Positions 1-64,000 of a DNA stretch of 64,000 bases are shown here, in pieces. A program made the position numbers and the translations under genes. Where the stretch lies: assembly GCF_003352185.1 (NCBI RefSeq), contig NZ_CP029608.1:5746501-5810500 (forward strand). The letters run 5' to 3'. The notes beneath the pieces are model-generated. The model made no database searches. It worked only from the letters and a program-made list of their open reading frames with translations, and was not told the origin of the DNA. The DNA is from Pseudomonas kribbensis. Lineage in GTDB: Bacteria > Pseudomonadota > Gammaproteobacteria > Pseudomonadales > Pseudomonadaceae. Numbering within the stretch: position 1 is the first letter of the stretch; every line of letters begins with the position of its first letter.

Positions 1-1750
1 GCGACTCGCTGCCAGCCTTCACCGACGCGTTCAGCGAGTGAATCCGTGGCAGCAGACGAGCAAAGTAGAACCGCGCCGTGCCGAGCTTGCTCGCGTAGAA
101 ATCATCCTGCGCTTCTTTGCCAAGCGATGCCTTGGCCATCAACGCCCACATGTAGGCGTAAGCGGTGTAGCCGAAGGCTTGCAGATACTCGACCGACGCC
201 GCACCGATTTCGTTCGGGTTGGTTTTCGCCCGGTCCAGTAGCCACGAGGTCAGTTCGTCTAGGTTGTCGACGGCGTCATTCAGCGGTTTGGTGAACTCAC
301 CGAGGTCGGCACTCGCCGTCGCGGTGAAATGGCGGATCTCGTCGGCGAACAGTTTGTAGAACGCGCCGCCGCTGCCGACGATCTTGCGGCCTACCAGGTC
401 CAGTGCCTGAATGCCGTTGGTGCCTTCGTAGATCTGGGTGATGCGCACGTCACGCACCAGTTGCTCCTGACCCCACTCGCGGATGTAGCCGTGGCCGCCA
501 AAGATCTGCTGGCCGTGGACGGTGGTTTCCAGACCCAGATCGGTCAGGAATGCCTTGGCCACTGGCGTCAGCAAGGCAACCAGATCTTCCGCACGCTTGC
601 GGGTCGCTGCGTCTTCACTGAACTTGGCGGTATCGAGTTGCATCGCCACGTAAGTGGAGAACGCACGGCCACCTTCGTTCGAGGCTTTCATGGTCAGCAA
701 CATGCGACGCACGTCCGGGTGGACGATGATCGGGTCGGCCACCTTGTCCTTGTTCTGCGCGCCGGTCGGCGAACGGCTTTGCAGGCGGTCGCGGGCGTAC
801 TCAAGAGCGTTCTGGTACGAGCGCTCGCCGGTGGCCAGGCCCTGGATACCGACGCCCAGACGCTCGTAGTTCATCATGGTGAACATCGCGGCCAGACCCT
901 TGTTCGGCTCGCCGACCAAGTAACCCACGGCTTCGTCGAAGTTCATCACGCAGGTGGCCGAAGCCTGGATGCCCATCTTGTGTTCGATCGAACCGCAGTT
1001 CGCCGGGTTGCGCGCGCCCAGGCTGCCATCGGCATTGACCATGAACTTCGGCACCAGAAACAGCGAAATGCCTTTCGGCCCCGCCGGTGCGTCCGGCAGT
1101 TTGGCCAGCACCAGGTGGATGATGTTTTCGGTCAGGTCGTGCTCACCGCCGGTGATAAAGATCTTGGTGCCGCTGACCTTGTAGGAACCGTCGGCCTGAG
1201 GCTCGGCCTTGGTGCGGATGATGCCCAGGTCGGTACCGGCATGCGGCTCGGTCAGGCACATGGAACCGGCCCAGACGCCGGCGTACATGTTCGGCAGGTA
1301 AGCGGCTTTCAGCTCTTCGCTGGCGTGGGCGTTGATCGACAGGCAGGCGCCGGCCGTCAGCATCGGGTACAGACCGAAGGACAGGCTGGCGGAGTTGACC
1401 ATCTCTTCGACCTGAGCCGAGACGGCTTTGGGCATGCCCATGCCGCCGTATTCCGGATCACCGCCAACACCGACCCAGCCGCCTTCGGCATAAGTCTGAT
1501 AGGCCTGTGGGAAACCGGCCGGGGTGGTGACGGCACCGTCGGCCCAGTGGCAACCCTCTTCGTCGGCCGCGCGGCTCAGGGGCGCGATGCTTTTGCTGGT
1601 GACCTTGCCGGCCTCTTCGAGAATGGCTTCAACGGTTTCCGCGTCGACGGTCTCGGCCAGGGCCGGCAGTTCGGCCCAGAGTTTGGCGACTTCGAACACT
1701 TCATTGAGGACGAAGCGCATATCGCGCAGCGGCGCTTTGTAGTCAGCCAT
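1..1750 (-). CDS. Acyl-CoA dehydrogenase, long FadE-like type (3' end beyond window)
   Basis: FAD enzyme that oxidises acyl-CoA to trans-2-enoyl-CoA in the first step of beta-oxidation. The reading frame starts at an ATG at 1750 ([13 protein letters not shown]) and stays open through base 1, giving 583 residues. Its two paralogues in this window are 598 and 601 residues, so only about 18 residues are missing. The catalytic-base motif YEGT is present with Glu at residue 442, and the MCLTEPHAGTD substrate/FAD segment is intact. It lies 184 bases downstream of the next paralogue, in the same orientation. By position it matches PA0508 of P. aeruginosa, which has been called FadE2; that match is from memory of gene order. 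Chain-length preference cannot be read from the sequence. Confidence 0.93.
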   Translation of the reverse strand, partial: MADYKAPLRDMRFVLNEVFEVAKLWAELPALAETVDAETVEAILEEAGKVTSKSIAPLSRAADEEGCHWADGAVTTPAGFPQAYQTYAEGGWVGVGGDPEYGGMGMPKAVSAQVEEMVNSASLSFGLYPMLTAGACLSINAHASEELKAAYLPNMYAGVWAGSMCLTEPHAGTDLGIIRTKAEPQADGSYKVSGTKIFITGGEHDLTENIIHLVLAKLPDAPAGPKGISLFLVPKFMVNADGSLGARNPANCGSIEHKMGIQASATCVMNFDEAVGYLVGEPNKGLAAMFTMMNYERLGVGIQGLATGERSYQNALEYARDRLQSRSPTGAQNKDKVADPIIVHPDVRRMLLTMKASNEGGRAFSTYVAMQLDTAKFSEDAATRKRAEDLVALLTPVAKAFLTDLGLETTVHGQQIFGGHGYIREWGQEQLVRDVRITQIYEGTNGIQALDLVGRKIVGSGGAFYKLFADEIRHFTATASADLGEFTKPLNDAVDNLDELTSWLLDRAKTNPNEIGAASVEYLQAFGYTAYAYMWALMAKASLGKEAQDDFYASKLGTARFYFARLLPRIHSLNASVKAGSES

Positions 1751-1886
1751 GGCAAACCTCGCAAAGATCTAAACAGGTGATTCGTGGAAGGGTGATTTCG
1801 TTAAGCTGGAGTGTAACCCAACAACTTTTGCGACACATAGGGTCAGGCCATGACTGTTTTGTTATTTTTAGTCACCTCCTTGCACC

Positions 1887-1920
1887 CAAAAAGAAGCCCG
1901 CAATCAGCGGGCTCTTTTGT
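1887..1920 (-). terminator. Rho-independent terminator, possibly bidirectional
   Basis: A 7-bp stem AGCCCGC/GCGGGCT (1895-1901 with 1907-1913) has a 5-base loop. It is followed on the minus strand by a T-rich run (plus-strand A-run 1887-1892). The plus strand also has TCTTTTGTTT after the stem. It sits directly downstream of the acyl-CoA dehydrogenase ending at 1935, so that gene and the one ending beyond base 1 are probably separate transcripts. Confidence 0.8.
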
Positions 1921-1934
1921 TTAACAGTGGCGTG

Positions 1935-3731
1935 TTACAGCGCGAACAATTGCGCCGGCAGTTTCATCAGGCAATCACTGCCTGCCTCGATCGCCGCGCG
2001 GTGCGCAGCCGTACGCGGCAACAACCGCTTGAAGTAAAACTCGCACGTCGCCAGTTTGCCCTGGCAGAAATCGCCATCACCCTCGCCCGACTCCAGCTGC
2101 GCCTGGGCGACCAGCGCCATGCGCAGCCACAAATAGCCGAGGACGATGTAACCGCTGTACATCAGGTAATCCACCGACGCGGCGCCGACTTCATCCGGGT
2201 TCTTCATCGCCGCCATGCCGACCTGCTGGGTCAACTCACCCCACTGTTGATTGAGGCCATCGAGCTGCGCCACAAACCCGCCCAATTGCGCATGCCCGGC
2301 ATTCGCCGCACAGAATTTGTGAACGATTTTGGTGAAGTTGCGCAGCAGCTTGCCCTGGCTGCCAAGGACTTTGCGCCCCAGCAGATCCAGCGCCTGAATG
2401 CCGTTGGTGCCCTCGTAGATCGGTGCAATCCGGCAGTCGCGAACCAGTTGCTCCATGCCCCACTCACGGATGAAACCGTGGCCACCAAACACCTGCATGC
2501 CGTGGTTGGTCACCTCCAGCCCGGTGTCGGTCATGAACGCCTTGCAGATCGGGGTCAGAAACGCCAACAGATCTTCGGCCTTCTGACGCGCCTCGGCGTC
2601 CGGACTCAGGTGCGCGACATCGAGCATCTGCGCAGTGAAATAGGTCAGTGCGCGATTGCCTTCGTTGAAGGCTTTCATGGTCAGCAGCATGCGTCGCACG
2701 TCCGGGTGGACGATGATCGGGTCGGCCGGTTTATCCGGAGCTTTGGCGCCGGTCAGGGCGCGCATCTGCAAGCGGTCGTTGGCGTATTTGATTGCGCCCT
2801 GAAAACTCGCCTCGCCCAGACACAGACCCTGCATCCCAGTGCCGAGCCGCGCGTGGTTCATCATGGTGAACATGCAGTTGAGGCCTTTGTTCGGCTCGCC
2901 GATCAGGAAGCCTTTGGCGTCATCGAAGTTCAGCACACAGGTGGCCGAGGCCTTGATGCCCATCTTGTGTTCGATCGAACCGCAGGAAACACCATTGCGC
3001 TCCCCCGCCTCGCCAGCGGCATCGGGCAGGAATTTCGGCACGATGAACAGCGAAATGCCTTTGGTCCCGGCCGGGGCGTCCGGCAGTTTGGCCAGCACCA
3101 GATGAATGATGTTGTCGCTCATGTCGTGCTCGCCGGCGGAGATGAAAATCTTGCTGCCGGTGATCGCATAACTGCCGTCGGCCCGGGGCACGGCGCGGGT
3201 CTTGATGATGCCCAGGTCGGTGCCGCAATGAGCTTCGGTCAGGCACATGGTGCCGGTCCACTGCCCGGCGGTGAGTTTGCGCAGATAGGTGTTTTTCTGT
3301 TCGTCGGTGCCGTGGGCGTGGATCGCCGACATCGCGCCGTGGGTCAGGCCCGGGTACATGCCCCAGGAGGTGTTGCTGGACGCGACCATTTCGCTGATCA
3401 CCAGCCCCAGCGAACTCGGCAGGCCCTGGCCGCCATAGACCGGATCTGCCGCCAGACCGTGCCAGCCACTTTCCACGTATTGTGCGAAGGCTTGCTTGAA
3501 GCCTGTAGGTGTTGTCACTACGCCGTTGTCGAAATGGCAGCCCTCTTCGTCGCCGCTGCGATTGAGCGGTGCCAGAACGTTCTCACAGAATTTCGCGCCC
3601 TCGTCGAGGATCGCATTGACCATGTCCGGGCTGGCGTCGTGGGCGCCGAGGGCCGCGTACTGGGTGTGGAAGTCGAAGACGTGGTCGATCAGAAAGCGCA
3701 TGTCGCGCAGGGGAGCTTTGTACTCGGGCAT
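1935..3731 (-). CDS. Acyl-CoA dehydrogenase, second tandem paralogue
   Basis: A 598-residue acyl-CoA dehydrogenase of the long (about 600-residue) bacterial class with an extra C-terminal helical domain. The start is the ATG at 3731 (MPEYKAPLRDMRF). GGAG lies just upstream and the N-terminus matches the paralogues; a longer frame to 3788 exists but has no support. The catalytic Glu is residue 440 in IYEGTNGIQALD. MCLTEAHCGTD and GQGLPSSLG are the conserved substrate and FAD segments. It lies between the cyclase gene ending at 3822 and the paralogue starting at 1750, all on the minus strand. By order it matches PA0507. The three paralogues are clearly related along their whole length, which suggests ancient tandem duplication followed by specialisation. 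The substrate is unknown. Confidence 0.95.
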   Translation of the reverse strand: MPEYKAPLRDMRFLIDHVFDFHTQYAALGAHDASPDMVNAILDEGAKFCENVLAPLNRSGDEEGCHFDNGVVTTPTGFKQAFAQYVESGWHGLAADPVYGGQGLPSSLGLVISEMVASSNTSWGMYPGLTHGAMSAIHAHGTDEQKNTYLRKLTAGQWTGTMCLTEAHCGTDLGIIKTRAVPRADGSYAITGSKIFISAGEHDMSDNIIHLVLAKLPDAPAGTKGISLFIVPKFLPDAAGEAGERNGVSCGSIEHKMGIKASATCVLNFDDAKGFLIGEPNKGLNCMFTMMNHARLGTGMQGLCLGEASFQGAIKYANDRLQMRALTGAKAPDKPADPIIVHPDVRRMLLTMKAFNEGNRALTYFTAQMLDVAHLSPDAEARQKAEDLLAFLTPICKAFMTDTGLEVTNHGMQVFGGHGFIREWGMEQLVRDCRIAPIYEGTNGIQALDLLGRKVLGSQGKLLRNFTKIVHKFCAANAGHAQLGGFVAQLDGLNQQWGELTQQVGMAAMKNPDEVGAASVDYLMYSGYIVLGYLWLRMALVAQAQLESGEGDGDFCQGKLATCEFYFKRLLPRTAAHRAAIEAGSDCLMKLPAQLFAL

Positions 3732-3821
3732 GGTGGCTTCTCCGTCAGCAGATCGTTTCAACCTACTGCCGGCCACCCTGCCCCACAATCACTGTCCAGA
3801 CGCTGAATGCGCCGTCATCAC

Positions 3822-5111
3822 TCAACCTGCAGCGCTGTCCATGCGCACCGCGCCACGGCGGTTCTGCCCGAACGCCATCACGCAGTTGCGGCCCGCGCCC
3901 TTGGCGGCGTAGAGCGCCTGGTCGGCGGATTTGAGCACGTCTTCCGGGGTGCGCTGCTCGACCCGTTCGGCGACACCAATACTGACCGTGACCGATACGC
4001 TGGACGCACCGGAGCCGCCCCGTCGTTGACGCCCCTGCTGATCGTCCTGCGGGCGGTTTTCCTGATTGCGCAGCTGGATGTTGTAGGACGCGATCGACTC
4101 GCGTATGACTTCCAGGTGCGGCATGCACTCTTCAAGGGTCTTGCCTGCAAACACCAGGGCGAATTCCTCGCCACCGTAGCGATACGCCCTACCGCCACCG
4201 CTGATTTTGGACAGCTTGCTGGCGACCAGTCGCAAGACCTGGTCACCCACGTCGTGACCATGGGTGTCGTTGAATTTCTTGAAGTGATCGACGTCGCTCA
4301 TCGCCAGCACGTAGTTGCGACCCAGCCGCTGCATCCGTTCGTTGAGTGCGCGACGGCCCGGCAGACCGGTGAGTTCGTCACGGAAGGCCATTTGATAAGC
4401 CTCGTGCGCTACCGCAGCGGCGATCATCAACATCACCTGGCTGCACATGATGTTCAGGGTGAACGGCAGGATGAAGGTTTTCGGCAACATCCAGAACACC
4501 CCGAGCAACCCCACCAGTTGCGCCGCGTGCAGCGGACGCGGGTTGCGCCAGTACTGCCAGGCCAGCAACAGAAACGCCGAGAGGAACACCGGATAGGACA
4601 TCTGGATCAGGCTCATCCATGCGCCATGCAGGGCTGGCCAGCGAATCTCCGAGAGCCACATCAGCAACGCCTGCGGATAACTTTGCTCAAGCCCCAGCGC
4701 CACACTGCCAAACGCCAGCAGCACGGCAAAGCGCGCCACCATGTCCTGAAACAGGTGCGTGCGCTCCTGCCACGCCGCAAACAGACCGAACAACAACGGC
4801 AGCAGCAGACACACCAGATGGAACACCACCGCCGCGTCTTCGCGCACCTTGCCGTTGTCACGGTAATAGTCGGTCTGGGTGTCGAGCAAAAAGTAAGCGA
4901 TGTACACCGTGACCATCAGAAACAGTTCCCGCTGGCGTCGGTAAACCGCGCAATACGACCCGCCGAGCAACAGCACCAGGGTTGGCAACACGTTGAACAG
5001 CGAGGTGAAGAACACGTTGAGGTCTTTGACGTACGCAGCCGCCAGCCCCGCAAGCAACAACAGCAGTGAAGGTATGAAATGACTGAAACGTACAGCGGAA
5101 GAACGCGGCAA
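3822..5111 (-). CDS. Membrane-bound diguanylate cyclase (GGDEF protein)
   Basis: Makes cyclic di-GMP from two GTP. The N-terminal half is a chain of hydrophobic segments (about 6-8 membrane passes). The C-terminal GGDEF domain begins near FRDELTGLPGRRAL, and its active-site motif is YGGEEF (GGEEF at residues 313-317 from this start). The RxxD product-inhibition site normally five residues before the motif is absent (the segment reads SGGGRAYR), so allosteric feedback at that site is unlikely. Start choice: a TTG at 5111 with GGAG eight bases upstream gives MPRSSAVRFSHF. An alternative in-frame TTG at 5159 would add 16 residues but has no visible ribosome site. It ends 90 bases before the acyl-CoA dehydrogenase start at 3731. 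A Crp-type palindrome lies upstream at 5183-5198. Confidence 0.88.
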   Translation of the reverse strand: MPRSSAVRFSHFIPSLLLLLAGLAAAYVKDLNVFFTSLFNVLPTLVLLLGGSYCAVYRRQRELFLMVTVYIAYFLLDTQTDYYRDNGKVREDAAVVFHLVCLLLPLLFGLFAAWQERTHLFQDMVARFAVLLAFGSVALGLEQSYPQALLMWLSEIRWPALHGAWMSLIQMSYPVFLSAFLLLAWQYWRNPRPLHAAQLVGLLGVFWMLPKTFILPFTLNIMCSQVMLMIAAAVAHEAYQMAFRDELTGLPGRRALNERMQRLGRNYVLAMSDVDHFKKFNDTHGHDVGDQVLRLVASKLSKISGGGRAYRYGGEEFALVFAGKTLEECMPHLEVIRESIASYNIQLRNQENRPQDDQQGRQRRGGSGASSVSVTVSIGVAERVEQRTPEDVLKSADQALYAAKGAGRNCVMAFGQNRRGAVRMDSAAG

Positions 5112-5182
5112 GGGTAAAGCTCCGACCGTCTTGGCAAAGAGATGGCATTGTGCCTGCAATGTGGCCAGTTAAGCACACACAA

Positions 5183-5198
5183 TGTGATCCAGATCACA
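5183..5198. promoter_or_regulatory. Crp/Vfr binding site upstream of the diguanylate cyclase
   Basis: TGTGATCCAGATCACA is a perfect TGTGA-N6-TCACA palindrome and differs from the ideal E. coli Crp core by one central base. The next base on the left also fits the extended consensus. It is centred at 5190.5, about 80 bases before the preferred cyclase start. A class II promoter would put transcription initiation near 5149, which agrees better with the downstream start codon at 5111. No clear -10 element was identified. The natural ligand in Pseudomonas would be the Crp homologue Vfr. Confidence 0.7.
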
Positions 5199-5279
5199 GG
5201 TTGTCTCTTTAACGGCCGAAACCCTCGGTTTCTGAGGCCTCAATCAAGGTTTTTTGCTGAATGACTGCCAGACGGCCAG

Positions 5280-5305
5280 TATGGCCATCAATCATGATGG
5301 CCATA
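5280..5305. repeat. Perfect 11-bp inverted repeat between the cyclase promoter and the dehydrogenase terminator
   Basis: TATGGCCATCA (5280-5290) pairs exactly with TGATGGCCATA (5295-5305) across a 4-base ATCA loop. There is no T-run on either side, so it is not a normal intrinsic terminator. It lies upstream of the Crp box and 100 bases beyond the end of the 5409 gene. It could be an operator or a degenerate repeat element; no second copy was noticed in the window. Confidence 0.5.
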
Positions 5306-5352
5306 CCCCTTTGAAGATCGTTGAACGAACCGACATCGAGAATATCGAGCGC

Positions 5353-5385
5353 AAAAAAAACCGCCGCTCCCGAAGGAGCGGCGGT
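5353..5385 (-). terminator. Strong Rho-independent terminator of the 5409-7214 gene
   Basis: An 11-bp GC-rich stem ACCGCCGCTCC/GGAGCGGCGGT (5360-5370 with 5375-5385) has a CGAA/TTCG tetraloop. It is followed on the minus strand by eight or more T (plus-strand A-run 5353-5360). It lies 24 bases after the stop codon of the acyl-CoA dehydrogenase, isolating that gene from the cyclase downstream. Confidence 0.92.
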
Positions 5386-5408
5386 CTCTGTGGAACCCGC
5401 GCCAGGAC

Positions 5409-7214
5409 TTAGTAGCCCAGCGAGAAGTTCTCTTCCTTCATGTCCATCAGGTTGTTGGCGCCCGACAGCATGGTTGCCACATGCGTACGGGTACGCGGCA
5501 GGATGCGCTGGAAGTAGAAGCGCGCGGTTTGCAGCTTGGCGGTGTAGAACGCCTCGTCGGAGGTGCCGGCAGCCAGTTTTTCAGCAGCCAGACGCGCCAT
5601 GTCGGCCCAGAAGTAGGCCAGGCAGGCGTAACCGGAGTACATCAGGTAATCCACGGAGGCCGCGCCGACTTCTTCGCGGTCTTTCATGGCGGCCATACCG
5701 ACCTTCATGGTCAGCTCGCCCCACTCTTTGTTCAGTGCAGCCAACGGGGTGACGAATTCTTTTACGGCTTCGTTGCCTTCATTGTTCTGGCAGAACTTGT
5801 GGACGATCTTGGTGAAGCCCTTCAGAGCCTCGCCTTGAGTCATCAGCACTTTACGGCCCAGCAGGTCGAGTGCCTGGATGCCGGTGGTGCCTTCGTACAG
5901 CATCGAAATGCGGCTGTCGCGAACGTTCTGCTCCATGCCCCACTCGGCGATGAAGCCGTGGCCGCCGTAGATCTGCACGCCGTGGTTGGCGGATTCGAAA
6001 CCGACTTCGGTCATGAACGCTTTGGCGATCGGAGTCATGAAGGCCAGCAGAGCGTCGGCTTTCTTCTTCTCTTCTTCGTCCACGCCGTATTTGACGATGT
6101 CGACCTGTTTGGCGGTGAAGTACACCATCGCACGGTTGCCTTCGGCGAATGCCTTCATGGTCAACAGCATGCGGCGTACGTCAGGGTGCACGATGATCGG
6201 GTCAGCGGCTTTGTCCGGCGCTTTCGGGCCAGTCAGGGAGCGCATTTGCAGACGGTCGCGAGCGTATTTCAGACCGCCCTGGAAGCCGATTTCGGCGTGG
6301 GCCAGACCTTGCAGCGCAGTACCCAGACGTGCGGTGTTCATGAAGGTGAACATGCAGTTCAGGCCTTTGTTCGCCGGGCCGATCAGGAAACCGGTCGCAC
6401 CGTCGAAGTTCATCACGCAAGTGGCGTTGCCGTGGATGCCCATCTTGTGTTCCAGCGAACCGCAGCTCACAGCGTTGCGAGCGCCAACGGTGCCGTCAGC
6501 ATTCGGCAGGAACTTCGGAACGATGAACAGGGAAATGCCTTTGGTGCCGGCCGGTGCATCCGGCAGGCGGGCCAGTACGATGTGGACGATGTTGTCGGCC
6601 ATGTCGTGTTCACCGGCCGAGATGAAGATCTTGGTGCCGGAGACTTTGTAGGAACCGTCGGCCTGAGGTTCAGCCTTGGTGCGCAACATGCCCAGGTCGG
6701 TGCCGCAGTGCGGCTCGGTCAGGCACATGGTGCCGGTCCATTCGCCGGAAACCAGTTTGGTCAGATAGGCTTCCTGCTGCTCTGGGGTGCCGTGCTCGGA
6801 GATGGTGTTCATTGCACCGTGCGACAGGCCCGGGTACATGCCCCAAGACCAGTTGGCTTCGCCAACCATTTCACTTACAGCCAGACCCAGCGACTCAGGC
6901 AGGCCCTGACCGCCGTGCTCAACGTCGTGAGCCAGGCTTGGCCAGCCGCCTTCGACGAATTGCTTGTAGGCCTCTTTGAAGCCAGTCGGGGTTTTCACGC
7001 CGGACTCGCTCCAGGTGCAACCTTCGATGTCGCCCACGCGGTTCAGCGGTGCCAGCACCTGCTCACAAAACTTGGCGCCCTCTTCGAGAATGGCGTCAAC
7101 CATGTCCGGCGTTGCCTCTGCGCACGCTGGAAGGCTCTGATAGTGCGCTTCGTAGCCGAGCAGTTCGTCACGAACGAAGCGAATATCACGCAAGGGGGCC
7201 TTGTAGTCAGGCAT
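5409..7214 (-). CDS. Acyl-CoA dehydrogenase, third tandem paralogue, PsrA-type promoter
   Basis: A 601-residue FAD-dependent acyl-CoA dehydrogenase. The start at 7214 ([13 protein letters not shown]) has AGAGG upstream. The catalytic Glu is residue 441 in [23 protein letters not shown] is the conserved substrate loop. By gene order it matches PA0506, which has been described as the long-chain enzyme FadE1; that identity is inferred from order and not tested. It has its own promoter, with two fatty-acid-responsive PsrA-type boxes over the -10 and start region, and its own strong terminator. It is therefore probably a monocistronic unit induced by long-chain fatty acids. Electrons should pass to electron transfer flavoprotein. 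Confidence 0.95.
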
Positions 7215-7275
7215 AGCGATAAACCTCTGCTGATGTAACCGGGAATGAACGACCGCATTGATTTGTTGTGACGGT

Positions 7276-7302
7276 CAAACAGTTGTTTGAAACATACGTT
7301 TA
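7276..7302. promoter_or_regulatory. Two abutting PsrA operators
   Basis: CAAACAGTTGTTTG (7276-7289) fits the PsrA consensus G/C-AAAC-N2-4-GTTT-G/C exactly. GAAACATACGTTTA (7289-7302) fits with one outer base off. The boxes share base 7289. The second box covers the proposed -10 element and the first covers the expected transcription start, a layout that fits repression relieved by long-chain fatty acids, as described for PsrA in P. aeruginosa. Confidence 0.75.
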
Positions 7303-7319
7303 CGCCGAAATCTTGTCAA
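7291..7319 (-). promoter_or_regulatory. Sigma70 promoter of the acyl-CoA dehydrogenase at 7214
   Basis: On the minus strand there is a perfect -35 TTGACA (7314-7319), a 17-base spacer, and TATGTT (7291-7296, 4 of 6 matches) as -10. The predicted start is near 7284, about 70 bases before the start codon. It overlaps the PsrA boxes. Confidence 0.7.
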
Positions 7320-7440
7320 GCGTCGTTCTTTTGCCATTCGTCATCACATTTTCAGAACGCCGGACACAGCACCGCGACATGCGCCCGGGCGAGCCATGTG
7401 CAATGAAAAAAGATTAGTTGAGGGAGAAGGACTTACAACG

Positions 7441-7466
7441 AAAAACGCCGCGAACAGTCGCGGCGT
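7441..7466 (-). terminator. Rho-independent terminator of the small gene at 7490-7786
   Basis: A 9-bp stem ACGCCGCGA/TCGCGGCGT (7445-7453 with 7458-7466) has a 4-base loop. On the minus strand it is followed by five T (plus-strand AAAAA 7441-7445). It begins 24 bases after the stop codon at 7490. Confidence 0.85.
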
Positions 7467-7489
7467 CTGGCAAAGCGCAGATCAGAAAA

Positions 7490-7786
7490 TCAGGCGAACG
7501 TATCGATGATCGTACCGAGCATTTCATCGGATGCCTTGGCGACTTTCGTGCCCAGTTCCACTTGAAACTTGCCCTGGGCCATCTCGGCCATGGCGCTGCC
7601 CGGATCCATTTGCTGGCTGCGATCGATACCGCGCAGGCGATCGATCTGGGCCTCGGAAGACTGGCTGGTGACCGAACGCTCGATGGTGTTGTTGGCGATC
7701 TGGCTGGCGGCCTGATCGACGCGGTTCTGCCCGGTCTGAATGGTGCTCAGACCTGCATAAAAAGCTGTGTTTCCGGAGATTTCCAT
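7490..7786 (-). CDS. Small protein with flagellar rod/hook-like ends (98 residues)
   Basis: A conserved-looking small protein with no assigned function. The first 35 residues (MEISGNTAFYAGLSTIQTG, then RVDQAASQIANNTI) resemble the N-terminal helix of flagellar rod, hook and hook-filament junction proteins, including an N-I/A-A-N-x-T-like stretch. The last 20 (KVAKASDEMLGTIIDTFA) resemble their C-terminal helix. The whole globular middle is missing, leaving a possible two-helix coiled-coil protein. The start at 7786 is preferred because the homologous helix begins there; an ATG at 7798 would add four residues. It follows bioD with 106 bases between and has its own terminator. No flagellar gene is nearby. 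The resemblance is by eye and could be coincidental heptad patterning. Confidence 0.8.
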   Translation of the reverse strand: MEISGNTAFYAGLSTIQTGQNRVDQAASQIANNTIERSVTSQSSEAQIDRLRGIDRSQQMDPGSAMAEMAQGKFQVELGTKVAKASDEMLGTIIDTFA

Positions 7787-7892
7787 GGGAGCTCTCATCC
7801 TTGGGAAGGATCAATGGGTGCCATTGAACCAGAGGCGTCAGAAAAACACCCGTCAAAAACACTAATGGCACAGTGCCTTGTCATAGCCAAAA

Positions 7893-8573
7893 TCAGTCGA
7901 GCAGATCCAACTGCAAGTGTTCCGCGACCGTCTCGGCACTGAGCGCCTTGAGTTTCGGCACTCGCCCCAGGCACGGCGCCGGAATCCGCTCGGCCAGGGT
8001 CGCGAGGTTTTCCTCCAGCCGCGAAGTCTTCGGATCAATGATATTCGCCACCCAACCGGCCAGTTGCAGTCCGTCTCGGGCAATCGCCTCGGCCGTCAGC
8101 AAAGCATGGCTGATACACCCAAGGCGCACGCCCACCACCAGAATCACTGGCAGCTGCAACGCAATGGCCAGGTCCGAAAGATTGTCCTGATCCGCCAACG
8201 GCACCCGCCAGCCACCCGCGCCTTCGATCAACGTGAAATCGGCGTTCATGGCCAGAATCTCGCGCATCGGCCCCAGCAGCGATTGCACGGTCAGCGCCAC
8301 ACCGGCCTCTCGTGCCGCCAGATGCGGCGCGATCGCCGGCTCGAACGCTACCGGATTGACCTGTTGATAAGTCAGCGGCAAAGAGCACTCGGCCTGCAAC
8401 GCCAGCGCATCGGAATTGCGCAGGCCTTTGGGCGTCACGACACAACCGGACGCCACCGGTTTACCCGCCGCCGTACTCAACCCAGCCGATCTGGCGGCAT
8501 GCAGCAATCCGGCGGCGACAGTCGTCTTGCCGACGTCAGTGTCGGTTCCGGTGATGAAATAGGCTGCGCTCAT
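7893..8573 (-). CDS. bioD: Dethiobiotin synthetase
   Basis: Converts 7,8-diaminopelargonate, CO2 and ATP to dethiobiotin, the penultimate step of biotin synthesis. It has 226 residues. The P-loop [10 protein letters not shown] begins near residue 9, the substrate-binding KPVASG follows, and GAGGWRVPL is the second conserved segment. The start codon overlaps the bioC stop by four bases (ATGA), showing translational coupling. It is the last gene of the bioB-F-H-C-D run on the minus strand. Confidence 0.97.
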
Positions 8574-9382
8574 AAGGGTTTCTCCAACACGGCGTAGACC
8601 ACCTGATAAGTCGCCGGCAAGCCTTGTTGCTGACGGAACTGCTCGTAGGCTTCGACCAGCCCCAGAATCCGTGCCCGACCGGTCAATCCACCCGGCCGAC
8701 CGGGGTTCAGGTTATGCGCGCCCAGCGCCTTGAGTTCGTGTGTCAGGCTGCGCACATCCGGGTAATGCAGCACATGCGGCTGATTCTCCAGACTGACCGT
8801 GCGCAGCCCACTGGCCGCGCACAATTGCTCGTACCGGGCGAATTCGCGGAAACGGTTGACGTGCACCAGGCCATCAACCTGACGCCAACTGTCGCGCAAT
8901 TCGTACAGCGTCCCTACACAAAGACTAGCAAACGCGAAAATCCCCCCCGGTTTCAGCACCCGGAAAGCTTCACCGAGCACCGATTCGAAGTCCGCACACC
9001 ACTGCACCGCGAGGCTGGAGAAAATCAGATCGCAGGTCGAATCCTGCAACGGCAAGCGTTCGGCATCGCCGGCAATAAAGTGTGTGGCCCCGCCCAACGG
9101 CCGGGCGTGATTGAGCATGCCTTCGGCGATATCCAGCGCCAGCCCTTCGTTACCCGCAAAGCGTTCGGCCAGCGCCCGGGTGAAATAACCGGTGCCACAG
9201 CCCAGATCCAGCCAGCGCAGCGGCAGAAAATCCACCGGCAGACGATTGAGCAACTGCGTACCGACATCACGCTGCAACTCGGCGACGCTGTCGTAGCTGG
9301 CCGCTGCACGGGAAAAGGAAGCCGCTACCTGGCGCTTGTCAGGCAAGCCGCCAGGCAGCGCCGTGAGAGACAAATCAGTCAT
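8570..9382 (-). CDS. bioC: Malonyl-ACP O-methyltransferase
   Basis: SAM-dependent enzyme that methylates malonyl-ACP so that fatty-acid synthesis can build the pimeloyl chain of biotin. It has 270 residues from the ATG at 9382 ([12 protein letters not shown]), and a GTG at 9394 is an alternative. Motif [11 protein letters not shown] and the post-I segments of class I methyltransferases are present. The chosen start overlaps the end of bioH by eight bases, and the end overlaps bioD by four. BioC and BioH, side by side, form the pair that opens and closes the methyl-ester disguise. Confidence 0.95.
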
Positions 9383-10106
9383 CACCACACTCACTTAAAA
9401 ACGCCTGGATCGCACCGGCCACACCGTGGGGGTCTTCCAGAAGAAACCCATGGCTGGCCTGCTCGATCAGCCCGACCTCGACATCCGCCAGCAACGCGAA
9501 CAACTCGCCCGCAGCTTCCGCCGGCACCAGCCCGTCCAGCCCGGCAAACAGATGCAATTGCGGACCTCGAAACACCTGCAAGGCATAGCGCGTATCGATC
9601 TGCGCCAACAACTCCAGACCAGCCATCAAGGCGATCGGTGAAGTATTCGGCGCACCGCCGAGCAACAGCCGCGACACGCCGCGCGGGTCTTGCGCACCTT
9701 GAGCACACAGCAGAGAAAAACGTTTGAGGGTCTGGCGCGGGTCGGCACTGCAACCGGCCAGAAATGCATCGAAGGTTTCCGCCGGCATCGCGCTCGGCCA
9801 TTGTTCATGAGCAACGAAAGAAGGATTGCTCGCCAGCGTCAGCAAGCCGCAGCAATGTTCACCACGCCGCGCCGCCAGTTCAGAAGCCAGCATGCCGCCC
9901 AGCGACCAGCCACCGAGCCAGACATCCTGGGGAATGCGTTCATCGAGTTCGTCGAGCCAGTCTTCGGGATCGCTGGACGCCAGCTCCGGCAACGGTTCGA
10001 TTTCCACCGTCAGGTGTTCGTCGAGTCCGCGCAGCGCCGCCGCCAACGGTTCCAGTGGGGACACCCCGAGGCCCCAGCCGGGGAGCAGAATCAGTCGATC
10101 ACGCAT
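9375..10106 (-). CDS. bioH: Pimeloyl-ACP methyl ester carboxylesterase
   Basis: Alpha/beta hydrolase that removes the methyl group from pimeloyl-ACP methyl ester to end chain elongation for biotin. It has 243 residues. The nucleophile is Ser68 in GGWSLGG, the likely acid lies in AGLDGLVP, and the catalytic His is in [10 protein letters not shown]. The start at 10106 ([14 protein letters not shown]) overlaps the bioF stop by eight bases; a longer frame to 10133 is not supported. Gene order bioF-bioH-bioC is typical of pseudomonads. Confidence 0.96.
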
Positions 10107-11277
10107 GGCTTGGCTCCGACTTGAGTTGGGCAAAGCAATCGGCCAGTCCTTCTAACAATAGTTGCACCTGCGCCTCGCTGTGGGCGGCAGTCAGGGTGAC
10201 CCGCAGCCGCGCACTGCCGGCAGGCACGGTCGGCGGACGGATCGCGGTGACCATCAGCCCCCGCTCGCGCAGCATCTGCGACAAACGCACGGCGCGGCCG
10301 GCATCACCAATCATGATCGGCTGGATAGGCGTAAAGCTGTCCATCAGTTCCAGTCCGATCTGCTCGGCGCCGTGGCGGAACTGGCGGATCAACGTCTGCA
10401 GATGCTCGCGGCGCCAGTGTTCGCTGCGCAGCAACTCCAGACTTTTCAGCGTCGCGCAGGCCAGCGCCGGTGGCTGGCTGGTGGTGTAGATGTAGGGGCG
10501 GGCAAACTGGATCAGGCTTTCGATCAACTCTTCACTGCCGGCGACAAACGCGCCCGCCGTGCCGAACGCTTTGCCGAGCGTGCCAACCAGCACCGGCACG
10601 TCTTCCTGGCTCAGACCGAAATGCTCGACGATTCCGCCACCGTTTGCACCCAGCGGGCCGAAACCGTGGGCGTCATCGACCATCAACCAAGCGCCTTTGG
10701 CCTTGGCCTCTCGGGCCAGCGCCGGCAGGTCGGCGAGATCGCCGTCCATGCTGAACACGCCGTCGGTAACCACCAGCGTATTGCCGGTGGCTTTCTCCAG
10801 ACGCTTGGCGAGGCTATCGGCGTCGTTGTGCAGATAGCGATTGAAGCGCGCACCGGACAACAATCCGGCGTCCAGCAACGACGCATGATTGAGCCGGTCT
10901 TCCAGCACCGTGTCGCCCTGCCCGACCAGCGCCGTGACCGCGCCGAGGTTGGCCATGTAGCCGGTGGTGAACAACAGCGCACGTGGCCGTCCGGTAAGGT
11001 CGGCCAGGGCTTCCTCCAACTCATGATGCGGGCCGCTGTGGCCGATCACCAGATGCGAAGCTCCGCCGCCAACGCCCCACTTCGAAGCACCGGCACGCCA
11101 GGCTTCGATCACTTGCGGATGATTGGCCAGGCCCAGGTAATCGTTGTTGCAGAACGCCAGCAACGACTGACCGTCGACCACCACCTGCGGCCCCTGAGGG
11201 CTTTCAAGCAGCGGTCGCTGGCGATAGAGATTTTCGGCACGACGGGCAGCAAGGCGTGCGGCGAGATCGAAAGACAT
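10099..11277 (-). CDS. bioF: 8-amino-7-oxononanoate synthase
   Basis: PLP enzyme that condenses pimeloyl-ACP (or CoA) with alanine. It has 392 residues from the ATG at 11277 ([13 protein letters not shown]), with GAGG six bases upstream. The PLP lysine is Lys236 in GTLGKAFG, the same number as in the E. coli enzyme. The substrate/cofactor motifs VDDAHGFG and TSQPPA are present. A REPIN separates it from bioB, and its stop overlaps bioH. Confidence 0.97.
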
Positions 11278-11307
11278 GCAAGCCTCGACATTCAAGTGAC
11301 ACAGATC

Positions 11308-11404
11308 CCTTGTGGGAGCGAGCCTGCTCGCGAAGAGGCCTTCACATCCGACATCAATGTCGACTGAAGCACCGCTTTCGCGAGCAAGCTCGCTCCCACA
11401 GGGG
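11308..11404. repeat. REPIN (inverted REP pair) between bioB and bioF
   Basis: Two REP sequences face each other: TGTGGGAGCGAGCCTGCTCG at the left and CGAGCAAGCTCGCTCCCACA at the right, flanking about 45 bases. It occupies most of the 160-base bioB-bioF gap and would form a large RNA hairpin inside the bio transcript. Related copies lie at 30553, 51086, 52109 and 58143. Confidence 0.9.
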
Positions 11405-11437
11405 TTTGCATTCCTTCAGAGGAATCCGCGCAGGTTT

Positions 11438-12493
11438 TTACACCGCCGCGTTGTAGAACTGCTCGCTGCTCTTCTGCTCCACCAGCGCCTGCTCGATGGC
11501 GGCCTGATGCACTTCGTCGGCGTGCTCTTCACGGGCTTCCGGCTGAATGCCCAGACGCGCAAACAGCTGCATGTCCTTGTCGGCCTGAGGGTTGGCGGTG
11601 GTCAGCAGTTTGTCACCGTAGAAAATCGAGTTGGCGCCGGCGAAGAACGCCAGGGCCTGCATCTGCTCGTTCATCGCCTCGCGGCCGGCGGACAGGCGCA
11701 CGTGGGACTGCGGCATGAGGATACGCGCCACGGCGAGCATGCGGATGAAGTCGAACGGATCAACGTCGTCAGCGTTTTCCAGCGGCGTGCCGGCCACTTT
11801 CACCAGCATGTTGATCGGCACCGATTCCGGGTGCTCCGGCAGATTGGCCAACTGGATCAGCAGGTTGGCGCGGTCATCGAGAGACTCGCCCATGCCGAGG
11901 ATGCCGCCGGAGCAGATTTTCATACCGGCATCGCGTACGTAGGCCAGAGTCTGCAGACGCTCGCTGTAGGTGCGGGTGGTGATGATGCTGCCGTAGAACT
12001 CCGGCGAGGTGTCGAGGTTGTGGTTGTAGTAGTCGAGGCCGGCCTTGGCCAGTGCTTCGGTCTGATCCTGATCGAGACGACCGAGGGTCATGCAGGTTTC
12101 CAGCCCCATGGCTTTCACGCCTTCGACCATCTTCAAGACGTAGGGCATGTCCTTGGCCGACGGATGCTTCCACGCCGCACCCATGCAGAAACGGGTCGAG
12201 CCGATGGCCTTGGCGCGGGCAGCCTCTTCGAGGACTTTCTGCACTTCCATCAGCTTTTCTTTTTCCAGGCCGGTGTTGTAGTGACCGGACTGCGGACAAT
12301 ATTTGCAATCTTCCGGGCAGGCGCCGGTCTTGATCGACAGCAGGGTGGAAACCTGGACGCGGTTGGCGTCGAAATGCGCGCGGTGCACCGTCTGCGCCTG
12401 GAACAGCAAGTCGTTGAATGGCTGAACGAAGAGTGCTTTGACTTCGGCCAAAGACCAGTCGTGACGCAGGGTGGCAGTGGTGCTGGCGCTCAT
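11438..12493 (-). CDS. bioB: Biotin synthase
   Basis: Radical SAM enzyme that inserts sulfur into dethiobiotin. It has 351 residues from the ATG at 12493 ([13 protein letters not shown]), with AAGGA upstream. The 4Fe-4S SAM motif is CPEDCKYC (Cys59, Cys63, Cys66), followed by PQSGHY. Further conserved segments [12 protein letters not shown] and [13 protein letters not shown] hold the second cluster and substrate. It is first gene of the bio run, with promoter and BirA operator upstream at 12568-12621. Confidence 0.97.
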
Positions 12494-12567
12494 GGGCGAT
12501 TCCTTGGTTATGCTTGGCTTGCGCCTGGGGAAACGGAATACCCACAGGCACGACACGGATGTTCGGC

Positions 12568-12596
12568 ATATTTAAGGAAGAGACATGCACTGTCAA
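12568..12596 (-). promoter_or_regulatory. bioB promoter
   Basis: On the minus strand a perfect -35 TTGACA (12591-12596) is followed by an AT-rich TAAATAT stretch 16-17 bases downstream (12568-12574), giving a start about 60 bases before the bioB ATG. The -10 match is modest. The -35 lies inside the right half of the BirA operator, as expected for biotin repression. Confidence 0.65.
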
Positions 12597-13325
12597 CCAC
12601 ATCAAGATAGCCCGGTTTACATCTGGTTAAATAACAACCAGCACTGTTTGATTTGCGATGAGCCGGCGGAAACCGAAACACCCCTCTGCGTAGCCTGCGA
12701 AACCGACCTGCCCTGGCTTGGCGATCAATGCATGACCTGCGCATTGTCCCTGCCCGCAGCGGGCCTGACATGCGGCGGTTGCCTGAAAGATCCGCCCGCC
12801 TTCGAGCAGGTGGTAGCACCCTGGTCCTACGGCTTCCCGGTGGACAGCTTGATCACCCGTTTCAAGCACAACGCAAAATGGCCGTTTGGCCGCCTGTTGG
12901 GCGAGGTTCTCGGGCAATTTCTGCAACATCGCTTCGACGAGGGCCTGCCACGCCCCGACGCCTTGTTGCCAGTGCCATTGGCGAACAAGCGCCTGCGGCA
13001 GCGCGGATTCAATCAGGCAGCCATGCTGGCGCGGTGGCTCGGCAAGCAACTGGATCTGCCCTGCGAAGAACATGTCCTGCGCCGTATCCGGGACACCAGC
13101 GCCCAGCAGGCACTCGACGCCAAGGCGCGTAAACGCAATCTGCGCAACACCTTCGATCTTTTGCCAGACGCTCATGTACAAGGTCGACATCTGGCCTTGG
13201 TGGATGATGTGTTGACCACCGGTGCCACCGCCCAGGCGTTGGCCCGGCTGCTGGTGGACGCTGGCGCCGCGCGGGTCGACGTCTACTGCCTGGCCCGAAC
13301 ACCGAAACCTGGCGACGCGGCTTGA
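12585..13325 (+). CDS. ComF/GntX-family phosphoribosyltransferase-like protein
   Basis: A 246-residue protein of the ComF family, whose members in other bacteria act in DNA uptake or in use of extracellular DNA. The zinc-finger-like N-terminus has four CxxC pairs (Cys21/24, 35/38, 49/52, 63/66). The C-terminal PRTase domain carries the PRPP-loop motif LALVDDVLTTGATA near residue 205. The ATG at 12585 has AAGGAAG upstream and is the only in-frame start before the first zinc cysteine, so it is probably correct even though the frame then overlaps the BirA operator. It is divergent from bioB with 91 bases between the starts. Confidence 0.9.
   Translation: MHCQPHQDSPVYIWLNNNQHCLICDEPAETETPLCVACETDLPWLGDQCMTCALSLPAAGLTCGGCLKDPPAFEQVVAPWSYGFPVDSLITRFKHNAKWPFGRLLGEVLGQFLQHRFDEGLPRPDALLPVPLANKRLRQRGFNQAAMLARWLGKQLDLPCEEHVLRRIRDTSAQQALDAKARKRNLRNTFDLLPDAHVQGRHLALVDDVLTTGATAQALARLLVDAGAARVDVYCLARTPKPGDAA
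12591..12621. promoter_or_regulatory. BirA (biotin) operator inside the start of the ComF-like gene
   Basis: TGTCAACC (12591-12598), a 15-base spacer, and GGTTTACA (12614-12621) match the biotin operator consensus TGTMAACC-N15/16-GGTTKACA at every position. The -35 of the bioB promoter is within it. The box also covers codons 3-13 of the divergent ComF-like reading frame, so bound BirA could block that transcript too. Confidence 0.85.
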
Positions 13326-13383
13326 CTCGCACGCGCCAAGCGGCCAACTTCCTCCTCCATCAACCCAGCACAAAGCACCCGAC

Positions 13384-14148
13384 ATGTCCCTGCCTTCCCT
13401 GTTGTCCCAGCACATCGTCCGCCGCCCGCAGCGTATCGCCCTGCTGCAACACATCGCCGAACAGGGCTCGATCACCCGCGCCGCGAAAAGCGCGGGCCTG
13501 AGTTACAAGGCGGCGTGGGATGCCATCGATGAGCTGAACAATCTGGCCCAGAAACCGTTGGTCGAACGGGCTGTCGGCGGCAAGGGCGGCGGTGGCGCGA
13601 AACTGTCCAGCGAGGGCGAACGGGTGCTGCGTCTTTATCAGAAGCTGCAGGCCTTGCAGGCGCAGGTGCTGGAAGCCGCCGAAGACGCCAGCGATCTGGA
13701 CCTGCTCGGTCGCTTGATGCTCCGGACCAGCGCCCGCAACCAATTGCACGGCAAGGTCGTCAGCATCGAGCATCAGGGCCGCAATGACCTGATCCGTCTC
13801 GAACTGGCCGAAGGCCTGTGCATCGATGCGCAGATCACCCACGACAGCACCGTGCATCTGGAGCTGCAACCGGGCACCGAAGTGGTGGCATTGATCAAGG
13901 CTGGTTGGCTTGAATTGTTGGGCAACGGACAGGCCGCAACATCTGGTCACAATCTTCTCGAGGGCACTCTCGAAGCGATTCTCGACGCCGAGGACGGCCC
14001 CAGCGAAGTGCGCATCGCCCTGCCCAATGGCCAGACACTCTGCGCCCTGGCTGAGCCGCTGCACCTGCGCACCCACAAACTGACCGTCGACCAGCCGGTA
14101 CAAGTGCAGTTCTCGCCGTCCAATGTGCTGATCGGCACACCGCTCTAG
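13384..14148 (+). CDS. ModE-type molybdate-responsive regulator
   Basis: A 254-residue DNA-binding protein close in length to E. coli ModE (262), which represses molybdate transport when it binds molybdate. The N-terminal winged helix includes GSITRAAKSAGLSYKAAWDA (about residues 28-47). Two TOBE/MOP-like molybdate domains follow (from about 120 and 190, the first starting RTSARNQLHG). The start at 13384 (MSLPSLLSQHIV) matches the family N-terminus; the frame extends upstream into comF without a better start. It is 58 bases after the ComF-like gene in the same direction. No mod transport gene is in the window. Confidence 0.88.
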   Translation: MSLPSLLSQHIVRRPQRIALLQHIAEQGSITRAAKSAGLSYKAAWDAIDELNNLAQKPLVERAVGGKGGGGAKLSSEGERVLRLYQKLQALQAQVLEAAEDASDLDLLGRLMLRTSARNQLHGKVVSIEHQGRNDLIRLELAEGLCIDAQITHDSTVHLELQPGTEVVALIKAGWLELLGNGQAATSGHNLLEGTLEAILDAEDGPSEVRIALPNGQTLCALAEPLHLRTHKLTVDQPVQVQFSPSNVLIGTPL

Positions 14149-14220
14149 CCCGGATCCCTGCAACAAAAGCTTCATCGCCTCTCATTAAGGTGGCTGCCAA
14201 AACCAAGCAGGGAGCCTGAT

Positions 14221-16122
14221 GTGAGCCTATTAGAAGAAAACCAATCCACTGACCTGGAAAAAATGGTCGGCATGAGCCGTCGCGGTTTCATCGGTGCCGG
14301 CGCACTGTGCGGCGCGGCGATGTTCCTCGGTGGCAGCCTGTTGAGCCGCAGCGCCCTGGCCACCGGTATCAGCGCCGGCAACAGCCGCCTGCTGGGCTTC
14401 GACAGCATTCCGGCCGCCACCACCGACGTCATCAGCCTGCCCAAGGGCTACAAGTCGTCGGTGCTGATCAGCTGGGGCCAGCCCCTGCACAAGAACGGCC
14501 CGGCCTTCGACCCGAGCGGCAACGGCACAGCGGCTGCACAGGAAGTGCAGTTCGGTGACAACAACGACGGCATGAGCCTGTTCGCCTTCCCGGACGACAA
14601 GAATCGCGCGCTGATGGCGATCAACAACGAATACACCAACTACCGCTACCTCTATCCCCACGGCGGCCTGCCGCAGTCGGCGGAAGACGTGCGCAAGGCC
14701 CTGGCCTGCGAAGGTGTGTCGGTGATCGAAGTGGCACGCAAGAACGGTCAGTGGCAGTTCGTCCAGGGCTCGCGCTACAACCGGCGCATCCACGGCAATT
14801 CGCCGTTGCGCATCAGCGGCCCGGCGGCCGGCCACGAGCTGATGAAAACCAGCGCCGACAAGCACGGCAAGAAAGTCCTCGGCACCTTTCAGAACTGCGC
14901 CAACGGCAAGACGCCGTGGGGCACTTACCTGACCTGCGAAGAGAACTTCACCGACTGCTTCGGCAGCAGCAACGCCCAACAGCAATTCGACCCGGCGCAG
15001 AAACGCTATGGCGTGACAGCCGCCAGCCGCGAGATCAACTGGCATCCGTTCGATCCGCGCTTCGACATGGCGAAGAACCCGAACGAGCTGAACCGTCATG
15101 GCTGGGTGGTGGAAATCGACCCGTTCGATCCGCAATCGACGCCGGTCAAACGCACCGCCCTCGGTCGCTTCAAACATGAAAACGCCGCCCTGGCCGAGAC
15201 CGACGACGGTCGCGCCGTGGTGTACATGGGCGACGACGAACGCGGCGAGTTCATCTACAAATTCGTCAGCCGCGACCGCATCAATCACCGCAACGCCAAA
15301 GCCAACCGCGACATCCTCGACCACGGCACCCTGTACGTGGCTAAGTTCGACGCGGGCGACGGCAACCCCGACCACCCGAAAGGCCAGGGCCAGTGGATCG
15401 AACTGACCCACGGCAAGAACGGCATCGACGCCAGCAGCGGTTTTGCCGATCAGGCTGAAGTGCTGATCCACGCACGTCTGGCGGCCAGCGTCGTCGGCGC
15501 CACGCGCATGGACCGCCCGGAATGGATCGTGGTCAGCCCGAAGGACGGCCAGGTTTATTGCACCCTGACCAACAACGCCAAGCGCGGCGAAGACGGGCAA
15601 CCGGTGGGCGGGCCAAACCCGCGCGAGAAGAACGTCTACGGGCAGATTCTGCGTTGGCGCACTGACCGCGACGATCACGGTTCGAAGACTTTCGGCTGGG
15701 ATCTGTTCGTGGTGGCCGGCAACCCGAGCGTACACGCCGGGACGCCGAAGGGCGGCTCGTCCAACATCACCCCGCAGAACATGTTCAACAGCCCGGACGG
15801 CCTCGGTTTCGACAAGGCTGGCCGACTGTGGATTCTCACCGACGGTGATTCGAGCAACGCCGGGGACTTTGCCGGGATGGGCAACAACCAGATGCTCTGC
15901 GCCGACCCCAAGACCGGCGAAATTCGCCGGTTCATGGTCGGGCCGATCGGTTGCGAAGTCACCGGGATCAGTTTCTCGCCGGACCAGAAAACCCTGTTTG
16001 TCGGGATCCAGCATCCGGGCGAGAACGGCGGTTCGACCTTCCCCGAGCATTTGCCGAACGGCAAGCCGCGCTCTTCGGTGATGGCGATTACCCGTGAGGA
16101 TGGCGGGATCGTCGGCGCCTGA
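14221..16122 (+). CDS. phoX: PhoX-family (DUF839) phosphatase, Tat-exported
   Basis: A 633-residue periplasmic or secreted phosphatase of the PhoX type. The start is GTG with GGGAG upstream. A twin-arginine signal is visible: MSRRGFIGAG at about residues 18-27, then a hydrophobic stretch ending SRSALA. Cys239 in TCEENFTDCFG, followed by two glutamates, corresponds to the metal-site segment known in P. fluorescens PhoX. Further family blocks are HENAALAETDDGRAVVYMGD and EFIYKFVS. PhoX proteins hydrolyse phosphomonoesters using calcium and iron. No convincing Pho box was found in the 72 bases upstream. Confidence 0.85.
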   Translation: MSLLEENQSTDLEKMVGMSRRGFIGAGALCGAAMFLGGSLLSRSALATGISAGNSRLLGFDSIPAATTDVISLPKGYKSSVLISWGQPLHKNGPAFDPSGNGTAAAQEVQFGDNNDGMSLFAFPDDKNRALMAINNEYTNYRYLYPHGGLPQSAEDVRKALACEGVSVIEVARKNGQWQFVQGSRYNRRIHGNSPLRISGPAAGHELMKTSADKHGKKVLGTFQNCANGKTPWGTYLTCEENFTDCFGSSNAQQQFDPAQKRYGVTAASREINWHPFDPRFDMAKNPNELNRHGWVVEIDPFDPQSTPVKRTALGRFKHENAALAETDDGRAVVYMGDDERGEFIYKFVSRDRINHRNAKANRDILDHGTLYVAKFDAGDGNPDHPKGQGQWIELTHGKNGIDASSGFADQAEVLIHARLAASVVGATRMDRPEWIVVSPKDGQVYCTLTNNAKRGEDGQPVGGPNPREKNVYGQILRWRTDRDDHGSKTFGWDLFVVAGNPSVHAGTPKGGSSNITPQNMFNSPDGLGFDKAGRLWILTDGDSSNAGDFAGMGNNQMLCADPKTGEIRRFMVGPIGCEVTGISFSPDQKTLFVGIQHPGENGGSTFPEHLPNGKPRSSVMAITREDGGIVGA

Positions 16123-16136
16123 TGCCGCAACGCTCT

Positions 16137-16167
16137 GATCGTTCCCGTGCCCTGCACGGGAACGATC
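16137..16167. repeat. REP-like perfect hairpin after phoX
   Basis: GATCGTTCCCGTG (16137-16149) pairs perfectly over 13 bp with CACGGGAACGATC (16155-16167), with a 5-base loop. It belongs to the GTTCCCACGC/GCGTGGGAAC REP type of Pseudomonas; an imperfect relative is at 42428. It lies 14 bases after the phoX stop and may stop or stabilise that transcript. There is no T-run. Confidence 0.75.
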
Positions 16168-16238
16168 CCACTCAAGACAGCCCGTCTGCGCTACCATGCT
16201 GGGCCGGACGCGGCAGCCTGCCGCGCGCAGGAGTCAGC

Positions 16239-17213
16239 ATGGCCCACCCGTTTGAAACCCTCACCCCAGACCTCGTGCTCGATGCCGTCGAAAGCATCGG
16301 TTTTCTGAGCGACGCGCGCATTCTGGCGCTCAACAGTTACGAAAACCGCGTCTATCAGGTCGGCATCGAAGACTCCGAACCGCTGATCGCCAAGTTCTAT
16401 CGCCCGCAGCGCTGGACCAACGAAGCGATTCTCGAAGAACACCAGTTCACCTTCGAACTGGCCGACGTCGAGATCCCGGTGGTGGCGCCACTGGTCCACA
16501 ACGGCCAGACCCTGCACGAACACGCCGGTTTCCGTTTCACCCTGTTTCCCCGTCGCGGTGGCCGGGCGCCGGAGCCGGGCAATCTCGATCAGTTGTATCG
16601 CCTCGGCCAGTTGCTCGGGCGCATGCACGCAGTCGGTGGGACCAAACCGTTCGAGCACCGCGAAGCGCTGGCCGTGCAGAACTTCGGCCATGCGTCGCTG
16701 AGCACTTTGCTGGAAGGCAACTTCATTCCGAAAAGCCTGCTGCCGGCCTACGAGTCCGTCGCCCGCGACCTGCTCAAGCGCGTGGAAGATGTCTATGCCG
16801 CCACGCCGCACCAGAACATTCGCATGCACGGCGACTGCCACCCCGGCAACATGATGTGCCGCGACGAGATGTTCCACATCGTCGACCTCGACGACTGCCG
16901 CATGGGCCCGGCGGTACAGGACATCTGGATGATGCTCGCCGGCGACCGTCAGGATTGTCTCGGACAGCTGTCGGAATTGATGGACGGCTACAACGAATTC
17001 CACGATTTCGACCCGCGGGAGCTGGCGCTGATCGAACCGCTGCGCGCCCTGCGCCTGATGCACTACAGCGCCTGGCTGGCCCGACGCTGGGACGATCCGG
17101 CGTTTCCTCGCAGTTTTCCGTGGTTCGGCAGCGAACGGTATTGGGGCGATCAGGTGCTGGCGTTGCGTGAGCAACTGGCGGCGTTGAATGAAGAGCCGTT
17201 GAAGCTTTTCTGA
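16239..17213 (+). CDS. srkA: SrkA-type stress response kinase (YihE family)
   Basis: A 324-residue eukaryotic-like serine/threonine kinase with a choline-kinase fold. In E. coli SrkA protects against stress-triggered death. The catalytic loop is HGDCHPGNMM and the metal-binding motif is VDLDDCRMGPAVQD, both around residues 200-225. The start at 16239 (MAHPFETLTPDLV) has CAGGAG upstream; the open frame further upstream runs through the REP-like hairpin and is not coding. It is followed 66 bases later by rarD. Confidence 0.92.
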   Translation: MAHPFETLTPDLVLDAVESIGFLSDARILALNSYENRVYQVGIEDSEPLIAKFYRPQRWTNEAILEEHQFTFELADVEIPVVAPLVHNGQTLHEHAGFRFTLFPRRGGRAPEPGNLDQLYRLGQLLGRMHAVGGTKPFEHREALAVQNFGHASLSTLLEGNFIPKSLLPAYESVARDLLKRVEDVYAATPHQNIRMHGDCHPGNMMCRDEMFHIVDLDDCRMGPAVQDIWMMLAGDRQDCLGQLSELMDGYNEFHDFDPRELALIEPLRALRLMHYSAWLARRWDDPAFPRSFPWFGSERYWGDQVLALREQLAALNEEPLKLF

Positions 17214-17279
17214 CACGACACGTCTATACAACTGCCCGTACAATCGCTGCTTTGTTAGCTGCCTAAGCAAGGACTCTGC

Positions 17280-18167
17280 ATGCAAGCCGCCAACCCGCGT
17301 CGCGGGTACATTCTGGGCCTGAGTGCCTACATCATCTGGGGACTGTTCCCGCTCTACTTCAAAGCCATCGCCGAAGTCCCGGCGGTGGAAATCATCATCC
17401 ACCGGGTGCTGTGGTCGGCGCTGTTCGGCGGGCTGTTGTTGCTGGTCTGGAAGCATCCGGGCTGGTGGCAGGAGCTGCGCGACAACCCGAAACGCCTGGC
17501 GATTCTGGCGCTGAGCGGCACCTTGATCGCGGCCAACTGGCTGACCTACGTCTGGTCGGTAAATAACGGCCGGATGCTGGAAGCGAGCCTCGGTTACTAC
17601 ATCAACCCGCTGGTGAACGTGTTGCTGGGCATGCTGATCCTCGGCGAACGACTGCGCCGCATGCAGTGGCTGGCGGTCGGACTGGCGGCGGTCGGCGTTG
17701 CGCAGCAGGTGTGGCAGGTTGGCAGTCTGCCGTGGGTATCGCTGGTGCTGGCACTGACCTTCGGTTTCTACGGGCTGATCCGCAAGCAGGCGCCGGTCAA
17801 GGCACTGCCGGGGCTGGTGGTGGAAACCTGGATGCTGGTGCCGATCGCCCTCGCGTGGCTGCTGTTCAATCCGACCGCCACCAGCGCACAGGCCGCGTTC
17901 TGGACTACTTCAGAAGCCTGGTGGCTAGTGGCGGCCGGTCCGGTGACGCTGGTGCCGCTGGTGTGCTTCAACGCCGCCGCCCGGCACCTGCCTTACACCA
18001 CCCTCGGTTTCCTGCAATACCTGGCGCCGACCCTGGTGCTGCTGCAAGCCGTGCTGCTGTTCGGCGAGCATTTGTCGTCCAGCACGCTGATCGCCTTCAT
18101 GTTTATCTGGGCTGGTCTGGCGGTGTACAGCGTCGATGCGTGGATAAGTCTGCGTCGGCGCAGCTGA
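17280..18167 (+). CDS. rarD: RarD-type EamA transporter
   Basis: A 295-residue inner-membrane protein of the drug/metabolite transporter superfamily with about ten hydrophobic helices in two EamA repeats. The RarD signature GLSAYIIWGLFPLYFK is at the N-terminus, and ANWLTYVWSVNNGRMLEASL is the typical loop after the third helix. The family name derives from chloramphenicol sensitivity; the physiological substrate is unknown. The 3' end runs into the repeat-rich region 18189-18352. Confidence 0.93.
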   Translation: MQAANPRRGYILGLSAYIIWGLFPLYFKAIAEVPAVEIIIHRVLWSALFGGLLLLVWKHPGWWQELRDNPKRLAILALSGTLIAANWLTYVWSVNNGRMLEASLGYYINPLVNVLLGMLILGERLRRMQWLAVGLAAVGVAQQVWQVGSLPWVSLVLALTFGFYGLIRKQAPVKALPGLVVETWMLVPIALAWLLFNPTATSAQAAFWTTSEAWWLVAAGPVTLVPLVCFNAAARHLPYTTLGFLQYLAPTLVLLQAVLLFGEHLSSSTLIAFMFIWAGLAVYSVDAWISLRRRS

Positions 18168-18188
18168 TCAAAAAACGCACAAACCTCC

Positions 18189-18213
18189 ACAGGCCACGGT
18201 TCTCGTGGCCTGT
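18189..18213. repeat. 10-bp perfect hairpin downstream of rarD
   Basis: ACAGGCCACG (18189-18198), loop GTTCT, CGTGGCCTGT (18204-18213). It is preceded by TGATCAAAAAA and followed 17 bases later by a TTATCCACA 9-mer (18231-18239). It may terminate rarD, though the run after the stem is only weakly T-rich. It shares its GCCACG/CGTGGC core with the composite repeat that follows. Confidence 0.6.
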
Positions 18214-18283
18214 ATCGTTCCTTCCCAAGGTTATCCACAGCGTGATCCCCGCCGTTTGTGCGCAAGTCACTGAATGCTGGCGG

Positions 18284-18352
18284 TTTTTTGATCGATCCAC
18301 GCGAAGCCACGGCGGACGTGGCCTGGAAGGCAGTCTCTACAGGTTATCCACA
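18284..18352. repeat. Composite repeat: TTTTTTGATC, hairpin, TTATCCACA (single copy)
   Basis: TTTTTTGATC (18284-18293) and the DnaA-box 9-mer TTATCCACA (18344-18352) start exactly 60 bases apart. Between them GCCACG (18306-18311) and CGTGGC (18317-18322) form a small hairpin. The same layout with the same 60-base offset occurs in three units of the array at 62162-62562. It lies in the 223-base gap between convergent rarD and the gcvR-like gene. Confidence 0.7.
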
Positions 18353-18390
18353 GGCAGGTGCACGTTTAAACTGGATAACCCGATACGTCC

Positions 18391-18909
18391 TCACAAGTCG
18401 GTGCGCAGCACCAATTCCACCATCAAGTCATCGGCCAGGGTTTCCAGGCGCGATTGCAGCACATCCAGTGAAAGAGTCAGGGGCACCGCCAGAATCGCCT
18501 CGGCGTGGAACAGCGGCTCGCTGCTCATCGGCGCCGGGCGCACCTCGGTCACCAGCCGTTCGAGGTTCACGCCCTGCTCGCTCAGCAACCGGGTGATGTC
18601 GCGCACGATGCCCGGACGATCATTACCCACCAGTTCCATGGCAATCGGTTTCCAGGTGCAGGCCTGCTCGATGCCGCTTTCGGCCACCAGCACGCGAATG
18701 CCCTGCGCCGACAGCGCTTGTAAGGCATCGACTAATTCGTCGTAAGCCTCCGCCGGCACACCGACTCGCAGAATCCCGGCGAACTGCCCGGCCATTCGCG
18801 ACATGCGGCTTTCCAGCCAGTTGCCGCCGTGTTCGGCGATGCATTGGGCGATGCGCTCGACCTGCCCGGGCTTGTCCGGCGCGAAGACGGTGAGTACGAG
18901 GTGATCCAT
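18391..18909 (-). CDS. GcvR-like protein with two ACT domains
   Basis: A 172-residue protein of two tandem ACT domains (about residues 1-80 and 90-170) and nothing else, as in GcvR, which in E. coli binds GcvA to repress the glycine cleavage genes when glycine is low. The conserved ACT turns are APDKPGQVERIA and NDRPGIVRDITRLL. It is divergent from malate synthase G with a 476-base gap. A role in sensing glycine or glyoxylate-related metabolites would fit that neighbour, but this is inference. Confidence 0.87.
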   Translation of the reverse strand: MDHLVLTVFAPDKPGQVERIAQCIAEHGGNWLESRMSRMAGQFAGILRVGVPAEAYDELVDALQALSAQGIRVLVAESGIEQACTWKPIAMELVGNDRPGIVRDITRLLSEQGVNLERLVTEVRPAPMSSEPLFHAEAILAVPLTLSLDVLQSRLETLADDLMVELVLRTDL

Positions 18910-19385
18910 GGCGCAGCCCTCTTGTCATGACTTTTGTTATAGAAAAGCAAGTATAGGCAAGCCGGCCGGCACTGCCGTGATGACGGCAAACGAGGGGCCG
19001 TAGCAGACACATAGTATTTATGTGTACAACTTTTGATATTTAGCTGGAACAATCCATTGGTTTTTTGAGAACATCCCGTTCCGCGCCGTGACCGCAATGC
19101 GTCATGGGGTCGCAGAACGACGTAATTAGTCTGATTTTCACAACCGCAAGTCATCATGTAGTATGCCGCAGCGCGCACTACATAACGTTGGATCGATGTC
19201 TGCCCAAGGCACGTTCGCAACCCTGAAAGCCCCGTCAGCAAGGCCCCCAAGCCGTTGATTGGTCCCAGCCCAGCCGCCAGCGATGGCATGTACTGGTCGA
19301 GGGGTTTGTGGTTTAAATGGCCAGAGGCTTCATTGTTAAATTGAAGAGCTGAAAAGCGAAATAGCTGAGCAGAGTGAGGCAAGCA
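18910..19385. other. 476-base divergent intergenic region, glcB leader
   Basis: No convincing gene is present. It contains an inverted repeat ATGTAGT-N14-ACTACAT (19156-19162 and 19177-19183), with TAGTAT inside that could serve as a -10. If transcription of glcB begins there, the leader would be about 200 bases. I looked for the conserved core of a glycine riboswitch and did not find it. GTGAGGC just before 19386 supplies the ribosome site. Confidence 0.5.
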
Positions 19386-21563
19386 ATGACTGAACACGTT
19401 CAAGTCGGTGGCCTGCAGGTCGCCAAAGTCCTGTTCGACTTCGTGAACAACGAAGCCATTCCCGGTACCGGCCTCACCGCCGAAAAATTCTGGGAAGGTG
19501 CCGACAAGGTCATTCACGACCTGGCGCCGAAGAACAAAGCCCTACTCGCCAAACGCGATGACTTCCAGGCCCGTATCGATGGCTGGCACCAGACCCGTGC
19601 CGGTCAGCCCCACGACGCCGTGGCCTACAAAGCCTTCCTGCAAGAGATCGGTTATCTGCTGCCAGAAGCGGCTGATTTCCAGGCAACGACGCAAAACGTC
19701 GATGACGAAATCGCCCGTACCGCCGGCCCGCAACTCGTGGTTCCGGTGATGAACGCCCGCTTCGCCCTCAACGCCTCGAACGCCCGCTGGGGCTCGCTGT
19801 ACGACGCCCTGTATGGCACCGACGCCATCAGCGAAGCCGGCGGCGCGGAAAAAGGCAAAGGCTACAACAAAGTGCGTGGCGACAAAGTCATCGCCTTCGC
19901 CCGTGCATTCCTCGACGAAGCGGCGCCACTGGCGGCCGGCTCCCACGTCGATTCCACCGGTTACAAGATTGCTGACGGCAAACTGGTCGTCACCCTCAAG
20001 GGCGGCAGCAACAGCGGCCTGCGCAACGATGCACAACTGATCGGCTTCCAGGGCGATGCGTCGGCACCGATCGCGATCCTGCTGAAGAACAACGGTCTGC
20101 ATTTCGAAATCCAGATCGACGCCAGCACCCCGGTCGGCCAGACCGACGCCGCCGGCGTCAAAGACATCCTGATGGAAGCGGCGCTGACCACAATCATGGA
20201 CTGCGAAGACTCTGTGGCTGCCGTCGATGCCGACGACAAAGTGGTGATCTACCGCAACTGGCTGGGCCTGATGAAGGGCGACCTGGCGGAATCCGTTTCC
20301 AAGGGCGGCCAGACCTTCACCCGTACCATGAACCCGGATCGCACCTACACCAAGGTCGACGGCAGCGAACTGACCCTGCACGGACGCTCGCTGCTGTTCG
20401 TGCGTAACGTCGGTCACCTGATGACCATCGACGCGATCCTCGACAAGCACGGCAACGAAGTGCCGGAAGGCATCCTCGACGGTCTGGTGACTTGCCTCGC
20501 GGCGATGCACAACCTGAGCGGCAACACTTCGCGCAAGAACACCCGCACCGGTTCCGTCTACATCGTTAAACCGAAGATGCACGGCCCGGAAGAAGCGGCG
20601 TTCACCAACGAACTGTTCGGTCGCATCGAAGACGTGCTGGGCCTCAAGCGCAACACCCTGAAAGTCGGGATCATGGATGAGGAACGCCGTACCACGGTCA
20701 ACCTCAAGGCCTGCATCCAGGCGGCCAGCGAGCGCGTGGTGTTCATCAACACCGGCTTCCTCGACCGCACCGGCGACGAAATCCACACCTCCATGGAAGC
20801 CGGGCCGATGGTGCGCAAGGCCGACATGAAGGCTGAAAAGTGGATCGGTGCCTACGAGAACTGGAACGTCGATATCGGTCTGAGCACCGGCCTGCAAGGT
20901 CGTGCACAAATCGGTAAAGGCATGTGGGCGATGCCCGACCTGATGGCGGCGATGCTCGAACAGAAAATCGCTCACCCGCTGGCCGGTGCCAACACCGCCT
21001 GGGTTCCATCGCCGACGGCTGCCGCACTGCACGCGCTGCACTACCACAAGGTCGACGTGTTCGCCCGTCAGGCCGAGCTGGCCAAACGTGCCCGCGCTTC
21101 GGTCGATGACATCCTGACCATCCCGCTGGCAGTCAACCCGAACTGGACGCCGGAACAGATCAAGAACGAACTGGACAACAACGCCCAGGGCATTCTCGGT
21201 TACGTGGTGCGCTGGATCGACCAGGGCGTGGGCTGTTCGAAAGTGCCGGACATCAACGACGTCGGCCTGATGGAAGACCGTGCAACGCTGCGTATCTCCA
21301 GCCAGCACATCGCCAACTGGCTGCGCCACGGCATCGTGACCGAAGCGCAAGTGATGGAAAGCCTCAAGCGCATGGCGCCGGTGGTTGACCGTCAGAACGC
21401 CAACGACCCGCTGTACCGTCCGCTGGCGCCGAACTTCGACAGCAACATCGCCTTCCAGGCGGCGGTCGAACTGGTGATCGAAGGCACCAAGCAGCCGAAC
21501 GGCTACACCGAGCCGGTCCTGCACCGTCGTCGTCGCGAGTTCAAGGCTGCGAACGGCCTGTAA
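19386..21563 (+). CDS. glcB: Malate synthase G
   Basis: Condenses glyoxylate with acetyl-CoA to form malate. It has 725 residues, the usual size of isoform G. Start ATG 19386 ([12 protein letters not shown]) with GAGG upstream; an in-frame GTG at 19374 is less likely. Family blocks seen include [18 protein letters not shown], the [14 protein letters not shown] segment with the catalytic arginine, and [20 protein letters not shown]. It stands alone as a transcript, with a strong terminator after it and a long leader before it. It matches PA0482 by order. Confidence 0.97.
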
Positions 21564-21585
21564 CCTGCGCGGATGCCGGACATGA

Positions 21586-21617
21586 AAAAGCCCTGATCTT
21601 TTGATCAGGGCTTTTTT
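21586..21617. terminator. Bidirectional terminator between glcB and the receiver gene
   Basis: AAAAGCCCTGATC (21586-21598), loop TTTT, GATCAGGGCTTTT (from 21603) form a 13-bp stem with T-runs on both strands. It lies 22 bases after glcB and 16 bases after the end of the minus-strand response regulator. Confidence 0.93.
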
Positions 21618-21632
21618 GTTTGTGTCGGAAAA

Positions 21633-22079
21633 CTAGGGCTCGATCCCCAACTCATGCTTGACCAGTCCAAGCAATTTGGCGGTATCAATCGGCTTCAGCA
21701 AAAAGTCCACCACGCTCAAATGCATCGCCGCAATCGCATCCTTCACGTCCGCATCGCCCGAGACGATGATGATCGGCATCGCCGCCCTTGCCGACTCTCG
21801 CACCTGACGAATCAGGTCCAGCCCGTCGACATGGCCCATCCGCAGATCGGTGATCACCAGGCCGATTGAAGGTTTTTCCTCGATCATCTTCAGCGCGGAC
21901 TCGCCGCTGGCCGCGGTCATGCAACGAATGCCATCCAGCCCGAGGATCTCCGACAACAACTCGCGGGCATCCTTGTCGTCGTCGACGATCAGCACCCGCT
22001 GCGGCGGCAGATCGGGTTCCAGCATGACGGCGCTGAGCGCTTCCCGCTCGGCGTCGCTCAAAATATCGTGGTCGGACAT
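21633..22079 (-). CDS. Single-domain response regulator receiver
   Basis: A 148-residue protein that is a lone REC domain (about residues 27-145) with a short N-terminal extension and no output domain. The acidic pocket is in VDDDKD (residues 33-35), the phosphoacceptor is Asp78 in VITDLRM, and the conserved lysine is Lys129 in LLKPID. It must act by protein contact or as a phosphate sink. It is divergent from the cNMP/CBS/DUF294 gene, with 260 bases between starts. No histidine kinase is adjacent. Confidence 0.92.
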   Translation of the reverse strand: MSDHDILSDAEREALSAVMLEPDLPPQRVLIVDDDKDARELLSEILGLDGIRCMTAASGESALKMIEEKPSIGLVITDLRMGHVDGLDLIRQVRESARAAMPIIIVSGDADVKDAIAAMHLSVVDFLLKPIDTAKLLGLVKHELGIEP

Positions 22080-22339
22080 GGCGTTCTCTACGTTTTCAAA
22101 ATCGATCCCCTGGCACAGTGGTCAGACATCGCTGGGCAGAGCTTCAATGTGCACTTCGTCGGATTTTTTTCCAAGGGGCGAACCCGAGAATTTCCGACTG
22201 TTTGTGTAGGGCATATCCGAAAACTACCCAACGGCATGCCAAACCTAGACTTACGTCCAATGGGCACCCTGCGCGCCGGGGTCGACCATGGCTGCAACGA
22301 TCCAATAACAACAATTCGAAAAAGACTGCGGTAATGGTT

Positions 22340-24274
22340 ATGAGTAAAGCGGACGCCTTCACCCAGGCAGGGAAAACCGCGGTGTTGCAGAACATTCAGG
22401 GCACATTGCAATTCCTCCAGCGCTTCCCCCCTTTCAATCAGATGGAACACGCCCACCTGGCCTATCTGGTGGAGCAATGCCAGCTGCGCTTTTACGGTCA
22501 GGGCGAGAGCATCATCAAACCCGCCGACGGGCCGGTCGAACACTTCTACATCGTCAAGCAAGGCCGGGTGGTCGGCGAGCGTCCGCACACGGCCAAGGGC
22601 GGCACCGAAACCACCTTTGAAATCACCACTGGCGAGTGTTTCCCCCTCGCCGCGCTGCTTGGCGAACGGGCGACCCGCACCGAACACCTGGCCGGCGAAG
22701 ACACCTTCTGCCTGCAACTGAACAAATTGGCGTTCATCAAGCTGTTCGCCCTCTCCAACACCTTCCGCGACTTCGCCCTGCGCGGGGTCAGCAGCCTGCT
22801 TGATCAGGTCAACCAGCAGGTCCAGCAGAAAGCCGTGGAAACCCTCGGCACCCAGTATTCGCTGAACACCCGCCTCGGCGAATTGGCCATGCGCCATCCG
22901 GTAACCTGCAGCCCGACCACGCCGTTGCGCGAAGCGGTGAAGCTGATGCATGAGCAACAGGTCGGCAGCATCGTCGCGGTGGATGAACACAAGGCGCCGC
23001 TGGGGATTTTCACCCTGCGCGACCTGCGTCATGTGGTGGCTGAAGGTGTCGGCGATTTCAACGAACCCATCGAACGCCACATGACGCCCTCGCCGTTCTA
23101 TCTGTCGCCAGATCACAGCGCCTTCGACGCAGCGATTGCCATGACCGAGCGGCACATCGCCCACGTCTGCCTGGTCAAGGATCAGCGATTGTGCGGCGTG
23201 GTTTCCGAGCGCGATCTGTTTTCGCTGCAACGGGTCGATCTGGTGCATCTGGCGCGGACCATCCGCAGCGCCCAGCGGGTTGAACAACTGGTGACCCTGC
23301 GCGGCGAGATCGGCCAACTGGTGGAGCGCATGCTCGCTCACGGTGCCTCCTCGACACAGATCACCCACATCATCACCCTGCTCAACGATCACACCGTGTG
23401 CCGGGTGATCGAGCTGACCCTCGCCGAGAAAGGCGACCCCGGTGTGCCGTTCAGCTGGTTGTGCTTCGGCAGCGAAGGCCGGCGCGAGCAGACCCTGCAC
23501 ACCGATCAGGACAACGGCATTCTGTTCGAAGCCCGGGATGCGGCCCATGCGGCGGAGATTCGCGGCAAGCTGTTGCCCATCGCCCAGCAGATCAATAACA
23601 GCCTGGCGCAGTGCGGCTTCACCCTGTGCAAGGGCAACGTCATGGCCGGCAATCCGCAGCTGTGTTTGTCCCGCGCCGAATGGGCCCGGCGCTTCGCCGC
23701 GTTCATCCGCGAAGCGACGCCGGAAAACCTGCTGGGCTCAAGCATCTATTTCGACCTGCGGGTGGTCTGGGGCGATGAACAAGGTTGCGAGCAATTGCGC
23801 CGGGGGATTCTCGATCAGGTCGGCGACAATCGTTTGTTCCAACGGATGATGGCCGAAAACGCCCTGCGCAACCGTCCGCCGGTGGGACGTTTCCGTGAGT
23901 TCGTACTGACGAAAAAGAACGGCGAGAAAGCCACGCTGGACCTGAAGATCCAGGGCCTGACCCCGTTTGTCGATGGCGCACGCCTGCTGGCACTGGCCAA
24001 CGGCATCGATGCGAACAACACCCTCGAACGTTTCCGCCAGTTGGTCGATAAAGAAGTCATCGAGCGACTGGATGGCGCCGCTTACGAAGAGGCCTATCAC
24101 TTCATCCAGCAGACGCGCATGCAACAGCATCAACTGCAGACCCGGGAAAACCTGCCGTATTCGAACCGTGTCGATCCCGACAGCCTCAATCATCTGGACC
24201 GGCGCATCCTGCGTGAATCCCTGCGCCAGGCCCAACGCCTGCAAAGCAGCCTGACCCTGCGGTATCAGCTATGA
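22340..24274 (+). CDS. cNMP-binding / CBS / DUF294 nucleotidyltransferase-like signalling protein
   Basis: A 644-residue cytoplasmic protein with, in order, a cyclic-nucleotide-binding-like domain (about 25-150), a pair of CBS domains (about 175-290), a DUF294 nucleotidyltransferase-like domain (FGSEGRREQTLHTDQDN, with the GS...DxD pattern), and the DUF294 C-terminal domain. ATG 22340 gives MSKADAFTQAGK; ATG 22334 would add two residues. In pseudomonads this gene usually sits with a DEDDh exonuclease and an acetate-type sodium symporter. Here the exonuclease follows with a 4-base overlap, but no symporter is present. The enzymatic output is unknown. Confidence 0.88.
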   Translation: MSKADAFTQAGKTAVLQNIQGTLQFLQRFPPFNQMEHAHLAYLVEQCQLRFYGQGESIIKPADGPVEHFYIVKQGRVVGERPHTAKGGTETTFEITTGECFPLAALLGERATRTEHLAGEDTFCLQLNKLAFIKLFALSNTFRDFALRGVSSLLDQVNQQVQQKAVETLGTQYSLNTRLGELAMRHPVTCSPTTPLREAVKLMHEQQVGSIVAVDEHKAPLGIFTLRDLRHVVAEGVGDFNEPIERHMTPSPFYLSPDHSAFDAAIAMTERHIAHVCLVKDQRLCGVVSERDLFSLQRVDLVHLARTIRSAQRVEQLVTLRGEIGQLVERMLAHGASSTQITHIITLLNDHTVCRVIELTLAEKGDPGVPFSWLCFGSEGRREQTLHTDQDNGILFEARDAAHAAEIRGKLLPIAQQINNSLAQCGFTLCKGNVMAGNPQLCLSRAEWARRFAAFIREATPENLLGSSIYFDLRVVWGDEQGCEQLRRGILDQVGDNRLFQRMMAENALRNRPPVGRFREFVLTKKNGEKATLDLKIQGLTPFVDGARLLALANGIDANNTLERFRQLVDKEVIERLDGAAYEEAYHFIQQTRMQQHQLQTRENLPYSNRVDPDSLNHLDRRILRESLRQAQRLQSSLTLRYQL

Positions 24275-24978
24275 GCCTGTTCTCGTGGCTGCGTCCGGCC
24301 AGTCCCGTTCTGCCGGACGATCTGCGACAACGCCTGACGCAACTGCCGGCAATCGGCGAACTGAGCGAGTGCAGTCTGCGCGAACAGCGCTGGGTGGTGC
24401 TGGATCTGGAAACCACCGGGCTCAACCTGAACAAGGATCGGGTGCTGTCGATCGGCGCGGTGGTGATCGAAGACGGTGCCATCGACTTCAGCCAGCAGTT
24501 CGAACGCACGCTGCAATGTCGTGAACTCAAGGTCAGCCCCAGCGTGTTGATTCATGGGCTGGGGCCGAACGCGATTGCCGCCGGCAGCGAGCCGGCCGAG
24601 GCATTGCTCGAGCTGCTGGAGTTCATTGGCGACAGTCCGGTGCTGGCATTCCACGCACCGTTCGATCAACACATGCTGGGCCGGGCGGTGAAGGAACATC
24701 TGGGGCACAAGTTGCAGCAGGTGTTTCTGGATGTCGCCGACATTGCACCGCTGGTTTGCCCTCAGGCGCACATTCGCGAAGCGGGTCTGGACGAGTGGAT
24801 CAACTGGTTCAAGCTCGAAGTGTTCGAGCGTCACCATGCCAGCGCCGACGCACTGGCCACAGCGGAACTGGCGTTGATTCTGTTCAGCCGGGCACGGCAG
24901 CAGCAGATTCACAGCCCATTGAATCTGCAACAACGCCTGAGCCAGTGGAAGCGCCGCCAGCAGACACATTCGTTCTGA
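24271..24978 (+). CDS. DnaQ-like 3'-5' exonuclease
   Basis: A 235-residue DEDDh exonuclease. Motif I is LDLETTG (Asp45, Glu47), motif II lies around HAPFDQHMLG, and motif III is HHASADALATAEL with His and Asp. It resembles the proofreading subunit fold of DNA polymerase III but is a stand-alone protein. The start overlaps the stop of the DUF294 gene (ATGA), so the two are translationally coupled and probably work together. The N-terminal 40 residues are specific to this subgroup. Confidence 0.9.
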   Translation: MSLFSWLRPASPVLPDDLRQRLTQLPAIGELSECSLREQRWVVLDLETTGLNLNKDRVLSIGAVVIEDGAIDFSQQFERTLQCRELKVSPSVLIHGLGPNAIAAGSEPAEALLELLEFIGDSPVLAFHAPFDQHMLGRAVKEHLGHKLQQVFLDVADIAPLVCPQAHIREAGLDEWINWFKLEVFERHHASADALATAELALILFSRARQQQIHSPLNLQQRLSQWKRRQQTHSF

Positions 24979-25042
24979 ACCCCGGGTTGTCGCCCGACAA
25001 CCCGACCGGTGGCCAATTGCTAACCATTCCCACCTCTGCCAC

Positions 25043-25063
25043 AATCGCGAACAATTCTCGTTG
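25043..25063. promoter_or_regulatory. Probable Fur box before the ECF sigma gene
   Basis: AATCGCGAACAATTCTCGTTG, at 27-47 bases before the GTG start, resembles the Pseudomonas Fur sites of the form GCGAATAATTCTCATT found before fecI-type sigma genes. Iron repression fits the sigma/regulator/TonB receptor set that follows. The match is partial. Confidence 0.5.
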
Positions 25064-25089
25064 GTTAACATTTCCCAGTCGGTGCCTTC

Positions 25090-25608
25090 GTGTCGTCAGC
25101 CCAAAGCCCTCACAGTGAGCTCGTCGGTGCGTTGTATCGCGACCATCGCGGCTGGCTGCTGGCCTGGCTGCGGCGCAACGTGGCTTGTCCGCAACGCGCC
25201 GAAGACCTGAGTCAGGACACCTTCGTGCGCCTGCTCGGTCGCGAGGAACTGCTGACACCCCGCGAACCCCGGGCGTTTCTGGTGGCGATCGCCAAAGGCC
25301 TGCTGTTCGACTACTTCCGTCGCGCCGCACTGGAGCAGGCCTATCTCGCCGAACTGATGCTGATCCCCGAAGGCGAGCAGCCGTCGGTCGAAGAACAGCA
25401 ACTGATTCTCGAAGACCTCAAAGCCATCGACCGAATGCTCGGCCAGCTCTCGACCAAGGCCCGCGCTGCGTTCCTCTATAACCGTCTCGATGGCCTGACC
25501 CATGCCGAGATCGCCGACAAACTCGGCGTGTCGGTGCCGCGGGTGCGCCAGTATCTGGCCCAGGGTATCCGCCAGTGCTACATCGCCCTGTACGGTGAGC
25601 CGACATGA
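25090..25608 (+). CDS. fiuI: FecI-type ECF sigma factor
   Basis: A 172-residue iron-starvation sigma factor that would direct transcription of the TonB-dependent receptor. The sigma-2 region includes AEDLSQDTFVRLL, and the sigma-4 helix-turn-helix is LTHAEIADKLGVSVPRVRQY. The start is a GTG at 25090. It overlaps the FecR-type regulator by four bases. The name fiuI is given because gene order (GST and creD just beyond) matches the ferrichrome fiuI-fiuR-fiuA locus of P. aeruginosa as I recall it; the symbol is tentative. Confidence 0.88.
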   Translation: MSSAQSPHSELVGALYRDHRGWLLAWLRRNVACPQRAEDLSQDTFVRLLGREELLTPREPRAFLVAIAKGLLFDYFRRAALEQAYLAELMLIPEGEQPSVEEQQLILEDLKAIDRMLGQLSTKARAAFLYNRLDGLTHAEIADKLGVSVPRVRQYLAQGIRQCYIALYGEPT

Positions 25609-26576
25609 ACCCCGCCAGTTCCAGACCGGTGCCGGCCCATGTGCTGGACGCGGCAATTGCCTGGCAATTGACCCTCGATTCCAGCACGCCACTGGAGCGC
25701 GAAGAGTTCGCCAAATGGCACGCGGCCAACGAAGAACACGCTCGCGCCTGGCGGCAGTTGGGCATGCTCGACCAGCGTTTCAGCGTGGCCAGCGGTCCGG
25801 CCCGCGCCGCGTTGCTGCAATCGCGCGAAGGCATTCGCCGGCGTGTGCGCAAGCTTGGCAGTGGTCTGGCCAGTGTTGTCGCGGTGATCGGCCTGTCGCT
25901 GTTTGCCGCAGAACACTATCTGCCGCTGGATTACTGGCTCGCCGACCAGCGCACCGCTACTGGTGAGCAACGCACCGTGCGGCTGGCGGACGGCACCGTG
26001 GTCAATCTCAACACCCACAGCGCCATGGATGTACGGTTCGATGACAAGCAGCGGTTGGTGGTGTTGCAGGAAGGCGAAATCCTCATCGAGACCGGTCATG
26101 GCGATGCGCGACCGTTCATCGTCGAAACCCGCGAAGGCCGCATGCGTGCGCTGGGCACGCGGTTTCTGGTCAAGCGCGAAGAACAGGGAACGCGCCTGAG
26201 CGTGCTGCAATCGGCCGTCGCGGCGCATCCGCAATCCGATCCGCAGGAACAGATCCTGCGTGAAGGTCAGCAAGTGCTGATCCGCAATACCGGTCTGGAT
26301 TCGGTGGTGGCGCTCAACCCCGGCGCCGATGCCTGGATCCGCGGCATGCTGGTGGTGGACAACGCGCGTCTGGAAGACCTGGTGCATGAGCTTGGCCGCT
26401 ATCGTCGCGGCCACCTGGGCATTGCGCCGGAAGTCGCCGACCTGCGCATCACCGGCAGCTTCCCGCTGCACGATACCGACAAAGCGTTGAGCGCCCTGCT
26501 CCCGACCCTGCCGGTGCAGATCGAGCAGCACACGCCGTGGTGGGTCACCGTGGCCAAGGCCGATCCGAAGCCCTGA
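25605..26576 (+). CDS. fiuR: FecR-type anti-sigma/sigma regulator
   Basis: A 323-residue inner-membrane regulator. It relays binding of iron-siderophore at the outer-membrane receptor to the ECF sigma. The cytoplasmic N-terminus has the DUF4880-like AIAWQLTLDSS...EFAKWHAANEEHARAW, there is one membrane helix near residues 85-103, and the periplasmic FecR domain starts at about residue 120 (RTVRLADGTVVNLN). It is coupled to the sigma gene by a 4-base overlap and followed 163 bases later by the receptor. Confidence 0.9.
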   Translation: MNPASSRPVPAHVLDAAIAWQLTLDSSTPLEREEFAKWHAANEEHARAWRQLGMLDQRFSVASGPARAALLQSREGIRRRVRKLGSGLASVVAVIGLSLFAAEHYLPLDYWLADQRTATGEQRTVRLADGTVVNLNTHSAMDVRFDDKQRLVVLQEGEILIETGHGDARPFIVETREGRMRALGTRFLVKREEQGTRLSVLQSAVAAHPQSDPQEQILREGQQVLIRNTGLDSVVALNPGADAWIRGMLVVDNARLEDLVHELGRYRRGHLGIAPEVADLRITGSFPLHDTDKALSALLPTLPVQIEQHTPWWVTVAKADPKP

Positions 26577-26739
26577 CACACCGCGTCGCCTGCTCACCCC
26601 CCCATGAAAACGGACTTTCAGCTGACTTCAGCCGCCATGCCGTCCGTTAATCGAAATTATTTTCATCCAGCCCTATCACTTTTCGAATCTCGTCCGGCAC
26701 ACAGGCAATTGAGAAATATTTCCATTCAGGAGCCGCCGT

Positions 26740-29166
26740 ATGTCCCGTTCGCTAGACACCTTGTTGCGCCCCAGTTTGCTGGCGGTCGCCATTGCCCTCT
26801 GCACCCCGCTGGCCAGCAGCCAGTTGATCGCCGCTGAACAGGCGTCGAGCGTCCGCGCCTACAATCTGCCGGCCGCGCCGCTGTCCACCACCCTGAACCA
26901 GATCGCCAGCCAGGGCGGTCTCACGCTGTCGCTGAATCCGTCGCTGGCAGCCGGCAAGACCTCGGCACCGGTCAACGGCCAATATGACGCGGCAGGCGCG
27001 CTGAGCGCTGCCCTGCGTGGCACCGGCCTGCAACTGGAGCAGAGCGGCACCGGTACTTACACCCTGATCGCAGTGCCGGAAGGCGTGATGGCCCTGCCGG
27101 AAACTTCGGTGATCGGTGTGGAAAACACTGAAAGCGCTTGGGGCCCGGTCGAAGGCTACACCGCCACCCGCACCGCCGCCGGCACCAAGACCGACACCGC
27201 GCTGGTCGAAGCGCCGCGTTCGATCTCCGTCGCCACCCGCCAGCAGATGGACGACCGCAGCGTGCACAGCCTCGATGACGCCGTGCGCTACATGCCGGGC
27301 ATCACCGCCAGCAGCTATGGCAGCGACACCCGCGCCGACTGGCTGCGCGTGCGTGGCTTCGAACCGACTCAGTTCCTCGATGGCCTGCCGCTGCCAAAAG
27401 GCGTGTACGCCAACCCGAAACAGGAAACCTGGAACCTCGACCGCCTCGCCCTGCTGCGCGGCCCGGCCTCGTCGGTTTACGGCCAGACCCCGCCGGGCGG
27501 CCTGCTGGACATGGTCAGCCGTCGCCCGAGCGATGTGCAGAGCAGCGAAATCCAGCTGCAATACGGCAGCGACAACCACCGTCAGATCAACTTCGCCAGC
27601 ACCGGCAAGATCGACGACGCCGGCCAGTTCCTCTACGGCCTCAGCGGCGTGGTACGTGACAGCGGCACGCAGGTCGATCACGTCGACAACAAGCGCTACA
27701 ACATCGCGCCGAGCCTGACCTGGAACATCGACGACGACACCAAATTCACCCTATTGACCCAGTTCACCCGCGACGATACCGGCATCACCAGCCAGTTCCT
27801 GCCGGTGCAGGGCACCAAGATCGACATGCCGTTCGGCAAGGTTTCCCATCACAAGAACCTCGGCGATCCGGACTGGGAATATTACGACCGCACTTACTAC
27901 GCGCTCGGTTATGCCTTCGAACATCGCCTGAACGATGTGTGGCAGTTCAAGCAGAACCTGCGCTACACCAAATCGGAGCTGTCGTTCCAGAGCCTGACCC
28001 CGGGTTCGTATCCGTACACCCAGGTGGACAACGCCGGCAACGTCGGCCGCACCAGCACCAGTGTCAATGAGGACATCAGCCAGTTCGCCGTGGACAACAA
28101 CTTCCAGGCCGACTTTGCCACCGGCGACATCCGCCACACCCTGTTGCTGGGTCTGGATCACCAGCGCAGCAACAACAACTACACCTCGATCTTCGGTGAC
28201 GGCCTGACCACCAACGTGCTCAACCCGATCTACGGCCAGCCGATCGTGCGTCCGGCGCGCTCCACCGCCTTCTACGACTATGAGCAGAAGACCAACCAGA
28301 CCGGCCTGTACGTGCAGGACCAGATGGCCCTCGACCAATGGCGCCTGACCCTCGGCGGTCGTGAAGACTGGGTGCACACCGGTACGAAGTTCATCAACAA
28401 GGCCGACGCGACCAACACCGACCGCGACAAGGCCTTCAGCGGCAACGCGGCACTGAGCTACGTGTTCGACTCGGGTTTCGTACCGTACATTTCCTACGCC
28501 GAATCCTTCCAGCCCACCAGTGGCGCCGACGCCTCCTCCACGGAATCGCTCAAGCCGACCGAAGGCAAGCAGTGGGAACTGGGCATCAAGTACCAGCCGC
28601 CCGGCAGCAAGACCCTGCTGTCCGCCGCCGTGTATGACCTGACCCAGAAAAACGTTTCGGTAAGCTCCTTCGTCAACGGCGTATCGATCACCAGCCAGAC
28701 CGGCGAAGTAAAAGTCAAAGGCCTGGAGCTGGAAGCCACCTCCGATGTCACCGAAAACCTGAAAGTCATCGCGGCCTACACCCTGGCTAAGTCCGAAGTG
28801 CAGAACGGCGTCGACAAGGGCAACCGCCTGCAACTGATGCCGAACCAGCAAGCCTCGCTGTGGACCGACTACACCTGGCACAGCGGCGTGCTCGACGGCT
28901 TCGGCATCGGCGGCGGTGTGCGCTACACCGGCAACACCTACGGCGACAAGGCCAACACCTGGCTGGGCAAGGCCGACGCCTACACCGTGTTCGATGCCAG
29001 CGTGCATTACGACCTCGGTCGCCTGGACAACAGCTTGAAGGGCGCATCGCTGGCACTCAACGCCACCAACCTGTTCGACAAGGACTACATTTCCACCTGC
29101 GACAGCTTCTACTGCTACTACGGCGACCAGCGCAGCGTCGTCGCCAGTGCCACCTACAAGTGGTAA
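26740..29166 (+). CDS. fiuA: TonB-dependent siderophore receptor with signalling (STN) domain, ferrichrome-type
   Basis: An 808-residue outer-membrane transducer receptor. The signal peptide ends near residue 31. An STN signalling domain follows (about 38-110, AYNLPAAPLSTTLNQIASQG), then the plug (about 150-280, with SVATRQQM, LRVRGFEP and LLRGPASSVYGQTPPGG), then a beta-barrel ending in an aromatic residue (ATYKW). The STN domain fits its neighbours fecI/fecR, because such receptors signal through them. The barrel and plug read as FhuA/FiuA-like, and gene order agrees with PA0470. The ligand is therefore probably a hydroxamate such as ferrichrome, untested. Confidence 0.9.
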   Translation: MSRSLDTLLRPSLLAVAIALCTPLASSQLIAAEQASSVRAYNLPAAPLSTTLNQIASQGGLTLSLNPSLAAGKTSAPVNGQYDAAGALSAALRGTGLQLEQSGTGTYTLIAVPEGVMALPETSVIGVENTESAWGPVEGYTATRTAAGTKTDTALVEAPRSISVATRQQMDDRSVHSLDDAVRYMPGITASSYGSDTRADWLRVRGFEPTQFLDGLPLPKGVYANPKQETWNLDRLALLRGPASSVYGQTPPGGLLDMVSRRPSDVQSSEIQLQYGSDNHRQINFASTGKIDDAGQFLYGLSGVVRDSGTQVDHVDNKRYNIAPSLTWNIDDDTKFTLLTQFTRDDTGITSQFLPVQGTKIDMPFGKVSHHKNLGDPDWEYYDRTYYALGYAFEHRLNDVWQFKQNLRYTKSELSFQSLTPGSYPYTQVDNAGNVGRTSTSVNEDISQFAVDNNFQADFATGDIRHTLLLGLDHQRSNNNYTSIFGDGLTTNVLNPIYGQPIVRPARSTAFYDYEQKTNQTGLYVQDQMALDQWRLTLGGREDWVHTGTKFINKADATNTDRDKAFSGNAALSYVFDSGFVPYISYAESFQPTSGADASSTESLKPTEGKQWELGIKYQPPGSKTLLSAAVYDLTQKNVSVSSFVNGVSITSQTGEVKVKGLELEATSDVTENLKVIAAYTLAKSEVQNGVDKGNRLQLMPNQQASLWTDYTWHSGVLDGFGIGGGVRYTGNTYGDKANTWLGKADAYTVFDASVHYDLGRLDNSLKGASLALNATNLFDKDYISTCDSFYCYYGDQRSVVASATYKW

Positions 29167-29240
29167 TTGCTTGAGCTGAAACAGGCCCTGCAACCAGGCC
29201 GTCCCTCGTGGACGGCTTTGGTGTTTTTGAAGGTCATGAA

Positions 29241-30371
29241 ATGAAAAGTAAAACAATCCGTCGCTGGTCGTTCATCCACACCTGGACCAGCCTGATCTGC
29301 ACCGTGTTTTTGCTGCTGCTGGCCCTGACCGGCCTGCCGCTGATTTTCCATCATGAGATCGAGCATCTGCTCGGTGACGCACCGGTGGTGCGCGAGATGC
29401 CGGCCGACACGCCGCACCTGAATCTGGCGCAACTGGTACAAGCCGCCGAGGCCCATCGCCCCGGTGAAGTCGTGCAGTATTTCGGTTTCGAAGACGACGA
29501 GCCGAACACCGTGCTGACGATCATGGCGAAGACCGCCGGCACCGAGCCGAATTCCTCGCACACCTTCATGCTCGACGCGCGCACCGGCGAAGCCCTGGAA
29601 ACACCGTCGGCCAATGGTGGCCTGATGCTGTTCATCCTGCGCCTGCACGTCGACATGTTTGCCGGTCTGCCGGGCAAGTTGCTGCTGGCGTTCATGGGTG
29701 TGCTGTTCGTGGTCGCCATCGTGTCCGGAACGGTGTTGTACCTGCCGTTCATGCGCCGTCTCGATTTCGGCACCGTGCGCCGAGACAAATCCACCCGCCT
29801 GCGCTGGCTCGACCTGCACAACCTGATCGGCGTGGTGACCCTGACCTGGGCGCTGGTGGTGGGTGTCACGGGAGTGATCAGCGCCTGTGCCGACCTGATC
29901 ATCGCAGCCTGGCGCAACGATTCGCTCAACGCCATGATCGCGCCCTACCGCGATGCCCCGCCTCTGACTCACCTCGCCCCGGCCACCCGCCTGCTGGATA
30001 TCGCCGGCGAAGTCGCGCCGGGGATGAAACCGGACTTCATCGCCTTTCCCGGCACGCGGTTTTCCAGCGAGCACCATTACTCGGTGTTCATGAAGGGCGG
30101 CACCCACCTGACCTCGCACTTGCTGACGCCGGTGCTGATCGACGCCAGCACCCTGCAAGTCACGGCGGTCGCCGAGCGGCCGTGGTACATGGACGCCATG
30201 GGCATGTCGCAGCCGCTGCACTTTGGCGACTACGGCGGCATGCCGATGAAAATCCTCTGGGCCACGCTGGACGTGCTGACCATCATCGTCCTCGGCAGCG
30301 GCGTGTACTTGTGGGTGGTGCGACGTAAAGCGGCGAAGCCGGTGATGGAAACCGCGGAGGCTTCAGCATGA
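29241..30371 (+). CDS. PepSY-associated membrane protein
   Basis: A 376-residue inner-membrane protein of the PepSY-TM family often found beside siderophore receptors, where members are thought to reduce ferric-siderophores or help release iron. There are four to five membrane helices: near residues 10-35, 140-165, 190-215 and close to the C-terminus (IIVLGSGVYLWVV). Conserved histidines occur at HTW, HHEIEH, LHVD and LHNL, suitable for heme. ATG 29241 (MKSKTIRRWS) has GAAGGT upstream. It overlaps the 59-residue gene that follows by four bases. Confidence 0.87.
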   Translation: MKSKTIRRWSFIHTWTSLICTVFLLLLALTGLPLIFHHEIEHLLGDAPVVREMPADTPHLNLAQLVQAAEAHRPGEVVQYFGFEDDEPNTVLTIMAKTAGTEPNSSHTFMLDARTGEALETPSANGGLMLFILRLHVDMFAGLPGKLLLAFMGVLFVVAIVSGTVLYLPFMRRLDFGTVRRDKSTRLRWLDLHNLIGVVTLTWALVVGVTGVISACADLIIAAWRNDSLNAMIAPYRDAPPLTHLAPATRLLDIAGEVAPGMKPDFIAFPGTRFSSEHHYSVFMKGGTHLTSHLLTPVLIDASTLQVTAVAERPWYMDAMGMSQPLHFGDYGGMPMKILWATLDVLTIIVLGSGVYLWVVRRKAAKPVMETAEASA

Positions 30372-30547
30372 AACCGCGTCAGTCGAATTTCTGGAAAGTC
30401 TTCAGTACACCGCTGGTGATCGCGTTGCTCAGTGCGGCGGGGCTGTTCGCCGCGCTGCTGGGCGACGGGATCTGGGACGGCTTGAGCTGGATCGGTCTGG
30501 GTGTGCCGGCCGCACTCGCCTTGCGCGGTCTGCTGTGGCGAAGCTGA
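30368..30547 (+). CDS. Tiny membrane protein coupled to the PepSY gene (59 residues)
   Basis: A short reading frame beginning MKPRQSNFWKVFSTPLVIAL and ending LRGLLWRS. It has two hydrophobic stretches (about residues 13-30 and 38-54). The ATG overlaps the PepSY stop (ATGA), which strongly supports translation. It is probably an accessory subunit of the PepSY protein in the iron-uptake operon. No family name is known to me. Confidence 0.8.
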   Translation: MKPRQSNFWKVFSTPLVIALLSAAGLFAALLGDGIWDGLSWIGLGVPAALALRGLLWRS

Positions 30548-30552
30548 AAAAC

Positions 30553-30656
30553 CTGTGGGAGCGAGCCTGCTCGCGATAACGTCTGTTCATTCACAATCCA
30601 GGCGACTGAGAGTCCGCTATCGTCGGAACGCCGCCCGGAGCAAGCTCGCTCCCACA
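30553..30656. repeat. REPIN after the iron-uptake operon
   Basis: CTGTGGGAGCGAGCCTGCTC at the left and GAGCAAGCTCGCTCCCACA at the right enclose about 60 bases. It begins six bases after the tiny membrane gene and lies before the GST gene; it can act as a 3' hairpin for the operon transcript. Confidence 0.88.
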
Positions 30657-30723
30657 AAAGGCTTGAGCCAAGTCGCTGACAGGCTATGCTGCCCGTTCAT
30701 TGCCCTTGACCGAGACCCTGCCG

Positions 30724-31353
30724 ATGTCCGCTCCCAGCATGACCCTGTTCCACAACACCCTGTCCCCGTTCGTGCGCAAAGTCATGGTGCTGCTGCACGA
30801 GACCGGCCAGCAGGATCGCGTCGCCCTGCAGGACTGCGTCCTGACACCGGTCAGCCCCAACGCCGCGCTGAACGAAGACAACCCGCTGGGCAAGATCCCG
30901 GCCCTGCGCCTGGCCGACGGCAACGTCATCCATGACAGCCGGGTGATCCTCGACTATCTCGACCACCAGCATGTCGGCAATCCACTGATCCCTCGCGACG
31001 GCTCGGCCCGCTGGCGGCGCCTGACCCTGGCCTCGATGGCCGACGGGATCATGGATGCCTCGGTGATGGTGCGTTACGAGCAAGTGCTGCGCGCCCCGGA
31101 GAAGCACTGGGACGAGTGGCTCGAGGCCCAGCGCGACAAGATCCGCCGCACCCTGGCGCTGCTGGAGCACGACGCCATTGCCGAACTGACCAGCCACTTC
31201 GACGTTGCCGCGATCAGCGTGGCCTGCGCATTGGGTTATCTGGATCTGCGCTTCCCGGATCTGGGCTGGCGTGAAGCCAACCCGCAACTGGCCAACTGGT
31301 TCTTTGAAGTGAGCCAGCGCCCTTCGATGATTGCGACCATGCCAAAGATTTGA
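30724..31353 (+). CDS. Glutathione S-transferase family protein
   Basis: A 209-residue protein with a thioredoxin-fold N-terminal domain (MTLFHNTLSPFVRKVMVLLH, NPLGKIPALRLADG, HDSRVILDYLD, the last being the glutathione gamma-glutamyl contact) and an all-helical C-terminal domain ending in the family motif ISVACALGYLDLRFPDL. The start may be ATG 30724 or 30739. Substrate not predictable. It converges on creD. Confidence 0.9.
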   Translation: MSAPSMTLFHNTLSPFVRKVMVLLHETGQQDRVALQDCVLTPVSPNAALNEDNPLGKIPALRLADGNVIHDSRVILDYLDHQHVGNPLIPRDGSARWRRLTLASMADGIMDASVMVRYEQVLRAPEKHWDEWLEAQRDKIRRTLALLEHDAIAELTSHFDVAAISVACALGYLDLRFPDLGWREANPQLANWFFEVSQRPSMIATMPKI

Positions 31354-31361
31354 AGCTCGGG

Positions 31362-31412
31362 GCGGGAGGCAGTGACGCAAAGATCAGCGTCATCAATACC
31401 TCCGCCTCCCGC
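31362..31412. terminator. Nested hairpin between convergent GST and creD
   Basis: GCGGGAGGC (31362-31370) pairs with GCCTCCCGC (31404-31412). Inside it TGACGC (31373-31378) pairs with GCGTCA (31387-31392). There is no T-run. It lies in the 87-base gap between two converging genes and probably ends both transcripts. Confidence 0.45.
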
Positions 31413-31440
31413 TGTTCCTCACGCAACCCCACAAACCGGC

Positions 31441-32811
31441 TCATTGCACCGCTCCGAGATCAAACTCCAGGGGCTTGGCCGGTTTCTGCCCGATGCCGTA
31501 CCAGTCCAGATTCCGGGTCAGCACCATGAACACACCCAGCAGGCCGAACAGCAGCAGCGAGCCCATCAGCAGCGCGTAATCCTCGGCGCTCAGCAAGCCG
31601 TAGAGCAGGCCATACAACGCCGCCAGCCCCGCGGAAAAACTCAGGCCGTGACGCACACTGCGCAACACATGGCAGACATAAAAACCGATCAACAGCACAC
31701 AACCACTGGCCGACAGCAGATACGCCAGGGCAAACCCGATGTGTTCCGACAGCGACAGCAGCAACAGGTAGAAGAACGCCAGTGCCACACCCACCAACGC
31801 GTATTGCACCGGGTGCACCGCCAGGCTTTTCAGCACTTCGAACAGGAAGAAACCGGCAAACGTCAGGACGATGAACAGCAGCGCATATTTGATCGCCCTG
31901 TCACTTTTCAGGTACTGATCCACCGGATCGATGAAACTCACCCCGAAACTGCGCCCGTTGAATGCCTCGCAATCATTGCCCGACGCGCAGCGGTTCATGG
32001 CCTCTTGCAGGTTGGTGGAGAAAAACGAGGTCTGCCAATCGGCGGTGAAGCCCTGATCGGTGACTTCACGTTTGGCCGGCAGGAAGTTGCCGATGAAGCT
32101 CGGATGCGGCCAGTTGGCGGCCAGGTTCACGCGGCTGGTCTTGCCCACCGGCAGCACCTGCAACGAGCCGGTGCCCTGCAAGCGCAGGTCGAAACCGAAG
32201 GCCAGTTCCGTGGCCTGAGTTGTATCGAGTGCCGGCAACGTCGCCCGAACACCTTCGCCGAGCCAGCCCACCTGCGTGCCGGGCACGAAGTCCAGGCGTT
32301 GCGAGCCGAGCTCCAGTTTCAGGGCATTTTCGATCCCGCGAATGTCGCTGATACCGATCGCCAGAAACGGTGCATCGAAGTGGTAATCGGTGAAATCCTC
32401 GGTAATTCCCAACTGCGCCGGCAGCGAGAAATGCCCGCTGATGCGGTTTTCTGCATGGAACAACCGCGCCTCGTAGATGCCACGGGAACGCAGCTCGGTC
32501 TGCACCTGGCCGTCGAGTTCGAAGCGCTCCGGCAGGAAGTACAGGCGACCCCGTTCTTCGCTGAGCTCCAGATATTGCTCGCCGTTTTTTTCCCGGGTCT
32601 TCCAGGTGCGTATCACTTTGCGGTACGGCACCACCATCACCGGACCGCTGATCTGCTGGCTGTAGCTTGAGCTGCGGGCGATGTCTTCAAGCACACCGTC
32701 GCGCCGTTGCTGGCGATCGTCGATGATGCCATCGATCATCAGCAGCGGAATCAGCAACAGCAGGATCAGCAGGGCAATCGCCCCCAGTTTGAATGTCAGA
32801 TTTCGGTTCAT
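31441..32811 (-). CDS. creD: Inner-membrane protein CreD
   Basis: A 456-residue membrane protein of the CreBC regulon, linked to envelope integrity and beta-lactam response. There is one N-terminal helix (about 10-30), a large periplasmic part, and five to six C-terminal helices from about residue 310 (YALLFIVLTFAGFFLFEVLK). The start at 32811 (MNRNLTFKLG) has GGGAG upstream. In other pseudomonads creD directly follows creC; here an oppositely oriented acyltransferase gene lies between them, so creD must have its own promoter. No clean TTCAC-N6-TTCAC CreB tag was seen upstream. Confidence 0.92.
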   Translation of the reverse strand: MNRNLTFKLGAIALLILLLLIPLLMIDGIIDDRQQRRDGVLEDIARSSSYSQQISGPVMVVPYRKVIRTWKTREKNGEQYLELSEERGRLYFLPERFELDGQVQTELRSRGIYEARLFHAENRISGHFSLPAQLGITEDFTDYHFDAPFLAIGISDIRGIENALKLELGSQRLDFVPGTQVGWLGEGVRATLPALDTTQATELAFGFDLRLQGTGSLQVLPVGKTSRVNLAANWPHPSFIGNFLPAKREVTDQGFTADWQTSFFSTNLQEAMNRCASGNDCEAFNGRSFGVSFIDPVDQYLKSDRAIKYALLFIVLTFAGFFLFEVLKSLAVHPVQYALVGVALAFFYLLLLSLSEHIGFALAYLLSASGCVLLIGFYVCHVLRSVRHGLSFSAGLAALYGLLYGLLSAEDYALLMGSLLLFGLLGVFMVLTRNLDWYGIGQKPAKPLEFDLGAVQ

Positions 32812-32976
32812 CGGAACGCTCCCTTTTTGGAATGGAGCGAGTCTGCGAACGCTGTGTGGGTTTGTGATGGAGGTTTTGTGGGCTTTGTGTGGAAATACCT
32901 GTAAAACGCCTTTTCCGACATCAAGTGCAGGACCACTTCGCGCCATAAGGGCAAGGTTCGAACAAGGATTATTCAA

Positions 32977-33987
32977 TTGCGAAACAACTCATTCGACGTG
33001 ATCAGGCATTTTGCCGCGCTGATGGTGTTGATCAGTCACCACTTCGCACTTTCGGGCCAGGAAGAACCAGGCATCGCCGGCTACAACTCATTGGGCGGCA
33101 TCGCCGTCATCGCCTTCTTCTCGATCTCCGGCCTCCTGATCACCCACAGTTTCCTCAATGCCGGCAGCGTCACCGACTACTTGGCCAAACGTGTCGCGAG
33201 GATTTTCCCGGCGTTGATCGCCTGCGCCTTCATCATGACGTTTGTGGCGGGGGGGATATTTGCGCAGGGTTACATCACAGGCCCTTCGGCGCTGATCGAT
33301 TTTCTGCGCATCTCTTTGTTCGGCCACGCGGCAATCGACGAAATCACCCATGGCTTTATCTTCAGCGAGTCGTTCAATGGCAGCCTGTGGACGCTGAAGA
33401 TCGAATTCGCCTTTTATCTGCTGGTGGCGGCCGCCCTGAGTCTGTACCGCCATGCTGCGACAGCCGGAGCAATGCTTGTAGCGTTCTGCATTGCGACCTG
33501 TGTGCTGGGCAATGCTCCCGCTACGGCGCTGACGCAGAAACTGGCCGTTTACGGCGGTGCCGGTATCGCCTTTTTTGCCGGATCGCTCCTGGCTTTCTAC
33601 AAGCAATACCTGAGCGCCAGACATCGATTGGCGATGACGCTGGTGGCCTGTCTCGGCCTGATTCCGTTTGCAACGGGAACGCCGGTTGCCGGCGTCGTCA
33701 TCACGCTGTGCATTTGCCTGGCGACGCTGAGCCTGGGCCTGCTGTATGTCGATCACACCATCCGGGGCCGGTTCGATCTGTCATACGGGATCTACCTGTA
33801 TGCGTTTCCCGTGCAGCAGTTGGTGATCAACAAGACGTCGCTGACATTCGTGCCGTCCATGATCGTGTCGGCGCTGATCGTGATCGTATTGGCCGCGGCC
33901 TCCTGGATCTGGATTGAACGACCGGCGTTGCAGTGGGTGCACCGTCGCAGCAAGGCCCGAACCAATCAGGTGATGACGCCGTCCTGA
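32977..33987 (+). CDS. Acyltransferase 3 family membrane protein inserted in the cre locus
   Basis: A 336-residue integral membrane O-acyltransferase of the OafA/NodX class, with about ten helices. Family signatures: RHFAALMVLISHHF near the N-terminus (conserved Arg and His), FFSISGLLITHSF, and KRVARIFPAL. Such enzymes O-acetylate surface polysaccharide, peptidoglycan or other glycans. It starts with a TTG preceded by AAGGA. The gene is divergent from creD (165 bases) and converges on creC with only 24 bases between stops. Its base composition looks less GC-rich than its neighbours, consistent with later insertion. Confidence 0.88.
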   Translation: MRNNSFDVIRHFAALMVLISHHFALSGQEEPGIAGYNSLGGIAVIAFFSISGLLITHSFLNAGSVTDYLAKRVARIFPALIACAFIMTFVAGGIFAQGYITGPSALIDFLRISLFGHAAIDEITHGFIFSESFNGSLWTLKIEFAFYLLVAAALSLYRHAATAGAMLVAFCIATCVLGNAPATALTQKLAVYGGAGIAFFAGSLLAFYKQYLSARHRLAMTLVACLGLIPFATGTPVAGVVITLCICLATLSLGLLYVDHTIRGRFDLSYGIYLYAFPVQQLVINKTSLTFVPSMIVSALIVIVLAAASWIWIERPALQWVHRRSKARTNQVMTPS

Positions 33988-34011
33988 GCAGAAGGCGGCT
34001 CGCTCGTGTGT

Positions 34012-35430
34012 TCACGGCAGGTGCAATTGCACCTGCACGCCACCTTCAAGGTTGTCGATGCGCAGAGAACCACCGTGCAACTTGACTACTTCTTCGACGA
34101 AATTAAGCCCGAGCCCGGTGCTTTTACGACCGCTGTCCGGGCGCGGCAATGAGTAAAACCGTTCGGTCAGACGCGCCAGCGCGTAATCGGGAATCGGCGC
34201 CGCTTCGTTGAACAGCCGAAACTCGATCTGTTCGCCAACCCGCTCGGCGTCAAATCGCAACACTCCCCGTTGCGGCGTGAAATCCAGGGCGTTCTCCAGA
34301 AGATTGCCCAGGGCCTGACGCAGCAGAAACGGCTCGCCGATCAACGACAGGTCGGCCGCGATGGTGCACTCGATTCGCAGCTGTTTACCCTCAATGCGTG
34401 CGGCCTGTGCCTGCAACACTTCGTCGACCAGCGCCGCGAGCGGCACGACGACGCGCTCCTCGAGCGCCTGACGCTGCTCCACCTGAGCCAGATCGAGCAG
34501 CCGTTCGATCAACTGCTGCATGCGCGCACTTTCGCTGTCGATGTTGCCGACGAAACGCTGGCGTTGCGCCAATGGCATTTCGCTTTGCAGCAATTCGGCA
34601 GCACCGCGAATCGCCGCCAGCGGACTCTTCAATTCATGGGTCAAGGTGTGGACGTAACGTTCGACATAGGCCTTGCCTTCAAGCTGGGTACGCATCTGTT
34701 CCACGGCGCTCGCCAGTTGTTCCAGCTCGCCACCGCGATAGTGCGGCACTCCCACCCGGCGCCCCTCGCTCACGGCCTGAGCGTAACCGGTCAGACGGTG
34801 CAGCGCGCGGCTCAACCACCACGACAGTAACGCACCGAACAGCAGACCCAGCGCGATCAACCCGGCGCCATAAGCCAGCAAGCGGCGCTCGGTACGGTCG
34901 ACATAGGGTTGCAGCGAGCTGTTGGGCTTGGCCACGGTGACCACGCCGATGATCCGGCCATCGTCGCGGATCGGCGCACCGACGTGCATGACCGATGAGT
35001 TTGGATCATTCGGGTCGCTGCGGCTGGAGCGCGCGCCGTATTCGCCGCGCAGGGTCAGGTAGACGTCATTCCAGCGCGAGTAGTCCTGGCCCACCGCGAG
35101 GCCGCTGGAATCCAGTACCACGATGCCCTTGGCGTCGGTGACATAGATACGGTGGTTGACCTGGTTTTTCGGCAGGCCCCAGATCGTCGCTTTCGGCTGG
35201 CGCTCGCCATAGGCACGAAGCAGTTCAGGCCAGCGATTCTCGCTGAGGGTGCCGGCCTTGAAATCGTCCTTGAGGATTTCCGCCATCAGGTTGGCGGTAT
35301 CGACCAGAGTTTCCTCGGTGGACTGACGCACGCCGGGGCGAATTTCCTCCATTACGGTGTTGAGCACGAAATAACCGGTGAGGCCGACAAACAGCACGTA
35401 CACCAGGAAAATCCGCAGCCCCAGTGACAT
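34012..35430 (-). CDS. creC: Sensor histidine kinase CreC
   Basis: A 472-residue membrane sensor kinase. The N-terminal helix is followed by a periplasmic region with a CreC-type sensing domain, a second helix at about 182-203, HAMP (about 205-255), and a HisKA domain with phosphoacceptor His265 in LTHELKSPLAAIRG. The ATPase domain ends with ALGNLLENALDF and GLGLNFVEEVV. The start codon overlaps the creB stop by one base (TGATG). In P. aeruginosa CreBC (BlrAB) is triggered by inhibition of PBP4. Confidence 0.95.
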   Translation of the reverse strand: MSLGLRIFLVYVLFVGLTGYFVLNTVMEEIRPGVRQSTEETLVDTANLMAEILKDDFKAGTLSENRWPELLRAYGERQPKATIWGLPKNQVNHRIYVTDAKGIVVLDSSGLAVGQDYSRWNDVYLTLRGEYGARSSRSDPNDPNSSVMHVGAPIRDDGRIIGVVTVAKPNSSLQPYVDRTERRLLAYGAGLIALGLLFGALLSWWLSRALHRLTGYAQAVSEGRRVGVPHYRGGELEQLASAVEQMRTQLEGKAYVERYVHTLTHELKSPLAAIRGAAELLQSEMPLAQRQRFVGNIDSESARMQQLIERLLDLAQVEQRQALEERVVVPLAALVDEVLQAQAARIEGKQLRIECTIAADLSLIGEPFLLRQALGNLLENALDFTPQRGVLRFDAERVGEQIEFRLFNEAAPIPDYALARLTERFYSLPRPDSGRKSTGLGLNFVEEVVKLHGGSLRIDNLEGGVQVQLHLP

Positions 35431-36110
35431 CAGCTGTGCCCCGGGCTGTAGCTGTATCCGAGGCCGCGATGGGTCTGGATCGGTTCGGCCTCGGCGCGAA
35501 TCAGGCGCAACTTGGCGCGCACACTCTTGATGTGGCTGTCGATGCTGCGCTCGTAGCCGGCGTCGGCTGCCACCCCCAGCGCATCGAGCAGTTGCTCGCG
35601 ACTGAACACCCGCTCGGGTTGTTCGAGCAGGCATTGCAACAAACGGAATTCGTGACGGGTCAGGCTCAACGCCTGGCCGCGATAGCTGATCTGCACACGC
35701 TCGGGATCGATGCGAAACACCCCCGACCAGGCTTCGGCCGCTGGGCGCGGTGCCATGCGCTTGAGAATCGCCCGGACCCGCGCCGCCACTTCCCTTGGGC
35801 TGAACGGCTTGACCACGTAATCGTCGGCGCCGATTTCCAGGCCCACCACCCGGTCGATCTCGGCATCCCGGGCACTGAGAAACAGCACCGGCACTTCGCT
35901 GAACCGGCGCAGTTGCTTGCAGGTTTCGAAGCCGCTGATATCCGGCAGGCCGATGTCGAGGATGATCAGGTCCGCCGGTGTCTGGCGCTGATGCTCCAGC
36001 GCTTGCGCGCCGAGGCTCAGCCAGGTCGTGGTGAAGCCCTCGCCCTGCAAGGCAAAAATCAGCGTGTCGGCAATCGCCGCTTCGTCTTCGACAATCAGGA
36101 TATGAGGCAT
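35430..36110 (-). CDS. creB: Response regulator CreB
   Basis: A 226-residue OmpR/PhoB-type regulator. The receiver has phosphoacceptor Asp52 in LIILDIGLPD, and the lysine lies in VVKPFSPREV. The C-terminal winged helix includes LTRHEFRLLQCLLEQPERVF and ends YSPGHS. It is coupled to creC downstream. Known targets include creD and intrinsic beta-lactamase genes. Confidence 0.95.
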   Translation of the reverse strand: MPHILIVEDEAAIADTLIFALQGEGFTTTWLSLGAQALEHQRQTPADLIILDIGLPDISGFETCKQLRRFSEVPVLFLSARDAEIDRVVGLEIGADDYVVKPFSPREVAARVRAILKRMAPRPAAEAWSGVFRIDPERVQISYRGQALSLTRHEFRLLQCLLEQPERVFSREQLLDALGVAADAGYERSIDSHIKSVRAKLRLIRAEAEPIQTHRGLGYSYSPGHS

Positions 36111-36183
36111 GGCGTCCGAGCCTGTGGATTAAGTGCGCGAACGGTGCCCCAAGCCTGACGTTACGTCAATGAGACCACTTGTT

Positions 36184-36690
36184 TCAGCAGTCCGGTTTAT
36201 CCGCCGTGAAACGCCGTGCCGGGTTTACCGCCGCACCGAACTCACGCAAGGCCTTGGCGCCGATCAGCAGCGGGTAGTTGAAATGGCTGCGGTCGGTCAG
36301 GTTGACCTCGACGGTGCGCTTGACGTTACCCAGGCACAGCTCCAGGTCTACCACCGGACGCTTGGCAACTTCCGTGGTGTCACGATCCTCGTCGTCCTCG
36401 TCGGAGCGGCTCTTGATCTTGCTGATCCGTGCGATCTTGTGTTCGAACACCTTGTTGCTGGCGTCCTTGGTGGCGAGGCGGAAGCGCACCCAGTCTTCAC
36501 CGTCGCGGGTGAAGGTCTCGATGTCCTTGGCCGACAGCGAGGCGGTCAGCGCACCGGTGTCCATTTTCGCCTTGAGCACTTGCCCGCCGATTTCCGGCAG
36601 CGCGATGTATTCGTAGCGCCCGTACAGGGTCGGCTCGGCGGCCAGCACCGGCAGGGCAACGAGGGAAAGCAATGCAAGGAGGGATTTCAC
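36184..36690 (-). CDS. Secreted retropepsin-like protein (PF05618 'ATP-dependent zinc protease' type)
   Basis: A 168-residue protein with an N-terminal signal peptide (VKSLLALLSLVALPVLA) and a single retropepsin-like domain whose active-site-like motif is KMDTGALTASL near residue 42. The second typical block is NYPLLIGAKALREFG. The start is a GTG at 36690 with AAGGAAG upstream; a longer frame lacks a ribosome site. The historical 'zinc protease' name has little support, and a dimeric aspartic protease is more likely from the DTG motif. It is 73 bases upstream of creB on the same strand, the same arrangement as PA0462-creB. Confidence 0.82.
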   Translation of the reverse strand: MKSLLALLSLVALPVLAAEPTLYGRYEYIALPEIGGQVLKAKMDTGALTASLSAKDIETFTRDGEDWVRFRLATKDASNKVFEHKIARISKIKSRSDEDDEDRDTTEVAKRPVVDLELCLGNVKRTVEVNLTDRSHFNYPLLIGAKALREFGAAVNPARRFTADKPDC

Positions 36691-36863
36691 GTAATGGGCT
36701 TCCTTGGGAAATGGGGGCGTCTGACGCGAGATTTTAGACCGCTGTTCGCTTGATCGTTCCCGCAAGGCTAACGCGCCAAAGGTGAAACATTCGTAACCCA
36801 TGATTTGGCCTGTCGCCCGAAGCCACTTATCATGGCGCGCCCATCCGCTTTCAAGAGTTGCTT

Positions 36864-37751
36864 ATGCGCCGCCTGCTCACCGGCTGTCTCGTCACCCTGC
36901 TGCTGTTGCTCAACACCCTGGTGCTGTTCGGCCCGCTGATGGTGTTCGCCCTGCTCAAGCTGATCCTCCCGGGACGCTTTCGCGATTACGCCTCGTGGGC
37001 GGTGATGTGGATCGCCGAGACCTGGGCGGAGATCGACAAACTGATCTTCCGCCTGTGCATCCCGACGCAATGGGACATCCGTGGCGGCGATGATCTGCGC
37101 GGCGACACGTCGTATCTGGTGATCAGCAACCATCAGTCCTGGGTCGATATCCCGGCACTGATCCAGACCCTCAACCGGCGCACGCCGTTCTTCAAGTTCT
37201 TCCTCAAGAAGGAACTGATCTGGGTACCGTTCCTCGGCCTCGCCTGGTGGGCGCTGGATTACCCGTTCATGAAGCGCTACACCAAGGCGTTCCTGGCGAA
37301 GCACCCTGAGCTGGCGGGCAAGGATCTGGAAATCACCAAAGCCGCGTGCGAGCTGTTCAAGCGCCAGCCGGTGACGGTGGTGAATTATCTGGAAGGCACC
37401 CGCTATACCTCGGCCAAGAGCACTCAGCAACAATCACCGTTCAGCCATTTGCTCAAGCCCAAGGCCGGCGGAGTGGCGTTCGTACTGGCGGCGATGGGTG
37501 AACAACTGGACGCGATTCTCGATGTGACCGTGGTTTATCCACAGCCGAAGATTCCGGGGTTCTGGGACCTGATCAGCGGCAACGTGCCGCGGGTGATCAT
37601 CGATATCCGAACCCGTGAACTCGACCCGGCGCTGTGGCAGGGTGATTACGAAAACGATCCGGTGTTTCGCGAGAAGGTCCAGAGCTGGGTCAACCAGCTC
37701 TGGACCGAGAAAGACCAGCGCATCGCCGAGCTGCGCGGCGAACGCGGCTGA
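36864..37751 (+). CDS. PlsC/YihG-type membrane acyltransferase
   Basis: A 295-residue lysophospholipid acyltransferase-like protein. There is an N-terminal membrane helix (about residues 8-32). The catalytic HX4D motif is NHQSWVDI (about residues 89-96), followed by KKELIWVPFLG and the glycerophosphate-binding block YLEGTRYT. ATG 36864 is preferred to a TTG two codons earlier. It is divergent from the retropepsin-like gene. It presumably remodels membrane phospholipids. Confidence 0.9.
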   Translation: MRRLLTGCLVTLLLLLNTLVLFGPLMVFALLKLILPGRFRDYASWAVMWIAETWAEIDKLIFRLCIPTQWDIRGGDDLRGDTSYLVISNHQSWVDIPALIQTLNRRTPFFKFFLKKELIWVPFLGLAWWALDYPFMKRYTKAFLAKHPELAGKDLEITKAACELFKRQPVTVVNYLEGTRYTSAKSTQQQSPFSHLLKPKAGGVAFVLAAMGEQLDAILDVTVVYPQPKIPGFWDLISGNVPRVIIDIRTRELDPALWQGDYENDPVFREKVQSWVNQLWTEKDQRIAELRGERG

Positions 37752-37765
37752 TCAACGGGGGTCGG

Positions 37766-38317
37766 TCAACCGCCGACGCCCCAGACGCCGCCAAGGGTTT
37801 TCAGCAGCGAACCGCCGACGCCCTGGTCACCCAGGTATTTGAGGATCACCGGGGCGAACTGACCGACCATGCTGTCGTTCATGCCCAGTGCGCCGAACGC
37901 GCTGTTCAGGTCACTGGTGCTCTTCACATTGCCCAGCGCGTTATCCAGCCCCGCCGACTTGCCGGAAGAACCGAGCACACTGCTCAACGCGCCCAACTGA
38001 CCGGCACCGCCCGACAGCTTGTCGAGCCCCGGCACGCTCTTGGCCAGTTCCGAATAATCGCTGCCGCTGAGCTTGTTCTTCGCCAGACCGAACATTGCAC
38101 TGGTGCCACCGACGGCTTGTTGCGGTGTAACCCCAAGACCGGTTACCGCTTGCAGCAGACCGGCCGTTTCCGACGTCGGCGCGGCGGCGGTAGCTGCGTT
38201 GCCGCCCTGCATGCTTGAGGCTGCCTTGGTCACGTCATCCAGGCTGAAACCTGCGAAAACCGGGCTCGCCACAACCGTCATCAGCGAAGCCAGTGCGAAA
38301 CCGCGTGAAATCTTCAT
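37766..38317 (-). CDS. DUF2780 secreted protein
   Basis: A 183-residue protein with a clear signal peptide (MKISRGFALASLMTVVASPVFA). The mature part is rich in Gly, Ala, Ser and Leu, with a pattern of amphipathic helices typical of DUF2780 (VcgC/VcgE-like) proteins of unknown function. The start at 38317 has AGAGGA upstream. It converges with the acyltransferase at 37751 (14 bases). Confidence 0.87.
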   Translation of the reverse strand: MKISRGFALASLMTVVASPVFAGFSLDDVTKAASSMQGGNAATAAAPTSETAGLLQAVTGLGVTPQQAVGGTSAMFGLAKNKLSGSDYSELAKSVPGLDKLSGGAGQLGALSSVLGSSGKSAGLDNALGNVKSTSDLNSAFGALGMNDSMVGQFAPVILKYLGDQGVGGSLLKTLGGVWGVGG

Positions 38318-38466
38318 CCAGACATCCTCTTTCGTCATGAAAAACCGCCCGTCACGGGTGGCAAAACTGTCGGTTTGACCGGCAATTCGCCAGCCTGTTC
38401 CGAGCGTAGCGCATCCATTTTGAGCCGGCCCGCGTATAGGAAATGTGAAACCCCGGAAATCGAACC

Positions 38467-39093
38467 ATGAATGGCACGAGCGCTGTCGCTGAACTAGCCT
38501 GTGAACTATCCGAAACCAGCGCCCGCCCTGTCTGGAGACTCGTCATTACCCTCGCCGACACCGATCAGCTCCGGCAATTGCTGGCCCAGTGCTCACTGGG
38601 CGACCGCCGTGCCTTCGAAACCCTGTACCGCAGCGTGGGCCCGCGCCTGCACGGCGTGGCCCTGCGGTTCATGGGGAGACCGGACCTGGCCGAAGAGGTG
38701 TTGCAGGAGAGCTTCGTGCGCATCTGGAACAACGCCTCGCGATACCAATCGCATCTGTCGGCGCCGATGACCTGGATGATCAACATCACTCGCAATCAGG
38801 CCATCGACCAGTTGCGCAAACACCGCGACCGGCCTTTGACTGATTTCGAGCAGGAAGCCCTGGTGGATGAGAACCCCTCGGCCCATGACCTGTTGAACAG
38901 CGCCCGCGAAGCCACAGCCCTGAACCGCTGCCTGGAAACCCTTGAAGGCATGCAGCGCCGGTCGATCACCGTGGCTTATTTTCAGGGTTTGTCCTGCTCT
39001 GAACTGGCCGAGCATCTGGCGGCGCCGCTGGGCTCGGTCAAGTCGTGGATTCGCCGGGGCATGGAACGTCTGCGCCGGTGCCTTGAATCATGA
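38467..39093 (+). CDS. ECF sigma factor paired with an RskA-type anti-sigma
   Basis: A 208-residue sigma-70 family factor. The region 2 segment is AEEVLQESFVRIWNNASRY and the region 4 helix-turn-helix is LSCSELAEHLAAPLGSVKSW, ending with RRGMERLRRCL as in SigK/RpoE-like factors. It overlaps the next gene by four bases, and that gene encodes its membrane anti-sigma factor. The annotated start gives about 30 residues before the conserved region; the true start may be later. Inducer unknown. Confidence 0.9.
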   Translation: MNGTSAVAELACELSETSARPVWRLVITLADTDQLRQLLAQCSLGDRRAFETLYRSVGPRLHGVALRFMGRPDLAEEVLQESFVRIWNNASRYQSHLSAPMTWMINITRNQAIDQLRKHRDRPLTDFEQEALVDENPSAHDLLNSAREATALNRCLETLEGMQRRSITVAYFQGLSCSELAEHLAAPLGSVKSWIRRGMERLRRCLES

Positions 39094-39764
39094 ACTACCA
39101 GACCCCTGCCCTGCGCCGCGCCCTCGCCGCCGATTACGCCATCGGCTTGATGGCTGCACCGGCCCGTCGGCGTTTCGAGCAACTGCTGCTGGAAGACGCC
39201 GCCCTGCGCGCCGAACTGGCGCACTGGCAGGAGAGCCTCGCCAGCCTCACCGAAACATTGCCGGAAGTCCCGGTGCCGGAGCGCGTGTGGCACGGCGTTA
39301 CCGCGCGGATCGAACCGCAAGAACTGCATGTGCCCGAGAAACGTCCGTTCTGGAACTGGCTGCGGGTGACAGCAGCACTGGCCTCCATCGTAGTGCTGGT
39401 GTTCCTCGGCTCGCTGTACACCCACGACGACGCCCGCTACCGCGCCACCCTGCTGAGCGCCGATGCGCAACCGGCGCTGAAGGTCGAGGCCCATGACGAT
39501 TACCTGCAAGTCGAGCCGCTGACATTGGCGGCGGTAGATCCGCAGCGCAGTCTGGAACTGTGGGCGATTCCGGCCGATGGCAAACCGATCTCCCTGGGCG
39601 TGATTCCGGCGGGCGGCAAGGGCAAGGTTGAATTGAGCGGCGCGCAGAAGGCGCTGATCGGCAAGCCGATTGCGCTGGCGGTGAGTCTTGAGCCGAAGGG
39701 TGGGTCGCCGACCGGGCAGCCGACGGGGCCGGTGCTTTATCAAGGGGCTTTGGCGGCGTTATAA
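39090..39764 (+). CDS. RskA-type anti-sigma factor
   Basis: A 224-residue single-pass membrane protein. The N-terminal sigma-binding part (DYAIGLMAAPARRRFEQLL) resembles the anti-sigma zinc-finger-like domain but lacks the HxxxCxxC zinc motif. One helix is at about residues 88-108, and the periplasmic RskA domain includes SLELWAIPADGKPISLGVIP. The 4-base overlap with the sigma gene shows coupling. Confidence 0.9.
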   Translation: MNYQTPALRRALAADYAIGLMAAPARRRFEQLLLEDAALRAELAHWQESLASLTETLPEVPVPERVWHGVTARIEPQELHVPEKRPFWNWLRVTAALASIVVLVFLGSLYTHDDARYRATLLSADAQPALKVEAHDDYLQVEPLTLAAVDPQRSLELWAIPADGKPISLGVIPAGGKGKVELSGAQKALIGKPIALAVSLEPKGGSPTGQPTGPVLYQGALAAL

Positions 39765-39888
39765 CCAGAAATTACAACAATCAATCTCACATTGCGAAAT
39801 CGAATAAAAAACCGTCAAATCTGACAGTTTGCGATCGGCGTGACAGAAGGGAGTATTGCCACTCCACTTAAGTAACGGAGTACGAACA

Positions 39889-40194
39889 ATGAAACTTAAA
39901 CTTGTTACCGGCGCATTTTTTTGCCTGGCATTGATGGGGACTGCCCATGCAGCAGAAGTTGAATGTCCAGCAACTTCGGTTAGCACTTCAAGCAGCGGAG
40001 AGACTCTGAAACCTACGGCTGCGCGCATTAAAGAAGGGAAAAAATTCATTTGCCAATATGATGGCAAGAACGATCTCGGCGCCACTACCGTTTTGGTGTC
40101 CAACACTCCGATCACGCCCACAGGGAAAAACTGGAAGAACGATGAATGCGTAATCACTGACGATAATCCGAGTACGTGCTCAGTAGGTTTGTAA
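39889..40194 (+). CDS. Small secreted four-cysteine protein of low GC
   Basis: A 101-residue protein. The signal peptide MKLKLVTGAFFCLALMGTAHA is followed by a mature part of about 80 residues with four cysteines (VECP, FICQ, DECV, STCS), suggesting two disulfides. The start at 39889 has ACGGAG upstream. The gene is visibly less GC-rich (roughly half) than the surrounding genes, as is the 120-base leader, which suggests later acquisition. A terminator follows. No family is recognised. Confidence 0.78.
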   Translation: MKLKLVTGAFFCLALMGTAHAAEVECPATSVSTSSSGETLKPTAARIKEGKKFICQYDGKNDLGATTVLVSNTPITPTGKNWKNDECVITDDNPSTCSVGL

Positions 40195-40209
40195 GTTTGA
40201 TTTTAGTAG

Positions 40210-40240
40210 AAAAGAGCAACCTGACCGGTTGCTCTTTTTT
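40210..40240. terminator. Bidirectional terminator between the small secreted gene and fdhA
   Basis: GAGCAACC (40214-40221) pairs with GGTTGCTC (40227-40234), flanked by AAAA on the left and TTTTTT on the right, so it works in both directions. It ends the fdhA-containing operon on the minus strand. Confidence 0.88.
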
Positions 40241-40251
40241 ATGGCTACAAC

Positions 40252-41451
40252 TTACGCCGCACTAAACAACTTATGCGGATCAATCACAAACTTCTTCGGC
40301 ACGCCCGCGTCGAACTCGCCGTAACCTTCCGGCGCCTGGTCGAGGCTGATGACCTGCACGCCTACCACTTCAGCGATGTTGATGCGGTCCCACATGATCG
40401 CCTGCATCAGCTGGCGGTTGTACTTCATTACCGGGGTCTGGCCGGTGTGGAAGCTGTGGGATTTGGCCCAGCCGAGGCCGAAGCGGATGCTCAGGCTGCC
40501 CATTTTCGCAGCGGCATCGACAGCCCCCGGATCTTCGGTCACGTACAGGCCCGGGATACCGATCTTGCCGGCGACGCGCACTACGCCCATCAGCGAGTTG
40601 AGCACGGTGGCCGGGGCTTCGGATTTGACGCCATCGTGACCATGACCACGGGCTTCGAAGCCGACGCAGTCCACCGCGCAATCCACTTCAGGCTCACCCA
40701 GCAGCGCGGCGATCTGTTCGTGCAGCGGAGTGTCTTTCGACAGGTCGACGATTTCAAAACCCTGAGCCTTGGCGTGGGCCAGGCGGATGGTGTTGACGTC
40801 GCCGACGATCACCACCGCAGCGCCAAGCAGACGGGCCGAAGCAGCCGCCGCCAGACCGACCGGGCCTGCGCCCGCGATGTAAACGGTGCTGCCCGGGCCA
40901 ACGCCAGCAGTAACGGCGCCGTGGTAACCGGTCGGCAGAATGTCCGAGAGGCAGGTCAGGTCACGGATTTTCTCCATGGCCTTGTCGCGGTCCGGCAGTT
41001 TCAGCAGGTTGAAGTCGGCGTACGGCACCAGCACGTATTCGGCCTGGCCACCGGTCCAGTCGCCCATGTCGACGTAACCGTAGGCACCGCCGGCGCGAGC
41101 CGGGTTGACGGTCAGGCAGACACCGGTGTGTTGCTCCTTGCAGGAACGGCAGCGCCCGCAAGCCACGTTGAACGGAACGGACACCAGGTCGCCGATTTTC
41201 AGGTTTTCGACGTCACTGCCCTTCTCGATCACTTCACCGGTGATCTCGTGCCCCAGCACCAGACCGACCTGAGCCGTGGTACGGCCGCGCACCATGTGCT
41301 GGTCGGAGCCGCAAATGTTGGTTGAAACCACACGCAGGATGACACCGTGCTCGATCTTCCTGCCGCGCGGATCCTGCATTTTCGGATAGTCGATTTTCTG
41401 TACTTCGACCTTGCCAGCGCCGAGATACACCACACCACGATTGCCAGACAT
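40252..41451 (-). CDS. fdhA: Glutathione-independent formaldehyde dehydrogenase
   Basis: A 399-residue zinc-dependent, NAD-linked formaldehyde dehydrogenase of the P. putida type (formaldehyde to formate). The catalytic zinc region is STNICGSDQH and GHEITGEV, the structural zinc cysteines are in CGRCRSCKEQHTGVC, and the NAD-binding motif is AGAGPVGL. It is the last gene of the glyA-soxBDAG-purU-fdhA run and removes formaldehyde released by demethylation of betaine and dimethylglycine. Confidence 0.97.
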   Translation of the reverse strand: MSGNRGVVYLGAGKVEVQKIDYPKMQDPRGRKIEHGVILRVVSTNICGSDQHMVRGRTTAQVGLVLGHEITGEVIEKGSDVENLKIGDLVSVPFNVACGRCRSCKEQHTGVCLTVNPARAGGAYGYVDMGDWTGGQAEYVLVPYADFNLLKLPDRDKAMEKIRDLTCLSDILPTGYHGAVTAGVGPGSTVYIAGAGPVGLAAAASARLLGAAVVIVGDVNTIRLAHAKAQGFEIVDLSKDTPLHEQIAALLGEPEVDCAVDCVGFEARGHGHDGVKSEAPATVLNSLMGVVRVAGKIGIPGLYVTEDPGAVDAAAKMGSLSIRFGLGWAKSHSFHTGQTPVMKYNRQLMQAIMWDRINIAEVVGVQVISLDQAPEGYGEFDAGVPKKFVIDPHKLFSAA

Positions 41452-41549
41452 GCTTTCACCTCGCTGTTGTTTTTATGGAACCGCGCCGCCCAGGCAGGCA
41501 GCGCGTTAAGTGCTCGGGTTATTGCTTGTTGGTCTTGCGTTGTTATGAC

Positions 41550-42407
41550 TTAAAGAACGACGGTGCGGTTGGCGTTCAGGAACACCCGCCGCTCAATGTG
41601 ATATCCCACGGCCCGGGCCAGGGTCAGACCTTCGATGTCGCGGCCCTTGGCAATCAGGTCTTCGGGGTAATGACTGTGATCCACCGCCTCGACGCCCTGG
41701 GCGATGATCGGCCCCTCGTCGAGGTCGTTGTTGATGTAGTGCGCGGTGGCGCCCACCAGTTTCACGCCCTTGTTGTAGGCCTGATGATATGGCTTGGCGC
41801 CCTTGAAGCCCGGCAGCAGCGAGTGGTGAATGTTGATCGCCTTGCCATCGAGCTTGCGGCACAGCTCCGGCGACAGCACCTGCATGTAACGGGCGAGGAT
41901 CACCAGTTCGGCGCCGGCCTCCTCGATCACCTGCCACACCTGCCGCTCCTGGGCCGGTTTGTCATTGGGGTCTAGGGGGAAATGGAAGTAGGGAATCTGG
42001 TGCCAGTCGGCCAGCGGCTTGAGGTCCGGGTGGTTCGACACCACCGCCGCCACGTCCATCGACAACTGGCCTATGCGCTGGCGGTAGAGCAAGTCGTTGA
42101 GGCAGTGATCGGCCTTGGAGACCATGATCACCACTTTCGGCCGGTAGTTCGGCGCGGTCAGCTCGAAGATCATGCCGAACGCCTGACCACGTTCGGCGAG
42201 GCCGGCGCGGAAGGATTGCTCGTCAAAACCGTCGGGCTGGCGGAATTCCACGCGAATGAAGAACCGGCCCGAGAGCCGGTCATCGAACGAGTGGTGTTCG
42301 GTGACGTAACAGCCCTGCTCGAACAGAAAACGCGTCACCGCGTCCACGGTGCCGAGAACGCTGGGGCAGTCGGCGGTCAGAATCCATGTATCCGGGGCGC
42401 GGCTCAT
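41550..42407 (-). CDS. purU: Formyltetrahydrofolate deformylase
   Basis: A 285-residue enzyme that hydrolyses 10-formyl-THF to formate and THF, restoring THF for sarcosine oxidase. The N-terminal ACT domain (about 1-85, DCPSVLGTVDAVTRFLFEQG) is followed by a formyltransferase-type domain with the catalytic block NIHHSLLPGF and GATAHYINNDLDEGPII. It lies 98 bases before fdhA and 49 bases after soxG. This is the sox-operon copy (purU2 type) rather than the housekeeping one, judged by context. Confidence 0.95.
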   Translation of the reverse strand: MSRAPDTWILTADCPSVLGTVDAVTRFLFEQGCYVTEHHSFDDRLSGRFFIRVEFRQPDGFDEQSFRAGLAERGQAFGMIFELTAPNYRPKVVIMVSKADHCLNDLLYRQRIGQLSMDVAAVVSNHPDLKPLADWHQIPYFHFPLDPNDKPAQERQVWQVIEEAGAELVILARYMQVLSPELCRKLDGKAINIHHSLLPGFKGAKPYHQAYNKGVKLVGATAHYINNDLDEGPIIAQGVEAVDHSHYPEDLIAKGRDIEGLTLARAVGYHIERRVFLNANRTVVL

Positions 42408-42427
42408 TGTTGTTTTTCTCCTCTACT

Positions 42428-42452
42428 CGTCCCCACGCACAGCGTGGGAACG
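42428..42452. repeat. REP-like hairpin between soxG and purU
   Basis: CGTCCCCACGC (42428-42438) pairs with GCGTGGGAACG (42442-42452) with one mismatch and a 3-base loop. It is the same GTTCCCACGC REP type as at 16137. It occupies the soxG-purU gap and may attenuate or stabilise the downstream transcript. Confidence 0.75.
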
Positions 42453-42456
42453 ATCA

Positions 42457-43089
42457 TTACGCCTGAACGCCAAGGCCGTATTCGGCGGACGCATCCTGTA
42501 ACCACAACCACCAGTAATCCGAGAAACTGCGACGAATCAGCAGTTCCCAGGTGTCTTCGGCGGTGTGGCGAATCATCAGTTGCGACTTGGCGAACACCGT
42601 GCCCACGGCCTTGCCGACCGGGAAGTTGTTCGGGTGCACGTCATAGCTGGTGGACTTCATCAGCACCTGACGCACGTTCGGGCCGCTCAGTTCGAGCACC
42701 TGCTGGCCGCCGCTGACGTTGACGATTGCGATGTGCAGATCGCCCAGCGCTTCGCGCAGTTTCTGCTCGGCAGCGAACTCCTCGCCGCTCGGCACGATCA
42801 GCAGCCACTCGTCCGGGCCCATCCACTGCAGGCTGGTTTCACCTTTGACGATCACGCTCAGGGCACCCGGCAACTCGATGCCCAGGGCCTTGTGCACACC
42901 GGCGGCGAACGCGGCATCGTGGCCGTCGCCACGAATGGTCAGATGGCCAAGAAGTTTCTTCTCGCGCACGGTGACACCGGCGCTTTTGCGGCCCTTGCCC
43001 ACCAGGCTGGCGAGGTCGGCGTGATGCAGCGACGACTCGGCCTTGGCCCCGGTGGTCGGGCGTTGTTGGTACACGTTGGCTGCGGTCAT
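42457..43089 (-). CDS. soxG: Sarcosine oxidase gamma subunit
   Basis: A 210-residue subunit of the heterotetrameric sarcosine oxidase, related in fold to the T-protein folate domain. Typical blocks are SLQWMGPDEWLLIVPSG and the C-terminal RRSFSDYWWLWLQDAS. It follows soxA by 55 bases, a gap that holds an 11-bp hairpin. Confidence 0.96.
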   Translation of the reverse strand: MTAANVYQQRPTTGAKAESSLHHADLASLVGKGRKSAGVTVREKKLLGHLTIRGDGHDAAFAAGVHKALGIELPGALSVIVKGETSLQWMGPDEWLLIVPSGEEFAAEQKLREALGDLHIAIVNVSGGQQVLELSGPNVRQVLMKSTSYDVHPNNFPVGKAVGTVFAKSQLMIRHTAEDTWELLIRRSFSDYWWLWLQDASAEYGLGVQA

Positions 43090-43114
43090 AAAGCACCCTT
43101 CCTGAATTCTGTGC

Positions 43115-43139
43115 CGCTCCCGCGCCAGGCGCGGGAGCG
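43115..43139. repeat. Perfect 11-bp intercistronic hairpin between soxA and soxG
   Basis: CGCTCCCGCGC (43115-43125) and GCGCGGGAGCG (43129-43139) have a 3-base loop. There is no T-run on the minus strand, so it is more likely an RNA-processing or stability element than a terminator. Confidence 0.7.
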
Positions 43140-43144
43140 CTCAA

Positions 43145-46100
43145 TTAGATGTTCTGGCGATCGCCTTTCGGATCGAAGAACACCGAAGAAACGATTTCCG
43201 CCTCGATCACGCTGCCGTCCGCCAGCGGTGCGAACACCCGCTCGCCCAGACGCTTCAGACCGCCCTTCACCACGCCCATGGCAAACGAATAACCGAGGGA
43301 GTTGTGCGCGTAGCTGGAGGTCACGTGGCCGACCATGGTCATCGGGATCGTCTGCTTGGTGTTGAACACCAGTTGCGCGCCTTCCGGCAGCCACAAGTTC
43401 GGATCGATCGGCTTCAGGCCCACCAGTTGCTTGCGCTGATCACGCACGCAGTCTTCACGGTTCATGCCGCGCTGGCCGATCCACGAGAACGGTTTGGTGC
43501 GACCGACACACCAGCCCATGTTCAGGTCGTCCGGGGTCATCGAGCCGTCGGTGTCCTGGCCGACGATGATGAAACCCTTCTCGGCCCGCAGCACGTGCAT
43601 GGTTTCGGTGCCGTACGGAGTCAGGTTGTACTGCTTGCCGGCCTCGACGATTTTTTCCAGCACGCCCATCGCATAGTCGGCCTGGACGTTGACTTCGTAC
43701 GACAGCTCACCGGTGAACGAGATGCGGAACACCCGCGCCGGCACACCGCCGACCAGACCTTCTTTCCAGGTCATGAACGGGAACGCTTCGTTGGCCAGAT
43801 CGATGTCGGTCACGGCGCTGAGCAGCTTGCGGCTGTTCGGGCCGGACAGGGTCATGGTCGCCCAGTGGTCGGTGACGGAGGTGAAGTACACCTTCATTTC
43901 CGGCCATTCGGTCTGGTGGTACAGCTCCAGCCACTGCAGTACACGAGCCGCGCCGCCGGTGGTGGTGGTCATGACGAAATGGTTGTCGGCCAGACACGCC
44001 GTCACACCGTCGTCGAAGACCATGCCGTCTTCCTTGCACATCAGGCCGTAACGGGCCTTGCCCACATCGAGCTTGGTCCAGGCGTTGGTGTACACGCGGT
44101 TGAGGAACTCACGGGCGTCCGGGCCCTGGATGTCGATTTTGCCCAGGGTCGAAGCGTCCAGCAGGCCAACGCTGTCGCGCACAGCCTTGCACTCGCGTTT
44201 GACCGCGGCATGCATATCTTCGCCGTTTTTCGGGAAGTACCACGGACGTTTCCACTGGCCGACGTCTTCGAACTCGGCGCCGTTTTTCAGGTGCCATTGA
44301 TGCAGTGCGGTGTAGCGCACAGGTTCGAAGATGTGTCCGCAGTGACGGCCCGCTACGGCGCCAAACGTCACCGGCGTGTAGTTCGGACGAAACATCGTGG
44401 TGCCCATCTGCGGGATGGTCACGTTCAGCGAACGGGCGGCGATGGCCAGACCGTTGACGTTGCCGAGCTTGCCCTGATCGGTACCGAAGCCCAGTGCGGT
44501 GTAGCGTTTGACGTGCTCGACCGACTCGAAACCTTCGCGGGTCGCCAGTTCGATGGCGGCGGCGGTGACGTCGTTCTGCAGGTCGACGAATTGCTTCGGT
44601 GCCCGGGAAGTGCCCTTCTCGTGCGGCACCTGGAACAGCGCCAGCGTTGGTTCTTCGTAGCGGCTCAGAGCCTTCGGCAATACACCTTCGACGGTCTGGA
44701 AACCAGCTTCGGCTGCGGCGCGCACGCCACCTTCAAAACCGTCTGCGAGGGAGTCGCCGAGACCGTAGACGCCGTTGATGCCGCCGACGCACACGCGTTT
44801 CTGCGGTGCTTCGCCCGGTACGAAACCGAGGATGTCTTCGCGCCAGATCGGCTTGCCGCCCAGGTGCGAAGCCAGGTGCACCACCGGGCTGTAGCCGCCA
44901 GAGCTGGCGATCACGTCGCAGTCCAGCCATTCGCCAGGACTGGTCACGGCATGGCCTTTCACATCGATGGCGGCCACGCGGGCAGCGGTCACACGCTTGC
45001 TGCCACGGGCCTCGATCACGGCGCTGCCGGTGAGGATACGAATGCCTTTGGCGCGCGCTTCTTCAACCAATGCGCCACGCGGATTGCTGCGGGCATCGGC
45101 GATGGCCACCACTTGCAGGCTGGCGTCGAGCCAGTCCAGCGCCACGCGATAGGCGTGATCGTTGTTGGTGGTCAGCACCAGCTTCTTGCCCGGCGCCACG
45201 CCGTAACGGCGCACGTAAGTCGAGACGGCACCGGCGAGCATGTTGCCCGGCACGTCGTTGTTGCCGTAGACCAGCGGACGCTCGTGAGCGCCGGTCGCCA
45301 GCACCACGCGCTTGGCGCGGACACGGTGGATGCGCTGGCGCACCTGACCGATTGGCGCGCGGTCGCCGAGGTGATCGGTGAGACGCTCGTGAATGGTCAG
45401 GAAGTTATGGTCGTGGTAACCGTTGACCGTGGCGCGCGGCAACAGCAGCACGTCCGGAGTGTTCTTCAATTCGGCAACCACACTGGCGACCCACTCCACG
45501 GCTGGCTTGCCGTCGAGACTTTCGCGGGAGTCGAGCAGGCTGCCGCCGAACTCTTCCTGTTCATCGGCGATGATCACCCGGGCACCGCTGCGCGCAGCCG
45601 CCAGGGCAGCGGCCAGACCGGCCGGGCCGGCGCCGACGATCAGCACATCGCAGTGCTGGTTCATGTAGTCGTAGGTGTCCGGATCGACTTCGGTCGGCGA
45701 GCGGCCAAGACCTGCGGCCTTACGAATGTACTTCTCGTAAGTCATCCAGAACGATTGCGGATACATGAAGGTTTTGTAGTAGAAACCCGGCGGCATCAGC
45801 TTGCCGCCGACCTTGCCGAGAATCCCCATCATGTCGTTGTTTACGCTCGGCCAACCGTTGGTGCTGGTGGCGACCAGGCCTTGGTACAGCGCCTGTTGCG
45901 TGGCCCGCACGTTAGGAATCTGGGTGGCTTCGGTGGCACCGATCTGCAATACCGCATTCGGCTCTTCGGCACCGGCGGCGAAGATGCCGCGAGGGCGCGA
46001 ATACTTGAAGCTGCGGCCGATGATGTCGACGCCGTTGGCGATCAGCGCCGAGGCCAGCGAATCGCCCTCGAAGCCTTTGTAGCTCTGACCGTTGAAGGTG

Positions 46101-46162
46101 AAGCTCAGCACTTTGTTGCGGTCGATCCGTCCACCGTTGGACAGGCGATTGGTCTGGCTCAT
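43145..46162 (-). CDS. soxA: Sarcosine oxidase alpha subunit
   Basis: A 1005-residue large subunit of the tetrameric enzyme (sarcosine + THF + O2 to glycine + methylene-THF + H2O2). The N-terminal 2Fe-2S-ferredoxin-like fold without cluster (SFTFNGQSYKGFEGDSLASA) is followed by the NAD-binding domain (DVLIVGAGPAGLAAALAAAR, about 173-192) and then the C-terminal folate-binding aminomethyltransferase domain (about 600-1000, GLLDASTLGKIDIQGPDA). The start overlaps soxD by four bases. Confidence 0.97.
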   Translation of the reverse strand: MSQTNRLSNGGRIDRNKVLSFTFNGQSYKGFEGDSLASALIANGVDIIGRSFKYSRPRGIFAAGAEEPNAVLQIGATEATQIPNVRATQQALYQGLVATSTNGWPSVNNDMMGILGKVGGKLMPPGFYYKTFMYPQSFWMTYEKYIRKAAGLGRSPTEVDPDTYDYMNQHCDVLIVGAGPAGLAAALAAARSGARVIIADEQEEFGGSLLDSRESLDGKPAVEWVASVVAELKNTPDVLLLPRATVNGYHDHNFLTIHERLTDHLGDRAPIGQVRQRIHRVRAKRVVLATGAHERPLVYGNNDVPGNMLAGAVSTYVRRYGVAPGKKLVLTTNNDHAYRVALDWLDASLQVVAIADARSNPRGALVEEARAKGIRILTGSAVIEARGSKRVTAARVAAIDVKGHAVTSPGEWLDCDVIASSGGYSPVVHLASHLGGKPIWREDILGFVPGEAPQKRVCVGGINGVYGLGDSLADGFEGGVRAAAEAGFQTVEGVLPKALSRYEEPTLALFQVPHEKGTSRAPKQFVDLQNDVTAAAIELATREGFESVEHVKRYTALGFGTDQGKLGNVNGLAIAARSLNVTIPQMGTTMFRPNYTPVTFGAVAGRHCGHIFEPVRYTALHQWHLKNGAEFEDVGQWKRPWYFPKNGEDMHAAVKRECKAVRDSVGLLDASTLGKIDIQGPDAREFLNRVYTNAWTKLDVGKARYGLMCKEDGMVFDDGVTACLADNHFVMTTTTGGAARVLQWLELYHQTEWPEMKVYFTSVTDHWATMTLSGPNSRKLLSAVTDIDLANEAFPFMTWKEGLVGGVPARVFRISFTGELSYEVNVQADYAMGVLEKIVEAGKQYNLTPYGTETMHVLRAEKGFIIVGQDTDGSMTPDDLNMGWCVGRTKPFSWIGQRGMNREDCVRDQRKQLVGLKPIDPNLWLPEGAQLVFNTKQTIPMTMVGHVTSSYAHNSLGYSFAMGVVKGGLKRLGERVFAPLADGSVIEAEIVSSVFFDPKGDRQNI

Positions 46163-46488
46163 ACCTTCTCTCCCAGCGCCGGCGTGGCTGTTTTCGCAGG
46201 GTCAGCCTTGTCGGTGAATTGCGGCTTGGTGCCGATCTTGTAGGTTTCGAGAATCTCGTAGGTCACGGTGTCGCGGGTGACGTTGAAGTACTGGCGGCAA
46301 CCGGCGACGTGATCCCACAACTCGTGGTGCAGACCGCGCGGATTGTCGCGGAAGAACATGTAGTCGCCCCACTCCTCGTCGGTGCAGCTGTTCGGGTCCA
46401 GCGGACGCGGGATGTGCGCCTGGCCGGATGCGTGGAATTCCTCTTCGGAGCGCAGTTCGCCGCAGTGAGGACAGAAGATATGCAACAT
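46159..46488 (-). CDS. soxD: Sarcosine oxidase delta subunit
   Basis: A 109-residue small zinc-binding subunit. The N-terminal CPHCGELR gives two zinc ligands; later blocks are RDNPRGLHHELWDHVAGCRQ and FNVTRDTVTYEI. It is tightly packed: 13 bases after soxB and a 4-base overlap with soxA. Confidence 0.97.
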   Translation of the reverse strand: MLHIFCPHCGELRSEEEFHASGQAHIPRPLDPNSCTDEEWGDYMFFRDNPRGLHHELWDHVAGCRQYFNVTRDTVTYEILETYKIGTKPQFTDKADPAKTATPALGEKV

Positions 46489-46501
46489 GGGATTTCTCCT
46501 G

Positions 46502-47752
46502 TTAGTGGGCGACAGCCGCAGCGCCGTGTTCGTCGATCAACGCACCGTTGTGGAAACGGTCGATGGAGAAAGGTGCAGCCAACGGGTGCATTTCACCCTT
46601 GGCCAGACTCGCGGCAAACACGTTGCCCGAACCCGGTGTGGCCTTGAAGCCACCGGTGCCCCAACCGCAGTTGAAGAACATGTTCGGGACCGGGGTTTTC
46701 GAAATGATCGGGCAGGCGTCCGGCGTGGTGTCGACGATGCCGCCCCACTGACGGTTCATGCGTACCCGCGACAGCACCGGGAACATCTCGACGATGGCCT
46801 GGATGGTGTGCTCGATCACCGGGTACGAACCGCGCTGGCCGTAGCCGTTGTAGCCGTCGATACCAGCGCCGATCACCAGGTCGCCCTTGTCGGACTGGCT
46901 GATGTAACCGTGCACGGCGTTGGACATGATCACGCTGTCGATAATCGGTTTGATCGGCTCGGACACCAGTGCCTGCAGCGGGTGGGATTCGATCGGCAGA
47001 CGGAAACCGGCGAGTTTGGCCATGTGTCCGGAGTTACCGGCGGTGACCACGCCGACGCGCTTGGCACCGATGAAGCCCTTGTTGGTTTCAACGCCGATGC
47101 ACACACCGTTTTCCTTGCGGAAACCGATCACTTCGGTCTGCTGGATCAGGTCCACGCCGAGGGCGTCGGCGGCACGGGCAAAGCCCCACGCCACGGCATC
47201 GTGACGGGCCACCCCGCCGCGACGCTGGACGGTTGCGCCCATCACCGGGTAGCGAGTGTTTTTCGAGCAGTCGAGGTACGGAATTTCGTCCGCGACTTGC
47301 TTGGCGTTGAGCAGTTCGCCGTCGACGCCGTTGAGGCGGTTGGCGCTGACCCGACGCTCGGAATCACGGATGTCCTGCAGGGTGTGGCACAGGTTGTAGA
47401 CGCCGCGCTGGGAGAACATCACGTTGTAGTTCAGGTCCTGAGACAGGCCTTCCCACAGTTTCATCGCGTGTTCGTACAGGTGCGCCGACTCGTCCCACAG
47501 GTAGTTGGAGCGAACGATGGTGGTGTTGCGCGCGGTGTTACCGCCGCCCAGCCAGCCCTTCTCGACCACGGCCACATTGGTGATGCCGTGCTCTTTGGCC
47601 AGATAGTAGGCAGTCGCCAGACCGTGCCCGCCGCCGCCGACGATGACCACGTCGTAGACCTTTTTCGGGGTCGGCGTGCGCCACATGCGCTGCCAGTTTT
47701 CGTGGTGGCTGAGGGAGTGCTTGAAGAGGCCGAAGCCCGAATAGCGTTGCAT
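46502..47752 (-). CDS. soxB: Sarcosine oxidase beta subunit
   Basis: A 416-residue flavoprotein subunit of the DadA/GlpD oxidase fold that carries the substrate-oxidising FAD and the covalent FMN. The FAD motif is [34 protein letters not shown] and [16 protein letters not shown] are further cofactor contacts. ATG 47752 ([13 protein letters not shown]) is preferred, with GGAG nine bases upstream; ATG 47758 is too close to that site. It follows glyA by 20 bases. Confidence 0.96.
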
Positions 47753-47772
47753 AGTCATTTACTCCAGAACGC

Positions 47773-49026
<1,254 letters not shown>

Positions 49027-49185
49027 CGCGTCTCTCCCAGCGGCATCTGTGCGCCATTCGTCTCGGTAAGGCACTGGCAATGATGGCAGTGCCCTTTGAT
49101 GCCGATGGTATGGCCGGCGCAGGGAGGTCAAATGCCTACGGACGCCACGCAAAGGTGCGTTTACGACATGGCGACAGCGACGGAC

Positions 49186-49896
49186 TCAAACAAGCAGCTG
49201 GCGCAAGGCCAGAAGAACGAGGAAATGCGCGGGATAGAGCGCATACGCCCAGCGCCGCAGGGGTGGCGCATGGAGGTAAGTGGCGTGTCGCAACAGGAAC
49301 ATTCCGGACAGTGGCGCGATCAGGCAGGTCGCAATGCCGAGGACCGCCACACGGTTGCCGAACTGCGCGGATTCGAAGAGCACCTGCCACTGATTCGCCG
49401 CCAGACACACCAGCCCCGGCAGCAGGCTGAAATACCAGGGTTTGCGAAACACCAGCAACGTCGCCAGCGGCAGCAGGACGCCGAACAGACCGAACATCAG
49501 TCGCTCCGGGAACAACGCGGCGACCAGCAAGGCGCCGACAGCCAGCAATCGCGAAACCAGTACCCGATCCTGCCAACCCCGCGCCACCAGCAAACCCAGC
49601 GCCAGCGTGGGCATCACGTTCAAGGTGTCGGGATCGGGGATGTACAAACGGTAGGGAATCTCGCTGAACAGACTGAACAGCAGCAACCAGCCCAGATAGC
49701 GCCATTCGGTCTTGCGCGCGCCGTCCCGCGCCAGGTTCGCCGCCATCACCAGACAGAACCACGGGAACGCCAGCCGCCCCGGTACATACAGCCAATCGGC
49801 GCTGATCCCGACATATCGCAGGTGATCGAGCAGCATGCTCAGCAGCGCCAGCCACTTGAGCAGATCGAGTGCGCCGTCGCGCCGGCTCAGGTGCAT
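49186..49896 (-). CDS. TraX-like multi-pass membrane protein
   Basis: A 236-residue protein of the TraX family, with about eight membrane helices. The family motif is near the N-terminus (GALDLLKWLALLSMLLDHLRYV), and RLAFPWFCLVMAANLARDG follows. TraX of the F plasmid acetylates pilin; chromosomal homologues have no known target and no conjugation genes are nearby. The start at 49896 (MHLSRRDGALD) follows AGGATGCGAG. It is divergent from ltaA and upstream of glyA, separated from it by 159 bases containing an imperfect GGCACTG/CAGTGCC hairpin (49070-49093). Confidence 0.85.
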   Translation of the reverse strand: MHLSRRDGALDLLKWLALLSMLLDHLRYVGISADWLYVPGRLAFPWFCLVMAANLARDGARKTEWRYLGWLLLFSLFSEIPYRLYIPDPDTLNVMPTLALGLLVARGWQDRVLVSRLLAVGALLVAALFPERLMFGLFGVLLPLATLLVFRKPWYFSLLPGLVCLAANQWQVLFESAQFGNRVAVLGIATCLIAPLSGMFLLRHATYLHAPPLRRWAYALYPAHFLVLLALRQLLV

Positions 49897-50024
49897 AATC
49901 GGCTCGCATCCTTGTAAAGTTCTGACAGCGACATCCCGTGTGCTCCCCGGATGATCTTCGGTACAGTGCGCACCATCATTGACCCCACGAAGCGCCACAA
50001 GCGCCTCGATCACGGAAGCCGGCC

Positions 50025-51065
50025 ATGACCGACAAGAGCCAACAATTCGCCAGCGACAACTACTCCGGTATCTGCCCCGAAGCCTGGGCTGCCATGGAAC
50101 AGGCCAACCACGGCCACCAGCGCGCCTATGGCGACGATGAGTGGACAGCACGCGCCTCCGATTATTTCCGCAAGCTGTTCGAGACCGACTGCGAAGTATT
50201 CTTCGCTTTCAACGGCACCGCCGCCAACTCGCTGGCGCTGTCGTCGCTGTGCCAGAGTTACCACAGCGTGATCTGCTCGGAAACCGCCCACGTCGAAACC
50301 GACGAATGCGGCGCACCGGAGTTCTTCTCCAACGGCTCGAAACTGCTGATCGCCGGCACCGAAAACGGCAAGATCACCCCGGCCTCGATCCGCGAAGTCG
50401 CGCTCAAGCGCCAGGACATCCACTACCCGAAACCACGCGTGGTGACCCTGACCCAGGCCACCGAAGTCGGCAGCGTCTACACCCCGGAAGAAGTCCGCGC
50501 CATCAGCGACACCTGCAAGGAGCTGGGCCTGAACCTGCACATGGACGGCGCGCGGTTCTCCAACGCCTGCGCATTCCTCGGCTGCTCGCCGGCGGACCTG
50601 ACCTGGAAGGCCGGCGTCGACGTGCTGTGCTTCGGCGGCACGAAGAACGGCATGGCGGTGGGTGAGGCGATCCTGTTCTTCAACCACAAACTGGCCGAAG
50701 ACTTCGACTACCGCTGCAAACAGGCCGGGCAACTGGCCTCGAAGATGCGTTTCCTGTCGGCGCCGTGGGTCGGCATCCTGGAAAACGACGCCTGGCTCAA
50801 ATATGCCCGCCATGCCAACCACTGCGCGCAACTGCTGGCCGAACTGGTCAGCGACATCCCGGGCGTGGAACTGATGTTCCCGGTCCAGGCCAACGGCGTG
50901 TTCCTGCAACTCTCGGAACCGGCCATCGCCGCCCTGACCGCTCGCGGCTGGCGCTTCTACACCTTCATCGGCAAGGGCGGCGCGCGCTTCATGTGCTCGT
51001 GGGACACAGAAGAAGAACGCGTGCGTGAACTGGCGCGCGACATTCGCGAAGTCATGTCCCACTAA
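50025..51065 (+). CDS. ltaA: Low-specificity L-threonine aldolase
   Basis: A 346-residue PLP enzyme cleaving L-threonine or L-allo-threonine to glycine and acetaldehyde, and related beta-hydroxy amino acids. The PLP lysine is in CFGGTKNG, the Asp that pairs with the pyridine N lies in LHMDGARFSNA, and FNGTAANSLAL binds the phosphate. It sits among glycine/betaine genes, supplying or removing glycine. A REPIN follows. Confidence 0.94.
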   Translation: MTDKSQQFASDNYSGICPEAWAAMEQANHGHQRAYGDDEWTARASDYFRKLFETDCEVFFAFNGTAANSLALSSLCQSYHSVICSETAHVETDECGAPEFFSNGSKLLIAGTENGKITPASIREVALKRQDIHYPKPRVVTLTQATEVGSVYTPEEVRAISDTCKELGLNLHMDGARFSNACAFLGCSPADLTWKAGVDVLCFGGTKNGMAVGEAILFFNHKLAEDFDYRCKQAGQLASKMRFLSAPWVGILENDAWLKYARHANHCAQLLAELVSDIPGVELMFPVQANGVFLQLSEPAIAALTARGWRFYTFIGKGGARFMCSWDTEEERVRELARDIREVMSH

Positions 51066-51085
51066 AGTCCCGGCTTGCACAGCTC

Positions 51086-51178
51086 CCCTGTGGGAGCGAG
51101 CCTGCTCGCGATGAGGCCAGCACATCCAACATGGATGCAAGCTGACACTCCGCCATCGCGAGCAGGCTCGCTCCCACA
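51086..51178. repeat. REPIN between ltaA and the SDR gene
   Basis: CTGTGGGAGCGAGCCTGCTC and its near-perfect inverse GAGCAGGCTCGCTCCCACA flank about 50 bases. It begins 20 bases after the ltaA stop. Confidence 0.9.
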
Positions 51179-51276
51179 AAAGCTCACCCGATCGCCCCTC
51201 ATCGTTTGCACCTGAAGACTTGGTCTACATTGTCTGTCGAGCCATCGCTCACATAACAATAAGCAGGAGCTTGCGC

Positions 51277-52101
51277 ATGTCGCTAAAAGGCAAAACCTTG
51301 TTCATCACTGGCGCCAGCCGTGGCATCGGGCGCGAGATTGCGCTGCGGGCTGCGCGGGACGGGGCCAATATCGTGATCGCCGCCAAGAGCGCCGAACCCC
51401 ACGCCAAGTTGCCCGGCACCATCCACAGTGTCGCGGCGGAAGTCGAAGCGGCCGGCGGCAAGGCTTTGGCCCTGCAACTGGATGTGCGCGAGGAAGAGGC
51501 CGTGCGTCAGGCGCTGGCTCAGGCCAACGAACACTTCGGCGGGATCGACGCACTGGTGAACAACGCCGGGGCGATCAAGTTGACCGGTGTGCAACACATC
51601 GAACTCAAGCGCTTCGACCTGATGCACCAGATCAACACCCGCGCGGTGCTGCTGTGCAGCCAGGCGGCCTTGCCCTATTTGAAAAAGTCCTCCGGACACA
51701 TTCTCAACCTGTCACCGCCGTTGAACATGGCCAATAAATGGTTCGCGCAATACAGCCCCTATACCGTAACCAAGTACGGCATGAGCATGCTGACTGTGGG
51801 CATGAGCGAGGAATTCGCCAACTACGGGATCAGTGTCAATTCGCTGTGGCCGCAGACCATGATCGCCACGGCGGCGATCGAGTTTCAGCTGGGCAACCGG
51901 GAGTCGTTCAAGCATGCGCGCACGCCGCAGATCATGGCGGATGCGGCGCATGTGATTCTGGGCAGCAGCGGACGGCGGATTACCGGGCGGTTGTTGATCG
52001 ATGAGGAGATCTTGCGGGAGAGCGGCGTGACCGAGTTCGATCATTACCGCTTTGAACCGGGGAGTGATGCGAAGTTGATGACGGATTTGTTTGTCGACTG
52101 A
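51277..52101 (+). CDS. Short-chain dehydrogenase/reductase (HSDL2-like)
   Basis: A 274-residue Rossmann-fold oxidoreductase. The cofactor motif is TGASRGIGREIA near residue 11, NNAGAI is the second motif, and the catalytic set is Ser in LNLSPPLNM with Tyr and Lys in YTVTKYG. The pattern of a short loop after TGASRGIG plus the AAKSAEPHAKLPGTI segment fits the HSDL2-like subgroup seen in bacteria. AGGAG precedes the ATG at 51277. Substrate unknown; it ends 50 bases before convergent gbcB. Confidence 0.88.
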   Translation: MSLKGKTLFITGASRGIGREIALRAARDGANIVIAAKSAEPHAKLPGTIHSVAAEVEAAGGKALALQLDVREEEAVRQALAQANEHFGGIDALVNNAGAIKLTGVQHIELKRFDLMHQINTRAVLLCSQAALPYLKKSSGHILNLSPPLNMANKWFAQYSPYTVTKYGMSMLTVGMSEEFANYGISVNSLWPQTMIATAAIEFQLGNRESFKHARTPQIMADAAHVILGSSGRRITGRLLIDEEILRESGVTEFDHYRFEPGSDAKLMTDLFVD

Positions 52102-52108
52102 ACGACAA

Positions 52109-52140
52109 ACCCTGTGGGAACGAGCTCGCTCCCACAGGGT
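52109..52140. terminator. REP-derived palindrome between convergent SDR and gbcB
   Basis: ACCCTGTGGGA (52109-52119) pairs perfectly with TCCCACAGGGT (52130-52140), with GAGCTC inside. It is a collapsed REP pair positioned 7 bases after one stop and 11 before the other, so it probably serves as a shared transcription end. Confidence 0.7.
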
Positions 52141-52151
52141 TTATGCCTGCA

Positions 52152-53252
52152 TCAGTACTCGATCCGCACATCCCCCTTCGGCACGCTGCAGCAAGAAAGA
52201 ATGTACCCCTCCGCCTCGTCGTCCTCGGTAATCCCGCCGTTGTGATCCATCTCCACCTCGCCGCCCAGCTTGAGCACCTTGCACGTCCCGCAGATCCCCA
52301 TGCCGCAGGCTTTCGGGATCATCAGGCCGACCTTGGCCGCTGCCGCATGCACAGTCTCGCCCGGGGCCACGCGAATGCTCTTGTCCGACGAGGTGAACTC
52401 CACCAGGTGCAGATCCGCCACCGGGATTTCCGGTGCTTCGGCGGCCTGTTCGGCCTGTTCAACCGCGTCGGCGCGGGCTTCCGGTGGCGTGGCGCCAAAG
52501 GATTCCTCGTGGTAGCGCTTCATGTCGTAGCCGGCGTTTTCCAGCAGACGCTTGACCGCCGTCATGTACGGCGTCGGGCCGCAGCAGAACACTTCGCGCT
52601 CGAGGAAGTCCGGCACCATCAGTTCCAGCATCTTGTGATTCAGGTAGCCGCGATAGCCGGCCCACGGCTCGCCCAGCCCGTGTTTCTCGCAGATCAGGTG
52701 CAGGCTGAAGTTGTCGATCCGCGACGCCATGTGTTCCAGCTCGCGGTGGTAAATGATGTCTTTCGGTGAGCGGGCGCTGTGGATGAACGTCATGTCGACG
52801 TTGCCGTTGGTGTCGTAGAACCAGCGCGCCATGGACATCACTGGCGTAATGCCGACACCGCCGCTGAGGTACAGCACTTTCGGGCTCGGGAAGTCGATGG
52901 CGTTGAACAGCCCGACCGGGCCGTGCACCGCCAGTTCCTGGCCTTCGTGCAGCGTGTCGTGCAGCCAGTTGGACACCTTGCCCCCCGGCACCCGCTTGAT
53001 GGTCACCGAAAAGCTGTATGGCACCGACGGCGAGCTGGAGATGGTGTACGAACGCATGATCGGCTGGCCTTCGATTTCCAGCTCCAGGGTCACGAACTGC
53101 CCGGGCTTGAAGAAGAACAGGATCGGCTGGTCGGCCATGAAACAGAAGGTGCGCACGTCCCAGGTTTCCTGGATGACTTTGACGCAACGGACGATGTGTC
53201 GGCCATTGGCCCAGGTCTGGGTGGTGACCGGATTCAGGAAGCTGTTCGACAT
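52152..53252 (-). CDS. gbcB: Glycine betaine monooxygenase, reductase subunit
   Basis: A 366-residue flavin/iron-sulfur reductase that feeds electrons from NAD(P)H to GbcA. The N-terminal FAD domain has MRSYTISSSP, the NAD domain has LSGGVGITPVMSM and FCCGPTPYM, and the C-terminal 2Fe-2S plant-type ferredoxin has CGMGICGTC with the last cysteine pair in ILSCCSV. The start at 53252 (MSNSFLNPVTTQTW) has GGAG upstream. It is divergent from gbcA with 293 bases between, the standard arrangement. Confidence 0.95.
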   Translation of the reverse strand: MSNSFLNPVTTQTWANGRHIVRCVKVIQETWDVRTFCFMADQPILFFFKPGQFVTLELEIEGQPIMRSYTISSSPSVPYSFSVTIKRVPGGKVSNWLHDTLHEGQELAVHGPVGLFNAIDFPSPKVLYLSGGVGITPVMSMARWFYDTNGNVDMTFIHSARSPKDIIYHRELEHMASRIDNFSLHLICEKHGLGEPWAGYRGYLNHKMLELMVPDFLEREVFCCGPTPYMTAVKRLLENAGYDMKRYHEESFGATPPEARADAVEQAEQAAEAPEIPVADLHLVEFTSSDKSIRVAPGETVHAAAAKVGLMIPKACGMGICGTCKVLKLGGEVEMDHNGGITEDDEAEGYILSCCSVPKGDVRIEY

Positions 53253-53322
53253 GCTGTTCTCCACGGCCGACTGTCGGCCTTCATGTGGCGATTCTGCGTA
53301 TAGCGCGAACGGCCCGTTTACC

Positions 53323-53352
53323 TATCCGCGACATTCACATACTTATCGCGAC
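53323..53352. promoter_or_regulatory. Candidate GbdR (AraC-type) operator in the gbcA-gbcB gap
   Basis: TATCCGCGAC (53323-53332) and TATCGCGAC (53344-53352) form a direct repeat, with the GCGAC cores 20 bases apart, about two helical turns on the same face. AraC-family activators such as GbdR bind such repeats, and gbc genes are known GbdR targets. The assignment rests on repeat layout and context. Confidence 0.4.
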
Positions 53353-53545
53353 CAGCCCCCAACCACCGGGGGTTGCGCGTCGGGAACAGATTGCACCATG
53401 TCGCCCATGGATAAGGTTCTTGCCTGCGCCGGCCCCACACTCGCCCCAACACAAACAGATTCTTTACACCTTGCGTTGCACCCTTAAGCCGCACACCCGA
53501 TCAGCCACTTTCGCGGCCACGCAGATGGCCTTGAGGAATTCATCG

Positions 53546-54838
53546 ATGGACACCGCAAAACTCAGCCTGGGCGACCTGCTGGAACCCGCACGCAAGGCCA
53601 CCGCGCAAATGCTGCAGGAACGCGAGCGCACCTATTCGCTGCCGCAACCGTTCTACAGTGACGAGCGCCTGTTCGATATCGACATGCAGGAGATCTTCCA
53701 GAAAGAGTGGTTGATCGCCGGCATGACCTGCGAGATCCCGGCCAAGGGCAACTACATCACCCTGCAGATCGGCAAGAACCCGATCATCGTCATTCGCGGC
53801 GCCGAAGGCGTGGTGCACGCGTTCCACAACGTCTGCCGCCACCGTGGCTCGCGCCTGTGCACCAGCGACAAGGGCAAGGTCGCCAAACTGGTCTGTCACT
53901 ACCACCAGTGGACCTACGAACTGGACGGTCGTCTGCTGTTCGCCGGCACCGAAATGGGCGCCGACTTCGACATGAAGCAGTACGGCCTCAAACCGGTGAA
54001 CGTGAAGACGGCCGGCGGCTACATCTTCATCAGCCTGGCGGAGAACCCGCCGGCCATCGATGACTTCCTGTCGACCCTGAACCACTACATGGAACCCTAC
54101 GACATGGAGAACACCAAGGTGGCGATTACCACCACCTTGATGGAAAAGGCCAACTGGAAACTGGTGCTGGAAAACAACCGCGAGTGCTACCACTGCAACG
54201 GTTCGCACCCGGAATTGCTGAAAACCCTGCTGGAGTGGGACGACGTCACCGACCCGCGCGCCGACCAGGCATTCAAGGACCACGTCGCCGCGTCTGCTGC
54301 CGCGTGGGAAGCCGAAAAGATCCCTTACGCCCACGCCAGTTTCGGCCTGCGCAACCGCATCGTGCGCATGCCGCTGCTCAAGGGCACCGTGTCGATGACC
54401 ATGGACGGCAAACAGGGCTGCGCCAAGCTGATGGGCCGGATCAAGAACCCGGACCTGGGCTCGATGCGCATCCTGCACCTGCCGCACTCGTGGAACCACT
54501 GCATGGGCGACCACATCATCGTGTTCACCGTGTGGCCGATCAGCGCCCAGGAAACCATGGTCACCACCAAGTGGATCGTGCACAAGGATGCCGTGGAAGG
54601 CGTGGATTACGACGTCGAGCGCATGCGCAAGGTGTGGGACGCGACCAACGATCAGGACCGTCGCCTGGCCGAAGAAAACCAGCGCGGGATCAACTCCACC
54701 GCGTACCAGCCGGGGCCGTACTCCAAAACCTATGAATTTGGCGTGGTCAACTTCGTCGACTGGTACAGCGAGCGCATGTTGAGCAACCTCGGGGCCGAGC
54801 CTGCTCCGTACCTCAAAGGCGTGCCAGTCCAAGGATAA
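53546..54838 (+). CDS. gbcA: Glycine betaine monooxygenase, Rieske oxygenase subunit
   Basis: A 430-residue Rieske non-heme iron oxygenase that demethylates glycine betaine to dimethylglycine and formaldehyde. The Rieske ligands are in CRHRGSRLC and CHYHQW, and the mononuclear iron histidines are in NRECYHCNGSHPEL. The start at 53546 (MDTAKLSLGDLLEP) has GAGG upstream; the open frame to 53285 is not coding. It is the first step of the betaine pathway, whose third step (SoxBDAG) lies 6 kb to the left. Confidence 0.95.
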   Translation: MDTAKLSLGDLLEPARKATAQMLQERERTYSLPQPFYSDERLFDIDMQEIFQKEWLIAGMTCEIPAKGNYITLQIGKNPIIVIRGAEGVVHAFHNVCRHRGSRLCTSDKGKVAKLVCHYHQWTYELDGRLLFAGTEMGADFDMKQYGLKPVNVKTAGGYIFISLAENPPAIDDFLSTLNHYMEPYDMENTKVAITTTLMEKANWKLVLENNRECYHCNGSHPELLKTLLEWDDVTDPRADQAFKDHVAASAAAWEAEKIPYAHASFGLRNRIVRMPLLKGTVSMTMDGKQGCAKLMGRIKNPDLGSMRILHLPHSWNHCMGDHIIVFTVWPISAQETMVTTKWIVHKDAVEGVDYDVERMRKVWDATNDQDRRLAEENQRGINSTAYQPGPYSKTYEFGVVNFVDWYSERMLSNLGAEPAPYLKGVPVQG

Positions 54839-54854
54839 AAAGCAGCTAAAAGAG

Positions 54855-54910
54855 GCGAGCTACAAGCGGCAAGAAGGCTTGTAGCTCGCCGCTTGTAGCT
54901 TGTAGCTCGC
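54855..54910. repeat. GCTTGTAGCTCGC hairpin and tandem copies after gbcA
   Basis: GCGAGCTACAAGC (54855-54867) pairs over 13 bp with GCTTGTAGCTCGC (54877-54889). Further direct copies of CTTGTAGCT follow to 54910. It fills the gap between convergent gbcA and the phosphoesterase gene and likely ends both transcripts. Confidence 0.8.
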
Positions 54911-54912
54911 AG

Positions 54913-56154
54913 CTAGCTTTTCCACCTCACCGATCCATCCTCGCCAATAAACTCCTCGAAAATCTCCTCCCCCACCAACCTGATTTTCGCGTAACCGTTC
55001 AAAACCCTTAGCGGATAGTCCGGATCCTTCGCGTCCTGGGTCTCGGAAAACAGTATCCGCGGATGCCCGTTCAACTCGCTGGTGGTGCCATAGGGAATCG
55101 CTCCGTGCCCGGCGCAGCGCGCATGCAAACCGCCCTGGGTCGCATAGACGATGCCGTTGTGCAGATGCCCCCAGTACCAGTAATCCGGCTCGCGCCCCAG
55201 TGCATCGCACACCGGTTGATACAGCGCAGTCTTGTTGTGCCCGGTGATATCGAAGCCCTGATGATGACTGAGCACCATCAGTTTTTTGCGTTTGGGCAAG
55301 CCCTTCATCCAAGCAATTTGCGGTTCGTTCAGCGTGCCGTCCATGTACAGGTTCAACACGTCCGAGGCATAGGCCGTGTCCAGCCCGACAATCAGCCAGT
55401 CGTCGTTGATCAGGGCAAAGTAGCTGGTGCCCTGCTGCCCCGGAAACCGCGCGGCCAGTTCCTTGAAGTAACCGTGGGCGCCGCTGTACATCTCATGGTT
55501 GGAATTGAGGGTGAACGAGCCGTGGGTGCCCATCGGCCAGCCGGACATGTCGGTGTCTTCCTGAGAGTGAGTGCCCGCGTAATAGACATCCCCCAGGTGA
55601 ATGGTGAAGTCGGCATTGGCCAGTTGCATCTGGTTGGCCACCGACACCGCCGGCGCATGGCTGTTGAACGGCCCGGTGCCCCAGTCGCCGGCAATCGCCA
55701 ACGTCACTTCGCGATCCATGGTCACCAGCGCCGGGTCCGTGCCGAAGGTCGCGTGATGGCGCAGGTTTTCGATCCACTTGAGCAGCGCCTCGCTCCACAG
55801 CAGATCCAGCAGTTCCCACTTGCGACAGCCAAGCAGCGTGCCGTCCTTGAGTACTTTGGTTTGCAGTTGATCAGGGGACTGCGGCAACGGCGTTGCGTTG
55901 CCGATGCGCAGGATCGACAACCCGTGGGACAACTCCCACGGCACGGCCGGCTCGTCATCCGGCAACTCGCCGTTTTTCAGCACGTACTGCGCCTGATCGT
56001 GACCACGCTGGAGCAGCTTGATGATGGCCTGGAACTCTTCGGGTTCCAGTTCGCTGATGAGCTTCATCCAGGCCATTTCCACTCGCGTGATCAGGCCGTG
56101 CAGACGTACTTTGACCTTGTCGTATTCATGCTTCAGGTTACCGACCGCTGACAT
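54913..56154 (-). CDS. Calcineurin-like metallophosphoesterase
   Basis: A 413-residue protein. The first 145 residues are a helical region with no recognised domain. The metallophosphoesterase domain (about 148-370) has all five metal motifs: GDWG, GDVYY, NSNHE (in place of GNHE), LSHHQG and GHLH. No signal peptide is apparent, so it is probably cytoplasmic, unlike the cytochrome beside it. It starts 25 bases after the cytochrome gene ends and is very likely in its operon. Substrate unknown; purple-acid-phosphatase-like and nucleotide phosphodiesterase activities are both possible. Confidence 0.87.
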   Translation of the reverse strand: MSAVGNLKHEYDKVKVRLHGLITRVEMAWMKLISELEPEEFQAIIKLLQRGHDQAQYVLKNGELPDDEPAVPWELSHGLSILRIGNATPLPQSPDQLQTKVLKDGTLLGCRKWELLDLLWSEALLKWIENLRHHATFGTDPALVTMDREVTLAIAGDWGTGPFNSHAPAVSVANQMQLANADFTIHLGDVYYAGTHSQEDTDMSGWPMGTHGSFTLNSNHEMYSGAHGYFKELAARFPGQQGTSYFALINDDWLIVGLDTAYASDVLNLYMDGTLNEPQIAWMKGLPKRKKLMVLSHHQGFDITGHNKTALYQPVCDALGREPDYWYWGHLHNGIVYATQGGLHARCAGHGAIPYGTTSELNGHPRILFSETQDAKDPDYPLRVLNGYAKIRLVGEEIFEEFIGEDGSVRWKS

Positions 56155-56179
56155 GGCGTAATCCTCTATCCGTAAGGGT

Positions 56180-58057
56180 TCACAGGGTTTTCATGAATTC
56201 GATCAGCGCGCGCTTGTCGTCGTCCGACAGCGTCGTGCCATACAGGTGACCGCTGTTGTGATTGCCCTCCAGGCGTGTGTCGTACGTGAAGTCTGCCGAG
56301 GCCTTCGCCTGCGCGCCGCTGGTCACGAAGCCGACGTTGACCGGGTCGTAGACATCGGAGCCGGTGATGAACACCTGCGGACGTTTTTCCGGTGGTTGCA
56401 GCAAGTCCCACAGGGTCGGCACCGAACCGTTGTGCAGATACGGCGCGCGCAACCAGATGCCGTCGGTGGGCGTGTTGCTGTAGCTCTGGGTCTTGCGGTA
56501 GGCGCCGAAATCGAACGGCGGCTTCTTGAAGGTGTGGAACGCCGCCACCAGCCCGGTGGTGAACGAGTCGAGGCGATGCGGATCGGTGCCGAGCTGGTCG
56601 ATGTTGGTGGTGACCTGCCCGGTGTCGGCGCGACCGAAGTCGTGGCAACCGGCGCAATTGGCTTCCCAGATCGGTTTGCCCTGGGCGACTTTGGCCTGAT
56701 CCAGCGCCCACGGCCACGCGGGTGCCTTGTGTCCGAGCAGCCAGTTGGTCACGCGGTTGAAACTCGGCGGCAGGACCGATTCCGGCGTAGCACCCACCGC
56801 CATCGCGGCGGCGTAGTTGCGCTCGTGGATCTTGTTGTTATTGCCGTCCCAGTGCAGGTACATCGATTCCCGGGGTTTCTGGTTCCACACTTGCGGCAGG
56901 TCGACGGTGCCGATGGTCGAGTCATCCGGGAAGCCGAACACCACCATTTTCGTCGGGTTGAAGGTGTCGGTACGCCCCGGCCCCTGCGGCGGACGCAATT
57001 TCTGCCAGGCGTAGGCCTGCTTCTGTTTAAGCAGCGCGGTCTTGGCCATCGGGATGATCAGGTAACGGTTGTAGAGCCGCTCGAAGAAGCCGAGCTGGAA
57101 CTTGCTGTTGATCGCCGCCATCACCGCGTCGGTGGTGAATTTCGGGTCGCTGGCGCAATCGTAGGCGAACCACTGGAAAGCCTGCAGTTGCAGGGTGTTG
57201 GCCGGTGCACTCGGCACATTGACCGCAACGTCGCTGGCATTCGCCCGGTAGGAGCCGGTATGACACAGCGCGCAGTTCGGCTCGACGGTCGGGTAGCCGA
57301 TCTGTCGCTTGGCCATGCCGATGGGCAGATCCTTGCCGTTCTCGAACAGGAATCCGAAGACTTCCCAGCCGCCGGGTTTCGGCATCTTCTCCGGGCACAT
57401 CTGCGGCAGCACGGAGAACAGGTAATACGGAATCCGCGCTTCGATGCCCAGGCCAATGGCGGCGTATTTGTAGTGATCTTCGTCGGAGGCATATTCCTGC
57501 TCCGGCACCACCCGCAGCATCTGATACCAGGTCTGGTAGCCGATGAACGCCAGCAGCGCGACCACCACCAGCGTACCGACCTTGAACGCATGACTTTGCC
57601 AATGCCGCGCCCACGCCGCCCGCCATTCGCGCCAGCCGTCACAGAGCAGCGCCAGCGGACGGTTTTCAGGGGTGGTGCCGAGGTACAGCAGGATGCCGAG
57701 GATCAGGAAAAAGCTCAGGTCGCCCATCAGCATCGGCACGAACACCGAGCCCTGGCTGCTGGTGTCGATCAGGTAGATCCAGAACGCCACGGCGATCAGC
57801 CGCGTCAGCACGCACAGCCAGGAATGCACCACGTAGCGCGGCGCGTTGAAGCCCGACGGCATGTAGAACACGCTGATGCCCACCAGCAGCATCCCGGCGT
57901 TTTCCAGCCACGGGTCGGAGAGTTGCGGCGGCAGGCCGACCACCGATGTCAGCAACCCCGGCGCGAACAGCGCCGGGATCGCAAACACCATGTTCATCGC
58001 AATGCCGAGCCAGATGAAACGTTGAAACCAACGGATGTAGCTGTCCATGTCATCCAT
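56180..58057 (-). CDS. Membrane-anchored di-heme cytochrome c, RoxA-like
   Basis: A 625-residue c-type cytochrome. The N-terminal third has about five hydrophobic helices (for example FIWLGIAMNMVFAIPALFA, WLCVLTRLIAVAFWIYLI, VGTLVVVALLAFIGY). Two heme-binding CxxCH motifs follow: Cys262-His266 (CALCH) and Cys468-His472 (CAGCH). The region after the second heme (GIWLRAPYLHNGSVPTL, then a YDPVNVGF block) matches the pattern of RoxA/di-heme peroxidase-like proteins. It could accept electrons from the GMC oxidoreductase upstream or act as an oxygenase. The start may be ATG 58057 (AAGGA very close) or 58048, three codons later. Confidence 0.85.
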   Translation of the reverse strand: MDDMDSYIRWFQRFIWLGIAMNMVFAIPALFAPGLLTSVVGLPPQLSDPWLENAGMLLVGISVFYMPSGFNAPRYVVHSWLCVLTRLIAVAFWIYLIDTSSQGSVFVPMLMGDLSFFLILGILLYLGTTPENRPLALLCDGWREWRAAWARHWQSHAFKVGTLVVVALLAFIGYQTWYQMLRVVPEQEYASDEDHYKYAAIGLGIEARIPYYLFSVLPQMCPEKMPKPGGWEVFGFLFENGKDLPIGMAKRQIGYPTVEPNCALCHTGSYRANASDVAVNVPSAPANTLQLQAFQWFAYDCASDPKFTTDAVMAAINSKFQLGFFERLYNRYLIIPMAKTALLKQKQAYAWQKLRPPQGPGRTDTFNPTKMVVFGFPDDSTIGTVDLPQVWNQKPRESMYLHWDGNNNKIHERNYAAAMAVGATPESVLPPSFNRVTNWLLGHKAPAWPWALDQAKVAQGKPIWEANCAGCHDFGRADTGQVTTNIDQLGTDPHRLDSFTTGLVAAFHTFKKPPFDFGAYRKTQSYSNTPTDGIWLRAPYLHNGSVPTLWDLLQPPEKRPQVFITGSDVYDPVNVGFVTSGAQAKASADFTYDTRLEGNHNSGHLYGTTLSDDDKRALIEFMKTL

Positions 58058-58142
58058 TTCCTTGTGCAGACCGGAGAGGTGTAGTGCCTGATACCCCGCC
58101 ATCGCTGGCAGGCCAGCTCCCACAAATGCGCACCGCATTCCA

Positions 58143-58167
58143 ATGTGGGAGCGAGCCTGCTCGCGAT
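58143..58167. repeat. Single REP element
   Basis: TGTGGGAGCGAGCCTGCTCG with no inverse partner nearby. It lies in the 131-base gap between the GMC fusion gene and the cytochrome gene and may separate their expression. Confidence 0.75.
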
Positions 58168-58188
58168 TGCGGTCGACCCGGTTGCAAG

Positions 58189-61100
58189 TCAACCGAGGGC
58201 CGTTTTCTCCAGGTGTTCAAGGATGATCGGATACACATCGACCACTGCGTTCTTGCCGAACATGCAATCGATGTGGCCATAGCCCGGCACCACATGCCGG
58301 CTATAGCGCTCCGGCCCATGCTTCTCGCAAACCCGCTGATAGGTCTTGAGCGTGCTCTCCGGCAAATAGCACTGGTTCTCCGCGCCGCTGATGAAGCAGA
58401 TCGGCATGGTCAGCCGGTCGAAGTGCGGCATGTACACATCGTTGCCCTTGAAGTCCACCAGATGCCCTTTGCGCACGATCAGCGCCAGATGCTCGAACGT
58501 CTCGATGTTCGACTCGCCGAACAGTTCGTGCAGGTTGTCGTGCAGCGTCTCGTTGAGGGTGTCGTGGCGGTACAGCGAGGCGTACATGAAGGTGATGCGG
58601 TGGCACACCGGGTTGGTGCAATAACCCTGGGCTTCGATCCGCGCGTAGCCGTTGAGGGCCTTGTCGTAGAGGCGGTTGAACCAGTTTTCCTTGCTGTCGG
58701 CGTAGGCGGTCATGGATTTGATGCCAATGGCGTCGAGCATCCCCGGCAGGTGCAGACCGGCCTTCAGCCCCGTCGCCGTCGCGACCACCGTATCAGCGGC
58801 AATTTGCGAGCAGACTACCGAGCGCACGCCCTGCAAACCGGCGAGCAACGACATGAAGAACGTCGTCGCGCCGTAGCAATGCACCACACACTGCACGTCC
58901 TTCGCGCCGGTCTGCTGCTGGATCTGCCCGATGGCAGCCTTGAAGTCGTACTGGGCGATCTGGTCGCCGTTCCATTCCTTCTTGCTCGCCGGCAGCAGGA
59001 TGCTCACCCGGAAATCCAGCAGCCACACGTCGTAATCATGCTTGCAGAGAAACTCCAGCAGGTTGGTCTGGATGGTGTCGGTGGAAAAGATGTTCGAGCC
59101 CACACCCAACCCGTGCACCAGCATCACCGGGCCTTTGCTGCCGGCCTGATAGCGGCTCAGGCGCAGTTCCACGCCGTCCTCGGTGGGGAAGAAATGCACA
59201 TCCGGCGTCGGCGCATCCAGCGGCCGTTTCAAGCGTGGCGGCGCGTCGGGGTTGAAGTATTTGTCGCCGGCAAACACCCCGCCGTAACTCTCCCAGAGGA
59301 TCCCGGCGAAGAACTTGCCGAACCGCGCCAGCCCTTCAATGCGCTCACGCTCGTTGCGCGCGTTGAGGACCTTCATGGTGGTCATCTGCTTGGCGAAATC
59401 CGCCGGTTTGATGTGCATCACACCCGAGCCGATGACTTCGCCGGACTTGTCCGGCCCGCGATACAGCGTGACGTAGAGGGTGCTGGTGTCATGCCAGATG
59501 TTCAGCACGCCGTTGTCTTCCGGCACGGTTTTGAAGGCGCTGAAGAAATAGTCGTTGCCGTCCTCGGCGGTCAGTTTCATGTCGTATTTCATGTGGCGTG
59601 TGTCGACCTGCTGCTCGAATTGCTCGAACAGGTTGAACACGCCGTTGCTGGCGGTCAGCGGCTGCGGCGACAGGGCCGGGGCGATCACCGTGCCGACGAT
59701 GGTTGCGGCGTGCTCCGGCTCCTTGATCATCCGGTTGAGGTCGTTGGCGGTGATGGTCAGGGTGAAATCGATCGGCGAGTTGTCTGCCTCGCCACGTTTG
59801 GCCGCCGCTTCGTAGACCTTGAGATCGGTGCTCTGCGCAGCGGTGAAGGCCCGGGAGAAGTAGCCTTTCATGGTCTCGGTGAACTGTACACCGAGGGTCG
59901 GTGGCACCGGTTGTTTGCGCGGTGCCGAGGGCAATGTGTAATCGATTTTCCAGCCACGGTCGGCGGCCAGCAGGCCCATGTTGCGCTCGCTGACGGCGGA
60001 GATGGTCAGCAGCGGGTTGACCGCCAGTGAGGTCGGAATCACCGCGCCGTCGGTCACGTACAGGTTGGCGTAGACATCGGTGCCACTGGCGCCGCTAAAC
60101 ACCTGGCCCTTGTGGTTGACCACGCCTTGCGCGGCGTCTTCGCCCATCACGCAACCGCCCAGCGGATGCACCGAGACGATGCTGTGCTTAAGCAATTTGG
60201 TCCAGATCGGATTCTCGACCCAGATCCCGCCCAGTGCCTTGGTGCTCTGGTGCAGGCGTTCGTTGCCGATCTTGAAGTTTTCCTGCTCGCCGACGCCCGG
60301 CCAGTCGATGCGCAGTTGATCCTTGCTGTCGAGGACCATCCGCCCCTGGCCGCTGTCGTGGCTCATGATCAGGTAAGTCTGCATGTTGTGCAGCGCGCCG
60401 TAGTAAGGGCCGCGCAGGAAGCTTTCGGCTTCGCGCTCCTTGTACTTCACCTTGCCGCTGAAACTGTCGTCGGTGGGCACCCCGATCATCTCGGCGAACC
60501 CGGCCATCGCCGGCACCATCGGCCGCCCGAGGGCGCCGGGGATCGAGCCTTCCTCGATGACCATACGGCTGCTGCGATCACCCTCGTTGCGCATGTCGAT
60601 GATCGAGGTGATGCACGGGCCGACCGGTTTCATCTCCTTGGCCGAGTGCGTACCGAAACCGATGCCGTTGATGGTCTGCTCGCAGTTGTGGCCGAAGCCG
60701 AGGATGTCACCGTTGCCGCTCATGTTCTCGCCGAGCTGGCCGGACATCGCCAGGCCCTTGTCCCGCGAGCGCAGCAGAATCTCGGTGGAACCAAGAGTGC
60801 CGGCGGATACCACGACAATGTCGGCCTTCACGAACAGCGTTGGCGCGTCGAACTTCTCGCGACCACTGTCGAGGTACTGGAAGTGCACGATCCAGCCATC
60901 ACTGTCGCGTTCCAGATGCCGCACCTGGGCCTGGCAGAAAATCTCCGCGCCGTGATTGGTGGCGTCCGGCAGATAGTTCATCAGCGTGGTGTTTTTGGCC
61001 TTGTTGTTACAGCCTGAAACGCAGTCACCGCAGTGGTTGCACGGCAGTTGCTCGACGCCGACGTGGTTGAGGTTGTTCGGCAGTTTGTCGAAGGTCACGT

Positions 61101-61641
61101 TGATCGGCGGCTTGTAGAAGTTCGCGCCTTGCTTGAGGAAGTCCGCGGACTGTTTGTTGGCATCGAGCTTGGGCAGGTTCGGTGCGCTGTCCGGATAAGG
61201 GTTGGGTTTGAGCATCTCCCGGGCTTTTTCGTAACCGGCCTTGAGCAAACCATCCTGGTCCTCGCGCACCGCCAACGGCCAGCGTGGATCCTTGAACACA
61301 TCGGCTGTCGGCTCCAGCGAAACGTTGGCATTGATCAACGACGTGCCACCGAGGCCACAGCCGACCACTACGTTCTGCTGCGCGTTGACGTGCAGATCGA
61401 ACAACCCGGTGCGCGAGCCGATGTGGCCGTCCGGATCGTGCACCTGCAGCTCTTCGGTCGCAGCGATCATGGTGTTGGGGTATTCGCCGGGCTGGATTTC
61501 CCGACCGCGCTCCAGCAGGCACACCTTCTTGCCGGCCCGAGACAGGCGCGAAGCGGCAATGCCGCCGCCGTACCCGGAGCCGATGACGATCACGTCGTAG
61601 TGTTCCTTGATGTCGCTGATGGGCGTTGCGATCCGTGTCAT
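58189..61641 (-). CDS. GMC oxidoreductase fused to an alpha/beta hydrolase (1150 residues)
   Basis: Three parts are visible. (1) Residues 1-550 are a cholesterol-oxidase (ChoD)-like GMC flavoenzyme: FAD motif VIGSGYGGGIAASRL (from 19), cysteine motif CNHCGDCVSGC (Cys201, 204, 207, 211), and active-site block HPLGGC with His492. (2) Residues 560-780 are a linker domain without known name. (3) Residues 800-1150 are an alpha/beta hydrolase: oxyanion region VHGLGVGSN, a nucleophile elbow reading VHCYGA with Cys922 in the usual serine place, and His1123 in GYGHID. There is no signal peptide. AGGA precedes the ATG at 61641. It is first of three same-strand genes. The likely substrate is a sterol-like or hydrophobic alcohol or ester; unproven. 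Confidence 0.87.
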   Translation of the reverse strand: MTRIATPISDIKEHYDVIVIGSGYGGGIAASRLSRAGKKVCLLERGREIQPGEYPNTMIAATEELQVHDPDGHIGSRTGLFDLHVNAQQNVVVGCGLGGTSLINANVSLEPTADVFKDPRWPLAVREDQDGLLKAGYEKAREMLKPNPYPDSAPNLPKLDANKQSADFLKQGANFYKPPINVTFDKLPNNLNHVGVEQLPCNHCGDCVSGCNNKAKNTTLMNYLPDATNHGAEIFCQAQVRHLERDSDGWIVHFQYLDSGREKFDAPTLFVKADIVVVSAGTLGSTEILLRSRDKGLAMSGQLGENMSGNGDILGFGHNCEQTINGIGFGTHSAKEMKPVGPCITSIIDMRNEGDRSSRMVIEEGSIPGALGRPMVPAMAGFAEMIGVPTDDSFSGKVKYKEREAESFLRGPYYGALHNMQTYLIMSHDSGQGRMVLDSKDQLRIDWPGVGEQENFKIGNERLHQSTKALGGIWVENPIWTKLLKHSIVSVHPLGGCVMGEDAAQGVVNHKGQVFSGASGTDVYANLYVTDGAVIPTSLAVNPLLTISAVSERNMGLLAADRGWKIDYTLPSAPRKQPVPPTLGVQFTETMKGYFSRAFTAAQSTDLKVYEAAAKRGEADNSPIDFTLTITANDLNRMIKEPEHAATIVGTVIAPALSPQPLTASNGVFNLFEQFEQQVDTRHMKYDMKLTAEDGNDYFFSAFKTVPEDNGVLNIWHDTSTLYVTLYRGPDKSGEVIGSGVMHIKPADFAKQMTTMKVLNARNERERIEGLARFGKFFAGILWESYGGVFAGDKYFNPDAPPRLKRPLDAPTPDVHFFPTEDGVELRLSRYQAGSKGPVMLVHGLGVGSNIFSTDTIQTNLLEFLCKHDYDVWLLDFRVSILLPASKKEWNGDQIAQYDFKAAIGQIQQQTGAKDVQCVVHCYGATTFFMSLLAGLQGVRSVVCSQIAADTVVATATGLKAGLHLPGMLDAIGIKSMTAYADSKENWFNRLYDKALNGYARIEAQGYCTNPVCHRITFMYASLYRHDTLNETLHDNLHELFGESNIETFEHLALIVRKGHLVDFKGNDVYMPHFDRLTMPICFISGAENQCYLPESTLKTYQRVCEKHGPERYSRHVVPGYGHIDCMFGKNAVVDVYPIILEHLEKTALG

Positions 61642-61978
61642 GAGGTGATTCCTCTCTCAGGCAGATGGGGCAACTCTGCGGTTGCCTGCAATCAATGGGC
61701 GAACGGGCACCTGGCCCCCGGGCAGGCCCGGCGGCAGTACAACGGCGTGGCAGGATTCAGGCGCTATAGACGGGCATGCTGATTGGCGGCACGGCGCAAG
61801 GTGCGCGTGCGCGGCTTCGGGGCTGACAGCAAGCGGGGTTTGAGGGGTGAGCGATGTGGCTGGGTATCCATCACGCGTTCTCCCTGAACCAGATGTGGAT
61901 AAGTGACGGCGGTCCTTGTGCCATTGGAGTGAAGACAGCGGCCGGTTTGAAGTCAAGGCAGCGCTTTAGAACTGTATG
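61642..61978. other. Intergenic region upstream of the GMC fusion gene
   Basis: No credible gene is seen. A 99-codon minus-strand frame (61657-61956) has low-complexity Pro/Ser/His content and no ribosome site. One inverted DnaA-box 9-mer TGTGGATAA lies at 61894-61902. The promoter of the GMC gene must lie here but no clear -35/-10 pair was found. Confidence 0.6.
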
Positions 61979-62562
61979 AAATCTGATCAATTACCGTTTG
62001 GACTATAGCCGGCGGGGCTCGCAGGGTTTGGCGAACAAGTTATCCACATAGCCACCCACAGCAAATGGGGACAACTGTGGATGGCTTCTGAAAATATCGA
62101 CGAATTCGTGAAGAAAAACCGTGACTTATCCAGAAGCAGGGTTTTCAGCAACGATTGAGTGTTTTTTGATCACAAGCCTGCAAGTCGCGGATTGCGTGGC
62201 TCGCAAGGGATGGCGAACACCTTATCCACAGAAGCGCCAACAGACTTCGGGGGTAACTTGGCGGGCGCTGTGGAAAAGCGCTGAAGGCCTTGATAAATCG
62301 CGGTTTGCGCGAGGTCTGGCGAGTCAAAAGGCTGAATTGATCGTTTTTCGATCAACTCTTCGCAAGCCACGGTTTATATGGCTTACAGCGGATAGCGAAC
62401 ATCTTATCCACAGAAGCGCCAACAGAGATTGGGGGCAACTTGGGGAGTTATCCTGGGAAAAAAGCTCGAAAAAACCGCGAGTTAGGCTGGTTGTTTTTTG
62501 ATCTTCGGGCTGGAGGGCTTGGTTGGCGTGGGGTTCAGGGATGGGCGAACACGTTATCCACA
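61979..62562. repeat. Tandem array of a composite repeat carrying DnaA-box 9-mers
   Basis: Four units. Each ends in GCGAACA(N2)TTATCCACA; the 9-mers lie at 62040, 62222, 62404 and 62554, so spacings are 182, 182 and 150. Three units carry TTTTT(T/C)GATC exactly 60 bases upstream of the 9-mer (62162, 62344, 62494); the first has a degenerate CTGATC at 61 bases. After the 9-mer units two and three share GAAGCGCCAACAGA and then GGGGG-AACTTGG. A hairpin-like GCCACGG..TGGCT core lies between the blocks in the better-preserved units. There is no protein-coding frame. A fifth copy is at 18284-18352. Confidence 0.8.
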
Positions 62563-62586
62563 GATCAGCCAACAGGGATTGTGGGT

Positions 62587-62613
62587 AAAAACCCTCTTCC
62601 GAAGGAAGAGGGT
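62587..62613 (-). terminator. Terminator of the etf operon
   Basis: ACCCTCTTCC (62591-62600) pairs with GGAAGAGGGT (62604-62613) around GAA. On the minus strand it is followed by TTTTT (plus-strand A-run 62587-62591). It begins 14 bases after the etfB stop and touches the end of the last repeat unit. Confidence 0.9.
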
Positions 62614-62626
62614 CAAATGCAGGGCT

Positions 62627-63397
62627 CTAGCGGACAACACCTTCTTCGATCAGCAGTTTGAGGATAGCTTCGGCACCTGCCTCGGCAGTCACGCCCTTGA
62701 GCACCTGCCCCCCACCCCCACTGGCCTTGGCCGTCGCCGCCTTCATCCGGTCCGCCCCGCTCTTGGCCTTGATCACCTTCAACCGTTTCGGCCGTGGCTT
62801 GGCCGGTTGCAGGGTCGACACCGCGAGCAATTCGTCGTCCACCACTTCCACGTCTTTTGCCTGGAGAACCCCACGCCGCGCCGGGCCGTAAGCACTCTGC
62901 CGAGGCTTGGGCGCGGCGTTATCCACAGTCGCGAGAAACGGCAGACGTACCTTCAACCGGCGCCGCTGCCCACGGGGCAACGCCTGCAACACCAGTGCCG
63001 AGCCGTCGCTGATCGACTCGACCTGCGCCAGCCCCACCACCAGCGGCCAGCCCAGCCCTTCGGCCAGCAGGAACGGCAGCATCCCCGAACCTTCACCGGT
63101 TTCCGCCTGGCTGCCAGTCAACACGACCTGAGCCCCGGCATCCCGCAAATAGTCGGTCAACGCCGGCAACGCATCCGCACCGGCCGGTTGTTCCAGCACA
63201 TGCATCTGCTCCAGCCCCATGCCCAGATAGGCGCGCAGCGCAGGTTCGCCAATGTCCCCGGCATGCAGCACTTGCAGGTTATCCCCAGCCAGTTGCAAGC
63301 CGAGTTCCACCGCCCGTGCATCCTGTTCGGCACGACGCGGGCGGCCCGAGGTCGGGTGGGCGCCGATTGAAACCAGACTGATGATCTTTGTGCTCAT
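62627..63397 (-). CDS. etfB: Electron transfer flavoprotein beta subunit (dimethylglycine-type)
   Basis: A 256-residue EtfB. Typical blocks are the AEQDARAVELGLQLAG segment near residue 23, VVLTGSQAETGEGSGMLPFLLAEGLGWPL (the ETF beta core) and LPRGQRRRLKVRLPFLATV. It is divergent from housekeeping EtfB and fits the subtype linked to dimethylglycine demethylase DgcAB. Start at 63397; etfA ends nine bases upstream at 63407. Accepts electrons from DgcAB, expected just beyond the right edge. Confidence 0.9.
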   Translation of the reverse strand: MSTKIISLVSIGAHPTSGRPRRAEQDARAVELGLQLAGDNLQVLHAGDIGEPALRAYLGMGLEQMHVLEQPAGADALPALTDYLRDAGAQVVLTGSQAETGEGSGMLPFLLAEGLGWPLVVGLAQVESISDGSALVLQALPRGQRRRLKVRLPFLATVDNAAPKPRQSAYGPARRGVLQAKDVEVVDDELLAVSTLQPAKPRPKRLKVIKAKSGADRMKAATAKASGGGGQVLKGVTAEAGAEAILKLLIEEGVVR

Positions 63398-63406
63398 AAC
63401 CGTTCC

Positions 63407-64000
63407 TTAAGCCGCATCGCGCTTGGCTTCGTTGCGGTAAGCCTCTACCGCCGCGATCAAGGCCTGAAGAATTTCCGCGCTTTCGCCGATCACCGACAGG
63501 TCGGCACGCTTGATCATGTCGCAGCCCGGATCGAGGTTGATCGCCACCACCTTGTCGCAGGCGCCGATGCCCTGCAGGTGCTGGATCGCCCCGGAAATCC
63601 CTACGGCCACGTATACCCGTGCGGTGACCCAGGTGCCGGACGCGCCGACCTGACGGTCGCGGGTCATGAAGCCGTCGTCCACGGCCACCCGCGAGGCGCC
63701 TTCGGTGGCGCCAAGTGCGGCGGCGGTCCTGTGGAAAAGCTCCCAATCCTTGACCCCGTTGCCACCGGAGAAGATGAACTCGGCTTCGGCCATCGGAATC
63801 GCCGCCGGGTCCACCGCCACGGCGCCCAGATCCTCGATTCGCGACAGGCTGCGCGCCACGGGTGTGGATAACTCAACCGGCAGCGCTTCGTGACGGGTTT
63901 CGCTGACCGGTTCGGCGCATTCGGCGGACGCCAGAATCAGCCGTGCAACCGGACGGGCAAGATCCTGCAACCCGGCACCGGCGCGGCCGATGCACTCCTG
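63407..64000 (-). CDS. etfA: Electron transfer flavoprotein alpha subunit (5' end beyond window)
   Basis: The frame is open to base 64000, giving the C-terminal 197 residues. The FAD-binding region is visible: AEFIFSGGNGVKDWELFHRTAAALG, then GASGTWVTARVYVAVGISGAIQHL and VVAINLDPGCDMIKRADLSVIG. This is the typical end of EtfA. With etfB it would pass electrons from dimethylglycine demethylase to the quinone pool, completing the second step of the betaine pathway otherwise missing from this window. Confidence 0.93.
   Translation of the reverse strand, partial: QECIGRAGAGLQDLARPVARLILASAECAEPVSETRHEALPVELSTPVARSLSRIEDLGAVAVDPAAIPMAEAEFIFSGGNGVKDWELFHRTAAALGATEGASRVAVDDGFMTRDRQVGASGTWVTARVYVAVGISGAIQHLQGIGACDKVVAINLDPGCDMIKRADLSVIGESAEILQALIAAVEAYRNEAKRDAA

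Follow-up and report, generated by a model that had tools for sequence, protein, structure and literature searches.

DARS elements (DnaA-reactivating sequences), which promote the release of ADP from ADP-DnaA and raise ATP-DnaA in vivo, are usually drawn as two single loci, and the setting of DnaA activity outside Escherichia coli is, to our knowledge, largely open. In E. coli, the cores of DARS1 and DARS2 are described as three DnaA boxes with equal spacing in both elements, box I running opposite to boxes II and III, and DARS1 has in addition a regulatory flank of ~50 bp (PMC5742627). E. coli DARS2 is reported to use Fis (PMC4245941), and its boxes I and II are reported to be crucial (PMC4585315). 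According to a review that cites a 2009 paper, DARS1- and DARS2-like sequences are conserved in many proteobacteria (PMC10380432); a Pseudomonas homologue as such would therefore not be new, and an earlier mention of a DARS-like sequence from this genus is possible. Literature searches on DARS and on DnaA boxes or titration, covering titles and the first parts of abstracts, showed no paper on DARS in Pseudomonas among those listed.

Here, we describe a family of repeats found in a stretch of 64,000 nucleotides of the Pseudomonas kribbensis chromosome (the window; positions 5,746,501-5,810,500), together with its distribution in the genome and the genus. Each unit is ~105 bp long and consists of a Fis-like 15-mer, a palindromic stretch, the DnaA box TTATCCACA and two weaker DnaA-box positions. 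The units resemble E. coli DARS1 in their three box positions, which have identical spacers (3 and 5 bp) and orientation, in a similar flank of ~50 bp (TGCAAGCC.CG ... GCTTGC) and in being intergenic. Nevertheless, there are clear differences between the two. DARS1 is one locus in E. coli, whereas this Pseudomonas has ~11 units; in E. coli DARS1 it is boxes II and I that are strong, in the Pseudomonas copies box III; and DARS1 is placed at 17.5 min, not origin-proximal (PMC5742627), whereas the units here are origin-proximal. From the sequence, we consider it highly probable that the units belong to the DARS1 family by ancestry. In the literature examined, no description was seen of the multi-copy origin-flanking array, of the Fis-like site attached to its units, of the exchange of the strong box or of the variants that are shorter by about a helical turn.

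Anatomy of the repeat unit

The window contains six units, two in locus A and four in locus B. They were scored with R2, a wider profile built from all 121 rows, rows shorter than 95 nt included, all of which are Pseudomonas copies. The units and their surroundings are as follows.

17280-18167, + strand: EamA transporter gene, flanking locus A
18164-18272, + strand: unit A0 (R2 E=2.0e-11 in its own genome); Fis-like 15-mer 18166-18180, palindromic block 18187-18215, box III 18231-18239, box II position 18243-18251, box I position (inverted) 18257-18265
18277-18387, + strand: unit A1 (R2 E=7.3e-11); Fis-like 15-mer 18279-18293, including TTTTTTGATC at 18284, palindromic block 18300-18328, box III 18344-18352, box II position 18356-18364, box I position (inverted) 18370-18378
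18391-18909, - strand: ACT-domain protein gene, flanking locus A
58189-61641, - strand: GMC oxidoreductase gene, flanking locus B
61894-61902, - strand: extra exact DnaA box outside the units, just 5' of cluster B
61972-62081, + strand: unit B0 (R2 E=1.5e-17); Fis-like 15-mer 61974-61988, box III 62040-62048, box II position 62052-62060, box I position 62066-62074
62155-62264, + strand: unit B1 (R2 E=4.2e-21); Fis-like 15-mer 62157-62171, palindromic block 62178-62206, box III 62222-62230, box II position 62234-62242, box I position 62248-62256
62337-62447, + strand: unit B2 (R2 E=9.9e-25); Fis-like 15-mer 62339-62353 (GATCGTTTTTCGATC), palindromic block 62360-62388, box III 62404-62412, box II position 62416-62424, box I position 62430-62438
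62487-62590, + strand: unit B3 (R2 E=1.5e-21); Fis-like 15-mer 62489-62503, palindromic block 62510-62538, box III 62554-62562, box II position 62566-62574, box I 62580-62588 (TTACCCACA on the - strand, one mismatch)
62627-63397, - strand: ETF-domain gene, flanking locus B; 98% identical to that of P. pharyngis, in line with the genus Pseudomonas

Unit A0 is a sixth copy that the initial annotation had overlooked, and its first four bases overlap the 3' end of the EamA open reading frame. B0, which had been taken for a worn copy at 61979/62040, is a genuine unit by its R2 score; its 15-mer-to-box distance is one base longer than in the other units, and among the nine own copies first aligned it was the one that needed a single base inserted. 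B0 is bracketed by a 14-nt inverted repeat (93%; TGGATAAGTGACGG / CCGTGACTTATCCA) at 61896-61909 and 62119-62132, which carries DnaA-box-like cores.

The family had first been noticed through a fixed offset between two short blocks, and this observation was reproduced: TTTTT(T/C)GATC is exact at 62162, 62344, 62494 and 18284, TTATCCACA is exact at 62222, 62404, 62554 and 18344, and the offset from the T-tract block to TTATCCACA is 60 in all four exact window copies. The objection that the blocks might lack a preferred spacing genome-wide did not hold: a search of the entire genome (a single contig of 6,324,282 bp) for TTTTTYGATC-N(40..60)-TTATCCACA gave four occurrences, with N=50 in 4/4 and all inside the window, and the reversed control gave none. 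With up to one mismatch, the window contains 16 matches to TTTTTYGATC against 4.9 expected and 23 to TTATCCACA against 5.5 expected. Across the genus, the offset is 60 in 38/38 distinct aligned copies that hold the T-tract, and in 89/90 T5YGATC/TTATCCACA pairs no more than 200 bp apart in 80 named Pseudomonas loci, where a reversed-string control gave no pair. The 50 intervening bases had been described as mostly diverged, which is not simply so: a conserved palindromic block is present, and most copies also have a GCGAACA or CTCAGG-type end immediately 5' of the box. In A0 and in the copy near 5.477 Mb, GATC sits on the opposite side of the A/T tract; because of this, the upstream site appears near-palindromic, which suggests that the two GATC orientations are halves of one site.

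For the anatomy, five rows shorter than 95 nt and six duplicates were removed from the 121 rows, giving 110 distinct full-length copies; the 15-mer counts leave out one gapped row (n=109). Module 1, the 15-mer, has G first and C last, and its central five bases are 96% A/T. The letter rule G..Y(7)R..C (pyrimidine at 4, purine at 12) fits 108/109 copies, A1 being the sole copy that violates the pyrimidine at 4, and the same rule fits 2.1% of the 15-mers in the window. As to the inner bases, A5 or T11 is correct in 104/109 copies and both are in 18/109. A Fis 15-mer consensus, GnnY(A)n5(T)RnnC with an AT-rich centre, is described in PMC10380432 and PMC4278767, the latter giving the full form GnTYAWWWWWTRAnC; module 1 agrees with the former, in its outer letters nearly always, and is a predicted Fis site. 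Eight copies from outside the family follow the letter rule in 7/8 and the full GnTYAWWWWWTRAnC in 4/8.

Module 2 is the palindromic block, which has a 5-base centre, and module 3 is box III, TTATCCACA, perfect in 107/109 copies. Counted from the G that opens module 1, box III is 65 bases away in 83/110 copies and 66 in 22/110; of the remaining five, one has 61 and one 87, and in three the distance was not found. Modules 4 and 5 are the 9-base positions II and I, which follow after spacers of 3 and 5 bases, the last being inverted, so that the three boxes occupy model positions 68-76, 80-88 and 94-102. As DnaA boxes, II and I are poor in the amplified copies (two to six mismatches in box II, mostly one to three in box I). 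Their positions are tightly conserved, with ACAG at 96-99% and G97, A101 and A102 at 100%.

Relation to DARS1, DARS2 and datA

Modules 3-5 coincide exactly with DARS boxes III, II and I in the arrangement III-3-II-5-(inverted)I. When R2 was run on three E. coli MG1655 loci (22 kb), DARS1 scored 17.7 bits (E=2.6e-5), and the matches at DARS2 and datA were short and confined to the surroundings of boxes. The best R2 match also falls at bioD-uvrB, the DARS1 locus, in three enterobacterial genomes (G445, G451 and G576), whose UvrB is 93-95% identical to that of E. coli. This is three of six Enterobacteriaceae genomes (f53, the family being assigned via UvrB identity in three of the six) that were taken from the match listing, four of them chosen for having a match; a fourth (G564) has a partial match that is not at uvrB, and two have none. 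In G641, from another family of the class, the sole match at E<=0.03 is full length (E=2.2e-7) and adjoins uvrB, and its 15-mer is without the purine at 12. The bioD-uvrB position serves here as an aid to homology, not as a functional definition.

The flank was compared separately from the boxes. For the 48-bp flank with DnaA boxes excluded and in one anchored register, E. coli DARS1 was beaten by 2/20,000 shuffles and three DARS1 relatives by 1, 2 and 3/20,000, the four tests not being independent since these loci share ancestry. Flank scores of ~7, nearly as high, occur at two unanchored places in the E. coli locus L096. The DARS2 flank is not similar to the Pseudomonas flank (3,708/20,000 shuffles), nor is that of datA (18,997/20,000). 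At a distance of exactly 38 bases before box III, 6/9 own units first aligned read GCC (the others GTC, GGC and ACT), as do 4/4 enterobacterial DARS1 loci. The Fis-like 15-mer is absent at -65 or -66 in E. coli DARS1 and its three relatives. Beside the five loci of this genome and its terminus-side copy there is no uvrB. Window positions 7950-8573, ~9.6 kb from locus A, hold a homologue of bioD whose product is 51% identical to E. coli BioD, possibly a residue of synteny with E. coli, where DARS1 is directly beside bioD.

E. coli DARS2 has the same core geometry, as read by eye. However, it is 455 bp long, its Fis sites (FBS2-3) have another layout than in the Pseudomonas units and it needs IHF sites (IBS1-2), all at set distances, for which no exact counterpart was found in loci A and B; in these two loci, the IHF consensus appears with one mismatch at 62295 on the - strand. 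E. coli datA resembles the units as an origin-proximal cluster of DnaA boxes, but its box layout is different, an IHF site between DnaA boxes is required and the match is a short one around the 9-mer.

Beyond the class, 52 genomes of other classes in the phylum match R2 at E<=0.01, 42 of them at 1e-4 to 1e-2 and ten more strongly; these matches may be distant relatives or chance. The strongest (G365, 4.1e-7; G586, 6.6e-7) are at about the level of G641, so that an isolated R2 match is no proof of relationship, and weak single-copy matches in the phylum were not used as evidence, since other classes match at that level.

Copy number and chromosomal position

A sequence-only profile from nine own copies, R1, finds eleven strong copies in the genome at E<=6.5e-14, the next match having E=0.009. 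They lie in five loci, at 5.477 Mb (one copy), 5.765 Mb (two, locus A), 5.809 Mb (four, locus B), 0.678 Mb (two) and 0.828 Mb (two), of which both 0.678-Mb copies were found though outside the training set. All eleven are spread over the two arms at 8-13% of the genome length from dnaA. The pair of full copies at the 0.678-Mb locus has a weak partial unit in between (L046, 1669-1713), perhaps a product of decay within the array. That the units might be duplicates of oriC was considered and rejected: in the oriC region, R1 reported no match at E<=10 among 150 of 1,079 first-look candidates scored.

Matches at E<=1e-3 are present in 119/119 genomes of the genus sample, with 4-18 copies per genome (median 11; 8-13 in 105/119). 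In the order, R2 matches 122/194 genomes at E<=1e-3, with 5-15 copies per matching genome inside the family and one to five, mostly one, outside. The chromosomal position was followed in 13 complete genomes, a hand-chosen set of 11 out of 35 listed single-contig genomes plus two more, with sizes rounded except for this genome. In this set, 129/133 copies and 63/67 loci fall in the origin half, at a median of 0.104 genome lengths from dnaA, and both arms are occupied in 12/13; the exception (G014) has four copies, three at +0.243 and one at +0.409. Neighbouring genes were compared in six genomes, which are related, so that shared loci do not count as independent events: locus A is common to 5/6, the 0.678-Mb locus, which adjoins an ABC-transporter ATPase gene, is common to all six by chained matches, and others are restricted to sub-lineages.

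Divergent copies occur as well. Five further genomes of the genus have copies (L145, L146, L147, L149 and L150) with only 53-54 bases between module 1 and the box instead of 65-66, a shortening by about one helical turn, and the three of these copies whose place is known are 0.35-0.43 of the genome from dnaA. A divergent twelfth copy in this genome (L144; 1946865-1946960) is on the terminus side at +0.31 genome length; it has a DARS-like core in which box II is perfect and boxes III and I have two mismatches each, and it lies 5' of an RmuC-family gene, with an hda homologue ~19 kb distant. The genome also encodes a Fis homologue (59% identity) and an Hda homologue (48%). Exact TTATCCACA occurs 142 times in the genome, compared with 13 for the reversed 9-mer; among the matches listed (the first 100 of the 142 in order, the other 42 of which should fall beyond 5.76 Mb), there is none between 2.07 and 4.67 Mb, which is 41% of the chromosome. 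Many of the TTATCCACA boxes inspected appear by eye to be intragenic.

Candidate function and competing explanations

The suggestions in the initial annotation of selection on a protein-DNA structure and of DnaA titration or reactivation are well supported at the sequence level by the DARS-core geometry, the similarity to the DARS1 flank, the presence in 119/119 genus genomes and the origin-proximal placement. We favour, with some reserve, the view that the repeats are DnaA-regulatory cis elements of the DARS1 type, each having a Fis-like site and nucleotide exchange as its main activity. Reactivation is taken as the default because the DARS geometry, the DARS1 flank and the conserved weak boxes have all been kept. 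Counting against this view are the mismatches in boxes II and I of the amplified copies, the two boxes reported to be crucial in E. coli DARS2, the lack of the 15-mer in E. coli DARS1 and its relatives, and the position of the own loci away from uvrB. Both the occupancy by DnaA and Fis and the nucleotide-exchange activity are what we infer from these features, and a protein of the Fis type probably acts at module 1. According to this model, a Fis or Fis-like dimer would bind the AT-centred 15-mer and bend the DNA, and DnaA would bind the strong box III and, in a cooperative manner, also the weaker box II and box I, which is inverted. Boxes I and II, arranged head to head, would together with the conserved flank alter the bound DnaA, most likely by ADP release leading to ATP recharging. 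Eleven units at ~0.08-0.13 genome lengths on either side of oriC could couple recharging or capture of DnaA to early replication dosage, and the link to Fis could tie it to fast growth.

A wider and more tentative reading is that the DnaA cycle of Pseudomonas is run by a distributed array of about eleven Fis-gated DARS1-type units in place of a single DARS1/DARS2/datA set. The array would keep similar fractional distances on both sides of oriC though some host loci change, and would be joined by terminus-side copies in which either box II is perfect or the modules stand one helical turn closer together. If true, the array would serve as a clock driven by replication dosage, and DnaA would be reset when the units are duplicated soon after initiation. 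A genus-wide origin-flanking array of DARS1 type with a built-in Fis-like site would offer removable parts by which titration could be compared with nucleotide exchange in another model organism. The shift of the strong box from II to III would amount to a natural mutant series.

The most serious rival is a DnaA sink, in which units descended from DARS1 would by now serve chiefly for high-affinity titration, or for hydrolysis as at datA, in the vicinity of oriC, every new copy taking up DnaA after origin firing. We regard this as rather unlikely, although it has to be taken seriously because box III is the sole strong box in the amplified copies. The distance of the own copies from dnaA, 0.08-0.13 genome lengths, is also near that of E. 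coli datA, which we take to be ~0.10 genome lengths from the origin, and the exact DnaA boxes, among the matches listed, avoid the 41% of the chromosome around the terminus. In E. coli, too, DnaA boxes are reported to gather near oriC and titration to take place there (PMC12371093). However, a pure sink has no need for a fixed Fis-like site, a palindrome or the weak boxes II and I, yet all of these are conserved; a datA-like action in particular would require an IHF site, of which loci A and B hold no exact consensus, and the datA flank is without similarity. The DARS and sink readings predict opposite signs for the effect of extra copies and for that of deletions.

Other readings fit fewer of these features. 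DnaA and Fis are both known transcription regulators and the units are intergenic, so that the two proteins might regulate the flanking genes from the unit; this is improbable, as the genes next to the units have no function in common (EamA transporter, ACT protein, GMC oxidoreductase, ETF, histone-deacetylase-like, UPF0029 and ABC transporters) and some of them change from lineage to lineage, whereas the unit is retained and keeps its distance from dnaA. A site for chromosome organisation or segregation, with the DnaA boxes as a by-product, would suit the two-armed, origin-proximal placement but leaves unpredicted both the DARS-core geometry and the uvrB match in three enterobacterial genomes, and we give it very little weight. 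Scarcely any weight goes to a structured non-coding RNA or a mobile palindromic repeat (REP/REPIN- or SBW25-type), which the palindromic middle and the tandem copies might bring to mind and which the initial annotation had listed. The RNA is not supported, given the lack of an Rfam match at gathering scores and of covariation in the palindrome: compensatory pairing in the supposed hairpin is not above shuffles (65.7% of cells paired versus 67.7% shuffled; score 0.206 versus 0.221). Against a mobile repeat family stand the steady copy number (8-13 in 105/119) and neighbour genes common across species, and a 451-bp piece of locus B has no match in 72,556 plasmid and 50,697 phage records. The repeat families catalogued in SBW25, to which the units had been tentatively linked, differ in copy number and G+C as described in PMC2718517. 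Among them, R178 comes nearest and is like the units in its length of ~100 bp (101 bp) and its internal inverted repeat (11 bp), and it is reported from all three P. fluorescens genomes examined there (PMC2718517). The units, unlike R178, have 50% G+C instead of 61.9% and a median of 11 copies instead of 18, 28 and 9; identity with R178 is thus unlikely, the two being set apart by the published description of R178 and not by its consensus. Anr/FNR half-sites (TTGAT motif), weighed with the Anr consensus, were dropped as a reading because their symmetric spacing is that of the 15-mer Fis site.
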